Made by a program: the position numbers and the translations under genes. Below are positions 1 through 64,000 of a stretch of DNA of 64,000 nucleotides, piece by piece. Source of the stretch: Polytrichum commune (taxonomy: Eukaryota > Streptophyta > Polytrichopsida > Polytrichales > Polytrichaceae); the NCBI GenBank assembly GCA_950295325.1, contig OX485806.1:32116001-32180000 (forward strand), read 5' to 3'. The stretch's first letter is position 1. The number at the start of each line of letters is the position of its first letter. Under the pieces are notes generated by a model that was not told the DNA's origin, ran no database searches, and saw only the letters and a program-made list of their open reading frames with translations.

Positions 1-443
1 ACTAGTTTGCCAATATGATTCCATTCGTCAACATAAGTAATTTCTTCAAGTGAAAATATCTACATCATGACATTCAAAGCAGCACATTAAGATGCGATAT
101 ATGGTAGTCTTGTGTTTCAGTATGCAAGGGAAAGATATTTTTGAGGGTACGCATGACAAGTGTCATGTGTTTACATTTTAGGATGCAAGAGGATGATATT
201 CTTGAGCATTCTAATGACAAGTGTCAGTTGTGTACACTCTAGTCAACTTGTAGACCATTGTATAACATAGGCATGCACCTCATAACATTATTGAACATAC
301 TCATGCCAAGATAGTAGTAAGGACACTTGAACGCCAAGTGTCATCATGAGATGACACTTGTGGTGAAGTTGTTAGTCATCAGTGTAGCCCAGCATTCACC
401 TCAAAATAGGGTAAGTGACACTAAATACTATAAATAGTGTAGT
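1..443 (-). repeat. ACTACA-ended terminal-inverted-repeat element, truncated by window edge
   Basis: Read on the minus strand this stretch starts with ACTACACTATTTATAG at 443 and runs through segments that recur in the same order at about 1158-2003 and 52050-52540, for example the block around TTGGCATGAGTATGTTC and CATGACACTTG. It is therefore an inverted copy of the element at 1158-2003. The other end lies left of the window. No coding potential is seen; the 75-codon open frame at 491-718 just outside has no recognisable content. Confidence 0.6.
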
Positions 444-982
444 GGGGGACTATTAAGGGTTGAACCTTTCATCGTAAAGGTTCTAGACCTTTGTCTTCTT
501 CTTTTTGTTTGAGACAAAAGGACACTCCATTGCCGTGTGAAAGAATGAAGAAAAGCCCACAACAAGTGGAGGGTGGCACCCTCAAGGACAACTTAACCAA
601 CGAGGAAACTCACCACAAACCCACCCAACAAATGTTATTCTACATGTGTTTTGAAATACAACCAACTAATTTGTTTATCACTCATTTTACAAAAACAAAC
701 AAAAAACAACTCCTTTGAAATCCCCACTCCTTTCAAATGATTTGAGTAAGCTACAATAGACGTGCCCAATTTGGTTCCTTCTCTTAATTAGACACCTACA
801 TCTGAGTGGTTTGTGGTTAGGTGTGGCTCCAAAACCAGACACCAAAAAGACACGTGCTCAAAAGACATTCGATTGCATCCCTCATAATGTGATAATCAAA
901 CTAGGTTCAATAATTAACTATATGACCACTTATTGATTGTGAGAATGTTCACATTGATATTGAATAAGATGAGAATCCACTT
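444..982. other. Gene-free AT-rich spacer with a dispersed-repeat fragment
   Basis: No gene is seen. From about 760 to 920 the sequence belongs to a dispersed family characterised by a block resembling TTAATCGGACACCTATATTT followed by GAGTGGT and GGTTAGGTGTGGCTCC. Diverged copies lie near 4790-4900, 5990-6110, 38755-38900, 41580-41720 and 57720-57900. No ends or target duplication could be defined for this family. Confidence 0.4.
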
Positions 983-1155
983 ATAAGTGATAGTAATTGC
1001 AACATTGTAAATCTACAATGCCCATTTTTTTTTTTAAGAATGACAAATAATGTTAGCTTTACATGTAGTGTTGGTGACATTGCATGGGTGGTTTGCAATT
1101 AGTATTGAGCAAGACAAATAGAATTGTTGACACTACATACAACATTTAGTGTGGT
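983..1155 (+). mobile_element. Partial copy of the ~350-400 bp MITE family A
   Basis: This matches the 3' half of the MITE copies at 43969-44323 and 46195-46544: a segment with AATTGCAACATTGTA, then AATGACAAATAATGTTAG, then AGTGTTGGTGACA, then ATTGAGCAAGACAA, ending in ATTTAGTGTGG. The 5' half is missing or too diverged. It abuts the next element on its right. Confidence 0.55.
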
Positions 1156-1157
1156 TA

Positions 1158-2003
1158 GTAGTACATTGCTTATGGTATTTAGTATCACATGCATAATACT
1201 GATACCTACCCTCTTTCGAGGCGTACGTTAGGTTACATTGATGATTAACGACTTCACAACACTTGGCGTTCAAGTGTCCTTACTACTATCTTGGCATGAG
1301 TATGTTCAATAATGTTATGTCTCGGGGGGGGTAGTCATTGGTTGGAGTAGCAATATACGTGCGAACAAATGATAGGGTATTTTAAAAACATGGGAGCAAA
1401 AATTTATAATTGGGCTTAAGAGTAATATAGGGTATCAAAAATGGCACTTGACATCTTTAAAGTACTATAGGGTATGGAATAATAGGTAATTTGAAATTAT
1501 AAGTAATGCAAGCCATTTTTCTATTAACCCAAAGTAGAAATTTACATAATGATAGCATGTGAAAAAAAGAAGAGAATTGAAAGTAATACCCCCCTATAAA
1601 ATAGTGGTTGTTCACACCTATATCCTTAACTTTTTAACACACTGCCCCCCCCCCCCCCCCGAGTGTTATGTGCATGCCTATGTTACACAATGGTCTACAA
1701 GTTGACTAAAGTGTGCACAAATGACACTTGCCATTAGTATGTTGAAGAATATCTTCCTCTTGCATACTAAACTGTAAACACATGACACTTGCCATTAGTA
1801 CGCTCAAAAATATCTTCCTCTTGCACACTAAAACACAAGACTACCAATACACTACTCTAAATGTCATAATGTAAATACTCTCACTTGAACAAGTTACTTG
1901 TATTGACGAATGGAATCGTATTGACTATTAGTGGGTGTGGCACTTTGAGGCCTCTAGGCATATAGTGTGTGTGACACTAAATACCATAAACGGTGTATTG
2001 TAG
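1158..2003 (+). mobile_element. ACTACA-ended element with a nested G/C-tipped MITE
   Basis: The left end (near 1158, a degenerate TACATTGCTTATGGTATTTAG) pairs with the right end (GACACTAAATACCATAAACG, then GTGTATTGTAGT) as imperfect terminal inverted repeats. The interior is collinear with the inverted copy at 1-443 and with the copy at 52050-52540. A 343-bp element (1321-1663) is inserted in it, since the 1-443 copy lacks that segment. It is non-coding. The ends resemble CACTA-type or other DNA-transposon tips, but no target duplication was found, so the superfamily is open. Confidence 0.5.
1321..1663. mobile_element. MITE with CTCGGGGGGG tips and 8-bp target duplication
   Basis: The 343-bp insertion begins CTCGGGGGGGGTAGT and ends in a run of C followed by GAG. 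It is flanked by TGTTATGT at 1313-1320 and 1664-1671. The homologous empty-site-like sequence at 1-443 (read on the minus strand) shows a single TGTTATGAGG at this place, which supports an insertion event. An 8-bp duplication fits the hAT superfamily. No ORF is present. The poly-C length (about 17) may be unstable. Confidence 0.7.
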
Positions 2004-2177
2004 TTACACAATTAGCAACTTATTATTATGCCTATTATTTTGCAATTCCTAATCATCACAATTTTGAGTTTGTTCTAAATGTCATTATGTAAATACTTTC
2101 ACTTGAATAACTTACTTGTATTGACGAAGGGAATCATATTGGCTATTAGTGGGTGTGGCACTTTGAGGCCTCTAGGC

Positions 2178-3760
2178 TAGTGTTCAAGATTGAAGCCCTC
2201 ATATGAGTTTCATTTTGAAGGGCTCTAAAATTTGAGCCCTTCGGTTGAAGGGCTAGTTCAAATTCAAGACGTCAATTCAGTAATATAGAAATAAAATATA
2301 AAAAAACTCATATTAAACTTATGCATGATTTATATGGTGCATGCTTCCAATACAATGTGAAGAATTAAGAATCAACCATCTAACTCCACCTCTTCTAGTG
2401 ATAATGCCCTACGCTTGTTGGTTCTTGTGCCAATTTTCCAAGATTCAAAAATACTATCCCAATCCATGAATTCAACTCCTAACCCATTTAGACTAACCCT
2501 CATTAAAGCATCTAGTGTGTCAAGGTTGAGTCTAGTTCTCCTTTCACTCTTAACCCAATTTTGCTTTGAAAAACCACGCTCACAAACAACAGTGCTAGTT
2601 GGGATCACAAGTATGGCTTGCCATAGCGACATCATAGTTGGCCAATTAATCATGAACTCCCGGTCATTGCCACAAAAAACCCAAGCTTCTTGCATACTTC
2701 GGCGTTCACAAACGGAACATAACATCTCCACGAATTCTAGCAATTCCGCATTGCATTGATTAACAAGGTCATCGCTCCAACGGAAATGTGTCACCAACCG
2801 GTTCAACCATTGTTCCGTTAATGTCCCTCTGTCCAATTCATCTACGGGATAGTGCTTCGGGCTAAAAAGCCGGGCCGCATTGAAAATGGACAAGTCAGGA
2901 AATCGATCATTGAGTGAATCGATGATCTTCTGCACATACTGCCTCCTCAACATGATGCATGCCTCCAATGAGCCTCCTACGTCACACTCGGGCATGGAAT
3001 CATAATGCAAGATATGCATTTTTTCACACCCAAAACTATCAACATACAATATTTGCCCATTGGGTACCACCTCGCGGAGAAACTTTCCTAGGTGTTTGGT
3101 TGTCAGGCCAAAACTTACACCCAGATAGTGTCTACGAAACAAGCTGATTGTTACATCAATCGTAGAAGCTATGCTAGTGATATCTACAAGATCAAACTGA
3201 AACTTGCGATTGACCTTATTCAACTCTGATAATATATCAGCTAGCATGTGAATGAAAAATTGGAACTGAAGAGAAGTTAGATCCTTGTACCATGTGGGTT
3301 CTTCAACCTCCCAAATTTCTAAAATTGCAGGCATACAAAATACCAATCTCTCCATGACCAAGCCACGGGATAACCATCTCACCGAATGGATCTGTAAAGC
3401 TGCACGGGATTTCAAATCAGCACTGATTTCACATTGATTGAATCACATCACACTACAACACTGACTCAATGCTTACCAAAGAAAGGGTTGGATTCCAATC
3501 TTTTGCAAGACCTAAAAAGTTGAATTCCAAGTCAGATCGATGTTGAATGAATCATTTGCTAGGTGTTGAGGTTGTCACTGTAGCGACCTCCTCGTCACTG
3601 TAGCGCTACAGTGTTGACGGGTGTAAAAATTTTGAGGACGTCAAGTGAAGTTTTCATTTTGAGTTTGGGGTTGCATTTTGAAGGGTTGTTTTGAGAGAGG
3701 TATATTTTGAAGGGCCAAATCGCGTTTGAAGGGCATTGAAGACTTCAATCTTGAACACTG
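2178..3760 (-). mobile_element. hAT-superfamily transposon, internally deleted, complete ends
   Basis: The terminal inverted repeats are TAGTGTTCAAGATTGAAG at the left and the complement of CAGTGTTCAAGATTGAAG at the right (17 of 18 matching). Perfect 8-bp target duplications CTCTAGGC flank the element at 2170-2177 and 3761-3768. The 8-bp duplication and T/CAGTG ends are hAT hallmarks. At 1583 bp it is about half the length of an autonomous hAT. It retains only the C-terminal part of a transposase on the minus strand, so it is a deletion derivative. Confidence 0.92.
2372..3355 (-). CDS. hAT transposase C-terminal fragment (dimerisation domain), open frame
   Basis: The minus-strand frame is open for 347 codons (2372-3415). 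The first ATG is at 3355, giving 327 aa. The N-terminal part (RWLSRG..ERLV) resembles the 'RWLSRG' segment of KIAA1586/ZNF862-type hAT transposases. The C-terminal part (WPTMMSLWQAILVIPTSTV, then CERGFSKQNWVKSERRTRL and LDTLDALMRVSLNG) is the hAT family dimerisation region, in which an S/T-x-x-x-E-R-x-F/G-S core is typical. The BED zinc finger and the N-terminal catalytic part are absent, because the element's end lies only about 345 bp upstream of the frame. It cannot be a complete transposase, yet no stop codon interrupts it. Confidence 0.75.
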   Translation of the reverse strand: MERLVFCMPAILEIWEVEEPTWYKDLTSLQFQFFIHMLADILSELNKVNRKFQFDLVDITSIASTIDVTISLFRRHYLGVSFGLTTKHLGKFLREVVPNGQILYVDSFGCEKMHILHYDSMPECDVGGSLEACIMLRRQYVQKIIDSLNDRFPDLSIFNAARLFSPKHYPVDELDRGTLTEQWLNRLVTHFRWSDDLVNQCNAELLEFVEMLCSVCERRSMQEAWVFCGNDREFMINWPTMMSLWQAILVIPTSTVVCERGFSKQNWVKSERRTRLNLDTLDALMRVSLNGLGVEFMDWDSIFESWKIGTRTNKRRALSLEEVELDG

Positions 3761-3991
3761 CTCTAGGCATATAGTGTACGTGACACTAAATACCATAAAC
3801 GGTGTATTGTAGTTATATAATTAGCAACTCATTATTATGCCTATTATTTTGCAGTTCCTAATCATCACAATTTTGAGTTTGTTCTAAATGTCGTAATGTA
3901 AATACTTTCACTTGAATAAATTACTTGTATTGACGAATGGAATCATATTGGCTATTAGTGGGCGTGGCACTTTAAGACCTCTAGGCATATA

Positions 3992-4479
3992 CAGTCCACC
4001 CTCTATAAATGTTAGGCTTTGGAGTAAAATTTTCCTGACATTTATAGTGAGTTAACATTGTAACAGTTACAAAGGGAGCTTTTTGAATGCTTAACAAATA
4101 TAAATTCATTACAATTATGGAGGGAGAGTTTTGCAAAATTATCATATATAAAATATGTGTATCAAGTCAATCTTTTATTTGTATGAAACAAAATAAGAAT
4201 CAATATAGTCCAGATGAAGAATTTGATCACAAAAGTCAAATTTGGTGACTTTTGCCACTTTGAAAGGTTGTGAGTCAATGTAATGGATGTCATCACACAA
4301 TATTGGATGTATTTCGTAGGTTAACATTTATAAGTGGCAAATTAACAAAGAGGGGAGTAAATTATTGTTAACATTTAACATAGTTAACATTCTAGTTAGC
4401 AATATGAGGGGAGTACGATTTTGTTAACAAATATAATGAGTTAACGTTTATAAGTGTAACATTTATTGAGGGTGGACTG
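3992..4479. mobile_element. pogo/Emigrant-like MITE with TA duplication
   Basis: The left end CAGTCCACCCTCTATAAATG and right end (complement CAGTCCACCCTCAATAAATG) form near-perfect inverted repeats. TA dinucleotides flank both sides (3990-3991 and 4480-4481). The CAGT...CCTCTATAAAT tip closely resembles the published Emigrant/Lemi1 pogo-like MITE ends of plants. It is 488 bp with no coding frame, and it sits in the third tandem unit about 6 bp from the position homologous to the hAT insertion site. Confidence 0.88.
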
Positions 4480-4481
4480 TA

Positions 4482-6496
4482 GTGTACATGACACTAAATA
4501 CCATAAACGGTGTAATAAAGTTACATAAGTTAGTAGCTTGTTATTATTATTATTATGCCTATTATTTCTCAATTCCTAGTCGTCATGATTTTGAGTCTGT
4601 CATGTTCCCTTCGACGAGACAGTCAACTTATCACCAATGATCACGCACCCAAAATCACTTCCAAAGTATTAAGTATTGCAATTAAACTTGGACTTACTAA
4701 TGGTGCATTGATACCACCACCGAGTACCTTAATATATGAGATTGTCCACATCTTAGGGCACATGTATATTGGGGTTTTAGTAAGTAAGGTATGTGGGTGC
4801 TATTCGGTTACTTTTCTTAATCGGACACCTATATTTGAGTGGTGTTTGGTTAGGAGAGGATCACACAATCCACATTATAAAAGATACATGTTTAAAAGAG
4901 ATTGGACTATGTCTTTAAATTCTACAACTACACTAAACAATTTTATTAGTGTGAGTGGAAAATTAGCGTGCAAATAATTAGTGTTGGCCAATCTAATTTT
5001 CTAGTCAAGGTGGAATTAACATGTGTCCAAGACCTTATGTCTTCCTCTAAGTCTTCATGAAGGCTTCCACCCAACACATTGGATGTTATCTACAAAACAT
5101 AAGTAGCACAACATAAAACAATCACCCACAATAAAATAATTTAAAAGAAAAACAATTAATGCGGCCCACACTAATCTTCTAGTAGAAATTTAGGGTGGGT
5201 TGAGAATGAATTCTCATTATGAGAAACAATTTTGGTTACAAACAAACCTAGAGAAACATTCGTGGAAGACTTAAAAGGTGATTTTTGTATTGTCTAGGTG
5301 TCTCAAAGAAGTTTATTTAGGAAAAACACAAGGTTATTTCATATCATTTCAAATTTAAAATGAAAATTAGGTGATAATTTAGGGATAAAGACTTCAAAAT
5401 CTCTCAATGTTAGTACATGCAATTGTGATGGTCACTTAATATCACACTATTTACACATGCAATAGTTTGGCAATGAGTTCATTTTAATTGGACCAAGTGC
5501 AGTGCTCAAGCATGTGATCACACCCCCTTACGTTTCATAATCACATGCGATAAAAGTTTGCTACCCTACATTATATGCCATAGATAATTCTAAAAACTAT
5601 GATATTTTTCTACATATACATAACCATTGATAATATATTTGTATGTTATTTTGAGATTTTTAGTTATCTTCATTTTTGTGGTAATTATTTTAATTCAATT
5701 CTGCAACATTCTAGTTAGGAACGGTATTTTTTTTAAAAAAATCATCAAATTAGGTTATCATCTTTAATCTTGTAATAGATACTATGTATAGCTACTCATG
5801 AAAAAACATTGATAAAAGTTTGACCCATTTTGGTGATGCTTTATGTAAAAAGCATATTTTTTAAAATCGCACAGGGTGTTCAACTTGACAATGGAGTGCA
5901 CCCCCTGGGATTTCCTAAAACACAAATTGGCATCCAAATCCTATATGAATGAGATGGTTGGAACACTAAGGTAGATGTGCCTAGTTCCAACACAACAACC
6001 ATGTGAACACCTATATTTGAGTGGTATGTTGTTAGGTGTGGATCTAAGAGTAGACATTAAAAATACATGTCTACTCTTAATAATCCACATGATTGGGAGA
6101 ATTATATGACCACTAAATTAGCATAGAATCCTCACTTTGATAACAAATAAGAAATTCATCAAGATCCAAAAATTATGAGGCAAATGGCTAAGGGCACAAT
6201 TTGGTTTTGCTAATCATCTCGCACTAAATGCGTGTTTCGTATCATACGAGAAGTGGGTGCGAAGACAAAAGTATTCGAATAACATGCTACCTTACCTATA
6301 TGGCCACCCGGCAATGTAATCTAAGTTGCATTTTTGGTTTTTGTCTTCAAGGTGTGGCAAAGCTTCATGACAACCAAAAACTTCATCATCCATTTGACGT
6401 GTTGATGAAGGGGTCCAACCTAAATTTCCCATAGGGGGTCCCCAATCACTCCCCTTTGGTGAGATGACTTCATAAAAGTGCAAACTCAATTCCAAG
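4482..6496. other. Gene-free stretch: repeat remnants
   Basis: After the continuing tandem unit (to about 4700) no gene is recognised. The 140-codon frame at 4555-4977 overlaps tandem-repeat and dispersed-repeat sequence and matches no family I know, so I do not call it a gene. 4790-4900 and 5990-6110 are copies of the dispersed GGACACCTATATTTGAGTGG repeat. 5543-5910 is listed separately. Confidence 0.5.
5543..5910 (+). mobile_element. Degraded copy of the Mutator-like MITE at 44569-44978
   Basis: It is collinear with 44600-44970: shared blocks include AAGTTTGCTACC, TTTTTCTACATATACATAAC, ACATTCTAGTTA, CTACTCATGAAAAAA, TTTGACCCATTTTGGTG and GTGTTCAACTTGACAATGG. The right terminal repeat is partly preserved (AACTTGACAATGGAGTG). 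The left terminal repeat is absent, so this copy is truncated. Confidence 0.65.
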
Positions 6497-6872
6497 CCAC
6501 GCTAAATATGATATTAAGTGTTGCCAATTCTAATTGTCTTGCTCAATACTAATCGGAAACCATGGTATAGTGTCACCAACACTAAATGTTAACCCAACAT
6601 TATTTGTCATTCCTTGTAAATTTTGGGGGGCATCAATTTTTACAGTGTTGCAATTCCTGTAACTTGCCAATTGAGTTTTCATCCAAATATTAATCATCCA
6701 TGACAATATTTCATCATAAGTTGCTGACAAGAGAAGGTAGGGTTTCGGCCAATGGATGAACTCATCCATCATCCATTATAGTAGATGTTCACTTATTCAT
6801 AAGAAGTGTCGTCCAAAATTTACCATAGTGACATTAAACACCATATGACACTAAATATCATATGTAGTGTAG
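6497..6872 (-). mobile_element. MITE family A, full-length copy
   Basis: The 376-bp element has inverted ends: ACGCTAAATATGATATTAAG at the left and GACACTAAATATCATATG, then TAGTGTAG at the right. The interior is collinear, in the opposite orientation, with 43969-44323 and 46195-46544, sharing the complement of AATGACAAATAATG and TTGGTGACACTA. The small frames inside it (for example 6530-6772) are explained by the repeat. No clean target duplication was found. Confidence 0.7.
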
Positions 6873-8205
6873 TTCACAAAACTTCCAACCAATGTTACAA
6901 GAGCATTCTTCCAATTTCATGAACCTTCTTAATTAGTTCAATTCTTTTAAATCAACTTGACATGTGGCACACCTTAATTTCATGATAGTGGACCTTTACC
7001 TCTAGCAACTTCATGAATCTTCCAAACCAATTTCATGAATCTTTCCGTACTATGTGGCTCCGTATTCTTAAATTTCGATCTCACTATGGTGAAGTTACTT
7101 GTGGGGAGTGATTAGGAGAATCTTATACATGATGTACCATTCTTGTGAAATAAAGTTATACGGATCATGAAATTGATATTTTGATGTTGTGAATATGGGT
7201 ACCAAAATTATGAAATTGTTCAGAACATGTAGTGAAATTGGTTGTGAGTTCAAGTTAATATGGTTGTTTAAATAATGAACTTAGTTCATGATTCCAATGA
7301 AATTCGTAGAACCTATTGCTAAGTTGGTTTGTAAATTCATGGAATCATATTTGCACTTCTATGAATTCATCTTACCAAAGTAGTATGTGACATGTAATTT
7401 CTTACTAAAACAGACATATAGAAAACAATCTCCTATAATTGATCATTGGTACATTTAACATAGCAATCACATGGGGAGGATGGGCCACTTGCATGTGAAC
7501 TTGAGCTAATTGGTGGATAGTTGCCCTTAACTTTCATGGGAATACATTGACATGTATGATGTCCATTGGCTTTTGGACACGAGATATATTCCCAACGGTT
7601 TCTTGCCTACTTTCATGTTCTCTTATCTTTTAATGCGCATTGGAGGTCGTTTGGTAGAATATTGTTTAAAAGAACCACGATGAAACATGGGTTATTCTAA
7701 TATTCCTTTATTCTAAAAAGGTTGTCATTGAGGTGTAATGACTTGACTTAAGCATTGTTGAACTAACTCCCTTAACATCATGCTATGTAGAGGGCAATGA
7801 AGGGGGGGGGGGTAGGGTCATAATACACACTTGATTTGCATCAACAAGGAAAAGACTCCCAAACATGTTAGTTAGTGCAACACTCAAATGCTTGCAAGAT
7901 GTAAGAGTGTTATGTGTACACATATAAGAGAGCAACCTTCTTTAAGACGGCTCTTCTTTGAATTGAGTTAATGCAATCACAAGTTTACACTTCAATTGTG
8001 GTTGGGGAATAATTTGTTGTTGTCATGATGTGTGCATCCCTTGAGTTGTTTTATTTCTTTTTGTTAATCTCTTTGGGCACGGAGCTTGACGTGCCTAGTG
8101 CTAGTGAATTATATTTTGATACCAAGTGTCATTCTTTGCCGTAATGTACTATAAGGTTGAAAGGTAGTATGCTTTGGCATTCTATGCTTTCCGTATTTAT
8201 GAAGT
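6873..8205. other. Gene-free AT-rich stretch
   Basis: No gene, RNA gene or well-bounded transposon is recognised. Short motifs such as CTTCATGAATCTTCC repeat locally (6990-7050), and there is a G run at 7804-7812. Confidence 0.4.
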
Positions 8206-8985
8206 TTGGACTCGTTCTCCCACCCTTGGAAACCACAGAGGAATAAGATATGTCTACCTTATTTTGTGTGGTTACTTTTGTTGTTTCACAATTGGCACAC
8301 TCTCGATGCCTTCATGAATGGGACATGTGTTGGTTTGTTCCATGAGGTTAAAATTATTTGTATCACTAAATGGCAAAAGAAACATGAAATCACCTTTTTC
8401 TATGGCAAAACTATCATTGTTGGATGGGACTTGGATTGTTGGCGTTGGGTGGAGGGGTTTTGTTTCTTAACTATACCACAAAATTTGGTAGACTCAATTA
8501 TCAACATGACTCCCAAGATGACTTGAGTGACGGACAAATGGTGAGGCTACCTCACAAGTGACTGCAAGTTCCATTGGTCACAAACCTAGGAACCACTTTG
8601 ATCCGGTGAGGAAGTTGCCTTCATGTGGTTCATTTGACATAAGGTAATTGCAGTTGACGAATGAAAGACCCGCATCGCACGGGCCTCTATCTCCAAGCAA
8701 TATGTCTGGTGCCTCCCGAAACAAACAAATTAGTTAATTATAAATTTTGGGTTTGCATCCAAGCCCAACGAGCCCGGTGGTGGGCCACGTTTATCATGCA
8801 TGAACTTTGTGGGGTTAGGTCTAGCAATTATAATAGGTCCTATTGGAACCAATTATAATTGGTTTTATTGTGTTATAGGAGAGACTTCTAAGCGGTTCGG
8901 CAAAAATCTTAAGATTCGACACCTTTTCCATGACATTGTTTTGTGGACTATTTGGATCGAGCGTAACGACAAAGTGTTAAACTAA
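8206..8985 (+). pseudogene. Probable LINE (non-LTR retrotransposon) C-terminal remnant
   Basis: Two broken frames (8206-8526 and 8800-8985) flank several stop codons. The second ends HLFHDIVLWTIWIERNDKVLN (split here: HLFHDIVLW, then TIWIERNDKVLN). The W-x-IW-x-ERN motif closes the zinc-binding region downstream of reverse transcriptase in many plant LINEs. The first contains a tryptophan-rich stretch (WDLDCWRWVEGF) compatible with the same region. No catalytic reverse-transcriptase motif is visible nearby, so this is a decayed fragment. Confidence 0.45.
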
Positions 8986-9351
8986 GAACAATGGCATGAG
9001 TCCAAGTTAAATACCCCATTTGGGACACTTCACTATGTATGCCGAGCGGCTTTGGAGAGGTTGATCAAGTATGTTAAGATTAGCATTTTTCTTACGGAAG
9101 CTCTTCTCCAAAGCTTTGACCAAACATGGGTGCTAGGAATGTTCTATATAGGAGAGACAATACAAAATTCACTTGGAATTGGAAGCAGCAACACACTTAA
9201 GTAGCTAGGCATTGTGTTGACCACTTGGTGGTATGGGGGTTGTCCTTGGTGGGTTTGGACCATTACTTACTTCTTATTTGACGGTGTTTTGCGTCCGAGG
9301 GGCTCCGCCTCCCCTCAAAGTGGGCGCGTAACCCATTTTCCTTGGTTCTTA

Positions 9352-10220
9352 GGGCCACTTCACACACGAGACTAAGGCCCCATGACCATGGCACTTCAAC
9401 CACTCTCATTGGTGGAAAAGGCGGAGCTGGCCCAAGTTCGCTTCACACTACGCTTGAGGGACCAACAAATTCACTGAATGCAAGATGGATGTAATGACTA
9501 CATGAATCCCCGCATGGCATCAAATGGATCACGTTTCATGGCCACTTGGATTGTTTGCAAAAACCACCTCGGGGAAGTAGGCCTAACACAAAACCAGGAG
9601 ACCATGGCACTCCGAAACCTCACAACCGTTGATTTCTTATTATTTTATCATATGTGAAGACCCCATGTAAATAATCTCTACTTTATTGAAATAGCATTTG
9701 GTTAAAGACCTGGTCACAGATTACTTCACACTAAACTTGAGGACACGTGACCACACTAGGGCACCACGGGCCTTGGCTTGGTGGTTAGGGCTCATGGCCC
9801 CCAATGAGGAGGTTGTGGGTTCTATTCCCCATGCCGGCGTGGTGCTCACCACCTTAGTCCACCCAACTATGATGGGGGGTCCTTGGACCTTGTTGTATGG
9901 GTACCTCAAAGCCCTTTGGGGGGATACCATGTCCGGTATCTACAAGGCACTAGTGGCTAGCTAGGAACTAGTATAGTGTGTCACTATAGTGTCCATCCTC
10001 GAAAGGGGAGAGTAGTATTGTCCCAATTGTCCCCTTGTCCAGTGGGCATCGGGTCATTGGCATTACGAACGGACACTTTATTCACGCCGGCCCCTTGCTA
10101 AAAAGGGACCGGAGTTTCTATCTATCTGATTTTGGAAGTGTTTTGAGACGGCCTTTGGACACTTCTTCTGAGCTCACAATTTCATGATCACGGCTCTCTG
10201 GCTTCTGTCTGAAGCGGCCC
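9352..10220 (+). mobile_element. PIF/Harbinger-like MITE (GGGCCACTTC ends) disrupted by a SINE
   Basis: The ends are GGGCCACTTCACACACGAG at the left and the complement of GGGCCGCTTCAGACAG at the right. The interior aligns with intact ~500-bp copies at 49645-50144 and 58103-58601 (shared TCATTGGTGGAAAA, CGCTTGAGGGACCAAC, AGGAGACCATGGCACTCCG). The extra ~370 bp is the SINE at 9761-10128. The flanking trinucleotides are TTA and TTC, an imperfect match; the intact copies show TAA and TCA duplications. The 88-codon frame at 9698-9964 crosses the SINE and is not a gene. Confidence 0.8.
9761..10128 (+). mobile_element. tRNA-derived SINE, near full length
   Basis: An A-box-like TGGCTTGGTGGTTAGGG begins about 13 bp into the element. 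A B-box-like GGTTCTATTCC lies at about 9818, giving tRNA-type internal polymerase III promoter spacing. It ends in a short TCTA simple-repeat tail (TTTCTATCTATCTGA). A second copy of the same length lies on the minus strand at 32545-32910 with a clear target duplication. It interrupts the Harbinger-like MITE between GACCACACTA and GATTTTGG, which are adjacent in the intact copy at 49645-50144. Confidence 0.85.
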
Positions 10221-11089
10221 TTCATCCCTTTGGTGTTGGCTTGTCACCCTTCCGCCTCAATAACCTTGCAAATAAAGAAAGAAAAAAGAAGGAAGGAAAG
10301 AAGGAAGAAAGAATATCTATCTTTGACTCAGAGAGAAGTTGGAGTTATAATAAGTATTATAGACCTCAATGAAATTCTTAGGAGCTGGCATTGGAAGATG
10401 CGCTTGGGGAGTCAGTCTGACCAGATTCCAACCTCCATACATATATGTGTCAACTTTTGAGGACCACTACTTCGCAACATGTTTGCCTTCGATCCACATT
10501 TTTAATCATAAAAACCTGTATAACATCCAGGTAGATCCAAATATAACTTTGGAGTTAGACATGGATATATGTAGAAAGATGCCAACTGCAGTGGTTCAGT
10601 TCCAAGATTCTTCAATCGGACACAAATGGGTTAGTAACCTGCGATTAATCCTCAAAGTTTCGCAAACTAAGTTGCAGTTGTTGCATGAATGACCCTGCAA
10701 TGTGGTAGATTTGTGACTTCTTCTTCAAGGGCACATGCCAGTGTGTATGTTTGATGAAGCTTTGGCAAGTTTAATTCACATTTGACACGCAAAAAACTTG
10801 CACCAAAAAAATAAAATTTAAATGCATGTCGATTGATACAATTTAGAATTTGACATGTAGTGTGAGTTGTGAACGGAAAAAACCACACGTCGATTGACAT
10901 GTTAGAAATTGAAATGGCACGTACTACTAGGCATGTGACATTGAGGTGAGATGTTCAGAAGAAAACGTAGATGTCGATCGACATTCGATTTTTGTTTTCG
11001 AAAACGTCGTGTGACACTTTGGATTTGAAGTTGAATGTCAAATGAAATTTGTCAAGCATACACACTGGCGTGTGGCATGTGCGTCGGGA
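10221..11089. other. Gene-free stretch
   Basis: Purine-rich DNA (GAAAGAAAAAAGAAGGAAGG type) spans 10275-10315. No gene is recognised; the 107-codon frame at 10369-10692 has no family signature. Around 10830-11000 GTCGATTGACA-type words recur in both orientations without forming a bounded element. Confidence 0.4.
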
Positions 11090-11385
11090 CTTGTATGCTA
11101 GTAGTGAGTGCCACTACATTGCACCGTAAATTACGACCGGACGAGCCACACAATCTCACTTAATTGTGAAATCGAAAATGCATTCTCACATCGTCATTGG
11201 GTGGTCCACCCATCCACTCTGGCACACTTGCTTTTACACACGTCCATTGGTGACGAAGTCTCGTGCAACTTAAATTTTGCAAATCTATTGTCATGTAGAT
11301 TTTGAGTAAAGGAGTCATGTAATACTTGTGCTTCGGGAGTTGTATGCTAGTATCTAGTCAGTGTTTGCAAAAAGGGACCGGAGTT

Positions 11386-11417
<32 letters not shown>

Positions 11418-11900
11418 AGTGTTTGCCACGGTGATTTGGTAGGTGCTCGATGCTACCCTATCGTAGACGCTCTCTTCAACATAGTTCCATTGGTGACCAT
11501 GATCTTGTGCAACTAGAACATTTGCAAATATATCATTGTGGTGGATTTGCAAATGAAAGAATTGTGGGTTATTTGGAGAAATAGGGATGTGTGCTATGGG
11601 ACTCTATACTAGAACTGATCATCACTAACCACATGTCGTAAATCTATAGTTTGGATAACCATAAAATCAAACTTAACCGTGGCAATGAAAATGTATTCTT
11701 GTGGCGTTGGTTGGAGGTCGACCTTAGTAACCCAATCATGCATGGTGTTCTTTTGCAAAGTCTTATTAGCTGTCAAAAATATGTGCAACCAAAACATTTA
11801 CAAACCGAAAACACTGTGGATTATTTGGAGATTCGTGGGTTTATGCTATGGGACTCATATGCTAGTAATGATTGTCACTAACCATGTGCTATGATTATAA
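11090..11900 (+). repeat. ~255-bp diverged tandem repeat, about three units
   Basis: Landmarks resembling TATGCTAGTA followed by TCACTAACCA occur at about 11095, 11345, 11605 and 11857. Each is followed at the same distance by CAATGAAAATG-CATTCT-like text, a CATTGGTGACGA/CATTGGTGACCATG block, a TGCAACTAGAACATTTGCAAAT-like block (shortened here: TGCAACTAGAACATTTG) and TTATTTGGAGA. Unit spacing is about 247-263 bp. It is non-coding; the frames at 11609-11894 are within the repeat. Confidence 0.6.
11369..11417 (+). mobile_element. 5'-truncated SINE tail insertion (49 bp)
   Basis: AAAAAGGGACCGGAGTTTC followed by about seven TATC units is identical to the 3' end of the SINE copies at 9761-10128 and 32545-32910. 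It is flanked by perfect 9-bp duplications AGTGTTTGC at 11360-11368 and 11418-11426. The duplications show it inserted as an already 5'-truncated piece rather than being a decayed full copy. Confidence 0.8.
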
Positions 11901-12059
11901 TTGGAATAGTCACACAAATGAACTTGATCATAACAATAGAGTATTGTACATTGTAAAGCCACCAAAAATGGGGAGCACCTCACAAATTTGAAGGAATCTC
12001 CCATATTTGATACTTCCAACACTTGTTTTAGCGATCTAAATATTTGTAGGGATGGATGT

Positions 12060-12750
12060 TGTTCTATTATGGGGCAATGAAACTTTAAATAGTTTCTCGA
12101 GTTCGGTTTTGGAATTTGATTCTATTTGAGGAGTACATGAGTGATGAGAGGAGAAAAAGATGCATGTACATATAAGTGGCCAAGAAAATGAGAAGACTCT
12201 TCGTTGAAACAAGATGAAACATGTCGACACCTGGTGAAACTCATAACAACCCTCCAAAAATTTCCGGTTACACTCAAACAGAGAATCACTAGGAGATTTG
12301 GGCCCCAATTCCTCCCCAATCCATCCATTTAGTTTATGGTTAGCACTAACGTAATTGTGTGATCGTAGCTTTGGTTGGGTGCTTGACCGCACCCACCTGC
12401 CATGCTCTTGTCTCCATAAGCTCGTTTCATTGATACACCTTCGAAAGGAGGCAAACACCGTTGGGCCCCCTCTAATCCTCGTAATGCATGTTTCCAGATC
12501 TTTACATATAGACTTAGACCATCTTGAAAATGAAGCAACATCATAATTCACACAGGTGGCAACATCGGAGCCGTCTTTCTTTCTTTCTTCCTTCCTTTCT
12601 TCCTTCCTTCCTTCCTTTCTTTTGTTCCATTGGTGACGAGAAACTCGTTCCCTTCCCTTCCCTTCTTCAAGCACGACCCAGGCTACCATCCCGGGGGGCC
12701 AGCCATTCATTCATTCACATGTTCCCAATGTTGACTCCCAAAGTCGAAGC
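12060..12750. repeat. Dispersed repeat related to 29840-30060 and 56160-56340
   Basis: The block AATGAAGCAACA...GGTGGCAACATC.GAGCCGTCTTTCTT (12529-12585) recurs at 29919-29966. The block CAACCCTCCAAAAA...CTCAAACA.AGAA..ACTAGG..ATTTGG.CCCCAATTC (12247-12312) recurs at about 56260-56320. This is a repeat family of unknown class. A TTTCTTCC-type microsatellite lies at 12576-12622. The 224-codon minus-strand frame at 12036-12710 runs through this repeat and the microsatellite and is not credible as a gene. Confidence 0.55.
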
Positions 12751-15208
12751 ATGACAACTATTTCAAGTATTTTAAGAGTGGATTTGACCACCTGACGTGA
12801 AACATGAGAGTCACTCTACTTTATGCTCTCTGGGTAAAACCCTCACACTGTGCCCTACACACAGTAGGTTAAATCATGCTGGGTCTAGCTCTTCAATTTG
12901 TGTGTTGTCGAGTTAAGTCATCAACGACAATTATTGGGCACTTTAACACACATGCTCTCCTTTGAAAACCACAAAAAAGCCTTAATTAATTGCAGCTGAT
13001 ACATTGCAATTCTCAAAAACAGCATCAATTAATTAACTAACAAACACACAAACTCCTCAAACAGATAACTCCACGTACGAATGACACGTCGGTATATATA
13101 TACAGAAGTTAATTAACCTCCTATACTTTTTACTTATAATAACGGACGTCGTCATCATGCATGCCTGTCTCTTAATTGCAAAATCGACCCGGTCGGAGTT
13201 CATTGCATTGGGAGTAATAACTTAAGCAGCAGTACAAATTGGAGACAGGCTTCTGCCGATCGATCCTCCTCGTGTGTTCAGCTGTCGATGTAAGGTAAAT
13301 GCGAGCATTGATGAGAAAGCTGTGGGAATTCAGGGATCCCAGGCTACGAGGGACCAAATGATCCAATTTTGCAGCAAGAAATCGTGCATGTGAACGGCCA
13401 CCCATGCATCCAGATCAAACGCCCCCAGCCCCTAGCCTGCTTCAATTAATTAAGTGCCAAGAAGGCCGCGCTGGTGGTGGTGTGTGAGTGAGAGAGAGAG
13501 AGAGTGAGAGTGTGTATACCTTATCGTGGCTGTCCCAGGAGATTTCGTTGTGGTAATCTCTCTCTGGTTTTACTTTTATTAATTCGAGGTTTATTCCATC
13601 GATTCCTCTAAATATCGTCCGTAAATTTTCCTGCAGCCTGAGCTTCAGCCGGGCTTTTCTTCTAACTCGATCGCTTTCTTTCTGTAACTAGTGGTCGGTT
13701 TGCACCTGTTCATTGTATATCATCAACATGTAGTTCACGTCGGTCGTCCACCGTATAATGTCTAATTCTTATAGTATTGGTTGGGACGAAATTCGCTCCC
13801 AAATCCCTACATCCGGTACATTTAAACTACTTCATGCTTCAAAGGCGAGTAGTAGTATAGCTAGGAGTCCCTTTTTATATATATATAGACACATACACAC
13901 AATGAGCTCATTTTCACCTAGTGATAAGAATGAGCCTCTCTTATAGTTAATGTGGCATCCGTCCCCCACAACCCTCACACGAAGACTTGTTCAAACGAAC
14001 ACTTGTTGCAGCCAACTTGGATGCTTCTACTTACATTTTGAGCTTATTCTCCTCCTCCTTCTTCATATGGGGATTCATCAAGCCTTGGATGCTTGAAGTC
14101 AAAAATCGGGAATGTGGATTGGCTCGAAATTGGGAGCTCGATCAAGCCGCGATTATATATCTATCACACAAGATACTAACTCTCTCTCTCTTTCTCTCTC
14201 CCCCTCTCTCTAACTTTAAAGGTGGTGCAAGTACTTTTGGGGATTGACAACTGAGAACAACCCAACATGCTTTTAAGTAGCTAACGTACTCTTACCAGAC
14301 TTCTTCTTGTGAAGGAGTAGTGCCAACCGAAAGAAAGAAAGAAAGAGGGAAGGTGGCCTAATGTGCATAGCCTGGGTGCCCATGTTGTTGGCTCAATCCA
14401 CAGTTTTGACTGAGTGTGAGATTCCTCCCGCAAAATAAAAACCTCGAAAATTCCAAAATATACACTTATACACAAGCACGATCCTCACGACTAGGTGGCA
14501 TATTGTGGCAACACTGTATACGAGCCCCCAATGTGCAGCTGCAGCTCAAACACGTTGCCTCGCCCACATTTTCTTAAGCCAATCGTCTTAAATGCCACCC
14601 AAACTTATACACAACAAATGCAATCAAATCCCAAACCGACGCCCTCCGATCGCCCTCCTAAGCCCTCAAAGACGACGGTTTCGACCACCGCGATCGAATC
14701 GTGGGTTTAGGGTTCCTCTTGTCCCTCCTCGACGACGCGATTTCCACTATTCGGCCCCCCTAAACCCACGACATCAAACCCGAAACCGGAAACCCAACCC
14801 CAACCCAACCCAACCCCGATTCCAAGGCTTTACCTTCCTTCCTTCCTTCCTTCCTTACGAATGGGCCATGCAACCAAATTCGTGCAAACTCGTCATCAAT
14901 AGTAACAATATGAATGACACCACACCCACCAATGGGGAAAAAAGAGAAAGAGAAAATTTGGCTCACACTCGCTGCAATATAGATTGAAAGTCCTTGCTCA
15001 TGACTTTGCACATACGTACATAGCAACAACAACAACAACAACAACAACACCTTCTTTTACTTCACTCCCACTACTCCTCAACCTCAAAACCACCACTACT
15101 ACTGCACATACCAACTCGGGATTTATACGTTGGTCACGACGTCACGATACTTACACCAAAAACCACATGATGATGATGATCATCGCCGCCGCCACTTGGA
15201 CCACCCTC
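12751..15208. other. Gene-free region upstream of the ATX-like gene with microsatellites
   Basis: No protein or RNA gene is recognised. Simple repeats include GA (13488-13503), CT (14175-14212) and CCTT (14832-14858). The small frames at 14495-15050 have simple-sequence composition. Part of 14500-15200 may be promoter of the downstream gene; the annotated start codon is over 1.4 kb away. Confidence 0.5.
15024..15048 (+). repeat. (AAC)n microsatellite
   Basis: About eight CAA/AAC units. A similar tract lies at 48008-48032. Confidence 0.9.
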
Positions 15209-15226
15209 AAACCCTAAACCCTAAAC
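15209..15226 (+). promoter_or_regulatory. Telo-box (AAACCCTAAACCCTAAAC)
   Basis: Two and a half units of the plant telomere-type heptamer. AAACCCTA telo-boxes are known in plants as binding sites for TRB/telobox proteins near transcription starts and in Polycomb-response-like elements. This one lies about 1.4 kb 5' of the ATX-like start codon, in CT-rich DNA. Whether it serves this gene is inference; single telo-boxes also occur by chance. Confidence 0.45.
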
Positions 15227-15388
15227 GCCTTAAAGCTCAACCCTCCCTCCCACACGAGGAATCACCAAATCAACTTAATTTGCAATTACATATTAAGTAT
15301 CTCAGATGGAGCAGTCGATTGACCCAATTTTGGCCCCCCCCCCTTCCAAAGCTCTTTCTTGCCTATATACATGGACATATAGAGAGAG

Positions 15389-15402
15389 ATATATATATAT
15401 AT
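15389..15402 (+). promoter_or_regulatory. Candidate TATA region of the ATX-like gene
   Basis: An ATATATATATATAT tract sits between GA-rich DNA and a region of rising GC content that continues into the coding sequence. If used, it would give a leader of about 1.2 kb containing several upstream ATGs. The placement is speculative. Confidence 0.25.
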
Positions 15403-15992
15403 TGGAATTATACTATGATGATGCTATGGAGTTGTTTCCCAAACTTAGAAAATAAAAGTTAGCAAAGAGAGGGTTATTGAACTTCTTATTGAGCTTTCTC
15501 AAGGGGGGGTGGTCACGTTATAATGATAGGTAACTTACACACTACCACCTGCTCCTTAGAAGTTAGAACACAAAGTGAGAAAGAAAGACTCAGGCAAGAA
15601 AGCAAGAGAAAGCCGAAGAAGAAGAACACACACATACACACACACACACACAAACCCCAACGCAACTAACGTCGGCCGAAGAAGAGCTCCAAGATCATCA
15701 TCGCAGCATCGTCTCCGCTTTTGTCCACATGGCGTAGGGGTATCCGGAGCTAATAACGGCGACAGGAAAAAACCACGAAAGAGCGGCATGTGTTTGGCAT
15801 GTTGCGGTGGTATGGCGGGAGAAAAACAGAGAGAAGAGGGAGGGGGGGAGGGAGAGGTGTTAGGGTTGCGGAGGGGATGGAGTGATTGTTTTGTTTAGCG
15901 ATTGTGTTGTTTTGTGGTTGGATTGTATGAGAGGGAGGGAGAGAGGGAGTTGTGAGTGTGGAGATTCATGGATGGATGGTTATGGTTATGGG

Positions 15993-16027
15993 GATGGTGA
16001 TGGTGATGGTGATGGTGATGGTGATGG
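15993..16027 (+). repeat. (GATGGT)n microsatellite in the ATX-like 5' region
   Basis: Five or more GATGGT units, preceded by GGTTAT units. It is translated as GYGDGDGDGD in the + frame at 15882-16076, which is simple-sequence and not taken as a gene. Confidence 0.85.
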
Positions 16028-16613
16028 CAAGGGGGATTGGTGTGGGAATTTTAGGGCGGAGGGTTTGTTGGGGTGAGGGTTTGTGGCGGGGGGAACTCTG
16101 GCGGAGGTGAGGAATCAGGATGGTGGCGGACAGGGGGGGTTCTTGTGCGATCAGGGAGGGGTTTGGGTGTGTTGGGTGGTTTTGGTTGTGTTGTTGGGAG
16201 GAGGTGGTGTTGCGGGCAGGAGCAGGGGTTACTGGCTGAAGAAGCTGCTGCTGCTGCGGGGCAATCCAGCAGGCTTTTAGTTGTTGGAGATGTGGTGATG
16301 ATTGTCCGGGTGTTTTTTGGCGCGGTTTTGGATAGGGGAGCATTTTTCTTGAGGAGGGAGTTGAGGAGGCTGCCGCGGAGGAGTCGGGTTTGGGGTGCGG
16401 GTTATGTGTGATTGGGAGGATGAGGATGATGAGGATGATGATGATGTGTGGTGAGGGGCATGAGGGCGTGGGAGGTGTGCGGGAGTAGCATTCTTGTGCA
16501 TGTGAGCGGAGGGGTTGAGAATGTAGGTTTAGGTTTATGATGTGGTAGGACTATGGGGTGACTCGTGAGAACCATTCTTGTGGAGGTGCTGCGAATGTGG
16601 CCTGTGGCGAGGT

Positions 16614-19600
16614 ATGGCGACGGATGTAGTGGACAGTGGAGGATCAGACGCAATGCTGTTGCTTGAGCAGCAGCAGCAGCAGGACCCCCCGAGTGTGGTC
16701 GTGCCAATGGAAAAGGCTCCGGTTGATGATGGAGGAGGAGGAGATGTGGCAGTATCGGAATCCCAGCAAGACGGGATGGTGGTGGTGGTGGAGAAAAGCG
16801 ACCCGAAACCACCTGTCAATGATAGCTTCCCAATTGTGTACAAGAGGAGGTACACCAAGGGAGGGGAAGCCTGTAGTACTGATCCGAAGACTCCCCGCCC
16901 CCCATCATCATCATCAATTTTGCCCAACGAGTGCAAGTCTGCGGACCAAGCGGGTTTAGGGAAGAATCGGGTTATGTTCCAGAGGAAAGGTTCATCAGCA
17001 GTGGGAGCGGGAGGAGCTGTGCAGAAGCAGTCCACATTGGAGCAGTTCTGGAAACAGCCCCAGGGGACGACGAAGCCCACCCTGAATGGAACTCTTGCTG
17101 ATGATAACAACAATGTTGTCGAGAAAGCAGTGCAATGTGCGGTGGTGGTGCTAGAAACCGACAACTGCATTGCCAATCCGGCCATTACAGAGTCTCCAAG
17201 CAAGCGGAAGCGTGTGGAACAAACCTTACCTGTGGTGGAGCAATCCCTATGCCTGCCGGTGGAGCCATCCCGGGATGTGGAGGGACAATCCTTGCATGTG
17301 GAAGAAGATGGTGGCGCAGAATTGGAATGTGTGGGAGCCAATGCAAATGAGAAGCAGCAGGGAAAGAAAACCAGGGGGGTGTGCAAAGGGGACCAAAATC
17401 AAAATGCAGAACAGGTTTCTGAGGCTCCTCCAGCTGGGGATGCTGTCATTAGCAAGAAGAGAAAAGTGGGCCGGCCACGAAAAGACGAGGCAGTAAAAAG
17501 GAGTGAGAATGTGGAGAAGAAGGTTCGCCCAGCCAAGAGACCAAAGCTGGTTTTAGGTGCGGATTGCAAACTAGAAGTAGAGGAAGGGCTTAAAGGGGTA
17601 ACTAGAGCTGGGCTTTCGATGGTGGCAGGGACAGAAATCTCCAAAGAACCGTCACAAGTGGAAATCAGGAAAATTGCAGGTGGGCATGTGGAGTCTCAAG
17701 AAAGGGGGGCGATACCTGCAGGTCCATCTATTCAGGACGCTTCAAGCTCTGAAACTCAGACAGATGATGATCTGCCAGAAAGAATCGGGCGTAGACAAAT
17801 TAGACAGCAGCAGCAGCAAAATTCGAGCGAGGCGACGAAAAGTGAGACTGCCACAGAGACAGACCCAGACTTGCCATGTATGGGAGGAGATAAATGGGCT
17901 AAGCAGCGACGCGTGGAAGAGGATGATGAGGAGACTGATGATGGTGACCGGATACCGATTGACCTAAATGTGCTTCCAGAGTTGTTAATGAATTCAAAGC
18001 CGCAGAGGAAAAAACGTGCAGAGGGGGTACAAAGAAATGGAATTCAGAAACCTAAAAGACCTGCACTCAAGCGTGTTGAAATACATCAGCAGCTGCAGCC
18101 GTTAAACCAGAGCAGGAAAGCAGTGCAGCCGACCAACCAGATTGTAAAATCTTTGTGGCCAATTCGGCGCAATTCAGATTCTCATGTTGCACGCATAGAA
18201 GAAAAGGCTGTTGACCCAATCACATCAAATTCTGGACGGTTTGTATCTCTGAAGCATTTGCGCAGTCCGGTGGCGCCCAGCCAGCAGAGCACAGTCTGTA
18301 ATGGTGGAGAAGAGGCGAGATTAAGGGCATCATCACAGAGAATCTCTGATCCAGCTTCCATGGTTCGCAGAATCAAGATTGTACAGCCCAAGATGCCCCG
18401 AGTGTCTCCAGGTAAAACATCGCAAATTTCTAGGTTAACAAACTTGGAACCATCAATGCCAGTCCTTCTGCAAAGCATAGGGGTGGATGGAAGTGTGGAG
18501 AAGGTAACCCCTTCATCATCTGAAGAAACAGAGAGTGATGTAGAGCAGACGAATGGGCGTTCTAAGGGTATGGCAAGCCGTCGCTTGTTGATGCCAGGGA
18601 CACAATCTGTGGGAGGCTTGACAAATGGAAATTCTTCAAAGAATAAGGTCTGTGGAGTACTCCACTTGAAAAGGCCTGGCACGACAGGCAGTGTAATTGA
18701 CCTGAACCGGTCAGGCTGTCCTCCTCTTTCTAGCAGGGCGATTCGTGATAATATGTATCCTGGTTCACCAGGAAAGGTGCAAGATAACAACAATGCGTCT
18801 CAACAACAGTGGCAAGGAACTCCAAAGGCTCAGGATCAGGGAAGGAAGGGTTTAAGGGCGCTTGACACATCAGAGGATTCAGAGACGGAGAGTGACACAA
18901 ACGTCTCTGAAATACCAAGGCATGGGGTGAAGCGGGTCTTCCACTCCACACAGCTGCAGAAACCACCACATGGAGGTGTTATTGAGCAGAATGGTCACAG
19001 AGGAAAGGGTTCAGGCGTTCTGAAAGCTAGGGTAGCTGGAAGTGCAGAGGGTTTGAAAGATACCAAATCTCCTAGTAATTCTCCACTATCTGACTATGTC
19101 AAGAGTGTGGCAAGCATCCCAAAGAAGTCTACTGAACCAGGGCTTCATGTTAAACACTCTGAAAGCAGTGCACCAACAACAAAGAAGCATCCACGAGGAG
19201 CAATTCTGTCCACGATGTCTCGAGGTACCAGATTTATGAGGGCTCCTCATGCAAGGATGGCCATTGCAGTTCAGAAGAAGAAGGAGACTACCAGATTCTC
19301 TTCGTCTGCTCTGGAGAAGAATAAGAAAGCAAAGAAGACTGGGAAATTTGGTGTTCATGCATCAAAGGGTGCTATCCTCATAGAGGAGGAGCATGAATCA
19401 ATTAATGGTACCAAGGACATCCCGAAAGCAGTTTTAGAATCTTCAAATGCAGGTCTGCACACCCCACTTCTAAGGAGCCCAGTACCAAAAGAAAAGAGTC
19501 ACCATGAATCAATCTCTGTTGCGACTCCTGAAGCAGGCATGGATGTCAAACAAAGAACAAAGTTGTCCGGTGGGAAGTCACCTGGTGAGAATGGTGATAT

Positions 19601-22427
19601 GGGCGAGGTTAATGGGGCCATTTCTGCATTTAAAATGACTCCACGAACAAGGAAATTGACCGACGCTATGCAAAAGTTTGTGACACAGAAGGCAAACCGA
19701 AGAATATGGAGGGAGATTGACCTAAGTGCTGTTCATCCTACAGCTTTGATAGGTCGAACTTGCAAAGTGTTCTGGCCTCTAGATGAAGAGTGGTACCCAG
19801 GAGTCATCCATGACTACAACCCACAAACCAAAAAGCATAGAATTGACTACCAAGATGATGAGATGGAGATGGTCTTTATTTCAAAGGAACGTGTTAAACT
19901 GAAACTTTCCCCTGAGGAGTGGGTAGATCTTGAGACGTCTACATGTGAGCAATCAAGGAAGCCAGATCCAGATGAGCTGGCTGCACTAGCAGCAGGAGTA
20001 GAAGATCATCAAGGCCAATTAGGTCATGGAGATCTTGTGTGGGCTAAAGTAAAGGGGTATCCAATGTGGCCAGCATTTGTTATGGATGAAGAACATGCAG
20101 AAGCCTGTGGCATGGAGCCTGCTAGAAAAGGTATGCTCCCACTTCAGTTTTTCGGGAGCTATGACTTTTGTAGGTTCAGTGCCAAGAAGGTGGTGGTCTT
20201 CTCCAAAGGACTGATAATGAAATTTCATAACAAGTGCAAGCGGGTGGTCTTTGAGCAAGGGCTGGAAGAAGTGGAGAGGTATTTGAAGGAATGCCAGCTT
20301 CCTGATAGCATGGTCCACCTCCTTGATGATTCTGTAGGAGATGGTGTCCATGGAGCAATTGAGAGACAGAGGCAGGAAATTGAAGAGAATTGGCCAGAAC
20401 CAGATGAGCAGGATTTCAGAGGTGAAGGTAAAAAGAGAACAGTTCGAAAGGGTGTGAAGCGTATTCTAACTTTTCCACTTCATTTAGGGGCTCTCACAAT
20501 TGTGAGCCTTGGAAAGGTTGTAAGAGACACTGAGCATTTTCACGACCAGCAGTACATTTGGCCAGAAGGCTACACAGCAGTTAGGAAGTTTACTTCAACA
20601 AGAGACCCTGACATATCTGTGGATTACAAGATGCAGGTATTGAGGAATCCATGTACACCGTCACTACCTATGTTTCGTGTTACTCCTGAAGATGAGCCTC
20701 CTATTGAGGGTCCCTCCCCATTTGCATGCTGGAAAAAGTTCTTTCAAAAACTGCGCAAGGCTCAAGAGAAATCTGGGAAGTCCTCAAGTCCTGATCTGGA
20801 CAAGCCAAAGCAGTTCAGATCTGCTGCACACATGTTTGGTTTCAGTAACCCTCGAGTCTCAAAGCTAATACAGGCACTCCCAAATGCGAGAGCATGCACA
20901 AAGTTCACCAACTGGACGGTCAAGCTTCCTGCTGAAGAGGTGGAACCTGTCCTCCCTGCAGGCTACAAACCTGTCAACATTGCATGGAAGCATTTGGATC
21001 GTTGCACTGTTTGTTACTTGGACGAAGAATATACTGACAATCTTTTGCTACAGTGTGACAAGTGCCGGATCATGGTACATATGAACTGTTATGGGGAGTT
21101 AGAGCTTCCCGATGGAGATTTATGGCTTTGTAACCTTTGTCGCAGTGAGGCCCCCAAATCTCGACCTCCTTGCTGCCTCTGCCCTGTTACAGGTGGGGTT
21201 CTGAAGAAGACTACAGATGGTCGCTGGGCTCATTTGATGTGTGCTATGTGGATTCCTGAAACATGTCTTGTAGATGTCAAGAGGATGGAGCCTGTGGATG
21301 GCATCAATGCTATCAGCAAAGAGCGCTGGAGACTTAATTGCAGTATTTGTAAAGTACCTTATGGTGCATGCATTCAATGTACCGTTAATAATTGCAGGGT
21401 AGCTTTTCATCCTCTGTGTGCTCGATCAGCTGGCCTCTGCATGGAGGTTCTAGAGGAGAAGCGGAAAGGTGATGGAGATACTGATTTGCGTTTGCTGGCA
21501 TACTGCCGAAAGCACAAGCAGCCAACTAGCAATACCTGTGAAGTTATCAACCCTCCACAAGAGGTGAAGACTGATTGCTTGTCTTACCAACCTCCCAAGA
21601 ACCCCTCTGGCTGTGCTCGAAGTGAACCCTATAATGCAGCAGCAAGAAGAGGGCGTCGAGAACCAGAGGCACTGGCTGCAGCTCTTGCCAAACGCCTGTT
21701 TGTTGAGAACCTACCACATAGAGTGACTGGTTGTCGGCAAAATCGTCCACCCAAAGAAATTGTCCCTAGAACTGGAGGAAGTTTATGGTCTTTACACTGG
21801 GAAGCCACTAAAGAAGGAGGACCCTCAGGGCCCACTACTCTTCAGACTACCAAATCTGGTGAAGTTTTATCAATGTCAGAGAAGTTCCGCAAAATGAGGT
21901 CTTCATTGAACCAGCGGCTTGTGTTTGGGAAATCAGCTATCCATGGGATGGGTGTGTTCACGAAGCAGTTTCATGATGCAAATGACATGATAATTGAATA
22001 CGCAGGTGAAGTCGTGAGACCCATCATTGCAGATATTCGGGAACGGAGGTGCTATGATTCCCTTGTTGGTGCAGGAACATACATGTTCCGCATTGATGAT
22101 GAGCGTGTTGTTGATGCAACTCATACTGGGAGTATTGCACATCTGATCAATCATTCTTGTGAACCAAATTGCTACTCAAGGACTGTGACTGCAAGTGGGG
22201 AGGATCGAATTATTATCTTTGCAAAGCGAGACATCCAAGTTGGAGAGGAACTGACTTATGATTACAGATTTATGTCGAGGGATGAGCTTCTCACCTGCTA
22301 TTGTGGGTGTACTGGCTGTCGAGGGTCAGTCAATGTATTTGATGGAGAAGGGGATCCTACCAAGCTATTTGTTCCTCTGTCTGAATTGGTCAAGCTGCCA
22401 GCTACAACCCGAGGACACACACATTAG
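16614..22427 (+). CDS. ATX1/ATX2-like trithorax histone H3K4 methyltransferase, intronless
   Basis: 1937 aa from ATG at 16614; the frame is open upstream to 16578 but only from a TTG. The context GAGGTATGG has G at -3 and +4. The family methylates lysine 4 of histone H3 and activates transcription in the nucleus. Domains in order: polyQ near residue 20-25; basic AT-hook-like KRKVGRPRK at about 281-290; DLNVLP at about 450-455; Tudor-like segment (RTCKVFWPLDEEWYPGVI) at about 1043-1098; PWWP (GDLVWAKVKGYPMWPAFV) at about 1137-1230; FYRN/FYRC at about 1291-1420; PHD (CTVC...CDKC) at 1463-1512; extended PHD at about 1517-1630; SET with INHSCEPNCYSR and ELTYDYRF at about 1767-1890; post-SET CYCGCTGCRG. 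All key SET and zinc residues look intact. Arabidopsis ATX1/ATX2 are about 1050-1080 aa and have many introns. Here the coding region has none, and about 850 extra N-terminal residues precede the conserved part. ATX1/2 subgroup assignment rests on FYRN/FYRC being present. Confidence 0.93.
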   Translation: MATDVVDSGGSDAMLLLEQQQQQDPPSVVVPMEKAPVDDGGGGDVAVSESQQDGMVVVVEKSDPKPPVNDSFPIVYKRRYTKGGEACSTDPKTPRPPSSSSILPNECKSADQAGLGKNRVMFQRKGSSAVGAGGAVQKQSTLEQFWKQPQGTTKPTLNGTLADDNNNVVEKAVQCAVVVLETDNCIANPAITESPSKRKRVEQTLPVVEQSLCLPVEPSRDVEGQSLHVEEDGGAELECVGANANEKQQGKKTRGVCKGDQNQNAEQVSEAPPAGDAVISKKRKVGRPRKDEAVKRSENVEKKVRPAKRPKLVLGADCKLEVEEGLKGVTRAGLSMVAGTEISKEPSQVEIRKIAGGHVESQERGAIPAGPSIQDASSSETQTDDDLPERIGRRQIRQQQQQNSSEATKSETATETDPDLPCMGGDKWAKQRRVEEDDEETDDGDRIPIDLNVLPELLMNSKPQRKKRAEGVQRNGIQKPKRPALKRVEIHQQLQPLNQSRKAVQPTNQIVKSLWPIRRNSDSHVARIEEKAVDPITSNSGRFVSLKHLRSPVAPSQQSTVCNGGEEARLRASSQRISDPASMVRRIKIVQPKMPRVSPGKTSQISRLTNLEPSMPVLLQSIGVDGSVEKVTPSSSEETESDVEQTNGRSKGMASRRLLMPGTQSVGGLTNGNSSKNKVCGVLHLKRPGTTGSVIDLNRSGCPPLSSRAIRDNMYPGSPGKVQDNNNASQQQWQGTPKAQDQGRKGLRALDTSEDSETESDTNVSEIPRHGVKRVFHSTQLQKPPHGGVIEQNGHRGKGSGVLKARVAGSAEGLKDTKSPSNSPLSDYVKSVASIPKKSTEPGLHVKHSESSAPTTKKHPRGAILSTMSRGTRFMRAPHARMAIAVQKKKETTRFSSSALEKNKKAKKTGKFGVHASKGAILIEEEHESINGTKDIPKAVLESSNAGLHTPLLRSPVPKEKSHHESISVATPEAGMDVKQRTKLSGGKSPGENGDMGEVNGAISAFKMTPRTRKLTDAMQKFVTQKANRRIWREIDLSAVHPTALIGRTCKVFWPLDEEWYPGVIHDYNPQTKKHRIDYQDDEMEMVFISKERVKLKLSPEEWVDLETSTCEQSRKPDPDELAALAAGVEDHQGQLGHGDLVWAKVKGYPMWPAFVMDEEHAEACGMEPARKGMLPLQFFGSYDFCRFSAKKVVVFSKGLIMKFHNKCKRVVFEQGLEEVERYLKECQLPDSMVHLLDDSVGDGVHGAIERQRQEIEENWPEPDEQDFRGEGKKRTVRKGVKRILTFPLHLGALTIVSLGKVVRDTEHFHDQQYIWPEGYTAVRKFTSTRDPDISVDYKMQVLRNPCTPSLPMFRVTPEDEPPIEGPSPFACWKKFFQKLRKAQEKSGKSSSPDLDKPKQFRSAAHMFGFSNPRVSKLIQALPNARACTKFTNWTVKLPAEEVEPVLPAGYKPVNIAWKHLDRCTVCYLDEEYTDNLLLQCDKCRIMVHMNCYGELELPDGDLWLCNLCRSEAPKSRPPCCLCPVTGGVLKKTTDGRWAHLMCAMWIPETCLVDVKRMEPVDGINAISKERWRLNCSICKVPYGACIQCTVNNCRVAFHPLCARSAGLCMEVLEEKRKGDGDTDLRLLAYCRKHKQPTSNTCEVINPPQEVKTDCLSYQPPKNPSGCARSEPYNAAARRGRREPEALAAALAKRLFVENLPHRVTGCRQNRPPKEIVPRTGGSLWSLHWEATKEGGPSGPTTLQTTKSGEVLSMSEKFRKMRSSLNQRLVFGKSAIHGMGVFTKQFHDANDMIIEYAGEVVRPIIADIRERRCYDSLVGAGTYMFRIDDERVVDATHTGSIAHLINHSCEPNCYSRTVTASGEDRIIIFAKRDIQVGEELTYDYRFMSRDELLTCYCGCTGCRGSVNVFDGEGDPTKLFVPLSELVKLPATTRGHTH

Positions 22428-23650
22428 GGTCACCTGATGCAAATGCTGTTGATCAACCCACATGGTCATTGTTGACACAAGTCCAGCTTGGCCATCCATG
22501 ATTGCATTTCCTGTTTGCCAACTGTTGTAAAGCTTCTCCCAGCGCTCAGGTTTCATTAAGATTGGTAGGTACCTTCCATTCAGAAAACGGAATTGGTTAT
22601 AGTCTTTCTGCTGGTTTTTGCAAAAATAGGTGGTCTTTTGGCTTTCATTGTCCTAGACCAGTATCGTTTCATGGTCTTTCCACACTTCTCCCTGTAAATA
22701 TACTATTCTCAGCTCAGTCTGGCTTCCGTTCACCTTCAAAACGTTTTACATTTGTCGTGCCCTGTCATTTTCCATGATGGCCAAGCATTTTTCCAACTTC
22801 AATTTAGTGTCAATGAAAAGTCTATTTATGTTGTTTCTTGATTTTCTTTCTTCCGTCCAGCCTCTACATTGAAGCCAAATTGGAATGCTGTTGTGGCATG
22901 CTTTTTAGTATCTGCAAATGTGTGGCTATTCTATGTGAGATGGACAGTTTACTAGTCCACTTTGGAATCTGGATTACATTGAGTGGCCAATTGCATTGGG
23001 TTGGTCTTGAGTGCTTGTTCTCTTAGTTTGAATGTCTTTTAGTACATAAGTTGTCAAGCCCCACTATCTTTGAAAATATTCAGTTTAACTCAATAGACAT
23101 GTGATAGTGACAGTTGTGATTAAATTCCAATTTGTGGTGCTGACTTTGTACTATTGGAAGTAAAACTTTGTGTGTGGCCGACAACCTTGTGGATGAATAA
23201 CAAGTCCTTGTGTGATAGGTGGGGTATCATATGTTGGTTAATACCATATATTGATCTATTAACTATTTCTTTTCTACTGCAGATTGGTGTCAAGCAAGGA
23301 AAAAATTCTTTCCTCAACATCCAACCACAGCCAACTTGAGCAGCAGCTTTGATAGGAAATAAATCTCTGAGAAAGAGGTGCAATTGGAGCTCCGACTCAA
23401 TACTGACGATTTCCGAATCTCAAAGCAGAGTACAAGTGTGAGATCCAGCCCCCTTCTCTGACCAGATGGGAGGGCACTTAATTGAGCCACCTGTTACTCG
23501 GTTGCTCAAATTTTGCATTTAGAGATACTGCCCCTGTGGATTCTTGGGGACATACGAATGGGGAAAGCCATTTCTTCTTTTAGAGACTTCTTTCTTTTGT
23601 GCAATAAAGGTTAGGGTAAGGCACACTGTAGACACCCACTTTAAATGATG
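22428..23650 (+). other. Probable 3' untranslated region of the ATX-like gene, possibly spliced
   Basis: No coding frame is seen. A GTAGGTACC donor-like site (near 22565) and a strong acceptor-like pyrimidine tract ending TTTTCTACTGCAG (to about 23282) could bound a 3' UTR intron. AATAAA-type words lie at about 23357 and 23603. The splice is inference from sequence only. The 91- and 87-codon frames in this stretch match nothing known. Confidence 0.35.
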
Positions 23651-24742
23651 AGGACGGAGTGATTACGTGGTTGCAATGCTGTGCTTGTAAAATATTTACC
23701 ATGTTGAATTGGTGAAAGTTCCATCAGGCATTCTTCCATATTTAAATGGCTATTATACTTGTTCAATTCTTGAAAGTCACACAACACCAAAGGCTGCTTA
23801 GGTCTCATTGTTATGCAGCCCCTTTTTTTTCTTTTCAATTCCCCCCCCCCCCACTCTAATATTCAAAATTTGACATGTACTCATTTGAGATGGTCTTTTG
23901 CGGTAGTCTGTCTGGACTAATGCTGATAGTACTGCAGTTTTACATATTGTAATCCCATTCTGGTTTATGTTGTTTTCATTGTCAACTTGGCCAGGTGGCT
24001 AAAGAGTCTGGCACTATATGGATTATCATTCATTCGTGTTGTCTCAAGATGACAAGGTATGCTATGATTAGTAGTAATTGATATTTTATACCTCTATGTG
24101 TACCATGAAACTGTAAATGCCGTATTTGACAATGGTTTCCTGCTGAAGTTAGAGGGATGATAGGTGGTGTTATGTTTCAGCCATATTTCAGCCATAACTT
24201 AAAAGGTTTCTTCTCCTATTCTAGGAATCTGATGTGGTGTTTCCTCTGTGCAGGTATCTGCTTGTATGTCTTAACCTCTTTTGCGAGTCTATTTAAACCT
24301 TCAGTTCTGTGATGTTGTAAATGACATCTGTGTATCTTATAATTTCTTTGGCAACTTTTAAGGATCAAGGACTTGACAGGCCGTCGGATACGCTGGAGGG
24401 CCAAGATGAGGCTAGGTGGGTCAATTCATTAACATGGAGTTTGATACATTAATTTAGTACATGTTACACGGAGCTGAGAACGTAAAGAAGTGGTTTGGTA
24501 ATGTATGTTTTCTTTCAGTGAACAAGAATTGAACACTGCAAAACTTGTTTAAACTTTTAAAAGTAAGAACTGTGAACCTTAAGCCAAATTTTTGCAGGGT
24601 GTTAGATCTGTTCTTCCTCTGAATACTATGTCATATTGTCTAGTCTCTGCTCAGGAGGAAATGTACAAGTAAAATCACAAATGCTGAAAGACATATGTTG
24701 TTTACTTATTTGCCAAACTGCTGTGTGTGAATGAACCACTGT
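23651..24742. other. Gene-free stretch 3' of the ATX-like gene
   Basis: No gene is recognised. It contains a homopolymer C run near 23842 and short frames without family signature. It may include alternative 3' transcript ends (for example CAG sites near 24251), but nothing decisive is visible. Confidence 0.4.
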
Positions 24743-25312
24743 GATCATGGTAAATAGTGTGGGCCACACTATTGCACTTATTTCCACACTAAAAACATTG
24801 AGGATAGCGGGTGCACACTATTCATGAATACTTGGGTTTAGGGTTTAGGGTATTATTGTATTTAACATCATCGATCCACATTGTGTAGTTCACTCCACAC
24901 AACACTAGAGATAAGTTTCCTTAAACATTTGAGAATGTAGTACTAGGGAGTCTCAAGTTTTTTTACCAATTCGACCATCAAGTTGATATCAGCGTGTCTC
25001 ACAGAGGCTACTGCACTTCACTATATGGAATTTGCTTGTTTGACACCATCTTGATGTACGTAATCCCATAAGCCTTTTGGCTTCCCCAATTTTAAAGTCA
25101 ATTTCATTTCATTGTAGGTTTCAATATTTCTATTGGATTGAGATAGTGTGCATTTGAGAGGTTTCCATCCACAGGGGAGGTGTGCATGCCAAGACAAGTG
25201 TAACTAGGGTTGCACATTATTTTCAACCGTGATGGTGTATACCGTGAGCCACACTACAGGGTTGCCTAGGGTAAGTCACAATCTACATCTGCCCACACTG
25301 TTTATCATAATT
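24743..25312. mobile_element. MITE with ATCATGGTAAATAGTGTGGGC ends
   Basis: The left end ATCATGGTAAATAGTGTGGG pairs with the complement of the right end (ATTATGATAAACAGTGTGGG), 17 of 20 matching, enclosing about 570 bp. GGTTGCCTAGGGTAAGTC at about 25260 recurs at about 43250, which suggests a related copy there. A telomere-like GGGTTTAGGGTTTAGGG at 24835-24851 lies inside. No target duplication was resolved and no coding frame is present. Confidence 0.55.
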
Positions 25313-28300
25313 AGTGTAGTTTTAGAACTCATCATATCTTAAAAGCAGGGAAAGTGTGTAATCCATAGTGCACAAATAAAGGGGCTGAAACAAGACTACT
25401 ACAGGATGAGGATCTTAAACCTAAAATTTGCTTCTCAGATTGATCATTTTTGTTGATATATTTGAATTTCATTTCAAAGATTTAGGAAAAAGGTGACCAA
25501 ATGCTTTAAACTCCTATATCAAAGATCAAAAAATGAAAATTTGCTTCAAAATTTGGGTAGAATTCTTCATTAACATGCCAGAGGGGGCAATTTCTTCCTT
25601 GTAGATCTCACTTTGTATTGCACTTTCATGTCATTAATTATTGGGCCGAAAGACCGAGCTACCTATTAGTTCTTCCACCCATGGGCCTAAAACCTAATTT
25701 CAAGTATGAGTCTTGACAAGATCCAACCAGCTGTAGACATCCCTCCCCGTGTGCAGGTTCTGTAAAACCTTTTTTCTCAGGTCAGTTCCAGGTCAGATCA
25801 AATTTTGTATACCGTCATTTCTGAAGCTTTCTCTCACGTTATGTTTTTTAGAGACTCTTCGATGAAGATGTTGGAATGGATATTGCAGATCCTCCAAATG
25901 TTCTTTCTCAAAGGCATCGTCTGAATTGTTCATATATGGTGTTAGTTTTTCAGGTTGATGATAATTGGTTGGTAATAAGGTAACTGCAGTAGAGACTACA
26001 TTTATTGCAGCTTTAATAATTACTTGCCCTAAATCCAGTTTATTGTTGGGTTTCTTTGGATATTCTATTTCAGAGAAAATGTTGCAACTGAGAGAAGTCT
26101 ATGGATAACTCAATAACTAATTATTGGTATAAAGTTTTGGTGAGAATTCGGCTGAGAACATTGATGAATTTTATATCCAACTTGCTGAACCCTTCATGCT
26201 GCACCTGGGATTGGGTTCAGCAGATTTAATGTAATATACACTGAATGTGTAGACTGGATAGAGAGAAATGAGTGAAGATTCCAGAGTCAAACACATGTAG
26301 GATCATGGATTCTCCAATTTTATAATGGTGTATTTTATAATATACGATATTATAAGCAAGTAGTATGTTGTATAGGATATTATAAGCAAGTGTTACATGT
26401 CACTTGTGATCCCGCATTTTCACAATCCAAAATCACGAACATAGGTTATTCAAGAATCACTTTATCCCATGCAAAAGGTGTGGCATGACTAGAACTATTG
26501 TGGCATAGGTTAAGGGTTCATTGAGCCTTCACATTCCATTTTCGGGCATTTCTAGCATTGGTGTTGAAAATTTCTGTCATGTAGCAAAAATGGACTTAAT
26601 TTTCCTACAATCCAACCGTACAATTGTGAACTAGACTACTACATACTCTTGTTGTGAACATTTGAGGTCAATCGGATCATATTTTCTAGGTCAGCTTGAT
26701 ATATGAACAAGGCCTTCATCCGGTGGGCATCTAGAGATAAATATGACTTTTTTTTGGTTTCATGACCATTTCAGGCATATTGGCAATTTTAGAAAGTTGA
26801 CATGTGGATGACGATTGCGCTACTCCTAAAAATTTGAGTTTTTTTGAGAAAATTTAGATGAAGAATGTCACCCTCGAAGTTGGAGGGTTACATGAAGTCA
26901 TTTTGGGAGATTTCTCATTTACTGTATGTTGGAGCAAGCTTTATCTTGCTAGTGTTTATTTTATATTATTTAATGTCCATGGGTGCATGCCAATGAACTT
27001 TGAAATTTCATACCACCCTTGTCAAGGGCAATTGAGTCCATTATCATCAACATATCTTATGATCAACCATTTGTATGTGGAAACCAACTCCATTATGGAG
27101 ATTTAAAGAAACTTCTCTTTGTTTCAAGAATATTCCATTGGTTCCAAAGTTGAAGTGCCCAAGTTGGAGCCGTTGATGAAAATCTTGTTTATTCTTTCTA
27201 CATTTTGGTTGATGGATGCATGAGCATTGAGGAACCTCAATATGTACATCTAACATACATATATGTGAAAATTTTGATTTTCTATATCTGGATATGTCTA
27301 TTTTAGAGGTGGTTAAAGTTCATTGACCGTATGATGAGTCTCTCACAATGAGCTTGAATGCTAATTTTGAAACATGTTTGACTTGGGGTGTTGCCCACAC
27401 TACTAAATGTGATTGATTTTACAAGGGCAACACCCATGGGCAAGAATATTTGCTTCCTCATTCAAGGTTTAGAGACTTTCTACAAGCTTCAAAATCACTT
27501 TGGAGTATCGTTCTCCTTCAAAATGAAGAAAAAATTGAAAGGGACTTGCACCTATCTATTTTTTAAACATAAAAGAATCTCCATGCCAAGTGAGCGGGCT
27601 CCACAATGTCTAATGTTCTTGAGAACCTGTGGGACTCTCATGAACAATAAAAGATTAAATGAGTGCCTTGATATGGCAACAATACGGTTTGAAATATTTT
27701 GCCTTACAAATTCTTTAAGAATTAAAGTATGTTCGAAATGTTTTGAGTCACATGGGTTTGAAATCCACTCTCGAAGGGTAACCTAACAAGATAATTGACA
27801 CACAAATAAGATCACTCATAGGACTCAATCTTGTCAAAATGTTATAATAGGTGTGACTAACTTAGTGGCAATTAATATGAAGATGGGTGTCAATCTTTTT
27901 GCCACCTCTACCATAATTCCACTTGAGCCTATCCCACATCAGTGCCAAAAGTTGGATCATAAAGTCATGCTTTGAAGTCTAAAGTCACGACCAAAAGGTT
28001 TGGTTATAATGCGCTTGCATTTGCATATTTACCCAAAGATGTAGTGAGAATACATCATTGGAAGAGTTGGCTTGTTGTAGATGTGAAGTGGGGTCGAGTA
28101 GCTTTTCACAATGGGAGCTCCAAGATCAAGTTGCATTGTTGGTGTGGAGTTGGAAAAGCATGAAGGTGATGTGGTAGTTGTGGAGGATAACATTGCCAAG
28201 AAGGTGACTTGAGGGGATGGAGATGGAGATTTGTCGCAACCATTTGTGCAACACCATGTGAGGTTGAGGGGGTTTGTGTTACCAGGGAGCCAGAGTGGCA
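25313..28300. other. Gene-free AT-rich stretch
   Basis: No gene is recognised. A short direct repeat (GATATTATAAGCAAGT twice) lies at 26345-26390. The open frames at 26858-27106 and 27388-27786 (82 and 132 codons) have no motif that I can assign. Confidence 0.4.
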
Positions 28301-28319
28301 TGGGGTGTTGTTTGATTAA

Positions 28320-28769
28320 ATCTGCAGCCAACACTAAGTTCCTGGTTGTGGACTTGACAGTTGAGAAATTACAAACGTGAGAATGATGGCTGGTGACAAT
28401 TGCCGAGTTGGTGCAGGCAGCGGAAGGGTTGGGGTTTATCAGGTGGTGAACCACGGGGTGCTGTTGGAGAGCATTGGGAGGGCCAATGTGCATGTCCGGC
28501 ACATGTCTGCAAAGCCTTTTGAGGAGAAGAATAAGTTGGAGGGCTCACCATGGGAGTTTTTTTTAGCGTCGTACGTGGAGGGGAGTGTGAGCTTCATGAT
28601 GCACCCGTTGTACATTGAGGCCCCTGGCATTCCGTGGATCCCGGAGATGGTATGCAAAGGTGCGTCGCAAGTGTGCCCGGAGGATGGCGAGATGGCCGAA
28701 GAGCTAAGGTGCACACCAGTCTCAACTTTGATGAATTATGCGGTCTTCAATGTTTGGGTCCCCTATTGA
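28320..28769 (+). pseudogene. Broken 2-oxoglutarate/Fe(II)-dependent oxygenase N-terminal exon
   Basis: Reading across frames gives LVVDLT, then ELVQAAEG, then a frame change, then VYQVVNHGVLLESI, then PFEEKNKLEG. This is the typical N-terminal (DIOX_N) region of plant 2-ODD enzymes such as gibberellin, flavonoid or ACC oxidase relatives (IPVIDL...A.E.WGFFQVVNHGV...F..P.EEK). A stop codon (about 28379) and a +1 frame change within the GF-Y/FQVVNHG motif break it. The C-terminal catalytic half with the HxD...H and RxS residues is absent. The subfamily cannot be told. Confidence 0.7.
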
Positions 28770-29176
28770 CACTTGGTGGCAACCTTTTATTCTCAAACAT
28801 CTTAGTGTTATAGTGACTAACGTACTTGGGAGTCGGTTGTTTCCTACTTCCTACACACAACTATTTACATGTGGGTGTAAGTTCACATGTAACTAGGACC
28901 TCCTCCCAAACCTCACACAATTGAATGAACTAATGCCCAATAGGATTTTTTTTTTGTGTGTTTTTTGGTCCCCACCTCCACTAGCTTTTGGTGCCCATGT
29001 CTATATTGAAACTCGAATCCTTAGCACCGGAGCAGACCATGCCATAAATACTTAATTCATAGAAACTAAACAAGGGATCCATGTCATTGGAAAATCACAA
29101 TTGCTTAAAGGTAGAGAGTGCTTACACACCCTTTGGCTGACTTAGCCTATCTTTGGAGCCCACATGGATTAAGGTA
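28770..29176. other. Gene-free spacer
   Basis: AT-rich sequence between the oxygenase relic and the GGGGTGGC MITE. Nothing is recognised. Confidence 0.4.
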
Positions 29177-29556
29177 GGGGTGGCAATTTCTGTGCGGGTC
29201 CTAAAGTCGACCCCTATGTCGGAAGCACCTTTTAAGGTGCTTTTACCTGGGTTTACAAAAACACCTATCAAGGTGTTTTTACCGTTCACAGCGCTGTCAA
29301 CGGTCGGTTTAATGCTGCTAGCGGTCGGTTTTAGAAATCCACCCTGAGGATATACCACATACCCTATGTGCGAGTGTTGGTCACTCTACAAGGTTTCCTT
29401 TAAAAATTTGTAGGAAATCATAAACATGCCAGAAATTTTTGATTTTTTCATAGTTGCTCTTGCACCAGCTTTGCGGAGCGCTCAAAATTTATAAAAAAAA
29501 ATAGTTTCAGCATCCCACCTAGGCACATCTGAAATTTGGACGGAAATAGCCACCCC
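29177..29556. mobile_element. MITE with GGGGTGGC ends
   Basis: The left end GGGGTGGCAATTTCTGT and the complement of the right end GGGGTGGCTATTTCCGT match at 15 of 17 positions, enclosing 380 bp. The interior has its own short repeats (AAGGTGCTTTTACC and AAGGTGTTTTTACC). No exact target duplication was found. The two opposite-strand frames inside (29122-29358) are palindromic shadows, not genes. Confidence 0.6.
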
Positions 29557-29574
29557 TGTCTTAATGGTATGCAT

Positions 29575-29694
29575 GTTTGGTAGAGTGCCTTAAATCCAAG
29601 GTTGGATCTCATAGGAACCCCAAGGTTAAGCTGCTCGAGGCCAAAATAGTACTTGGGTGGGTGACCTTCCTAGCACTTGATTTCGGTGCACCCT
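29575..29694 (+). pseudogene. 5S rRNA-like sequence (pseudogene or 5S-derived mobile element)
   Basis: From 29614 to 29694 the sequence follows plant 5S rRNA: GGATCTCATAGGAACCCCAA, then GGTTAAGCTGCTCGAGG, then AGTAGTAC-like AATAGTACTTGGGTGGGTGACC, then CACTTGATTTCGGTGCACCCT. These align to the GGATCCCATCAGAACTCCGA..., internal control region and 3' terminal helix of 5S. The first 40 nt are poorly conserved and several helix positions are altered, so a functional gene is unlikely. 5S-derived promoters are known in Cassandra retrotransposon LTRs and some SINEs. No paired LTR is visible here. Confidence 0.7.
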
Positions 29695-29839
29695 ACCACC
29701 TATGATCCACCCAATCATATTGGGGGTATCCGGGTGACCCAGAGATTTTCAACTAACCATGTGGAAACCTAGTGGCTTGATGTTGAGGGAGATAGGTGCT
29801 AGCCAACTTGTTTGTTTCAAGGTGTTCACCTTTGAAAGG

Positions 29840-30060
29840 AGGCAGTTGTCATTGAGGGCTCCTCTAATGCTTGTAGGGCATGTTTGGGATTACAAGTAGA
29901 TTTAGACCAACTCAAAAAATGAAGCAACACCATAGTTCACGCCGGTGGCAACATCAGAGTCGTCTTTCTTACTTACTTATGCATGTTTGGTTGGCAAATT
30001 GGCTTGGACATAGTCCCGGGGGTGGGCTCTTCATTGGAAACCTAAATGATGTGCGTGGGT
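29840..30060. repeat. Dispersed repeat, copy related to 12400-12600
   Basis: Shared blocks are GAAAGGAGGCA, CTCTAATGCTTGTAGGGCATGTTT-like text and AATGAAGCAACA..ATAGTTCAC..GGTGGCAACATCAGAG followed by CGTCTTTCTT. The class is unknown. It follows the 5S-like sequence directly, so the two could be parts of one element, but the copy near 12500 has no 5S-like part. Confidence 0.5.
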
Positions 30061-31625
30061 CGCTATGAAATTAAACCCCCTATATACGAGAAGTTTATAG
30101 AGAAAAAAAGATGTATATGTACTAATGGCATGCTAAAAAATGGATTGATGTATTTATACTAAGCTTTTCATATTTATTTGTTAAATGCCTCCACTACATA
30201 TACAAACTATGCATCATGAATTAAATAATACTTTATTGCATACAAAATCCACTTTCACTTTCCAAAGAGAAAGTCATCGAATAGTTTCATTCATAGCATG
30301 TAACTCAAGGATTATATCAAATAAGCAAAGATAAGAGCACAATAACTTAGCCTCAACCTACACAGAAAAAAACTAAAGAAAGTCCATGAAAGCTCCAAGA
30401 GCCTTTGTTTTGTAGAAACCTAGAACCCAAATGCAAATCCTATCAAGAAGACACATGATAGTCATTAAGGACTATGACCATATGAAAACAATGGATGAAA
30501 ATTTTGAAGTGGATGAAACTAACATGTTTATTTTTAATTTTTAATTTTTTTATTAAACCTTAGGGCCCCCTTTTTTACATCCATCTTCATTTCATTAAAT
30601 TAATTGCCTTTCTATATGTACACACTAGAGAAAAACAATACCTCTTCCTTATGTATACTATGTATGTTACTGCCTCAAATAACATCCCTTACACTCACGT
30701 TAGTTCATACGTGGCATGAAGAATCCACCCCCAGGGGACATGGTACACATGTGGGGCACTCTATTTTTGTGCACCACGAGCGGCAAAGGGGTATTTGTTT
30801 AGGGGCTCTTTACTTTCAAGGCAAGAGTTAAAGGTTTCATGTAATTACTTAATTTGCTAAACGACCTATTTGTTTACACCCCACCATTACTTATGTTTCC
30901 CATGCCATTCCAATCTATTGTATGCATGTGCGTTTACACATCATACCTTTTTTTTTTTTTTAAAGTCGAAGACTACAAAATCAATACTTGCAACTGGTTG
31001 AAGCCGAAGCATAAAGAAGATAAACACTTTCAAATGTATCATTCTAATACATCAAACAAAACACATCCATACCACACTTGCATATCCTATATAGCCATAT
31101 CAATAACTTAAATATCATACATCATATGCATTACAAAAGACGTGTATTCACCCAAATTTTCATGATTGTATGTTGAAAATCATAACACCTTCTATATTAT
31201 TTCAACCCCTATATTAGTTCTACTAAAAAGTAATGGCCCACATTTTATACCTATCTACTTTACTTGTAATGGAGTTGTCTACTTTAATGGACACTTCATT
31301 AATTGAGATTCCTTTATAATTTACATTTCAAATGAATTTAGTCCTCCCTACATGATGCCGCATGTCATTTGTAAAATGCACTACGTGGCCCACCCGAGAC
31401 ATGATAGAAAAATTAAAAATATTAAAAAAAATCTCAAGTTATATGAATAAACTGCAAATTTTGAAGTCACTTACCCATAGCTACTTCAATTCCTCTTTCA
31501 TTCAAAATGAACCTTGCTTTCTCATAAAGTTGGCCCTATGATGCGTTGTAGACATAATGATGCCATGTTCTAGGTGACTCCCTTGTAGGGATATGAACCA
31601 CATGCAATAAGGAGTACTTTCCAAA
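30061..31625. other. Gene-free AT-rich stretch
   Basis: No gene or bounded repeat is recognised. The open frames at 30604-31111 are short and without motif. There is a poly-T run at 30949-30961. Confidence 0.4.
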
Positions 31626-31629
31626 GGGA

Positions 31630-32250
31630 GACTATGAAGCAATGAGCATATTCATGGGGAATTCCATAGATTTGATAAATCGATTTAGAAAGAAAATGTA
31701 CTATTAATATCAAATGGATTTACAATTCACTATATTTATGTCAACTATTTTGTAAATTTCACTCCTTTGGATTTCATTCCACCCTCTACATTTCTTGCAT
31801 GCAATTCTTAATATCTTACAAAGAATAACTCCCGGGCCCGGGTTTTCGATCATTTTCTACATGATCAACTTGATGGCAATACATGGACCACATGAGCAAC
31901 TTGTTGCAACTTCTAATGGAGTTGTTGACAAAAGGGTTGGACATATTCTATGAAGTAATGTTTATAGTCATGGGACATTCCACACATTTGATAAACAACT
32001 TCAAAGATATGCCTACTATACGTTTAGAATTGGTTTACAATACCCTATATTTGTGTCAACCGTTTTGTAAATTACAATCCTTTGGATTTCATTCCACCCT
32101 CTATAATTTTTGCACGTGCTTCTTACTATCTCACAAAGATTGACCCCATGGCTTGGGGTTTCACTAATTTTCCACATGATTGACTTGATGGAGTACATGG
32201 AGCAGTTGGATGGCAACTTTATAGGTGTTGGCTTTGGGTGGGGTGTTGGC
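31630..32250 (+). repeat. Diverged ~314-bp direct tandem duplication
   Basis: Two consecutive segments (about 31630-31930 and 31945-32250) share in order: GAAG.AATG...TCATGGG..ATTCCA, TTTGATAAA, TTTACAAT..C.ATATTT.TGTCAAC, TTTTGTAAATT, CCTTTGGATTTCATTCCACC, CTTACAAAGA-type text, TTTCTACATGAT.AACTTGATGG and ACATGGA. The offset is constant at about 314 bp (for example 31767 and 32081). It is non-coding, of unknown nature. Confidence 0.7.
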
Positions 32251-32544
32251 TTTAGCACCCTCTACGTTAAATGGGGCCGTTGATGGAGCCGTTGGGGTAT
32301 CCTCCGAAGCATATCACGCAAACGTATAACAACCACGAGAGCATGTCGGGAAGAGTTTTGGGCATGCATAATCAGTTGAGATCCTAGTGTTTGCAAGTCC
32401 AACCAGTGACATGTTGACGACATCCTTCGATTTTCCTTTATTAATTTGAGGTATATTCTTCTATAGATTCCTCTATAATGATCGGTAATTCTCCTGCAAT
32501 CTTGATGAACTTCAACCGGTTATTCCTCAAACTCAACCAGTTCA

Positions 32545-32910
32545 AATAGATAGAAACTCTGGTCCCTTTTTAGCAAGGGGCCGGCGTGAATAAAGTGTCC
32601 GTTCGTAATGCCAATGAACCCGATGCCCACCGGACAAGGGGATATTGGGACAATACTACTCTCCCCTTTCGAGGACGGGCACTATAGTGACATACTATAC
32701 TAGTTCCTAGCTAGCCACTAGTGCCTTGAAGATACCGGACATGATATCCTCCCAAAGGGCTTTGAGGTACCCATACAACAAGGTCCAAGGACCCCCCACC
32801 ATAGTTGGGTGGACTAAGGTGGTGAGCACCACGCCAGCATGGGGAATCGAACCCACAACCTCCTCATTGGGGGCCATGAGCCCTAACCACCAAGCCAAGG
32901 CCCGTGGTGC
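32545..32910 (-). mobile_element. tRNA-derived SINE, full length, 13-bp target duplication
   Basis: The minus-strand copy of the family at 9761-10128 has an A-box-like TGGCTTGGTGGTTAGGG and a B-box GGTTCGATTCC that matches the polymerase III consensus exactly. It ends in TTTCTATCTATT. It is flanked by perfect 13-bp duplications (plus-strand CTCAACCAGTTCA at 32532-32544 and 32911-32923). The intact boxes and target duplication mark a recent insertion. The opposite-strand frames at 32707-32965 are shadows of it. Confidence 0.93.
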
Positions 32911-33322
32911 CTCAACCAGTTCATCTATTGTAACGAAATGCCAGTTCTCCCCGACCGGTGCCTAAAAGTGCTCGGGAATGAGGGGTGGATGGGAGTCCAA
33001 CCCGACCATTTCTAGTAGGAAAAACGCAAGGGTTGAAGGGTGAAATAGTCTTCTTCAAGTCCCGTTTTGATCTGTATGTTCTGTTAAGTTCTTAAACAAA
33101 CACTAGTAGAAGAAATGTTGTCTAATACAACCATATGTTTCAACTTGTCCAATGCATGGAGCACACGGCGAGTTGCATACTATATATAGAGATTAAGTTG
33201 TTTTGGTTGGCAACCGGAGGTTTTGGGTTGTCTTTTGTTCCAAGATCGCAGCTCCAGACCTCCGGGTGACAACCATAGCTTTATTTCTATGCATTTTGTC
33301 ATCATGAATTGGATTGGACAAG

Positions 33323-33347
33323 TTTTTTTTTTTTTTTTTTTTTTTTT
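33323..33347 (+). repeat. Poly-T tract (25 nt)
   Basis: An uninterrupted T run, possibly the tail of a minus-strand retroposon. Nothing recognisable as a retroposon body was identified beside it. Confidence 0.8.
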
Positions 33348-33954
33348 CACATGAGAACTCAAGAAAGCCTTTGAGTTTTGGCATAAGAAAGGAGATTCAC
33401 GTGTTCGGGTCCACTTTTCAGTTGGGAGTTGATGGACAACCCTCGGAATTGACATCTCCCTCCTCCGTTAAGTCGAGTTGATGTCACATGTCGAGTTGGT
33501 CCACGATTGAAGGTCATGATTTAGGTTGCAGAAGTTACATATACACTACAAATGTTGTTGGAAGGCTTTACGGACTAGATAACTACATAAAAATATGATA
33601 TTTATTGTCACTTACTATTTGGATTTACACAATGCTATATATTTTAACTACTGATGTCATTTTTCACCAAGTAAAGTTGTTAATATTTTATAATGTCCAA
33701 AAACAACCAACTTAAAAGTTGTTGGTAAAATACGAGATACACAAAAATACATATATAGCATTGCATAGTTCCAAAAACTAAATGACACTGATGTTATGCT
33801 TCATAGTTGTTCCAACCCCTTCATAGTCATCATAGATGGTGCCTTATATCATATTTGGTGTGGTGACATGAGAGTAGATGAGGAGCCACATGAGCAACAA
33901 ATCATCCACCTATATAAGTTGGTTATCAAACATAACCGGTCAACTTAAGAACAT

Positions 33955-34119
33955 TATGATAATCTAAACAATATAAATTTATAATGCCCAATTTTCTAAC
34001 AAGGAATGACAAATAATATTAGAGTAGATTTAGTGTTGGTGACACTACATTGGTGTTTTACAATTACCTAGTGTTGAGGAAGACAAACAGAATTGGTGAC
34101 GCTAAATACAATATTTAGT
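33955..34119 (+). mobile_element. MITE family A, 3' part, 5' of the DUF639 gene
   Basis: It shares TAATGCCCAATTTT, GGAATGACAAATAATATTAG, AGTGTTGGTGACACTACA and GACGCTAAATACAATATT, ending TTAGTGTA, with the copies at 43969-44323 and 46195-46544. The 5' half is diverged or missing. It ends about 90 bp before the GC-rich segment that starts the DUF639 gene region. Confidence 0.6.
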
Positions 34120-34139
34120 GTAATGCAGATGCTCGCTGG

Positions 34140-35322
34140 ACGCGCATGGATGAAAAGTACGAAGGAATTGGATGAATAAAGGTAGATGTAAGGCAGGGGG
34201 GCGGAGGTGGCAGCAGGGGCGAAGGACGCTTGGCTATGGCGGACGTGGTTGTGGCGGGGCCGCTCCCTCCACTTGGCCGTCTCTCGCAAGCCTCGCCTCC
34301 GTCCGGAATCACACGCTAGCTGCCTCCTCCACCAATGGCCTCTCGCTCAGTTTCCATTTGAACCAAATTGCACCCAAATTGGTTCACTGTGCACTCAGAT
34401 ACTCAATTTGTATCTCACTGAGTCCCTCCCCCTGAGTCGGTGGGACGGATTCTCTTCGCAAACAAATTTCCAGCGCTTAGTCTGGGGGACAAAGCAGCTC
34501 GCAATACCTCAGGCCGCTTCCATTCTGAATCAATTGAACCTGCAGTTTAACGAAGAGGAATTTTGTGATGTAAGTTTCTCCAATCATGCAGCAGTGAGCA
34601 TGGACTTTTCGTTGGTGTTTGAGAGCCTGTGATTCACGTGGCTTGACATGTAACTCAGGCATCAATCGCAATTCGTCGTGTGTTAAGACATGTCGTTCAT
34701 GTTTGTGTGAGAACGTGTTTTGGGAAGATTTGTGGGAATTTGTTTCCGTGGTCAATCGAGTTCAAGAGCTTGCATGTGTAATGTTAGTATTGTTTTGGCG
34801 TAAAGTGAATTTTGAACCTCTGGAGGATTGTAATATAGCAATTATGTAGGTTGAAGAGTTCATGGAACGAACACAAACCTATGAGAACTCAACAGCTGTG
34901 AATGTGGTCTCTCTGCCAGCAGTTGTCGTGTACTTACGTGGTGCACAGGGAAAGTGAACAGCGGATAGAAAGTGACAAACTTCACAAATTTCTCAGCCAG
35001 TGGTCCATAGCTTCTTTTTTCAGAAAGGTTTGGAGCTTCTATTTTCCGACGGGTAGACGGTATTGAGACCGTGAAGGAAGCCGAACTTTCGTTCATAGTT
35101 CATTCTACGATTGGAGAGGTGAGAAGCTACTTCTATAAGTTTGAAATTCTTGGAAATGTCTCGTGTAGCCTATTGCTGTAATAAGTGAAGTGTATGGAAT
35201 TGAACCGATGGATCCTCTCATGGAGATTGTATAGAATGATTTCATAGTTTACTTTAACAGTTTGTCATTTCCTAACAGAAATCTTTGGTAACAGGGGCAT
35301 GTGAAGAATTATATAGGGAGAG
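34140..35322 (+). promoter_or_regulatory. Probable promoter and 5' leader of the DUF639 gene
   Basis: The GC content rises at 34140-34350. A good donor (GATGTAAGT, intron from 34570) follows a segment open from 34207 but lacking any ATG. An acceptor (TTTTTTCAG to 35023) begins a 95-nt segment ending in a donor GAGGTGAGA (intron from 35119). An acceptor TATATAG (to 35316) begins the first coding exon. The two upstream segments do not join in one reading frame, so I treat them as possible non-coding leader exons. No exact start site is visible. Confidence 0.4.
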
Positions 35323-38300
35323 ATGAATTCCATAATTGAGTACTTTGGAGCGAATCCAGTTAGTCAAGAGAAACCGAAGGCAATTGAACGAACGCCATCA
35401 GGCACAAAGAAGTGGGTGAAGGAGCTATCTCCTTTGGCCAACAATGTCGTTGGTCGATGTGCAAGGTTTGAATTCTTATTTCTTCTAAAGAATTTCTTGA
35501 TTTTAGCGAAACCGGAGGCAATCGTTATTGCAAGGATTGACGTTAGAGTTTTTTTTTCAAGGCAGCTTTGCAAGTAGTTGTTTCTGGTGTTGACAATTGC
35601 ATGAAATAGGATCTAATTGATCTGCCAACACTAAGTTGTTTGTCTTCAAATGTGCAATGCTGGACACACTAAGGAATCTGGACTTGGTATGGCAGGGTAC
35701 TGTTGGTCCGGCCCGAGGATTTACAGGAGCAATTTGAGAAAGAGGCACCAGCTTCCGCAAAGGAAGCAGATAAATATGCCCGCAATCTATTGGAATACTG
35801 CTGTTTCCGGGCTCTTTCAGTTTCAGCTCAAACTGAAGATCATCTCAATGACAAAGAGTTCCGGCGTTTGTCGTATGACATGATGCTGGCCTGGGAGGCT
35901 CCAGGGCCGACACATAAGAATAAGCCAAAGGTGATCATTTGAATTCTAGGGAAAAAGGTCAGAAATACGTGAAACATGTTTGATCTTGATCCTGTTCATC
36001 CTCGCAAAAAGGTTATTCGCTCTTGAACTTCTAAGTGATTATGTGAAATAGGTGGAAGAGAAGGATGATAAGCTAAAAGAAGCAGAGCATGTTGCAGCAG
36101 CTTTGGGCGCTGACGAAGATGATGAGGATTCATCGCTTTTCTATAATGACCTAATGCCAATGATGGTTCGTAATCCATTTGTTTTTTGCTACATTATTCT
36201 TCTTTTTGAAGTCATGCTCGTGCTAGAAATCTGGACGATTCAAGTATGATCATAGGATTTTTGTGATAATGAAATTCATAGTTATCTTGATCGGTTGTAG
36301 ATTAGGTATCAATGTCTGTCAAATTACATACGCCTTCTAATCACTGGAAGGACAGATACTGGCTTTTATTCTCTGCAAACGTGGTATTCTCTTTTTCACT
36401 TATTAACAATACTGGAAGTTTTCTACAATTTGTTCTCAGAAAGACGTGCAGTGTAGCAGTAGATGATAAATCGTTCAATACCTTTTGCAGGCAGAGGTGG
36501 ATCAAACTGTAGTGTTGGGGGCATTTGCACGGCTGGCTCCTGCAATACCTATCCTTGCAGACATTATCACCGTACATCCTCAGTGGGAGGCTCTTACCAA
36601 TACCACTGGAGGTCGTCTGCCATTTCAGCTATATGACAAATACTTAACTGAGCTTGACAAGTAAGAGACCACATTCCGATTGACCTTCAGTAAATATGTA
36701 CAGGGACTATTGTACTGTAGTATCTCTTTGATCTTTATTTGTCTAGATTTGAAGTGTGACAAATTTCTATGACTTTGAATCAGGTCAATCAAAGTTGTCA
36801 AGGCCCAAATTACACCATCAATATCCAGTGCGCTTGGCCTTAAAGATAACGAAACTGTTATAGAATTGGATGGAACATCATCTGGACAGACTGTCCTTGA
36901 GCATGTGGGAACCTCTACTTGGCCTGGTGAGAAAAACTGTCTAGAAAACTGTATGACGTGGGCTTTGGATCTCTTTTTCAACTCTACTCTGAGGGATAAT
37001 TCCTTCATTGACTTTTTATCTCTTGGTCAAGAAGATGCAAACATTTGCAAGTCCTAAGATAACAAGCACAGACATGATTCATGGTCCTCAGATGTTACAG
37101 AAGAGTTGAATGATATTAGTATCATTTTCTCTACTCAGTCGGTGTAACTTAGAACTTGTGCTTCTGATGTAAACATCAGTTGAAGCACAAGGCAGGTGAA
37201 ATCAAGTGTGGAACGTAAAGGTTGTCCTGCTGTAATCTATCTCATCATTGTGCAAATTATGATGTTCTGTGTTGTCAAATTGCAAACAGGACGATTGACA
37301 CTGACCGATTACTCAATGTACTTCGAGAAAGCTGGAGTTCTGTCATATGGCGAAGCTAAGAAATTTGATCTAGCATCAGATTTAAAGCATGAGGTGAAGC
37401 CAGATTTGACAGGTCCTTGGGGTTCCCGTGTATTTGATAAAGCTATTATGTTCAAATCAAATGAAGAGTATGTTTTCCACATCCACCTCAACCCATGTTC
37501 TAGTCCAGCACATATTAACATGCTCTGATTGTAAAATCCACCAGATAAATGGGCTGATTTTAGATAGGTCCTCGTTTGACACCAATAGCTAATAACATCA
37601 AGAAGTAATCTGAAACCCCTCCGTATGACATTATGAGGCCAAGATCGGGCCTCTCAGACCTTTAAGGATTGAACTCATCAACCCTGCTATCTCAATGTAA
37701 AATAATTCAAAAAGTCCTGCATTCCCAGTTCCATCATTCTTACTGACAGAACTTCGGATTTGTTTTGTGAGTTGAGAACGTAATGATGTCTTTAAAGATT
37801 GATTGCATCTTGTCTTCTTATTCTTGCTAAAAACAGGTGTTTATCCTGTATATCCTTTTAATTATACTTTTGAAGACTACTCATAAAATCACGACCATAG
37901 CTTGATATCCTGTATTTTCACCTAAATTAAATTGGGTTTGATCAGTGCAAATGATAAGTTTTCTGTATTAGGTATCTTCTAGATCTGATGGGGAGTCCTG
38001 CTGGTTGCCTTGCAGGTTGGAACCATTAGTATTTGAGTTTCCAGAGATGACAGGGCATGCACGTCGTGACTATTGGCTTGCAATCATTCGGGAAGTCGTG
38101 GCAGTCCACAATTTTGCTCGTACATACAAGCTGGAAGGTTTGGGAAAATCTGAGGCCCTTGCAAGGGCTGTCTTAGGCATAGCAAGGTTACGAGCCATTC
38201 GAGAAACTTTCAAAGTGTTGCCACCTCGACCCGACTGCCTACTTACATACTCATATGGAGAGGTGATGCCTAGTGGGGACATGATCATGGCTGCTCTAGC

Positions 38301-41060
38301 TGATATTCTCCGTCATTCAGGACATGGCGAAGGAGGCGATACGTTTCTTGATCGTCATGAAGGGAACAAAATTTACGCAAGCTCTGCAACCGCGTCTGTA
38401 GCTAGCCTAGGTTCGGACTTCACTCCTCACCCAACTCCTGATCAAAAGCCCGATGCATCGGCTCCGATCAACAAAGTTATGATTGGTGAAATGACGACAT
38501 TGGAAAAGACTGTTATGGAGTCGCGTGATAACACAAAGAAGGTGGAGTCCGCGGAAGCGACTGTTGATGGTGTCAAAGTGGAAGGAATAGGGACAAATGT
38601 TGCTATTATGACGGTATGTCTTCTACTGCAATTGTCAACTTTGTGGTCATGAGCTCTTGGGCAAGTGTAGAGATTGGATCGATATGTAGATTACATCTGC
38701 TATCTTCTTTCCCTTTCCAGATGAGAGAAAATCAGTAACTTGGAAGGTGTATGCACTAAGGTATGTGGGGCTCATGTGGTCACTCTTTCTTAATTGGACA
38801 CCACTATGGCAAGGTTTATAGTTTAAAATGGACAGAAAACACGTATTTTGATGATATTGGACTATCTTTGATATAAGGTATGTAACTTTATTGTGGACAC
38901 TACTATGATCAATTGGCAATAGGTATGACTGTGGAGAGTCTGTAATCGTCCACATTTTGAGAAGAACCTTGGTTCTACTATTGAAGTGTCTTTGCTTAAC
39001 AACCTGTTAAAAGCATAGACATGTTAAATTTAGTTTCAGTTTGCAAAATAGTACCTTCTATGTAGATATGATGAACTACAAACTGTATGCGATTTTGTGC
39101 TAGAGCATTTGCTGTCGGAATATACATGTATATTGGAGATATTCCTGACAATCTTGCACCTTTATGTTACAGGAGCTTTTGAAGCCATTGAATGCAGCTC
39201 TCTCGTGGTTTGATTCGATTATCCGTTGGGACGATCCATTGAGAACAGTTGCAGTTGCAGCTGTAATTGCTCTGTTCATCTACATGTGAGTTCCAGCATT
39301 GATATTGAGTCTTGAGAAATTAGAGAGAGGTTCTTATTGGAGGAGTCAGTAGCAAGGTTATTGATCCATTCCATCACTTCTAGTCTCCTAGGTATGCTAC
39401 CCAGAGGACTACAAATGCATTGACCACAAGTGCTCAAGGTTCCTGTTGTGCGACAACACTAAATATCTGATTTAGTGTGGCACTTAAATTAGATATTATG
39501 GCACTAAACTAGTGTCATGTTCATTAGAGTGGTCTTCTAACTTAGCACCAAGTGTCATGTGGCACCCTCTCTAGGTGCTACCCAGTCATTGCAAAACAAT
39601 TAATGTGAGTTGATGATGAATAGTTTGGGCTCACAAAATCAGTGTCTAGTGTAGAGTGTTAATTAGGAACCTTGGAATTGAATGTTTAACCTAATGTGTT
39701 AACGTGTTTTTTATTTCCTGTACAGGGACTGGATATCATATGTTCCACCATTGCTGATGTTGTCAGTGTCACTTTACATCTTCTATTTACGGTACATGAA
39801 GAAACGGGAACAAATTGGTGTGGGTGAGATACTTGTTCCTACGCCCCCTGGCCAGAGTACAGTGGAGCAGTTGATGGCACTGCAGCAGGCTTTGTCTCAG
39901 CTAGAAGGCATTATTCAAGCAGGCAATATTATCCTGTTGAAGATTCGGGCGTTGCTACTATCATCCTATCCTGAGGTAACACTTCCACATGTCTTTGTAG
40001 TTCTGAAATTTTTGAAGCAAATGAGAGACCAATTTATACTTGGATATGGGCCTTCCAAGTGTAGTGTAAAGACATATGCGGCTGGGCTCTAAACCGAATA
40101 CTCTTTCATTACCATCCTCTTCATGTAGGCCCTTCCCACAATAGGTGATAGTAAATCCAATGGTTGTCAGTTATTGAAGTCACATCATAGTCTTCCAGTT
40201 TTGTTTTACACCCACCTCTTTGAGGTGGGCTTGACGCAATATCCGGTGGAACATGAATTATTTTCATGTGCATGTCATATAAAACTCTCTAGGTCTTTCA
40301 TCCATTCAAGTCTCCTGGGTCCCTTAGGTCCTCAAGCTTTACTGTAAAGTGAAGTGGGACAGTTTCAGCATTTTCCACCAATGAAAGATTTTTGGTTTCA
40401 ATGATCAAGAGCCATCAAGAATTGTCATCTCGTCCTTTCAACGTTATGGCTTCATTGGAGACATGGAACCAAAATGAACTTCTTTGACCTTATTCTTACA
40501 CGCACTACTAGTAGTCAGGCTCAAGCAATATGGTGTTAACTTAACATTCTTCAGTAGCGGCCTATTTAGGTTTCAATGCACATGAAATTAATTCCTAGGT
40601 GATCTGGAAAAATCTATGAATGATTCCATCGGAGACGCACCTCTTCAATTGAATCTTGGTAGATGGAGGAAGGCTGTGTCTGAAGGCAACAATAAGGTGT
40701 CTATCGATGAGAGCTTGCCACTTCACTATGCTCGGATTTCATGCATGTACTGAAGGTTCTTCATTCTTAAAGATTATTCTTGAAGCTAAAATTTTGTGCT
40801 TGCCTTCTTCTGTGCTGCAGGCATCAAACCAAGTGGCTGCATTATTCGCAGCTGGAGCGTTGGGTCTGGCATTTCTACCAACCCGGTGGATTGCCTTGAT
40901 TGTCTTTGTGAATCTCTTCACTGGCCAGATGAAGTCACGAAGAGACAGCTCGGCCACTTTCAACCGGCGATTCAACGAGTGGTGGTACAGCATACCTGTG
41001 GTACCTGTCCGATTCCTCAAACCTGAAGAAATAGAAAATGTTAACAAAACTGATCAGTAG
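35323..41060 (+). CDS. Plant DUF639 family membrane protein, 10 coding exons
   Basis: Exons placed by GT-AG sites and conserved frame: 35323-35465, 35696-35930, 36052-36165, 36491-36660, 36784-36926, 37290-37467, 38016-38613, 39173-39285, 39726-39975, 40821-41060. The joined length is 2184 nt, giving 727 aa, close to the usual ~700 aa of the family. Family landmarks: WVKELSPLANNVVGRCAR near residue 35; ARNLLEYCCFRALS and DKEFRRLSYDMMLAWEAP in exon 2; an acidic loop (GADEDDEDSSLFYNDLMP) in exon 3; TGGRLPFQLYDKYL in exon 4; GRLTLTDYSMYFE near 268, then GPWGSRVFDKAI and EFPEMTGHARRDYWLAIIRE, a stretch resembling a GRAM/PH-like fold; membrane segments near 553-588 and 655-681. Biochemical function is not established for the family. 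I chose the ATG at 35323 because an in-frame stop lies 21 nt upstream in the unspliced DNA and the upstream exons lack an ATG. Confidence 0.9.
38755..38950 (+). repeat. Dispersed repeat copy inside DUF639 intron 7
   Basis: It matches the family seen near 760, 4790, 5990, 41580 and 57720 (AAGGTATGTGGGGCTCATGTG, here split: AAGGTATGTGGG, then GTCACTC..CTTAATTGGACACC). The intron tolerates it without disrupting splice sites. A small ACTAAATATCTGATTTAGTG palindrome lies in intron 8 at about 39461. Confidence 0.5.
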
Positions 41061-43968
41061 CTGTATCAGTAGCTGGATGGAAGCTGGATATGCTCTTGGT
41101 AGAATAGCAAACATTTGCAAAAGCTGAGAGCTTCTTATGTAATCAGTATCTTAAAAAGGGTGTCATAACAAAACCTGCGGTGTGTAAATTTGAAGTGGAG
41201 TACTTTGCCACCATTGCTTCTGCCAATGGTTTTGTCCATATATTGTTTAGGATATGTAGATGTGTTCAAGCTGGAATAGTTCATGTACTCCCATACATAT
41301 TTATGATGAACATTGATAGTTCTGAATCGATAAGTAGTGAGCTTAGGGTCAAGGCTGATTCTTAGTGCATTTAGACCCCATTTAGACTAGGAGTATAAAC
41401 ACCACATGTAACATTATGGTGGTTCAAATCACCAGAAACACAGTATGCTAGATTGCCAAAACGACGAGGTAATGTGAAATGTGCAATTTGAGAAATCAAG
41501 GTAAAGAATCTGTTTGTGAGAATTCCGTCCACGCTTCTTTCTTGAATCTTGGGCCATGGTTGAGAGTCTTGGAATGTCAATTGTAAGTTTTAAGGTGTGT
41601 GGGCCTTATGTGGTCACTCTTCTTAATCGGACATCTATATTCGAGTTGTATATGGCAAGCCTTGTAGTCAAGAACAGACTTCATTACGACATTTGTTATG
41701 ATGATATTGGACTATATGAGCTCCAAAAATTGACGCTATTCTTGGTTTGATAGTGAACACGATTGCGGCCGCCTATGTGATCATTAAGAAGGCAAGAGAA
41801 TACTTGCTTCAACCTCTTATGATTCTAAATCGATTTGTGCATCTCTAAATCGATTCTCAAACTTGAAATGACAATCTTTGTGGTTTGCAATTGAAAAGTT
41901 AATGAGACAATTCTTGAGCCGATCCAACAACCATAAATGTATGTGAAGTTGGAAGTACTCGAAACATGGCCACATACCTCAAGGGAGAAGTTGCATTTGG
42001 TGTATATATCCACATGTAAGGTCGAGGCATCCATAGTCGACCATGTCCATTTCACCGCTCCCTAGGGTACATGTAATGCCAACATGAATGAGATTTTTAT
42101 ATTTAGGTAAACGGAATCATGGTTTATATGTTGGTGAATTATGATTGATTACCTTTATAAGAGTTTTGACTACTATCATAGCCAAGAATCAACATTTCAA
42201 TGAGTTGTTTTTGGTTAACCTAAAGATAGATAGCCTATTTTAGCAAACTTTATTGCCTCAAAAAATATAGCAATTTCCCTATTCATCAAAAATTGAAGAA
42301 AAAAAAATTGCATTCCTCTTAGAAATTGTTTCTTTTCACAAGGAACAAAAATCCCATGCTTTACTCCTTCTAAACATATGCAAACTCTCTTATTTTATCA
42401 CTTATAGATGCCTCAACCTTATGGGTGGACGGTTTTGTTGGAGACGTTCACTAAAGGGGAGGTCACACACTTTCAAAAATGCCAGTTTTGAGATAGTGAG
42501 TGTGGGTCATGGCAAAAGAATTCTTTGGCCTTGACATGTGCCTAGCCTCGAGGAGCTTGGTTTCAAGGTTGGTCCCTTATTTTTTTGGTTGAACCGTCCA
42601 TTGTCAGCTCCAAGCATCATCGGAGATTTAAGCCTCACAAAATAGTTGTTTTGGATCAGCACAAAAAATGGATGTTTATACTCAATAAAATAGGGGCCTA
42701 CCTTGAAACCAAACTCCCCAAGGTTAGAGCCAGTTTACACTAGTGAGTAATGACCATGACCACCACTTTCAAAAAAAATCTCATTGGTTAAGAAATGAAT
42801 GGCAGTCCCACCTCATATTACACTTGGTGAGCATGTCAAAAATTGGATGAGAAAGTGACATGGAATTCTACATGCTCATGAATGGATAACGTCAACGCTC
42901 ATCCAAATTTTGCAATGAGAGAACCCAAATAAGTTGTCTCGGTGGAAAATAAGCGTGACCATGTTGGAGAAGTTTTCCATTCTTATCCATTCTTATGTTA
43001 GAACTATACTATTAGTGAATTTTACATGTAGTGTTTTTTCATCAAAAACACTACGTCCTAGTCTACGTTCACTTTACACTATGACTCTCATCAAGGCTCT
43101 TAAAATGTGACATGGATTTCTATTGGTCATGGTCTTCAGAACGCCGACCATGACCACAATAAATCATAAATCAATTTTTCTCACATTAATGGTCACGAGT
43201 ATGAAACATCCATAATCGAGGGTGGTGTATTATCTAGGCCCATACTACAAGGTTGCCTAGGGTAAGTCGACCCATGATAGATCCACTCACAATTCATCAT
43301 TATCAATGTAGTGAGTCATTTTTCGAAGAAACCAATAAATTTCTCATCGTATAACAACACATCGTCCACGAAATGGATGGAAGTATGCATCTTCCGTGTA
43401 GATTTGGCTTGGTCACAAGAAGACCACGAGATTCACAAAATCAATAAATTACATAAGCACCACCAACAACTTAACGTAACATTTTCTCAACAACACTTGG
43501 TGATTTGGGGGGTAGCTATGTAAGCAAGACACCGGGGACAAGGACACATGATACTCGAATTTGGGCCTTGGGATGTTGAGATTCCGTGTGTTGTAGATTG
43601 AACCTAAGCCTCTTTGATTCCCCGTACTTATTTTTAGAAAGTGACTAATGTTGTCTTGTTGAAGAATGTTATGTACATTGACATCAAGTCGACGGGTTGT
43701 TCTTTAATCTTTCGACTCCCTTTTAATATACAAATACACATCTTCTAAACACATTGTACTCCCCCCCCCCCCCCCCCAAAAAAAAACAAGCTTTCTACAC
43801 ATGTTGTGTACTTTGTTATTTGGTGATACCATGAGTAGATGGCTCTCTATTCCGACAACACAAAATAACCATTTTTCTATAGACGGAGTCTTGCCACGTG
43901 TCATTTCCACATTGATTCGAGACCCTCTTGAAACCACCGTGGGATTAGGTTCTCGACACGGAACGAAA
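41061..43968. other. Gene-free stretch 3' of the DUF639 gene
   Basis: The 3' untranslated region probably covers the first few hundred bases. 41580-41720 is a dispersed-repeat copy. 42440-42740 carries GGGGAGGTCACAC / TAGAGCCAGTTTACAC-like ends that may be a decayed Harbinger-type MITE. 43240-43310 resembles part of the MITE at 24743-25312. A C16-A9 homopolymer pair lies at 43761-43787. No gene is recognised. Confidence 0.4.
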
Positions 43969-44323
43969 CATTATGTATAGTGTCGTCGTGGTAAATTTTC
44001 TAATGACACTTCTTATGAATGAATTCACAAACACTAGTCGTGAATGATTGAAGTTTGGATGAAACCCATGCCAATTATTGACACAAAGTTCGGTATCATC
44101 TGCGTCGTAACATTAGAATGGATGATTTGAATGAACAAACACTTAGTAAATGATAGTAATTGCAACGTTGTAGATTTATAATGCCCAAAATTGTTTACAA
44201 GGAATGACAAATAATGCTAGGTTTACATTTAGTGTTGGTGACACTACATGGACGGTTTACAATTGGTATTGAGCAAGACGAAATAGAATTGGTGCCAATA
44301 CTAAATACAAAACTTTAGTGTAG
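43969..44323 (+). mobile_element. MITE family A, full-length copy
   Basis: About 355 bp, collinear with 46195-46544 throughout: CTTCTTATGAATGAATTCAC, AATTGCAACGTTGTAGATTTA, AATGACAAATAATGCTAGG, AGTGTTGGTGACACTACATGG, ATTGAGCAAGACGAAATAG, ending ACTTTAGTGTAG. The left terminal repeat is degenerate (ATTATGTATAGTGTC). It is non-coding. Confidence 0.7.
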
Positions 44324-44568
44324 AAATGTGAAATAGACCGCCCTCTACAATATTTTCAATTCAAACCTAGGCATGAACGAATTTCTAATTACTTTGACAG
44401 AACAACAAACAACAAACTACACACACTTACCAATCACATCTGGTCCAAGATGGTCCTAAACTACCGCTATGAAATATTTTATGTACTTGATGGGAAAAGA
44501 AAAAGAAAAAACTAGCTGGGTAGGTAGGAAGCCAAGAGCCTGCCCACCGTACGGTAGGCAGTATACCC

Positions 44569-44978
44569 ACGGGGAGGTCACTTCATTGTCAAGTTGACAC
44601 CACGTGCGGACAAAGTTTGCTACCCCTATATTACATGCCATATATAATTTTACAATTTATGATATTTTTTCTACATATACATAACCATAGATAGTATCTT
44701 TTGTATTTTTTTTTGAAATTTTTAGTCATCTTTGTTTTTTTTTAGTAATTGTTTTAGTTCAATTCTGTGTCATTCTAGTTAAAAACGGTATGTTTTATGA
44801 AAAAAACAAATCATCAAATTTAGTTACCACTTTTGACTATGTCATAGGTACTGTGTATATCTACTCATGAAAAAAAATTGATAAAATTTTGACCCATTTT
44901 GGTGGTGCAACTTACCAAAAGAAGATTTTTTTTGGTCGCATGTGGTGTTCAACTTGACAATGGAGTGATCCCCCCGTG
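44569..44978. mobile_element. Mutator-like MITE with ~40-bp inverted repeats and ~9-bp duplication
   Basis: The left end ACGGGGAGGTCACTTCATTG continuing TCAAGTTGACACCACGTGCG pairs with the complement of the right end (ACGGGGGGATCACTCCATTG continuing TCAAGTTGAACACCACATGCG). AGTATACCC flanks it at 44560-44568 and 44979-44987. Long terminal repeats plus a 9-bp duplication are typical of Mutator-like elements. It is 410 bp without a transposase. A truncated relative is at 5543-5910. The exact left tip is uncertain by 1 bp. Confidence 0.85.
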
Positions 44979-45214
44979 AGTATACCCCACCATGCACCAA
45001 GAGGACTCTTGAGCAGGGTACGGCCAACGGGCTCAAATTCACGTCGGATTGCCCAACATTTGTTATTTATTTATTTATTTATACCAATCACATCATCGCT
45101 ACTTATAAGCACCGCACGAGTGACATAAACACTCCTTCTCACTTCAAAAGAATACCACTAACTTAGAAAATGGAATTTTACAATCTACACACACACACAC
45201 ACATGTTCGTGCTA

Positions 45215-45779
45215 GGGGATGTTTACACCATGGACCAAGAAGACCTCCCAAGGCCCTGTAAAATAAGTGATTGGTTGTTGAACTCGTCCTGGAACCACTT
45301 CGGTTTACGCCAAGGAACAAATGTCAGAGTGACCATGAAGTTCAAGGTCTCCACAAGACGTATTTTAAGGCCTACATTATCCACTAACATGATTCAACAT
45401 GTTTTGAGGTGGGAGAAGCAAAAGAGGCGCTCTAGTAGAAAATGCCAGGGGCCCATGATAAAGAAATATTGTTATAATAAAACTTCAAATGATTATTTTA
45501 TTTTATTTTGGGGGGGAAGAAGACGAGGACAAGAGAAGACAAGAAAATGATCAAACTTGAATCCATTTTTTGGACGTATAAAAAATAAAATCAGCGCATT
45601 CATCTTTTGGTGCATGGTCATTCCTCTTGGTCCACATTCAGTTTACACCTAGTGAAGGACCCAAAAGCTTTGTAAATTGCTCTCTTTTTAAAAAAAAAAT
45701 CAAACCATGGAAGTTGGACCATGGAAAAAGGCCATCTTCCATGGTCCGACTTCATGGTCCATGGTGCGTAAACCGGCCC
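45215..45779. mobile_element. PIF/Harbinger-like MITE related to 53581-54093
   Basis: The left end GGGGATGTTTACACCATGGA continuing CCAAGAAG pairs with the complement of the right end (GGGCCGGTTTACGCACCATG continuing GACCATGAAG). The flanking trinucleotides are CTA and TTA, an imperfect 3-bp duplication. The element at 53581-54093 has the same GTTTACACTATGGACCAAGA tip. The 126-codon frame at 45170-45550 runs through this element and is not called a gene. Confidence 0.65.
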
Positions 45780-45782
45780 TTA

Positions 45783-46194
45783 CATATCACCCAAAAAGCC
45801 ATGCAAATCCATCATTCACTTTTGCTTCATAAATTGCGTCTTGGTAAGTAAATAAGGAGGGCATCCCGACAATGAACGCCCTACCCTTATGTGAAGGTAA
45901 GTTAGACCTTCACTCGATGCCTTCGCCGGAGCCTTGCATATGAATGATGCTAATAAGTTAACACACCATAATTACTACGGTAACTGGAACTCGGGTACTC
46001 ACATTCAGGAACTCGGACATTTAAGGAGGGGAAAAATAATAATAGGGTTACATTTAATTGGTAGTACTCTAAAGTTTTACTGCTCAACTACTTCTCTACT
46101 TTAAGCTTAGTACTAAGCACATCGCGATTATTCCAAAGCCTTCCACCCCCAATCCGATCTTCATGTAGTATACATATAGAGTTACTACAATAAA
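45783..46194. other. Gene-free spacer
   Basis: No gene or bounded repeat is recognised between the Harbinger-like and family A MITEs. Confidence 0.4.
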
Positions 46195-46544
46195 TATGGT
46201 ATTTAGTGTCGTAAGGTAACTTTTCGAATGACTCTCCTTATGAATAAGTGAACGAATATTGCCATGGATGATGGATGGATGGATGAGTTCATCATTGATT
46301 GGCCAAAACCCTACCTTCTCTTCTCGATCACCAACTTACAATGAAATGTTGTGATGGGTGATTGGAAATTTGGATGGAAAAGTCACTTAGGAAGTGACAG
46401 TAATTGCAACACTGTATATCTATGACCCCCCAAATGATGTACAAGGTGTTAACATTTAGTGTTGGTGACACTACACCGCGGTTTACGATTAGTATTGAGC
46501 AAGACAATCGAAATTGGTGACACTAAATATCATATTTAGTGTAG
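46195..46544 (+). mobile_element. MITE family A, best-preserved copy
   Basis: The 350-bp element has terminal repeats CTACAATAAATATGGTATTT continuing AGTGTC at the left and the complement CTACACTAAATATGATATTT continuing AGTGTCACC at the right. The ends themselves are internally palindromic (ACTAAATATGATATTTAGT). Flanking bases do not show a convincing target duplication. The tips resemble CACTA-type ends preceded by TA, but the superfamily is not settled. Confidence 0.75.
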
Positions 46545-47690
46545 CCCTTACTATTTGTTTTTGTTTTTTTAATGAAAAAGTAGCAGGTTTGGCTATATGT
46601 TGGGTTCAGAAGCAATCGAGGTGGCGAGCATAAGATTTTATGTGGGGTTTAGGGTGGCTACATTTAGATGAATCAGAGAGAGTGTTTGGCAAAATGCATA
46701 GAACCTTTGTGTCAATTTGGGCATGCATAGAACCTAACTGTACATGGAAGAAATCCAAGGCTACATGTATTTATTTATAAGGTGAACAATGGCCCCATGT
46801 GTAAAATAATAAGTGGCCCCAAAATTATATTCACAATCTATAAGTGGCCACACACACCACAAACTAAGGGGGAAGTTGGCTACATATTGAAATTGGCTAC
46901 ACAAAAACAATTGCACTTAGCCTCTTAAACCTCTAGAGGCTTCCAACTTCAACTAGTTTGCAAATGTACGAGAGGATTAACATGTACATATCATACTTTT
47001 CAAGCACTGAGCAACATCTTAGGCCAACAAGTGTTGCAACACCTCTCTTGAATATCAATCTGCACACAAATCACACCAATTTGCACACATACAAGATGAT
47101 CGACATTGAAACATCCTACACTTAAAGTACCTAGTGCATTTGTACACCCAAATAGTTTGGACCAACCCACTTAAACAAGAGAATACACTAAAAAATATCA
47201 TTGCTGAAAAATACCACTCATTCAATCGCACATAAAAGTACAAACAGGTAGAGAGGGAGGTCGGTGCCATCAAGCACCACCAGTGCATTCCACTCCGAAA
47301 CTTAAAATTTGGTACCCAAAATTCTTTAAACTCCATCACAATCAAAAGATGGCACCACTAATCTCCACTATACGAATAAAAAGGCTATAAGTTACAAGCT
47401 GAGAGAGCAAGGAGTGGTGAACCCAACTAAACCCTAGGCAGCACGAGCCCCTGGATGGGAAGATGGGCTCCATCCATATGCTCACAGTGGAGCTCACTAG
47501 TTACTCCCAATAATGGAGCTTAAAGGCAAGTCCTAATTTTTAGGTGACTCCACTCCACCCATGCGAAGCTAGTTGGCGCCACCTTTTTCCCACAAAGAGT
47601 GGAGGTGGCACCTTAAAAGGCATATTTGCAATATTTTAAACATGTGTGTGTAAACCAATTTACTTGACCATAACAAAGTGGATACTAGTA
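46545..47690. other. Gene-free stretch
   Basis: No gene is recognised; the 96-codon minus frame at 47055-47345 has no motif. 47450-47590 contains GCTCCATCCATATGC / GGAGCTCACTAG-like inverted words without defined ends. Confidence 0.4.
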
Positions 47691-47882
47691 CTTGGGAAAA
47701 AGAGGACTAAGACTAACCATTGTTGGATTGATATACAGGTGAATGCATGGGTATCAACAACTAGCATCATCAAATTAAGTATCAAAATTGTGATACCATT
47801 CTAATATTGATATTTGGTGGGTATCTCAAATTGAATTTATATCATTTTGAACTATGTTGATATTAGAGTGATTTTTCCCAAG
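47691..47882. mobile_element. Small MITE with CTTGGGAAAAA ends and TA duplication
   Basis: The inverted repeats CTTGGGAAAAA / TTTTTCCCAAG enclose 192 bp and are flanked by TA on both sides. The size and TA duplication suit a Tc1/mariner (Stowaway-type) MITE, although the tip is not the CTCCCTCC Stowaway consensus. The interior is rich in GATATTAATTTGA-like words that form local inverted repeats. Confidence 0.65.
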
Positions 47883-48195
47883 TATTAAGGTTTCTTGCAT
47901 GATATATATACATGATTGAAATCAACAACGGAAATACCATCAAATCTCCACACCCTATTGATATTAAAAAATTTAAAAATAAAAATAAAAAGTAAAACTC
48001 AAACTAAACAACAACAACAACAACAACAACAACCTAGTTGCATTGGACTTTTGGGTGTTATATGTATTTTCATTCCCCAACCACCATCAAATCCATTTTC
48101 CATTTGTGAAGGTTTGGGGTACATGAGATTGGGTTTTCTTTGGATGTTTTTGAGTTATAAATTAGTGTACAATTTTTTTTTGGCAAGTATCAATG

Positions 48196-48473
48196 TGTTG
48201 AGCATTACAATGTATGAAGAGTGGAGGGCTTATAACCAAAGTATTATGGACAACCTAGAAGATGAGAAAGAAGAGGAATATACCATGAACCAAATCGGGT
48301 TCAATAATCTTGTAGACTACTCAGGTGAAGAGCATGTTCAAAGAGGCGGTAGTAGACCATGTAAAAAACTAAATAAAGATAGGATTGCACTCTTTTATGT
48401 TGAGTTGCTTTTACGATGTTTGTTTCTTAGAGGTCCGTGTTTTCAACGTTGCATCATTTTGCAAGGTCTATAG
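48196..48473 (+). other. Short open frame of unknown nature
   Basis: The frame is open from 47916 (TTG) and encodes poly-Q from an AAC microsatellite. From about residue 100 it reads MYEEWRAYNQSIMDNL, EDEKEEEYTMN, then RPCKKLNKDRIALFYVELL, an acidic then basic stretch. It could be the start of a decayed transposon protein. No known domain is recognised and expression is doubtful. Confidence 0.2.
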
Positions 48474-49644
48474 CATGCACAAAAACCTTTTGTATAACTT
48501 CACAACGCCATTTGTGAGACTAAAGATTACTTTGAGCATAAAAACTAATTACGTAGGTGCAATTGCTTTGTCTTCCCTTTAAAAACTATAGTTGTGATGC
48601 GCATGTTGTCGCTTGGTACTCTCGAGAAGGCACAAATTGAATATTGCCAGATGGCCCCAAACACATACAAAAAATTGATGTTACATCGGTGTAGGGGAGT
48701 CCGAAGATGTTTTGAACGGGAACACTTGTGTTAGCCTGCTCAATTTGAGTTGGATTGGACTTGGATTGCAGGTTTGACTTGGAATAAAACCGGAATGATA
48801 ATGATACCATAGCATTCAAGTGGATTGAGCAAACAATATTACCATAGCATTCAACGTGTAGCAATAATATAGCCAGTATCAAATCCTAGCATGCCATTCA
48901 ATTGAGAAGACTGAGAACCAAATATATGTATGAATGTATTATTTTAGAGCTTTAACTGTATTTTATTGATCAATTGTTCATGAGGGCATGCGGTGCACAT
49001 TATCGTTGTATGTGTACAAATCCTACCAAAAACATTGAAGCAAAAAAATCCTCACATTCAAATCAAATGGCTCAGCATAGACAAGACAACATAGACAAGA
49101 GCTGCAAACATTGATGATATCAATCCTAAACCCTTAAAAACCGACAAGCCTCAAACAACGCCGATTCAAACATTGATGGTATCAATCCCAAACCCTAAAC
49201 AAATGCATCAACAAGCTATGCAATTAGAGGCACCACGATCCTTTGCAACAAGACTTGAGATGGGTAGAAACACCAAATTCAAATGCAAAATTTGCAACCC
49301 CGAACTAGAGCAACGTGCAAGTTACAATTGACGTGCAAAAAAACCAAAGGCGGGGGTGCTTGCCAACACAAGGCAACACTCCCACGTCAATAACGATTCA
49401 ACTTCGGCAACACTTGGGATTGATTTCAACTCGAGGCTAGAAGTTGATTTGCATTGGCCACTCCAAGAGCCTTGCCTTATGAGAAAACAAGGGTAATGAA
49501 TTTTGAAGACTAAAGAAGAGGGTCATCTCAACTCAAGGGTGGGGATAGAAGTTTGTTTGTGCAAGCTTGGATTGCGTTCGAAGAGATCAACTCGGCAAAA
49601 ATCCAACAAAGTTTTAATTGAGATGTGGAGCACTAGAAGACTAA
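48474..49644. other. Gene-free stretch
   Basis: No gene is recognised. Local direct repeats (ACATTGATGATATCAATCC and ACATTGATGGTATCAATCC) lie at 49108-49190. The 94-codon frame at 49503-49787 enters the downstream MITE. Confidence 0.4.
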
Positions 49645-50144
49645 GGGCCACTTCACACACAAGACTGAGAGCCCGTGACCGTTACGCTTTAAGCACTCTC
49701 ATTGGTGGAAAACGCAGAGCCGGTCCAAGTTCCCTTCACACTACGCTTGAGGGACCAACGGAGTATGTGAACGCAAGATGGATGTAAAGTCTACATGGAT
49801 TCCTATGTGGCATTGAATAGATCATGTTTCATGGTCACTTGGACAATTTTCAAAAACCACCTCTTGGAGGTAGGCCTAACACAAAACCGGGAGACCATGG
49901 CACTCCGATCGCACAAAAACCTTTGGTTTATTCTATTTTATCACGTGTGAGGACCCGCATGAGTAAAAATTCATTGAAATAGGATTTGGTTGAGGGCTTG
50001 GTCACGTATGACTTCACACTACACTTGAGGGTCGGTGACCACGCTACGTGATTTTGGAGGTGTGTTGGGACGGCCTTTGGACACTTTCTTTTGGGCTCTC
50101 ACGGTTTCATGGTCACGGCTCTCGGCTCGTGTGTGAAGTGGCCT
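49645..50144 (+). mobile_element. PIF/Harbinger-like MITE, intact, TAA duplication
   Basis: The 500-bp element has inverted ends GGGCCACTTCACACACAAGA and the complement AGGCCACTTCACACACGAGC. TAA lies at 49642-49644 and 50145-50147. It is collinear with 58103-58601 (inverted) and with the SINE-interrupted copy at 9352-10220. The 3-bp TNA duplication and G-rich tip are typical of PIF/Harbinger. It is non-coding. Confidence 0.87.
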
Positions 50145-50550
50145 TAAATCCTACGTCCTCGCATTCTTGCAAGTTTGAGTGGTAAGGAGAGGGGATGTGA
50201 AGATGTTGGGAGAATGAGTGCCTATTTGGGCATGAGAAACATGCATTTGGTGTGCATCGTCAATGGGGGAGAGGCATCTACACTAAGTTGGGGGGAGAGG
50301 GTAATGTGGAAGTCACTCACTTGACAAAGGTTGCAACATGGATATGGATCTCACAACATAACTCTTGGATTTTAGAAGAAGAAAATTAAAATTTCATTCT
50401 CCTTAGAATACGTTTCTCTTCGCAAGGAGAACAATCCCCATTTATCTCTCCTCCTAAACAGATGCAAACCCTCTTATTTCATCAGTTCTTTTATGCCCAA
50501 AATCCTTCTTGGACACCGAACCGGCCCTAACTCTCACATCGAGTTAGTAG
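50145..50550. other. Gene-free spacer
   Basis: Nothing recognised. Confidence 0.4.
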
Positions 50551-50949
50551 CTACATGAAATATGGTGTTCAATGTCACCAATTCCAATTGTCTTGCTCAA
50601 TACTAATCGTAAACCACAGCATAACGTCACCAACACTAAACGTTAACCCAACATTATTTGTCATTCCTTGTAATTGCTTATCTTTTTTCGGGGGGAGGGG
50701 ATTATAGATTCATAGTGTTGCAAGTACTATATATCACTTACCAAATGTTTTTTCATCCAAATTTCAAGCATCCATGACAATATTTGCATGACAAGTTGGT
50801 GACAAGAGAAGGCAGGGTTTCGGCCAATGAATGAACTCATCCATCCATCATTCATCCATGACAACATTTGTTCACTTCGACATAAGAAGTGTCATCCAAA
50901 AAGTGTAACAAACAATACCATATGACGCTTAACATCATATTAAGTGTAC
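50551..50949 (-). mobile_element. MITE family A, inverted copy
   Basis: About 399 bp. It is collinear with 6497-6872: CAATTGTCTTGCTCAATACT, GTCACCAACACTAAACG, CATTATTTGTCATTCCTTGT, AGAAGGCAGGGTTTCGGCCA and AAGAAGTGTCATCCAAAA. The ends are CTACATGAAATATGGTG and ACATCATATTAAGTGTA. It is non-coding. Confidence 0.7.
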
Positions 50950-51545
50950 AACTCAGCCTGCCGCTTAACCCATGTGTAAGTTAAACGTATAACCCCTTAA
51001 GCTTAATTTGAAGCTCTTAATCTAACGCTTAAGTGATTGATTAGGGGTTAGGGTATAATTGTAAGTTCAGGGTAAGTGAGCACTGAGCATTGTAACAAGT
51101 CGCACGGGAATAAAGCTCTGCTCGGTTACTAGAAGTCAAAGTAAGGCTACTAACATAGTACCTATGTAGTACTAATTGACGAGGTACTTGGGGTACTTTA
51201 GGTTCTTAAAATAGAATATTGCATCTCGGAACTCTTCCCCAAGCTCCCACACATATTTGACCGGCCTTTTGGACCATATGTATATATGTATCTTCTCACG
51301 TGTGGGGACAATGATTTGTATATGGAGTTTCAAGAGAAGTGATGAAGCCCACATAGGAATCGTTATATAAAACTTCATCCAAATCTATATGTATTCATCC
51401 ATATGTTGGTAATTCCATCCAAAATTTCATGATTTCTAGGGACATTTCTAGCTATTTCATTCACAAAGGTCATGGAGTAATTGCAATAGATTTGTTGTTC
51501 TATTTTTAGAAAAGGAAATCGTCAACCCATAGTCGGATTCAAATC

Positions 51546-51850
51546 ACTACACTAACTAGGGTATTTAGTGTTTGATACACTAAATATGAACACATAAATA
51601 TCAAATACCCTATGAAAGTAAGTAACATTATATGTAAATTCAAACACTAAATATCAACTATGGTAATATGTGGAAGTTACATGTTTGAATTTAGTGTTAG
51701 TAAGGGTGTGGAAAAAAAATATGATAAAAGGCGAATACCAACATATCAGCTAGCATATCTTCTAACACTAATTGTCAAAATATTGAAAATTAGTGTTGAG
51801 TAGGGTAGGGTGATAACAACTCAAACACTAAATATCCTATTTAGTGTAGT
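51546..51850. mobile_element. ACTACACTAA-ended MITE (family B)
   Basis: The 305-bp element has the left end ACTACACTAACTAGGGTATT continuing TAGTGTTTGA and the complement of the right end ACTACACTAAATAGGATATT continuing TAGTGTTTGA. It has the same tip as 54628-54974 and resembles family A tips. The interior holds further AACACTAA / TTAGTGTT words. No target duplication is evident. Confidence 0.7.
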
Positions 51851-52049
51851 GGGGGGTTTCATCATATGGCATACATATGATTTAGTGTGGCCCTTGATAA
51901 TTCGCCAGTGATCCGCGTAAATGATCTTCCAATCACTTGGTGGCAACTACACTAAATAATTTCTAAATAGTGTGGGTCGCTATTTGAAGGTGTGTGTTGC
52001 TATAAGGTTACACCGAGATTATAATTTTCTTATTCGGAGAACACAAACA

Positions 52050-52540
52050 ACTACATTGTGTATGGTTTTTCGTGTCACATGCATAATAGTGTCATTGACC
52101 CTACTTTTAGGTGTGTGCTAGGTTACACTAACGATCAACAACTTCAGCATGAGTGTCACCTCATGACACTTGGCGTTCTAGTGCACTAACTGATATCTTG
52201 GCATGGGTACGTGCAGTATTGTTACACATAAAAATTGTATGCCTATGTTAGACATTGGTCTATAAGTCGGCTAAAATGTCAACACGTGACACTTGCCATT
52301 AGTATGCTCGATAACATCTTCCCCTTGCATACTAAAATGCAAAACTATCATCTCAAGTATCCTAATGTGCCGCACTAGATGTCATAATGTAAAGTAAATC
52401 CTACATAAATTTTGTTATTGATCTTGACAAATGGTATTGTATTGGCAATTAATGAGCATGACACTTTGAAACCTCTAGGCATCTAATTTAGGCCAGTTGC
52501 AAATAGTGCACGTGACATCGAATACCATAAATGTTGTAGT
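52050..52540 (+). mobile_element. ACTACA-ended element, copy of 1158-2003
   Basis: The ends ACTACATTGTGTATGG and the complement ACTACAACATTTATGG pair. The interior is collinear with 1158-2003 (TCACATGCATAAT, GTGTGCTAGGTTACACTAAC-like text, TGACACTTGGCGTTC, TATCTTGGCATG, ACACTTGCCATTAGTATGCT, ACACTTTGAAACCTCTAGGC) without the nested G/C-tipped insertion. Confidence 0.6.
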
Positions 52541-53577
52541 ATTTCACGTCATGGAACATGAAATCTCTTACTCAATATAAAATCATCTTCTCACTATAAA
52601 GTTATGTGAATGTGTCATTTCAAATGGTAATCTATACACTAATAAGACTATTTAGTGCACTAAGAAAAGGTGACATGAGAAACTTGTTGGCACGTGATAT
52701 GTCATAAAGGTCACTTTAATTAACATAGCGCACTAAATCACATACATATATAGTGGGGCCACTTATAAATTGCACTACTTCTCGTATCAAGTTCGTGCTT
52801 GATGCGCCAATGTCCAATTTCTGAGCCTATATATGAACTTAGGACGATCGACCATGTCTCTCCTGTTTCAACATCAATGGCTACGTGACATGACGTGACT
52901 TTAATAGCAATTCTTAAGAAGCAAAAGAGTTTTGAGATTTTCGTTGCCAAATGTTGATAGAAAAAGTCATCAACATATGGTAGGCCAATGTGATCGCTCA
53001 ACAAGTAAAATAATCTTCACTTTGATCTTATGACACTTTTGTATCTCAAATTTAATTTTGAAACTTGAAGCGACTATTTACATGATATATAGCATTTCCC
53101 ATGTTAAGGTAGCATGTTCCCTTTTTCTCAATGGCAGCACCTATGCCCCGACCTTGACACATCCATGGTATCTCGCAACACGAATTCCTGGACTTGACAC
53201 AATGCAACACTCTGGATGTGCACAACTTGTACGCTTGGCCCCACGCGCAAGCTAGCTTGCATATGTTGGCATATATATATTCTATTTTATTTCATTACGC
53301 TTTGTTGTGTTGGTAGACAATGCTCAGGTCATGCCCAACATAAATGATACATGATGCTCCCAACATTCCCAGCACCATGGGGTGCAACACCCTAGTGTTG
53401 AGTAGTGTTATGTACACATTGTTGCTAATTGAAATAGTCACTTTCCAATCCAACGGCCGAAAATAATCGCGGCGTTACAAGTGCCCACAATAAGACCATG
53501 AACATCAATACAAACCAATTGATGGTTCCCATATCGCTCATTGTGTATGTTTTGCCACTCCATCTATGTTACGAGAC
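52541..53577. other. Gene-free stretch
   Basis: No gene is recognised. The frames at 52738-53004 (minus) and 53058-53255 lack family motifs. Confidence 0.4.
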
Positions 53578-53580
53578 TAA

Positions 53581-54093
53581 GGGGCGGTTTACACTATGGA
53601 CCAAGAGCCATGACCATGAAATTCTAAAATCTGTGATTGGAGAGTAAAGTGCTCTTGGTCCCATTTGGCTTTACACTACCTTGAAAAAAGGAGAATGACC
53701 ACTAACTTTGAGGTCCCCAAAAACTACTAAAATCTGCCATTTAGATAATGTGCCATGGTCCAACGGGTTTTCCGTTGAGGCGAGGCAAAATGCTCGACTC
53801 AACGGAAATCAAGGGAGCCGTAAGGCTGAAAATCAACCATTGGCCGATTTTTTTTTTAATATTTTTTTTTTCCCGATTTTTTTTGACGTTACTGTAGATC
53901 GTTGGGATAGAAATTAAAAAAATCAGCCCAAAGTTGTCCCGGTCCAAATCCACTTTACACTACAAGAGTGACCAAGCCACTCAAAAATCCATTTTTGATT
54001 TTTCATGGTCACGGCTCTTGGCCAAGAGCTGTGACCATGAAAATGATTTAATTTTCTTGGTCATGGCTCTTGGTCCATAGTGTAAACCGCCCC
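53581..54093. mobile_element. PIF/Harbinger-like MITE with long inverted repeats, TAA duplication
   Basis: The left end GGGGCGGTTTACACTATGGA continuing CCAAGAGCCATGACCA is matched exactly by the complement of the right end over about 36 bp. TAA flanks both sides (53578-53580 and 54094-54096). It is 513 bp and non-coding; the frames inside are fold-back shadows. The near-perfect ends indicate a young insertion. Confidence 0.92.
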
Positions 54094-54096
54094 TAA

Positions 54097-54627
54097 CATG
54101 AATCAAAACACATGAACTAGAAACCTACCAAAGGTTGGACTAGATGAGAAACCGACGTCGGTTCCGAAAGGCCAAGAACAATGAATGGGAAGAAACGAGC
54201 GCTAGTTACACGCAAAGCGGTTGAGTTTGAGAAATAACCGGTTGAAGTTCAAAACTTCGAGAGAATTGCCGATCGTTTAGAGGAGTGTATGGATTATACC
54301 TCGAATTTATAAAGGAAAAAACTGAAAGACCACCACAACATGTGCCCACTTGGACTTGGAAACACTCGGGTTTTGACTGATTGTGCCCAAATATCTCCCC
54401 GGGCACTCGCCAAAAACATTGATCATCCAATTGGGTTTTGGTTCCATGCATAATAAAGTCCAAAGAACCACACTTCATAGATTTCCTAGTTCCCAAGCTC
54501 CGTTGCCCTTCGTCTCTTTCTCCAAAGACGGATGAAACCACACCCTCCTTCATCCACCCTAATCCCGGCCGCTCATTGCATATATGTATAAATAAAGAAC
54601 ACGATGTCGGTAATTTAGAAAAATTAA
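54097..54627. other. Gene-free spacer
   Basis: Nothing recognised; the 115-codon minus frame at 54206-54553 has no motif that I can assign. Confidence 0.4.
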
Positions 54628-54974
54628 ACTACACTAAATAGGTAGATTAGTGTTAGATGAAGATTAGTGTTAGATGCAATAGTTACCTAAAACACTAATT
54701 CTCAAATGATATTACAATTAGTGTTTGAATAGGGTTTGAACAAAGTATACCTTTTACGAGGTTCTCATATTCTTCTTCCTTCAATTCTTCATTCCTTCAA
54801 TTTACAAAATATCATCTAACACTAAATGCGCTCATGTAAATATTTAAAGTTACTACTTGGTACAAATAATGTTAGAGTTGACATTTAGTGTTCTAACACT
54901 ATAGAGACAATTTACATTTAGCGTTTTCGTCGACTATTAGTGTTTCCAACACTAATCTACCTATTTAGTGTAGT
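54628..54974. mobile_element. ACTACACTAAAT-ended MITE with perfect 27-bp inverted repeats
   Basis: The left ACTACACTAAATAGGTAGAT continuing TAGTGTT is repeated exactly, inverted, at the right end (54948-54974). It is 347 bp and non-coding, with further AACACTAAT / ATTAGTGTT words in the interior. No flanking duplication is visible despite the perfect ends. Confidence 0.85.
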
Positions 54975-57900
54975 CAATGTTGACTTACTTGAGAACATCC
55001 CGAATGTCGGTTCCAAAAGGACAAGAACATTGAGAGTCCAATAGGAGTTTACTCCACACATAAGCATCCAAAGAAACACACATTTAAACTCCCTTACAGC
55101 CTCATTACTATTTCTTGGACCAAGCCTTTGAACCCCGGACGAGAAATGAATGGATGAATGGTGCTCCCCCCTCCCCTGTCCGTCCGTCCGTCCATCCATC
55201 CTTCATCTTCACTTCCCGCGAGGCATAAAACTCATTCTTCATCCATCCCCACCTCCTCTCAAAATTTGTTTCCCGGTGGTTGAAAATGCCACTACCAATC
55301 TCGATCTTTATAATACTAGTATATCGTGGAATTTTTCATTCATCGTAAGTTATTTATCATAAAAAAAAATTAGTTGTATTGAGAACACGCCCTTGCAAAA
55401 ATGAACACAATTAACAATATGTTGTTTCCTATTCAAGTTATATGCAAGGTCTCTTAAAGAGGAACAAAATCAGGAGTTTGGTCTCTCTTTGAGAAATTTT
55501 CATGTTAAAAGCTCTTAGCTCATCCTGTGTTGCAGCCTAATTCTGAAAGTTGGGTGAAACTCCTTGGACCTCCTCATTCAATCCCATAAAACTTTAAGAA
55601 AACTCTAGGATCTAAAAATCATGCAATGTGTCCTTGGGACTTACCACCATGCATATCGCATCAATCTATACAAGGCTAGTTTGGCCATTGATCTTCAACA
55701 TGACATGCTAGAAGTTGGTATTCTAGGATGTTAATATAAACTTTTAGAAAACTTCAGCATTTTATGAATGAGCTCTTAAACTTGCCTTTTAGTCAATCAC
55801 CTAGAGTTTGATCCAAAGACTTTATATGTAACTCTATTTGCCCAAGGCAATCATCCTGCAATCCGCTCCTTTTGACCATGTCCTCTTTGAGCACAACTCT
55901 TTTACTAGGTTGAGATGTACTAGTTGCGATCGTATTTCTTAATGCAATGGAGTTAACTACAAAGTCATCAAAAGTGGGGTCTGTTTTTTTTTTGAAGGAA
56001 TCTACCATGTTTGCCACTTCCCAAATCCACATTAGTGACCTAAAAACAAACAAGGGATAAAACTTCCTTTTGCTTTTTTATTTCCAAGCTATTAAACATT
56101 AAGAAACCCTCGGGTTCAATTCTTCAATTTGATTATAGTTGGGAGGTACACGAGTGGAGCAAAGAGTGCCTACATAAGACATGTGCATGTAGGTGGCAAA
56201 CAAAATCAAAAGATTTTTAATTACATAATGACGAAACATGTTCGCGACAAAAACTCAAAGAAACCCTCCAACACTCAAACAAGGGACAATTAGGGAATTT
56301 GGACCCCAATTCAATCCCACATTCTACAATTAACTCTAACATGAATTCATGTTCTTTATGAGAGCAAGAAAATCACAATTGTCCTCAAACCTATTCTTAG
56401 CCTATGAAACAAAACAAAATGGGTTTGAAATATGGGAAGACTAAAGGCTTTTGGACTGAAACATTTATCAAGATGGTGTCAAAAAGGCAATTCCCTAGAG
56501 TCATGTAGGCTAATAGTAGGTTGGGTGGAAAATAAATTAGAATAATTAAGCCTAATTTATTTAGGATAATGCTGGGTTAGATGGCCTAAATAATAGGGAA
56601 AACAATCATGAAAACACCTGAATTTTAGGAAATTCTCCAATATTCCCAAGGTGATCTCTCTCAACTTGGGCATTCAAAACTTCAATATCATTTGAAACAC
56701 TTAATAATCTCTCGTCCTTGTCAATGGGATAGAAAATATGATTGATTTGCCTTTGGCTCTTAGCCATGCTTGCAAATTGTCAAACAACCTCTACCGAACA
56801 TGAGCACAAAACAATAAAATGCATTATTCACAATTAAGACTGACCCTAATTATCACACTAAGACAACTTAACCTAAACCCTCAAGGCCAACATCGCATAC
56901 TTAGCCGCCATGAGTGGATGAAAATAAGTCACGATACATGGATTTGTATGTAGGATGTGCTATGTGCCCAAATGAATAATATACATATACATATTTGATC
57001 ACTATATTCGTTAATTTGAGACTTTCTCTTGTCTCAAATTAATATATGGACCACAACAACATGGTCTAATGTTTGGGTCGTCCTACCTAAACCATCTTGA
57101 TATGAGTTCTTAATTGGGTTCTTGATATGAACACTTGCTTCAAAGTATTTGCATCTTACAACATTCTCCAATATCTGTGTGATTTTATCCATAATCTTAT
57201 ATTTTTAACTGTCTCAAAATGCCAAAAAGTTCCCAAATTAACGAATATAGTGATTTTGCCTAATTTTCATAAATGCTTTTACGGATAGCTTAAAGCCCTT
57301 TTATAAAAGTTAATTAATTATTGAGAAAAATGTGCCCAATCTACTATTAGCCTATGGCAACAAAGAGTAGTGGCATTAGTGAGATAGAACTACTATCGAC
57401 ATGATGCTCCAGTTGGAAGAAAGACTTGAGGTTGCCTAATGCTATGTGCCTAGTACATTATGAAATCAAGAAGGAAACCTAGATCTAATGGAGCTATAGA
57501 GGGGACACTCCAATACAAAAGTGTTCATATCGAACTACGTTGTGGGAGTGACATTGGCATATTCTATGTTCTCTAGGGATTAGGATAGTCAACTATTGGC
57601 CCCCTTCAGTGGCAAGTTTATGATCTAAGGACTCGTGGGGATTTAAAAAGGGAGAAAAACGATTTTCATCAAGCCTAAGCTTTAACCTAAAGGTAGAAAA
57701 CCCTTGTTCACTTACTTTTCTTGTTAGGATACATGTATTTGAGTGGTATGTGGTTTGGTGTGGCTCCAAGAATGGATACCAAATGGACACGTGTTTTAAA
57801 GAGATTGGATTGCTTGCTTGAAATACAGTAACCATTGTAAGCTCTATAGTTAACATAATTTGGGGGAGGAGGGGAGGGGACTATATGACCATCCAATGAC

Positions 57901-58102
57901 CATGAGAATCTTTGCCTTGATAACGAATAAGATGTTCATGTGAGCTATGAGAACGATGTTGAAAGTGGCTAAACACCTCAATGTGGATTTGTTGACAATC
58001 AATGAACACGGAGAATCGACTGCTACTTATAGACAAACCCTAATATAGAAAAACCGGAAGATGTCCATGTAACTGGCTGGACTTGGAAACACCAGGACCT
58101 CA
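54975..58102. other. Gene-free stretch with repeat fragments
   Basis: 55184-55202 holds a CCGT/CCAT tetranucleotide repeat. 56160-56340 is related to the repeat at 12130-12320. 57720-57900 is a copy of the dispersed GGTGTGGCTCCAAGAATGGA family. A minus-strand 86-codon frame at 55793-56053 (SFKKKTDPTFDDFVVN...) matches nothing known. Confidence 0.4.
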
Positions 58103-58601
58103 GGGCCACTTTACACATGAGCCAAGAGCCGTGACCATGGAATTTTGGGAGCCCAAAAGAAAGTGTCCAAAGGGCGTCCCAAGACACCTCCAAACTCATG
58201 TGGTGTGGTCATGGATCCTCAAGTGTAGTGTGAAGTCATATGTGACCGGGCCCTCAACCAAATGTTATTTCAATGAATTTCTATTCATGTGGGTCCTCAC
58301 ACATGATAAAATAGGAAAAAACAACGGCTGTGAGCGTTCGGAGTGCCATGGTCTCCCGGTTTTGTATTAGGCCTACCTCCAAGAGGTGGTTTTTAAAAAT
58401 AATCCAAGTGACCATGAAACATGGTCCATTTGATGCCATGTATGAATCCATGTAGACTTTACATCCATCTTGCATCCACATACTCCGTTGGTCCCTCAAG
58501 CATAGTGTGAAGGGAACTTGGACCGGCTCCGCCTTTTCCACCAATGAGAGTGCTTGAAGTGTAATGGTCCCGGCCTCTCAGTCTCGTGTGTGAAGTGGCC
58601 C
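58103..58601 (-). mobile_element. PIF/Harbinger-like MITE, intact, TCA duplication
   Basis: 499-bp inverted copy of the element at 49645-50144. The ends are GGGCCACTTTACACATGAGC and the complement GGGCCACTTCACACACGAGA. TCA lies at 58100-58102 and 58602-58604. Confidence 0.88.
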
Positions 58602-58727
58602 TCAGCGAGTCATGCCCAAAATTCTCCCTGGGTGCTGCCATCTATATTATAAAATCCCCTTCTCCCTGCCATACTATAAATTCCCATCTGTATTGTTCAG
58701 TCACACATTGTGTGACCTTATAGTAAT

Positions 58728-58753
58728 AACAATAATAATAATAATAATAATAA
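58728..58753 (+). repeat. (AAT)n microsatellite
   Basis: About eight AAT units. The last TAA is the left target duplication of the next MITE. Confidence 0.85.
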
Positions 58754-59318
58754 GGGTCGGTGCACACATGTCCCAAGTCACTTGAGGTCAAGGCGTGCAA
58801 TCTTAGCCGTTGAGAGCATGGAAGTTGAGACTTATCACTTTACTTGGGGTCCCCAGTCATAAGTCCCGAGTCCTAAGTCCCAAGTATGACATGGATGTCT
58901 ACATGGCAACATTTTTTGGAGGTGAGACTGCGACTTATGTCGAGGGGCTGATCACACTGGCCAGTTCTGGCACCATCCGTCGACATCTCTAGCTGTAGTA
59001 GTGTGAAAAGTGGTGGACCAACATCTGCTTCTTAATTAATATAATCCCTAGCAATGTCACGGTTGGAACCAGACATGAACTTTGGTGTGATAGCTAGGGG
59101 CATGAGAGATGGGTGGAACAACAAAAGCTAGACTCAACAACACAAGTCCCGCAAATATTGTTTATTCATAAAACAATCAAGATCCGGCTTTTAATGAGAA
59201 TCGACCATATTTCAATGGTTTTTTTTTGGAGGCTCAAAAGTTGGGACTTTACACTCCATGTTGGGACTTGCTAATAAGTTAACATGTGTGAGACTTGGGA
59301 CTCCATGTGACCCAACCC
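58754..59318. mobile_element. PIF/Harbinger-like MITE (GGGTCGGTGCACACATG end), TAA duplication
   Basis: The left end GGGTCGGTGCACACATGTCC continuing CAAGTC and the complement of the right end GGGTTGGGTCACATGGAGTC continuing CCAAGTC form an imperfect inverted repeat. TAA lies at 58751-58753 and 59319-59321. It is 565 bp. A second internal GGGACTT..AACATGTGTGA word near 59265-59292 resembles the left tip too. The short frame at 58810-58992 is not a gene. Confidence 0.75.
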
Positions 59319-59321
59319 TAA

Positions 59322-61300
59322 CTATATTTACATTGAAATTGGAAGTCTTAAATAAAAGGTTAAAAATAGCACCCATGACCTAACCCTTCCGTTGAGCCGT
59401 CCAATCATTTTCAGGGAACAGTTGGAAACCATAATCACAGTTATAGAATTATTAGATGAACACCCACCCGGCATCCACGGGAGATTACCGTTGGCTACAT
59501 ATCTTCCACGCTGTCATCCCACGTGGCACCTCCCCACTCGACACAGGGGTCCCGACCAACCAGGGCGATAGTCGGGGGCTCAACGGCTCTCTCATTCCCC
59601 CCGCCGCCAGAGCACTTAACTGAACTGAACTCCTTCCATTCGATCCGCACCGTCAGATCTCGCACTCCTATAGCCCTCCGATCGAGATCCAACGGCCCAG
59701 CGTCTCCCAGGCCCTACCCCTCGCTGGCGACTAGGCTCCATTGCCTTGCGCGACTGCACTCCGCTGTCGTGGCCTTCCTGCGAACACCATCTAACGGCGG
59801 ACATCTCGCCTTGGGTTCAATCCAACGGCCCACATCCTCCCAGGGCCTACAGTTGTGTAGCTGGCTCGCAGGCTGGCTCTCGTCTGCCCGTTTAGGAACG
59901 CCATTGTTTTGTTTTTTTGATTTGGAGGGGGAGAGAAAAGCAGAGCCAGGGCGAGCTTCGATCATCACTTGCCCGTTGCAAGTCATCTCCTATGTCGCTT
60001 TGAGTTTCGGCGAGATTTGTTATGAGGGTATAAGCCAGGGATTAAAGGTTAAGTTGATTGGGCTTACGGGCTAAGTGGTTCCCTTCGTTTTGGGACGATT
60101 TGCTGCCGTTGCTGCAGCATTGCGTAGAGTGAACTCGATTGTGGCAGAAAGGGCCCAGAAGAAATGCGGGTGGCGGGTATTTGTGATGATGAGTGCAGTC
60201 TTGCAGCAGCAGCAGCCTGGGAAGAGCTTGTTGTTGTTGGTGGTTGGGGTTCTGGGTTTTAGGTGACCGTTGGGGTAGGGGGTTGGAACTTGGGAGAACT
60301 GCAGGAGCGGGGAGGTTTTGTGTGTGTAAGCTTACCGTTGAATTGATTGTATTGGGATAGGTTGTGAGAGGGATTGATTTTGCCATTGTCGTACTCAGAT
60401 TTTGGGCATATTGTCCTTGAAGTCCTCTCTTTGGCAGGTTGGCTTTAGCTTCATTGCGAACAAGTTGCTGCCTGTCTGTCTCTCTCGGTGTGTTTCGGAG
60501 AGGGGACTCTGTTGCAGCTTCTTGTAATGCCGTTGATGTGAGCCAGGGGCAGCATTCTTGTCGGAGTAGGGTGTTGCCGTTGCATTGGCAGGAAGGAGGA
60601 AGGATTAAGGTAACGACAATATCAACAACAACCCCTTGTGGTTCTTGTTGTATCAATCGCTCCACTCGCTCAGAGCTGGGAAGTTTGATCGATGCCGTTC
60701 GCCATGTTTACTAAGTTAGCTTCACATGCGTAGACTCACTGTTCAAACAGGATAACTTGGGTAGGCATTTCGTTTTGAGGCAAGGCATTGGGCTGAACAG
60801 AGCACGGCATGGCATTGCATGTACAGCATTGATTTGGTCGCCAAAAAAAAGGAAACCTATGGTAGAGACACAATTAGTTCACATGTCTTCGCTGCGCATC
60901 AAAATTAGTTCTTCGATAAATGATGTGGGTCATCATGTTGAAACGCGTCACCTTGGTTTTTCGATCTCGATAATCTTGAAGGGCTTGAGTTTGAACTGAT
61001 CAGAATCATCGTCGCATTGTGATGGAGTGAGGTTGTGAGAATTTCATTTAACTTCAGGGGTATTAAATGTTGATATTGTCGCTTTCAGGTGGATCTCCTT
61101 TTCTTCGTGTAATCAAGTTGATAAAACCCGAAGCTTCCGTTGAAGCAGGGAATGAGAAGGCTTTACCTTCTCACAAAGTCGCATTTTTACTCCGGCACCG
61201 GTAAGGGGGAAACGGAGGAATCAAGCCAAGAAAGTTGAGACACATGCTGTCTGTGTGTGGATGGTAGTATATACGCATTTCATGTAGGAGGTCAGCGAAG
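59322..61300 (+). promoter_or_regulatory. Promoter and 5' leader region of the IMK2/3-like gene
   Basis: The GC content rises sharply at 59500-59880. TCCAACGGCCCA occurs twice (59688-59699 and 59821-59832), each followed by TCCCAGG, and the GGCCCA core resembles plant site-II elements found in promoters of housekeeping and growth-related genes. Several open frames here (for example 59523-60074 + and 60042-60665 -) are GC-rich and motif-free, so I do not call them genes. The transcript start and any leader intron cannot be fixed from sequence. Confidence 0.4.
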
Positions 61301-63765
61301 ATGGGAAAACAACATCAGCGACACAGGGGCTTTTGGGTGGAGAAAGCGGGATGGTTGCTCCTGATGATGCTTGTCATGCTACAACATATACACATGGTGT
61401 CAACACAGGCACCAGACCCATCGGTGTTTCCTTCTGACAACACTCCCAACACAGATGGAATTCCTGCGTCTCCTCAAGAAGTGTTAGCTTTGTTGAGGAT
61501 CAAGCACACTCTCGTGGACCCCACCAACGCTCTTGCGAGTTGGAACGAGACTGGGGTAGGGGCGTGCAGTGGAACATGGATTGGGATCAAATGTGCACAA
61601 GGTCGCATCATCGCCATAGCCCTCCCTGCCAAAGGGTTAAGTGGCACTCTTGCAACCGACATAGGCCAGCTTGTAGGATTGCGCAAGCTGAATGTACACG
61701 ACAATGCCATCACCGGAGCATTGCCTTCAGCTCTTGCAACCATCAAAACTTTGAGAGGACTCGCTTTGTTCAACAACAAGTTCACCGGTTCGGTGCCTAC
61801 AGGGTTTGGGAGCTTACCCTTGTTGCAAGCTTTGGATGCAAGCAACAATGACCTCTCTGGTGTTCTTCCTGCTGACCTGGGGAATGCGCCTAATCTCACT
61901 CTTCTCAATCTGAGCAAAAATAACATATCCGGGTCGATGCCTTCTGGGTATGGTGGATTTCAAGGCACATACTTCAATTTGGCAAGTAACAATCTCTCAG
62001 GGGCTCTTCCGGACTCATGGACAGCGCCTAACCTGCAGCAGATGTATGTGAACAACAACGGTTTTTCAGGCTCTCTTCCGGGTAGCGTCGGGAAGGTGCT
62101 TACATTGCAAGTTCTGGATGTGGCACATAATGACATCTCCGGGACTATACCACCTTCATATGCAAACCTCACATCGCTCAACACTCTCCTGTTGAACCAG
62201 AACAACTTGTCTGGGCCATTCCCACCTGCTTTTACAGATTTGAAGCTCCTGAAGAGTTTAAATGTGAGTTACAATAACTTGAGTGGAGATGTGCCAGTTT
62301 TTGCCACCGCTTTCAATCTGAGCTCCTTCCAGCCTGGAAATACTGGGTTATGCGGATATGCTGGATTGTTGGCTTGCCCTCCTGCAGCGCCATCGCCATC
62401 GCCAGCACCTACAAGCGAAATAGCCCCTGCACATGCGAAAAAGGGGTTAACCACTTTGAGCATTGTTTTTATTGCTCTGGGGAGTGCGTTAGCTGCGATC
62501 CTGTTGGCTGTGATGTGTATAATCATCTTCTGCCGGTGCTGTAGAGGTGGGAAGGCAGCTGCTGGTACTGGAGGTAAACCTGAGAGGTCTCCGGAGAGGG
62601 AAGGCGATGTTGGGGGGAAGCTTGTGCATTTTGAAGGGCCTTTGCAATTCTCTGCGGATGACTTGTTGTGTGCAACCGCAGAAGTTTTGGGGAAATCCAC
62701 GTATGGTACAGTGTACAAGGCTACACTCGAGAATGGCAACCATATCGCTGTGAAACGTTTGAGGGAGGGTATTGTGAAGTCTCAGAAGGAGTTCACGAAA
62801 GAGGTTGATGTTCTTGGCAAGATCAGGCACCCTAATCTGTTGGCTCTCAGGGCCTACTACTGGGGTCCTAAAGATGAGAAGCTCCTAGTGTACGACTATA
62901 TGTCCGGTGGAAGCTTGGCTGCTTTTCTTCATGGTGAGTAAATCTAAGCTTGCTGCAAATTTCCATCCAGCAATCTGTTGTGGTTCGTGTTAAAGAATTG
63001 AACCCCTCCAACTCTTATTGTGATGTAGCTACCCCAGACAAAGTAGGTGATGATCTGGATAGAGCTTAAAGCTCTTTTCATTCCTTCCAATGAAGGTGCC
63101 CAGACATAGTAGTCGGTCCACTCTGCTATCTCACATAGTATTAGCGGAAGTAGTATAAGGGAAGATGTAATGGGTCGAGTGGGGTAATCTGAACGTCTGT
63201 AATATGAAAGTCGCCGATTCTCAGATATTGTGATGGGCCGGGCCAGGCAAAGCAGTTGATATTCTTTGTTTACTTTCAAAATGATCTTGGAGAAAGTGCC
63301 AAGGTATGCAAAGAGGGATACAGGAGGGTACTGTGCTCAAGGCAGTCGGTATGCTCTGCTTTTTCACATAGTAATCATAGAGAGAGCTTCAAGGGAAGAT
63401 GTAAAGTTCAAATTGTTATGTGCATGCAGCAAGAGGCCCGGAAACAGCTCTGGATTGGGGCACAAGGATGAGGATAGCGGAGGGAGCCGCTCGGGGCATC
63501 AACCGCCTCCACCAAAACGAGAACATCATTCACGGGAACCTCACTGCCTCCAACATCCTGCTCGATGCCAGGTCTTCGCCTGCACTCACTGCATGTATTT
63601 CCGATTTCGGCCTGTCAAGGCTTATGACCCCCGCCGCCAATGCCAATGTTGTTGCGACCGCGGGATCCCTCGGTTACCGCGCCCCAGAACTGACTAAGTT
63701 GAAGAAGGCCACCACCAAATCCGATGTTTACAGCTTCGGAATTGTCTTGCTTGAGCTCCTGACTG
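61301..63765 (+). CDS. IMK2/IMK3-like LRR receptor kinase, 5' part (exons 1 and 2)
   Basis: Exon 1 is 61301-62933 (ends CATG before GTGAGT) and exon 2 is 63430-63765 (after TGCATGCAG). The second intron starts GTATGT at 63766 and continues past the window, so the C-terminal kinase lobe is missing here. Order: hydrophobic signal segment ([10 protein letters not shown], residues 17-30); LRRNT region with a C-containing cap ([10 protein letters not shown]); about eight LRRs with LxGxLP repeats; a proline/serine-rich stalk; transmembrane helix near 382-412; juxtamembrane; [20 protein letters not shown]; glycine loop [12 protein letters not shown] near 461; lysine in IAVKRL near 481. Exon 2 gives the [16 protein letters not shown] catalytic-loop region, SDFGLSRLM and [18 protein letters not shown]. 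The HRD aspartate is N (HGN), as in this subfamily. In Arabidopsis the relatives act in meristem and growth signalling, and IMK3/MRLK was reported to phosphorylate AGL24. The ligand here is unknown. Confidence 0.92.
62934..63429 (+). other. Intron 1 of the IMK2/3-like gene
   Basis: GTGAGT donor and TGCATGCAG acceptor, 496 bp, phase 1; it splits the A codon of HARGPET. It contains a self-duplicated motif: TGCTATCTCACATAGTA (63123-63139) and TGCTTTTTCACATAGTA (63355-63371), each followed within 15 bp by GGGAAGATGTAA. It is non-coding. Confidence 0.9.
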
Positions 63766-64000
63766 GTATGTTTACACGGTCATTGCCTTCATCAGTTCAT
63801 GTTGTGAAAGAAATTCTCTGGTGGGTTCCTTATGGGCCTCAAAGTTTCCTGCTGAAATTCCGTGGAGGTTTCTCAATTGAGCTCAATTTTTTTACCTCAA
63901 GTACCTAGTATTTGTATGGATCTGAGTCCTCATCTTTGGTTTTTCTCTCTTCCCATCTCTTGCCATATTTTCATGTTCTGTAATTCTCCGGTCATTCTAA
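63766..64000 (+). other. Start of intron 2 of the IMK2/3-like gene
   Basis: It begins GTATGT after ELLTG, the usual intron position before the K-P-P segment of the kinase in this subfamily. No acceptor followed by the expected kinase sequence is found before the window ends. Confidence 0.75.

Follow-up and report, generated by a model that had tools for sequence, protein, structure and literature searches.

An uninterrupted ATX1/2-type H3K4 methyltransferase gene in a moss genome, apparently single-copy and possibly an old retrogene

The Arabidopsis genes ATX1 and ATX2 are split by many introns. The moss gene described here differs from them in being one uninterrupted frame, which raises the question of how a plant Trithorax gene came to this form and whether an intron-containing relative survives in the same genome.

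The reading frame and the class of its protein

On the plus strand of the 64-kb window (the whole stretch of DNA that was analysed), positions 16614-22427 form a single open frame of 1937 codons, with the ATG at 16614, the stop at 22425-22427, zero internal stops and a stop-to-stop extent of 16569-22427. In 200 first-order Markov sequences with the dinucleotide make-up of 16.0-23.0 kb, the longest frame had a mean of 168 codons and a maximum of 310. Together with the Pfam domains and PDB alignments given below, these simulations confirmed what the first-pass annotation had stated, namely that the frame is uninterrupted for 1937 codons and contiguous from the Tudor-like region to the post-SET. 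Rfam and tRNA searches of the 64-kb window gave no matches. The window also holds a hAT-family transposase remnant at 2372-3415 on the minus strand (Dimer_Tnp_hAT, E 8.7e-07), and two peptide-coding stretches (APRALAWWLGLMAPNEEVVGSIPHAGVV...) that closely resemble each other, at 9695-9964 (plus) and 32707-32961 (minus), and are probably copies of one repeat. The features of the gene are as follows.

16614..22427, plus strand: uninterrupted coding frame of an ATX1/2-type H3K4 methyltransferase, 1937 aa (open frame, Pfam domain order)
17028..17051, plus strand: candidate PIP (PCNA-interaction) box-like motif QSTLEQFW, aa 139-146 (pattern match)
17469..17480, plus strand: AT-hook core GRPR, aa 286-289, within a basic stretch (pattern match)
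17961..17978, plus strand: DLNxxP (EAR-type) motif DLNVLP, aa 450-455 (pattern match)
19740..19892, plus strand: Tudor-like domain, aa 1043-1093 (phmmer match to PDB 7de9_A, E 7.8e-10)
20028..20285, plus strand: PWWP, aa 1139-1224 (Pfam PF00855, E 1.5e-15, 57.9 bits against a cut-off of 25.6)
20469..20645, plus strand: FYRN, aa 1286-1344 (Pfam PF05964, E 1.4e-19, 69.8 bits against 24)
20667..20906, plus strand: FYRC, aa 1352-1431 (Pfam PF05965, E 3.5e-16, 59.6 bits against 21)
21003..21140, plus strand: PHD finger, aa 1464-1509 (PHD_2 at 1476-1509, E 1.5e-09, 37.6 bits against 28)
21168..21515, plus strand: extended PHD (zf-HC5HC2H_2), aa 1519-1634 (Pfam PF13832, E 9.1e-33, 113.2 bits against 27)
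21609..21629, plus strand: Win-like motif GCARSEP, aa 1666-1672, before SET (pattern match)
21945..22265, plus strand: SET, aa 1778-1884 (Pfam PF00856, E 3.9e-24; MLL1 alignment)
22296..22331, plus strand: post-SET cysteine cluster (aligned with the MLL1 post-SET)

The best PDB match of the SET and post-SET region was human MLL1 (155 residues, E 2.4e-43), and TYDYRF in the moss protein aligns to TYDYKF in MLL1, thus keeping the tyrosine which we take to be that of the Y/F switch. The general Pfam PHD model scored 21.9 bits at aa 1464-1509, just below its cut-off of 24. The structure matched by the Tudor-like domain, 7de9, is presumably that of Arabidopsis RDM15, whose Tudor domain is proposed to mediate recognition of H3K4me1.

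In its content the protein combines PWWP, FYRN/FYRC, a PHD and an extended PHD upstream of SET, an MLL/Trx-group SET/post-SET and the switch tyrosine. The signature of plant ATX1/2 is reported to be PWWP together with FYRN/FYRC, extended PHD and SET (PMC3457860), and the order PWWP, FYRN/FYRC, PHD, extended PHD, SET, post-SET is the same as in Arabidopsis ATX1/ATX2, of plant Trithorax class III-1 (PMC3457860, PMC3567966). Domain content and order therefore bear out the earlier assignment to an ATX-type H3K4 methyltransferase, and the ATX3/4/5 type (PWWP-PHD-ePHD-SET without FYR) was ruled out by the presence of both FYRN and FYRC. Human MLL1 (KMT2A) is alike in its related SET/post-SET and in the Win-like motif, whereas the combination of PWWP, FYR, extended PHD and SET marks the plant Trithorax family (PMC3457860). 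Both ATX subgroups are reported from Physcomitrella and Selaginella, with ATX1 duplicated in Physcomitrella (PMC3457860), and the proposal for the RDM15 Tudor domain is that of a review (PMC13361950).

A second difference from Arabidopsis ATX1/ATX2 lies in the approximately 1040 residues which precede the Tudor domain and which carry PIP-like, AT-hook and DLNxxP motifs. These, together with the Win-like motif before SET, are new details, read from pattern matches to the protein. A PIP box interacts with PCNA, an AT-hook has a GRPR core, DLNxxP is an EAR-type motif, and the Win motif serves for WDR5 binding in MLL proteins; GCARSEP accordingly suggests a predicted WDR5 docking site. The PIP-box-like pattern appeared in a fraction of 0.0018 of 20,000 shuffles of residues 1-1040, and the shuffle fractions were 0.0073 for DLNVLP and 0.0105 for the stricter, mostly five-residue patterns also fitted by the AT-hook site, all of which are optimistic, since the motifs were picked after the protein had been read and seven patterns were tried on it (one of them, LxLxL, with no match).

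Search for a parent gene and for introns elsewhere

The window corresponds to G000:C4:32116001-32180000. The assembly comprises 407.8 Mb in 64 contigs, and contigs 1-7, which sum to 406.1 Mb, were therefore taken as seven chromosomes. Seven is also the suggested ancestral chromosome number of mosses (PMC13120521). Contig 8 (G000:C8, 146,561 bases) carries psaA and psaB and seems to be the plastid genome. The best PDB matches of PsaA and PsaB are 8htu, 6l35, 7ksq and 7xqp, structures of photosystem I from Physcomitrium, and make a moss the likely host. Most moss plastid genomes have about 125 kb, and this longer sequence may hold a duplicated end or come from a moss lineage that diverged early.

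A search of the genome with the whole protein (E <= 1e-5, best 24 of 31 candidates scored) gave 16 matches, of which only that at the gene's own locus was full-length (100% identity). The other 15 covered at most 137 residues at 34-52% identity; all fell within the Tudor, PHD/extended-PHD or SET parts of the protein and outside PWWP and FYR. Because the scoring covered the best 24 of 31 candidates, a parent that had diverged strongly or broken into fragments may have escaped it. FYRN was found at three loci, the ATX1/2-type locus and two others (L028 and L029). Neither of these two has a genome SET match within 150 kb, and no PHD or SET was recognised by eye in the frames of 9.9 kb around each (Pfam was applied to two pieces of L028). 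Having FYR pieces only, they were ruled out as ATX paralogues, and we take them, by eye, to resemble TBRG1-like proteins. The intron-containing paralogue which the first-pass annotation had proposed to look for was thus not found in the same genome by the protein search (best 24 of 31 candidates) or the FYRN search. An extra copy beside an intact parent was rejected on the same grounds, and the ATX1/2-class gene is, from these searches, apparently single-copy. Six peptide patterns drawn from the last 919 residues of the protein brought up no relatives in IMG/VR.

Introns are present in the genes around it. Within the window, an LRR-kinase gene has its kinase domain divided between 61301-62938 and 63420-63905, and a DUF639 gene is split over 38005-38649 (34.4 bits, below the cut-off of 37.1), 39703-40089 and 40653-41057. 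Elsewhere in the genome, the SET match of a gene at C2:38.15 Mb is broken by a gap of 842 bases and contains one stop in its second part; a frame upstream of it scores 26.5 bits for extended PHD, just short of the cut-off of 27. Interruptions in both neighbours and in a further SET gene led us to reject wholesale intron loss as the reason for the uninterrupted frame; of the two explanations first offered, retrocopy or wholesale loss, only the former fits, and it would do so as a replacement. Long unbroken frames do occur elsewhere in the genome, namely two SET genes of 679 and 706 codons that look SUVH-like by eye, a frame of 1047 codons with a PHD and one of 866 codons. Plant SUVH genes are described as mostly intronless (PMC3063831, PMC6986063).

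Origin of the uninterrupted gene

Two histories would suit a sole, intact and uninterrupted gene in a genome with introns, namely an old retrogene replacement, or a loss of introns through cDNA that would be just as old. With confidence a little better than even, we hold that this is a working, apparently single-copy ATX1/2-class gene, and an old retrogene which replaced its intron-containing parent. The intact frame, its domains, the finding of no second ATX1/2 locus and the interrupted neighbouring genes are the basis of this reading, from which we infer introns in the ancestor and a route through retrotransposition. All coding introns would have been lost, most probably in a single step, when a spliced mRNA was reverse-transcribed; the intronless cDNA would then have been inserted into the genome; and the intron-containing parent would have been lost afterwards, which constitutes retrogene replacement. 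Because no intron-containing paralogue was found, a retrocopy would here be a replacement and not a spare copy.

Among the marks of a retrogene, the uninterrupted frame was found, while an intron-bearing parent in the same genome and a poly-A tract or target duplication were not. The missing parent is compatible with a retrogene, since its absence is expected under replacement. Scans of the locus found no poly-A tract and no target duplication, as had been noted from the sequence at first sight, and flanking repeats were near chance (five 11-mers against 4.2 expected, two 12-mers against 1.3 and one 13-mer against 0.33, this sole 13-mer being telomere-like). A recent processed copy, already doubted in the first-pass annotation, was rejected for want of both marks. 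The absence of any positive trace of retroposition also counts against the retrogene reading itself. Poly-A tracts and target-site duplications are normally lost in old retrocopies.

Two known cases are comparable. In amphioxus, a retrogene of SYCP1 replaced its multi-exon parent, so that a large multi-exon gene gave way to a copy with a single coding exon, as would be the case at our locus, although SYCP1 is an animal meiosis gene of approximately 3200 bp encoding an unrelated protein (PMC5803294). The intronless SUVH genes of plants, which are likewise SET-family methyltransferase genes without introns, have been ascribed to retroposition, but they encode an H3K9-type pre-SET/SET, and their intron-bearing V-2 group survives (PMC3063831). 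Unlike these, the ATX1/2 gene described here has no intron-bearing relative found in its genome.

An alternative which we regard as possible, though unlikely, is that the intronless state is old and common to mosses, or even ancestral, the gene being ordinary for its lineage and odd only beside angiosperm ATX1/2. The host is a moss, the absence of a poly-A tract and target duplication would be expected of an old state, and other long frames, such as those of 1047 codons (with a PHD) and 866 codons, occur in the genome; the reading nevertheless overlaps with retrogene replacement, which fixes no date. Literature searches on moss ATX and intronless trithorax genes yielded nothing on the exon structure of moss ATX genes. 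More doubtful is the removal of introns in place at the ancestral locus, either singly or through recombination with cDNA. A single copy without marks of retroposition is equally expected from it, yet a single cDNA event is the simpler account of why no intron is left anywhere in the coding sequence, and conversion in place by cDNA is distinguishable from retroposition only by synteny.

With regard to splicing, five strong donor patterns (7-9 bases) occur 11 times on the plus strand of the whole window and not once in the frame. A looser donor matrix gave 11 donor-like sites in the frame (for example 18412, 20131, 20279 and 20428), a pyrimidine-rich acceptor rule gave one site (20487), and a short poly-pyrimidine acceptor pattern gave four further places (near 17425, 18722, 20298 and 20950). 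Pairing 20428 with 20487 would remove a 60-base intron and delete the start of FYRN, which we consider implausible. The frame is read as unspliced because its conserved domains are contiguous, and that stretches of it are spliced out as in-frame introns after all is, despite these donor-like and weak acceptor-like places, very improbable in a frame with no strong donor pattern and with domains that are contiguous without splicing.

A sole copy in one frame would be an example of a core chromatin regulator that shed its coding introns and remained in use. Moreover, a one-frame ATX1/2 gene offers a simple target for gene replacement in a haploid plant.

Predicted function and H3K4 methylation

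Expression, enzyme activity and product are predictions. The protein would act like Arabidopsis ATX1/2, its Tudor, PWWP, PHD and extended PHD reading chromatin, its Win-like motif docking WDR5 in a COMPASS-like complex, and its SET methylating H3K4, chiefly to the mono-methyl state, a product predicted because the tyrosine of the Y/F switch is kept. In Arabidopsis, ATX1/2 enzymes help to set H3K4me1, this mark is reduced in atx1/2/r7 triple mutants, and the SET domains of ATX1, ATX2 and ATXR7 carry the bulky switch tyrosine (PMC9372134). Against a mono-methyl product, earlier locus-level work gave H3K4me3 for ATX1 and H3K4me2 for ATX2 (cited in PMC9372134, PMC13361950, PMC6986063).

A speculative extension, to which we attach little credence, is that the PIP-like motif at aa 139-146 binds PCNA, and that an H3K4 mono-methyltransferase behind replication forks would restore H3K4me1 on new histones. 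Such a clamp-bound writer is considered because of a PIP and Tudor pairing in a MSH6-like protein and because of a link between H3K4me1 and MSH6. In fact, L020, a frame which lies at C6:4.505 Mb and by eye is MSH6-like, has a PIP-box match, QRSIQSFF, near its start and a PTM/DIR17-type Tudor match of 23.9 bits, below the cut-off of 27.2; it thus resembles the ATX1/2 protein in pairing a PIP-like motif with a Tudor, the latter under the cut-off in L020. H3K4me1 is said to recruit MSH6 via a Tudor domain (PMC13361950). If the clamp-bound reading were true, the writer and the repair reader of H3K4me1 would meet on one clamp, and a functional PIP-like motif would bring replication-coupled H3K4me1 within reach of testing.

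SET domains also occur in this genome in a different setting. The element formed by L007 and L043 (G000:C6:26956882-26965800) is a CACTA-type DNA transposon (Transposase_21, E 2.9e-68, with DUF4218 and DUF4216) with an open frame of its own, about 200 aa long, that encodes a SET domain (E 1e-11). L007 and L008 (G000:C3:47715089-47718430), on different contigs, share 90.7% identity over 2115 bases, the SET frame included. Of the 119 genome SET matches, about 87 (counted by hand) have the same near-full-length form of 342-351 bases, the L007 and L008 copies being those examined. A CACTA-type element with a possible histone methyltransferase would be worth a study of its own.
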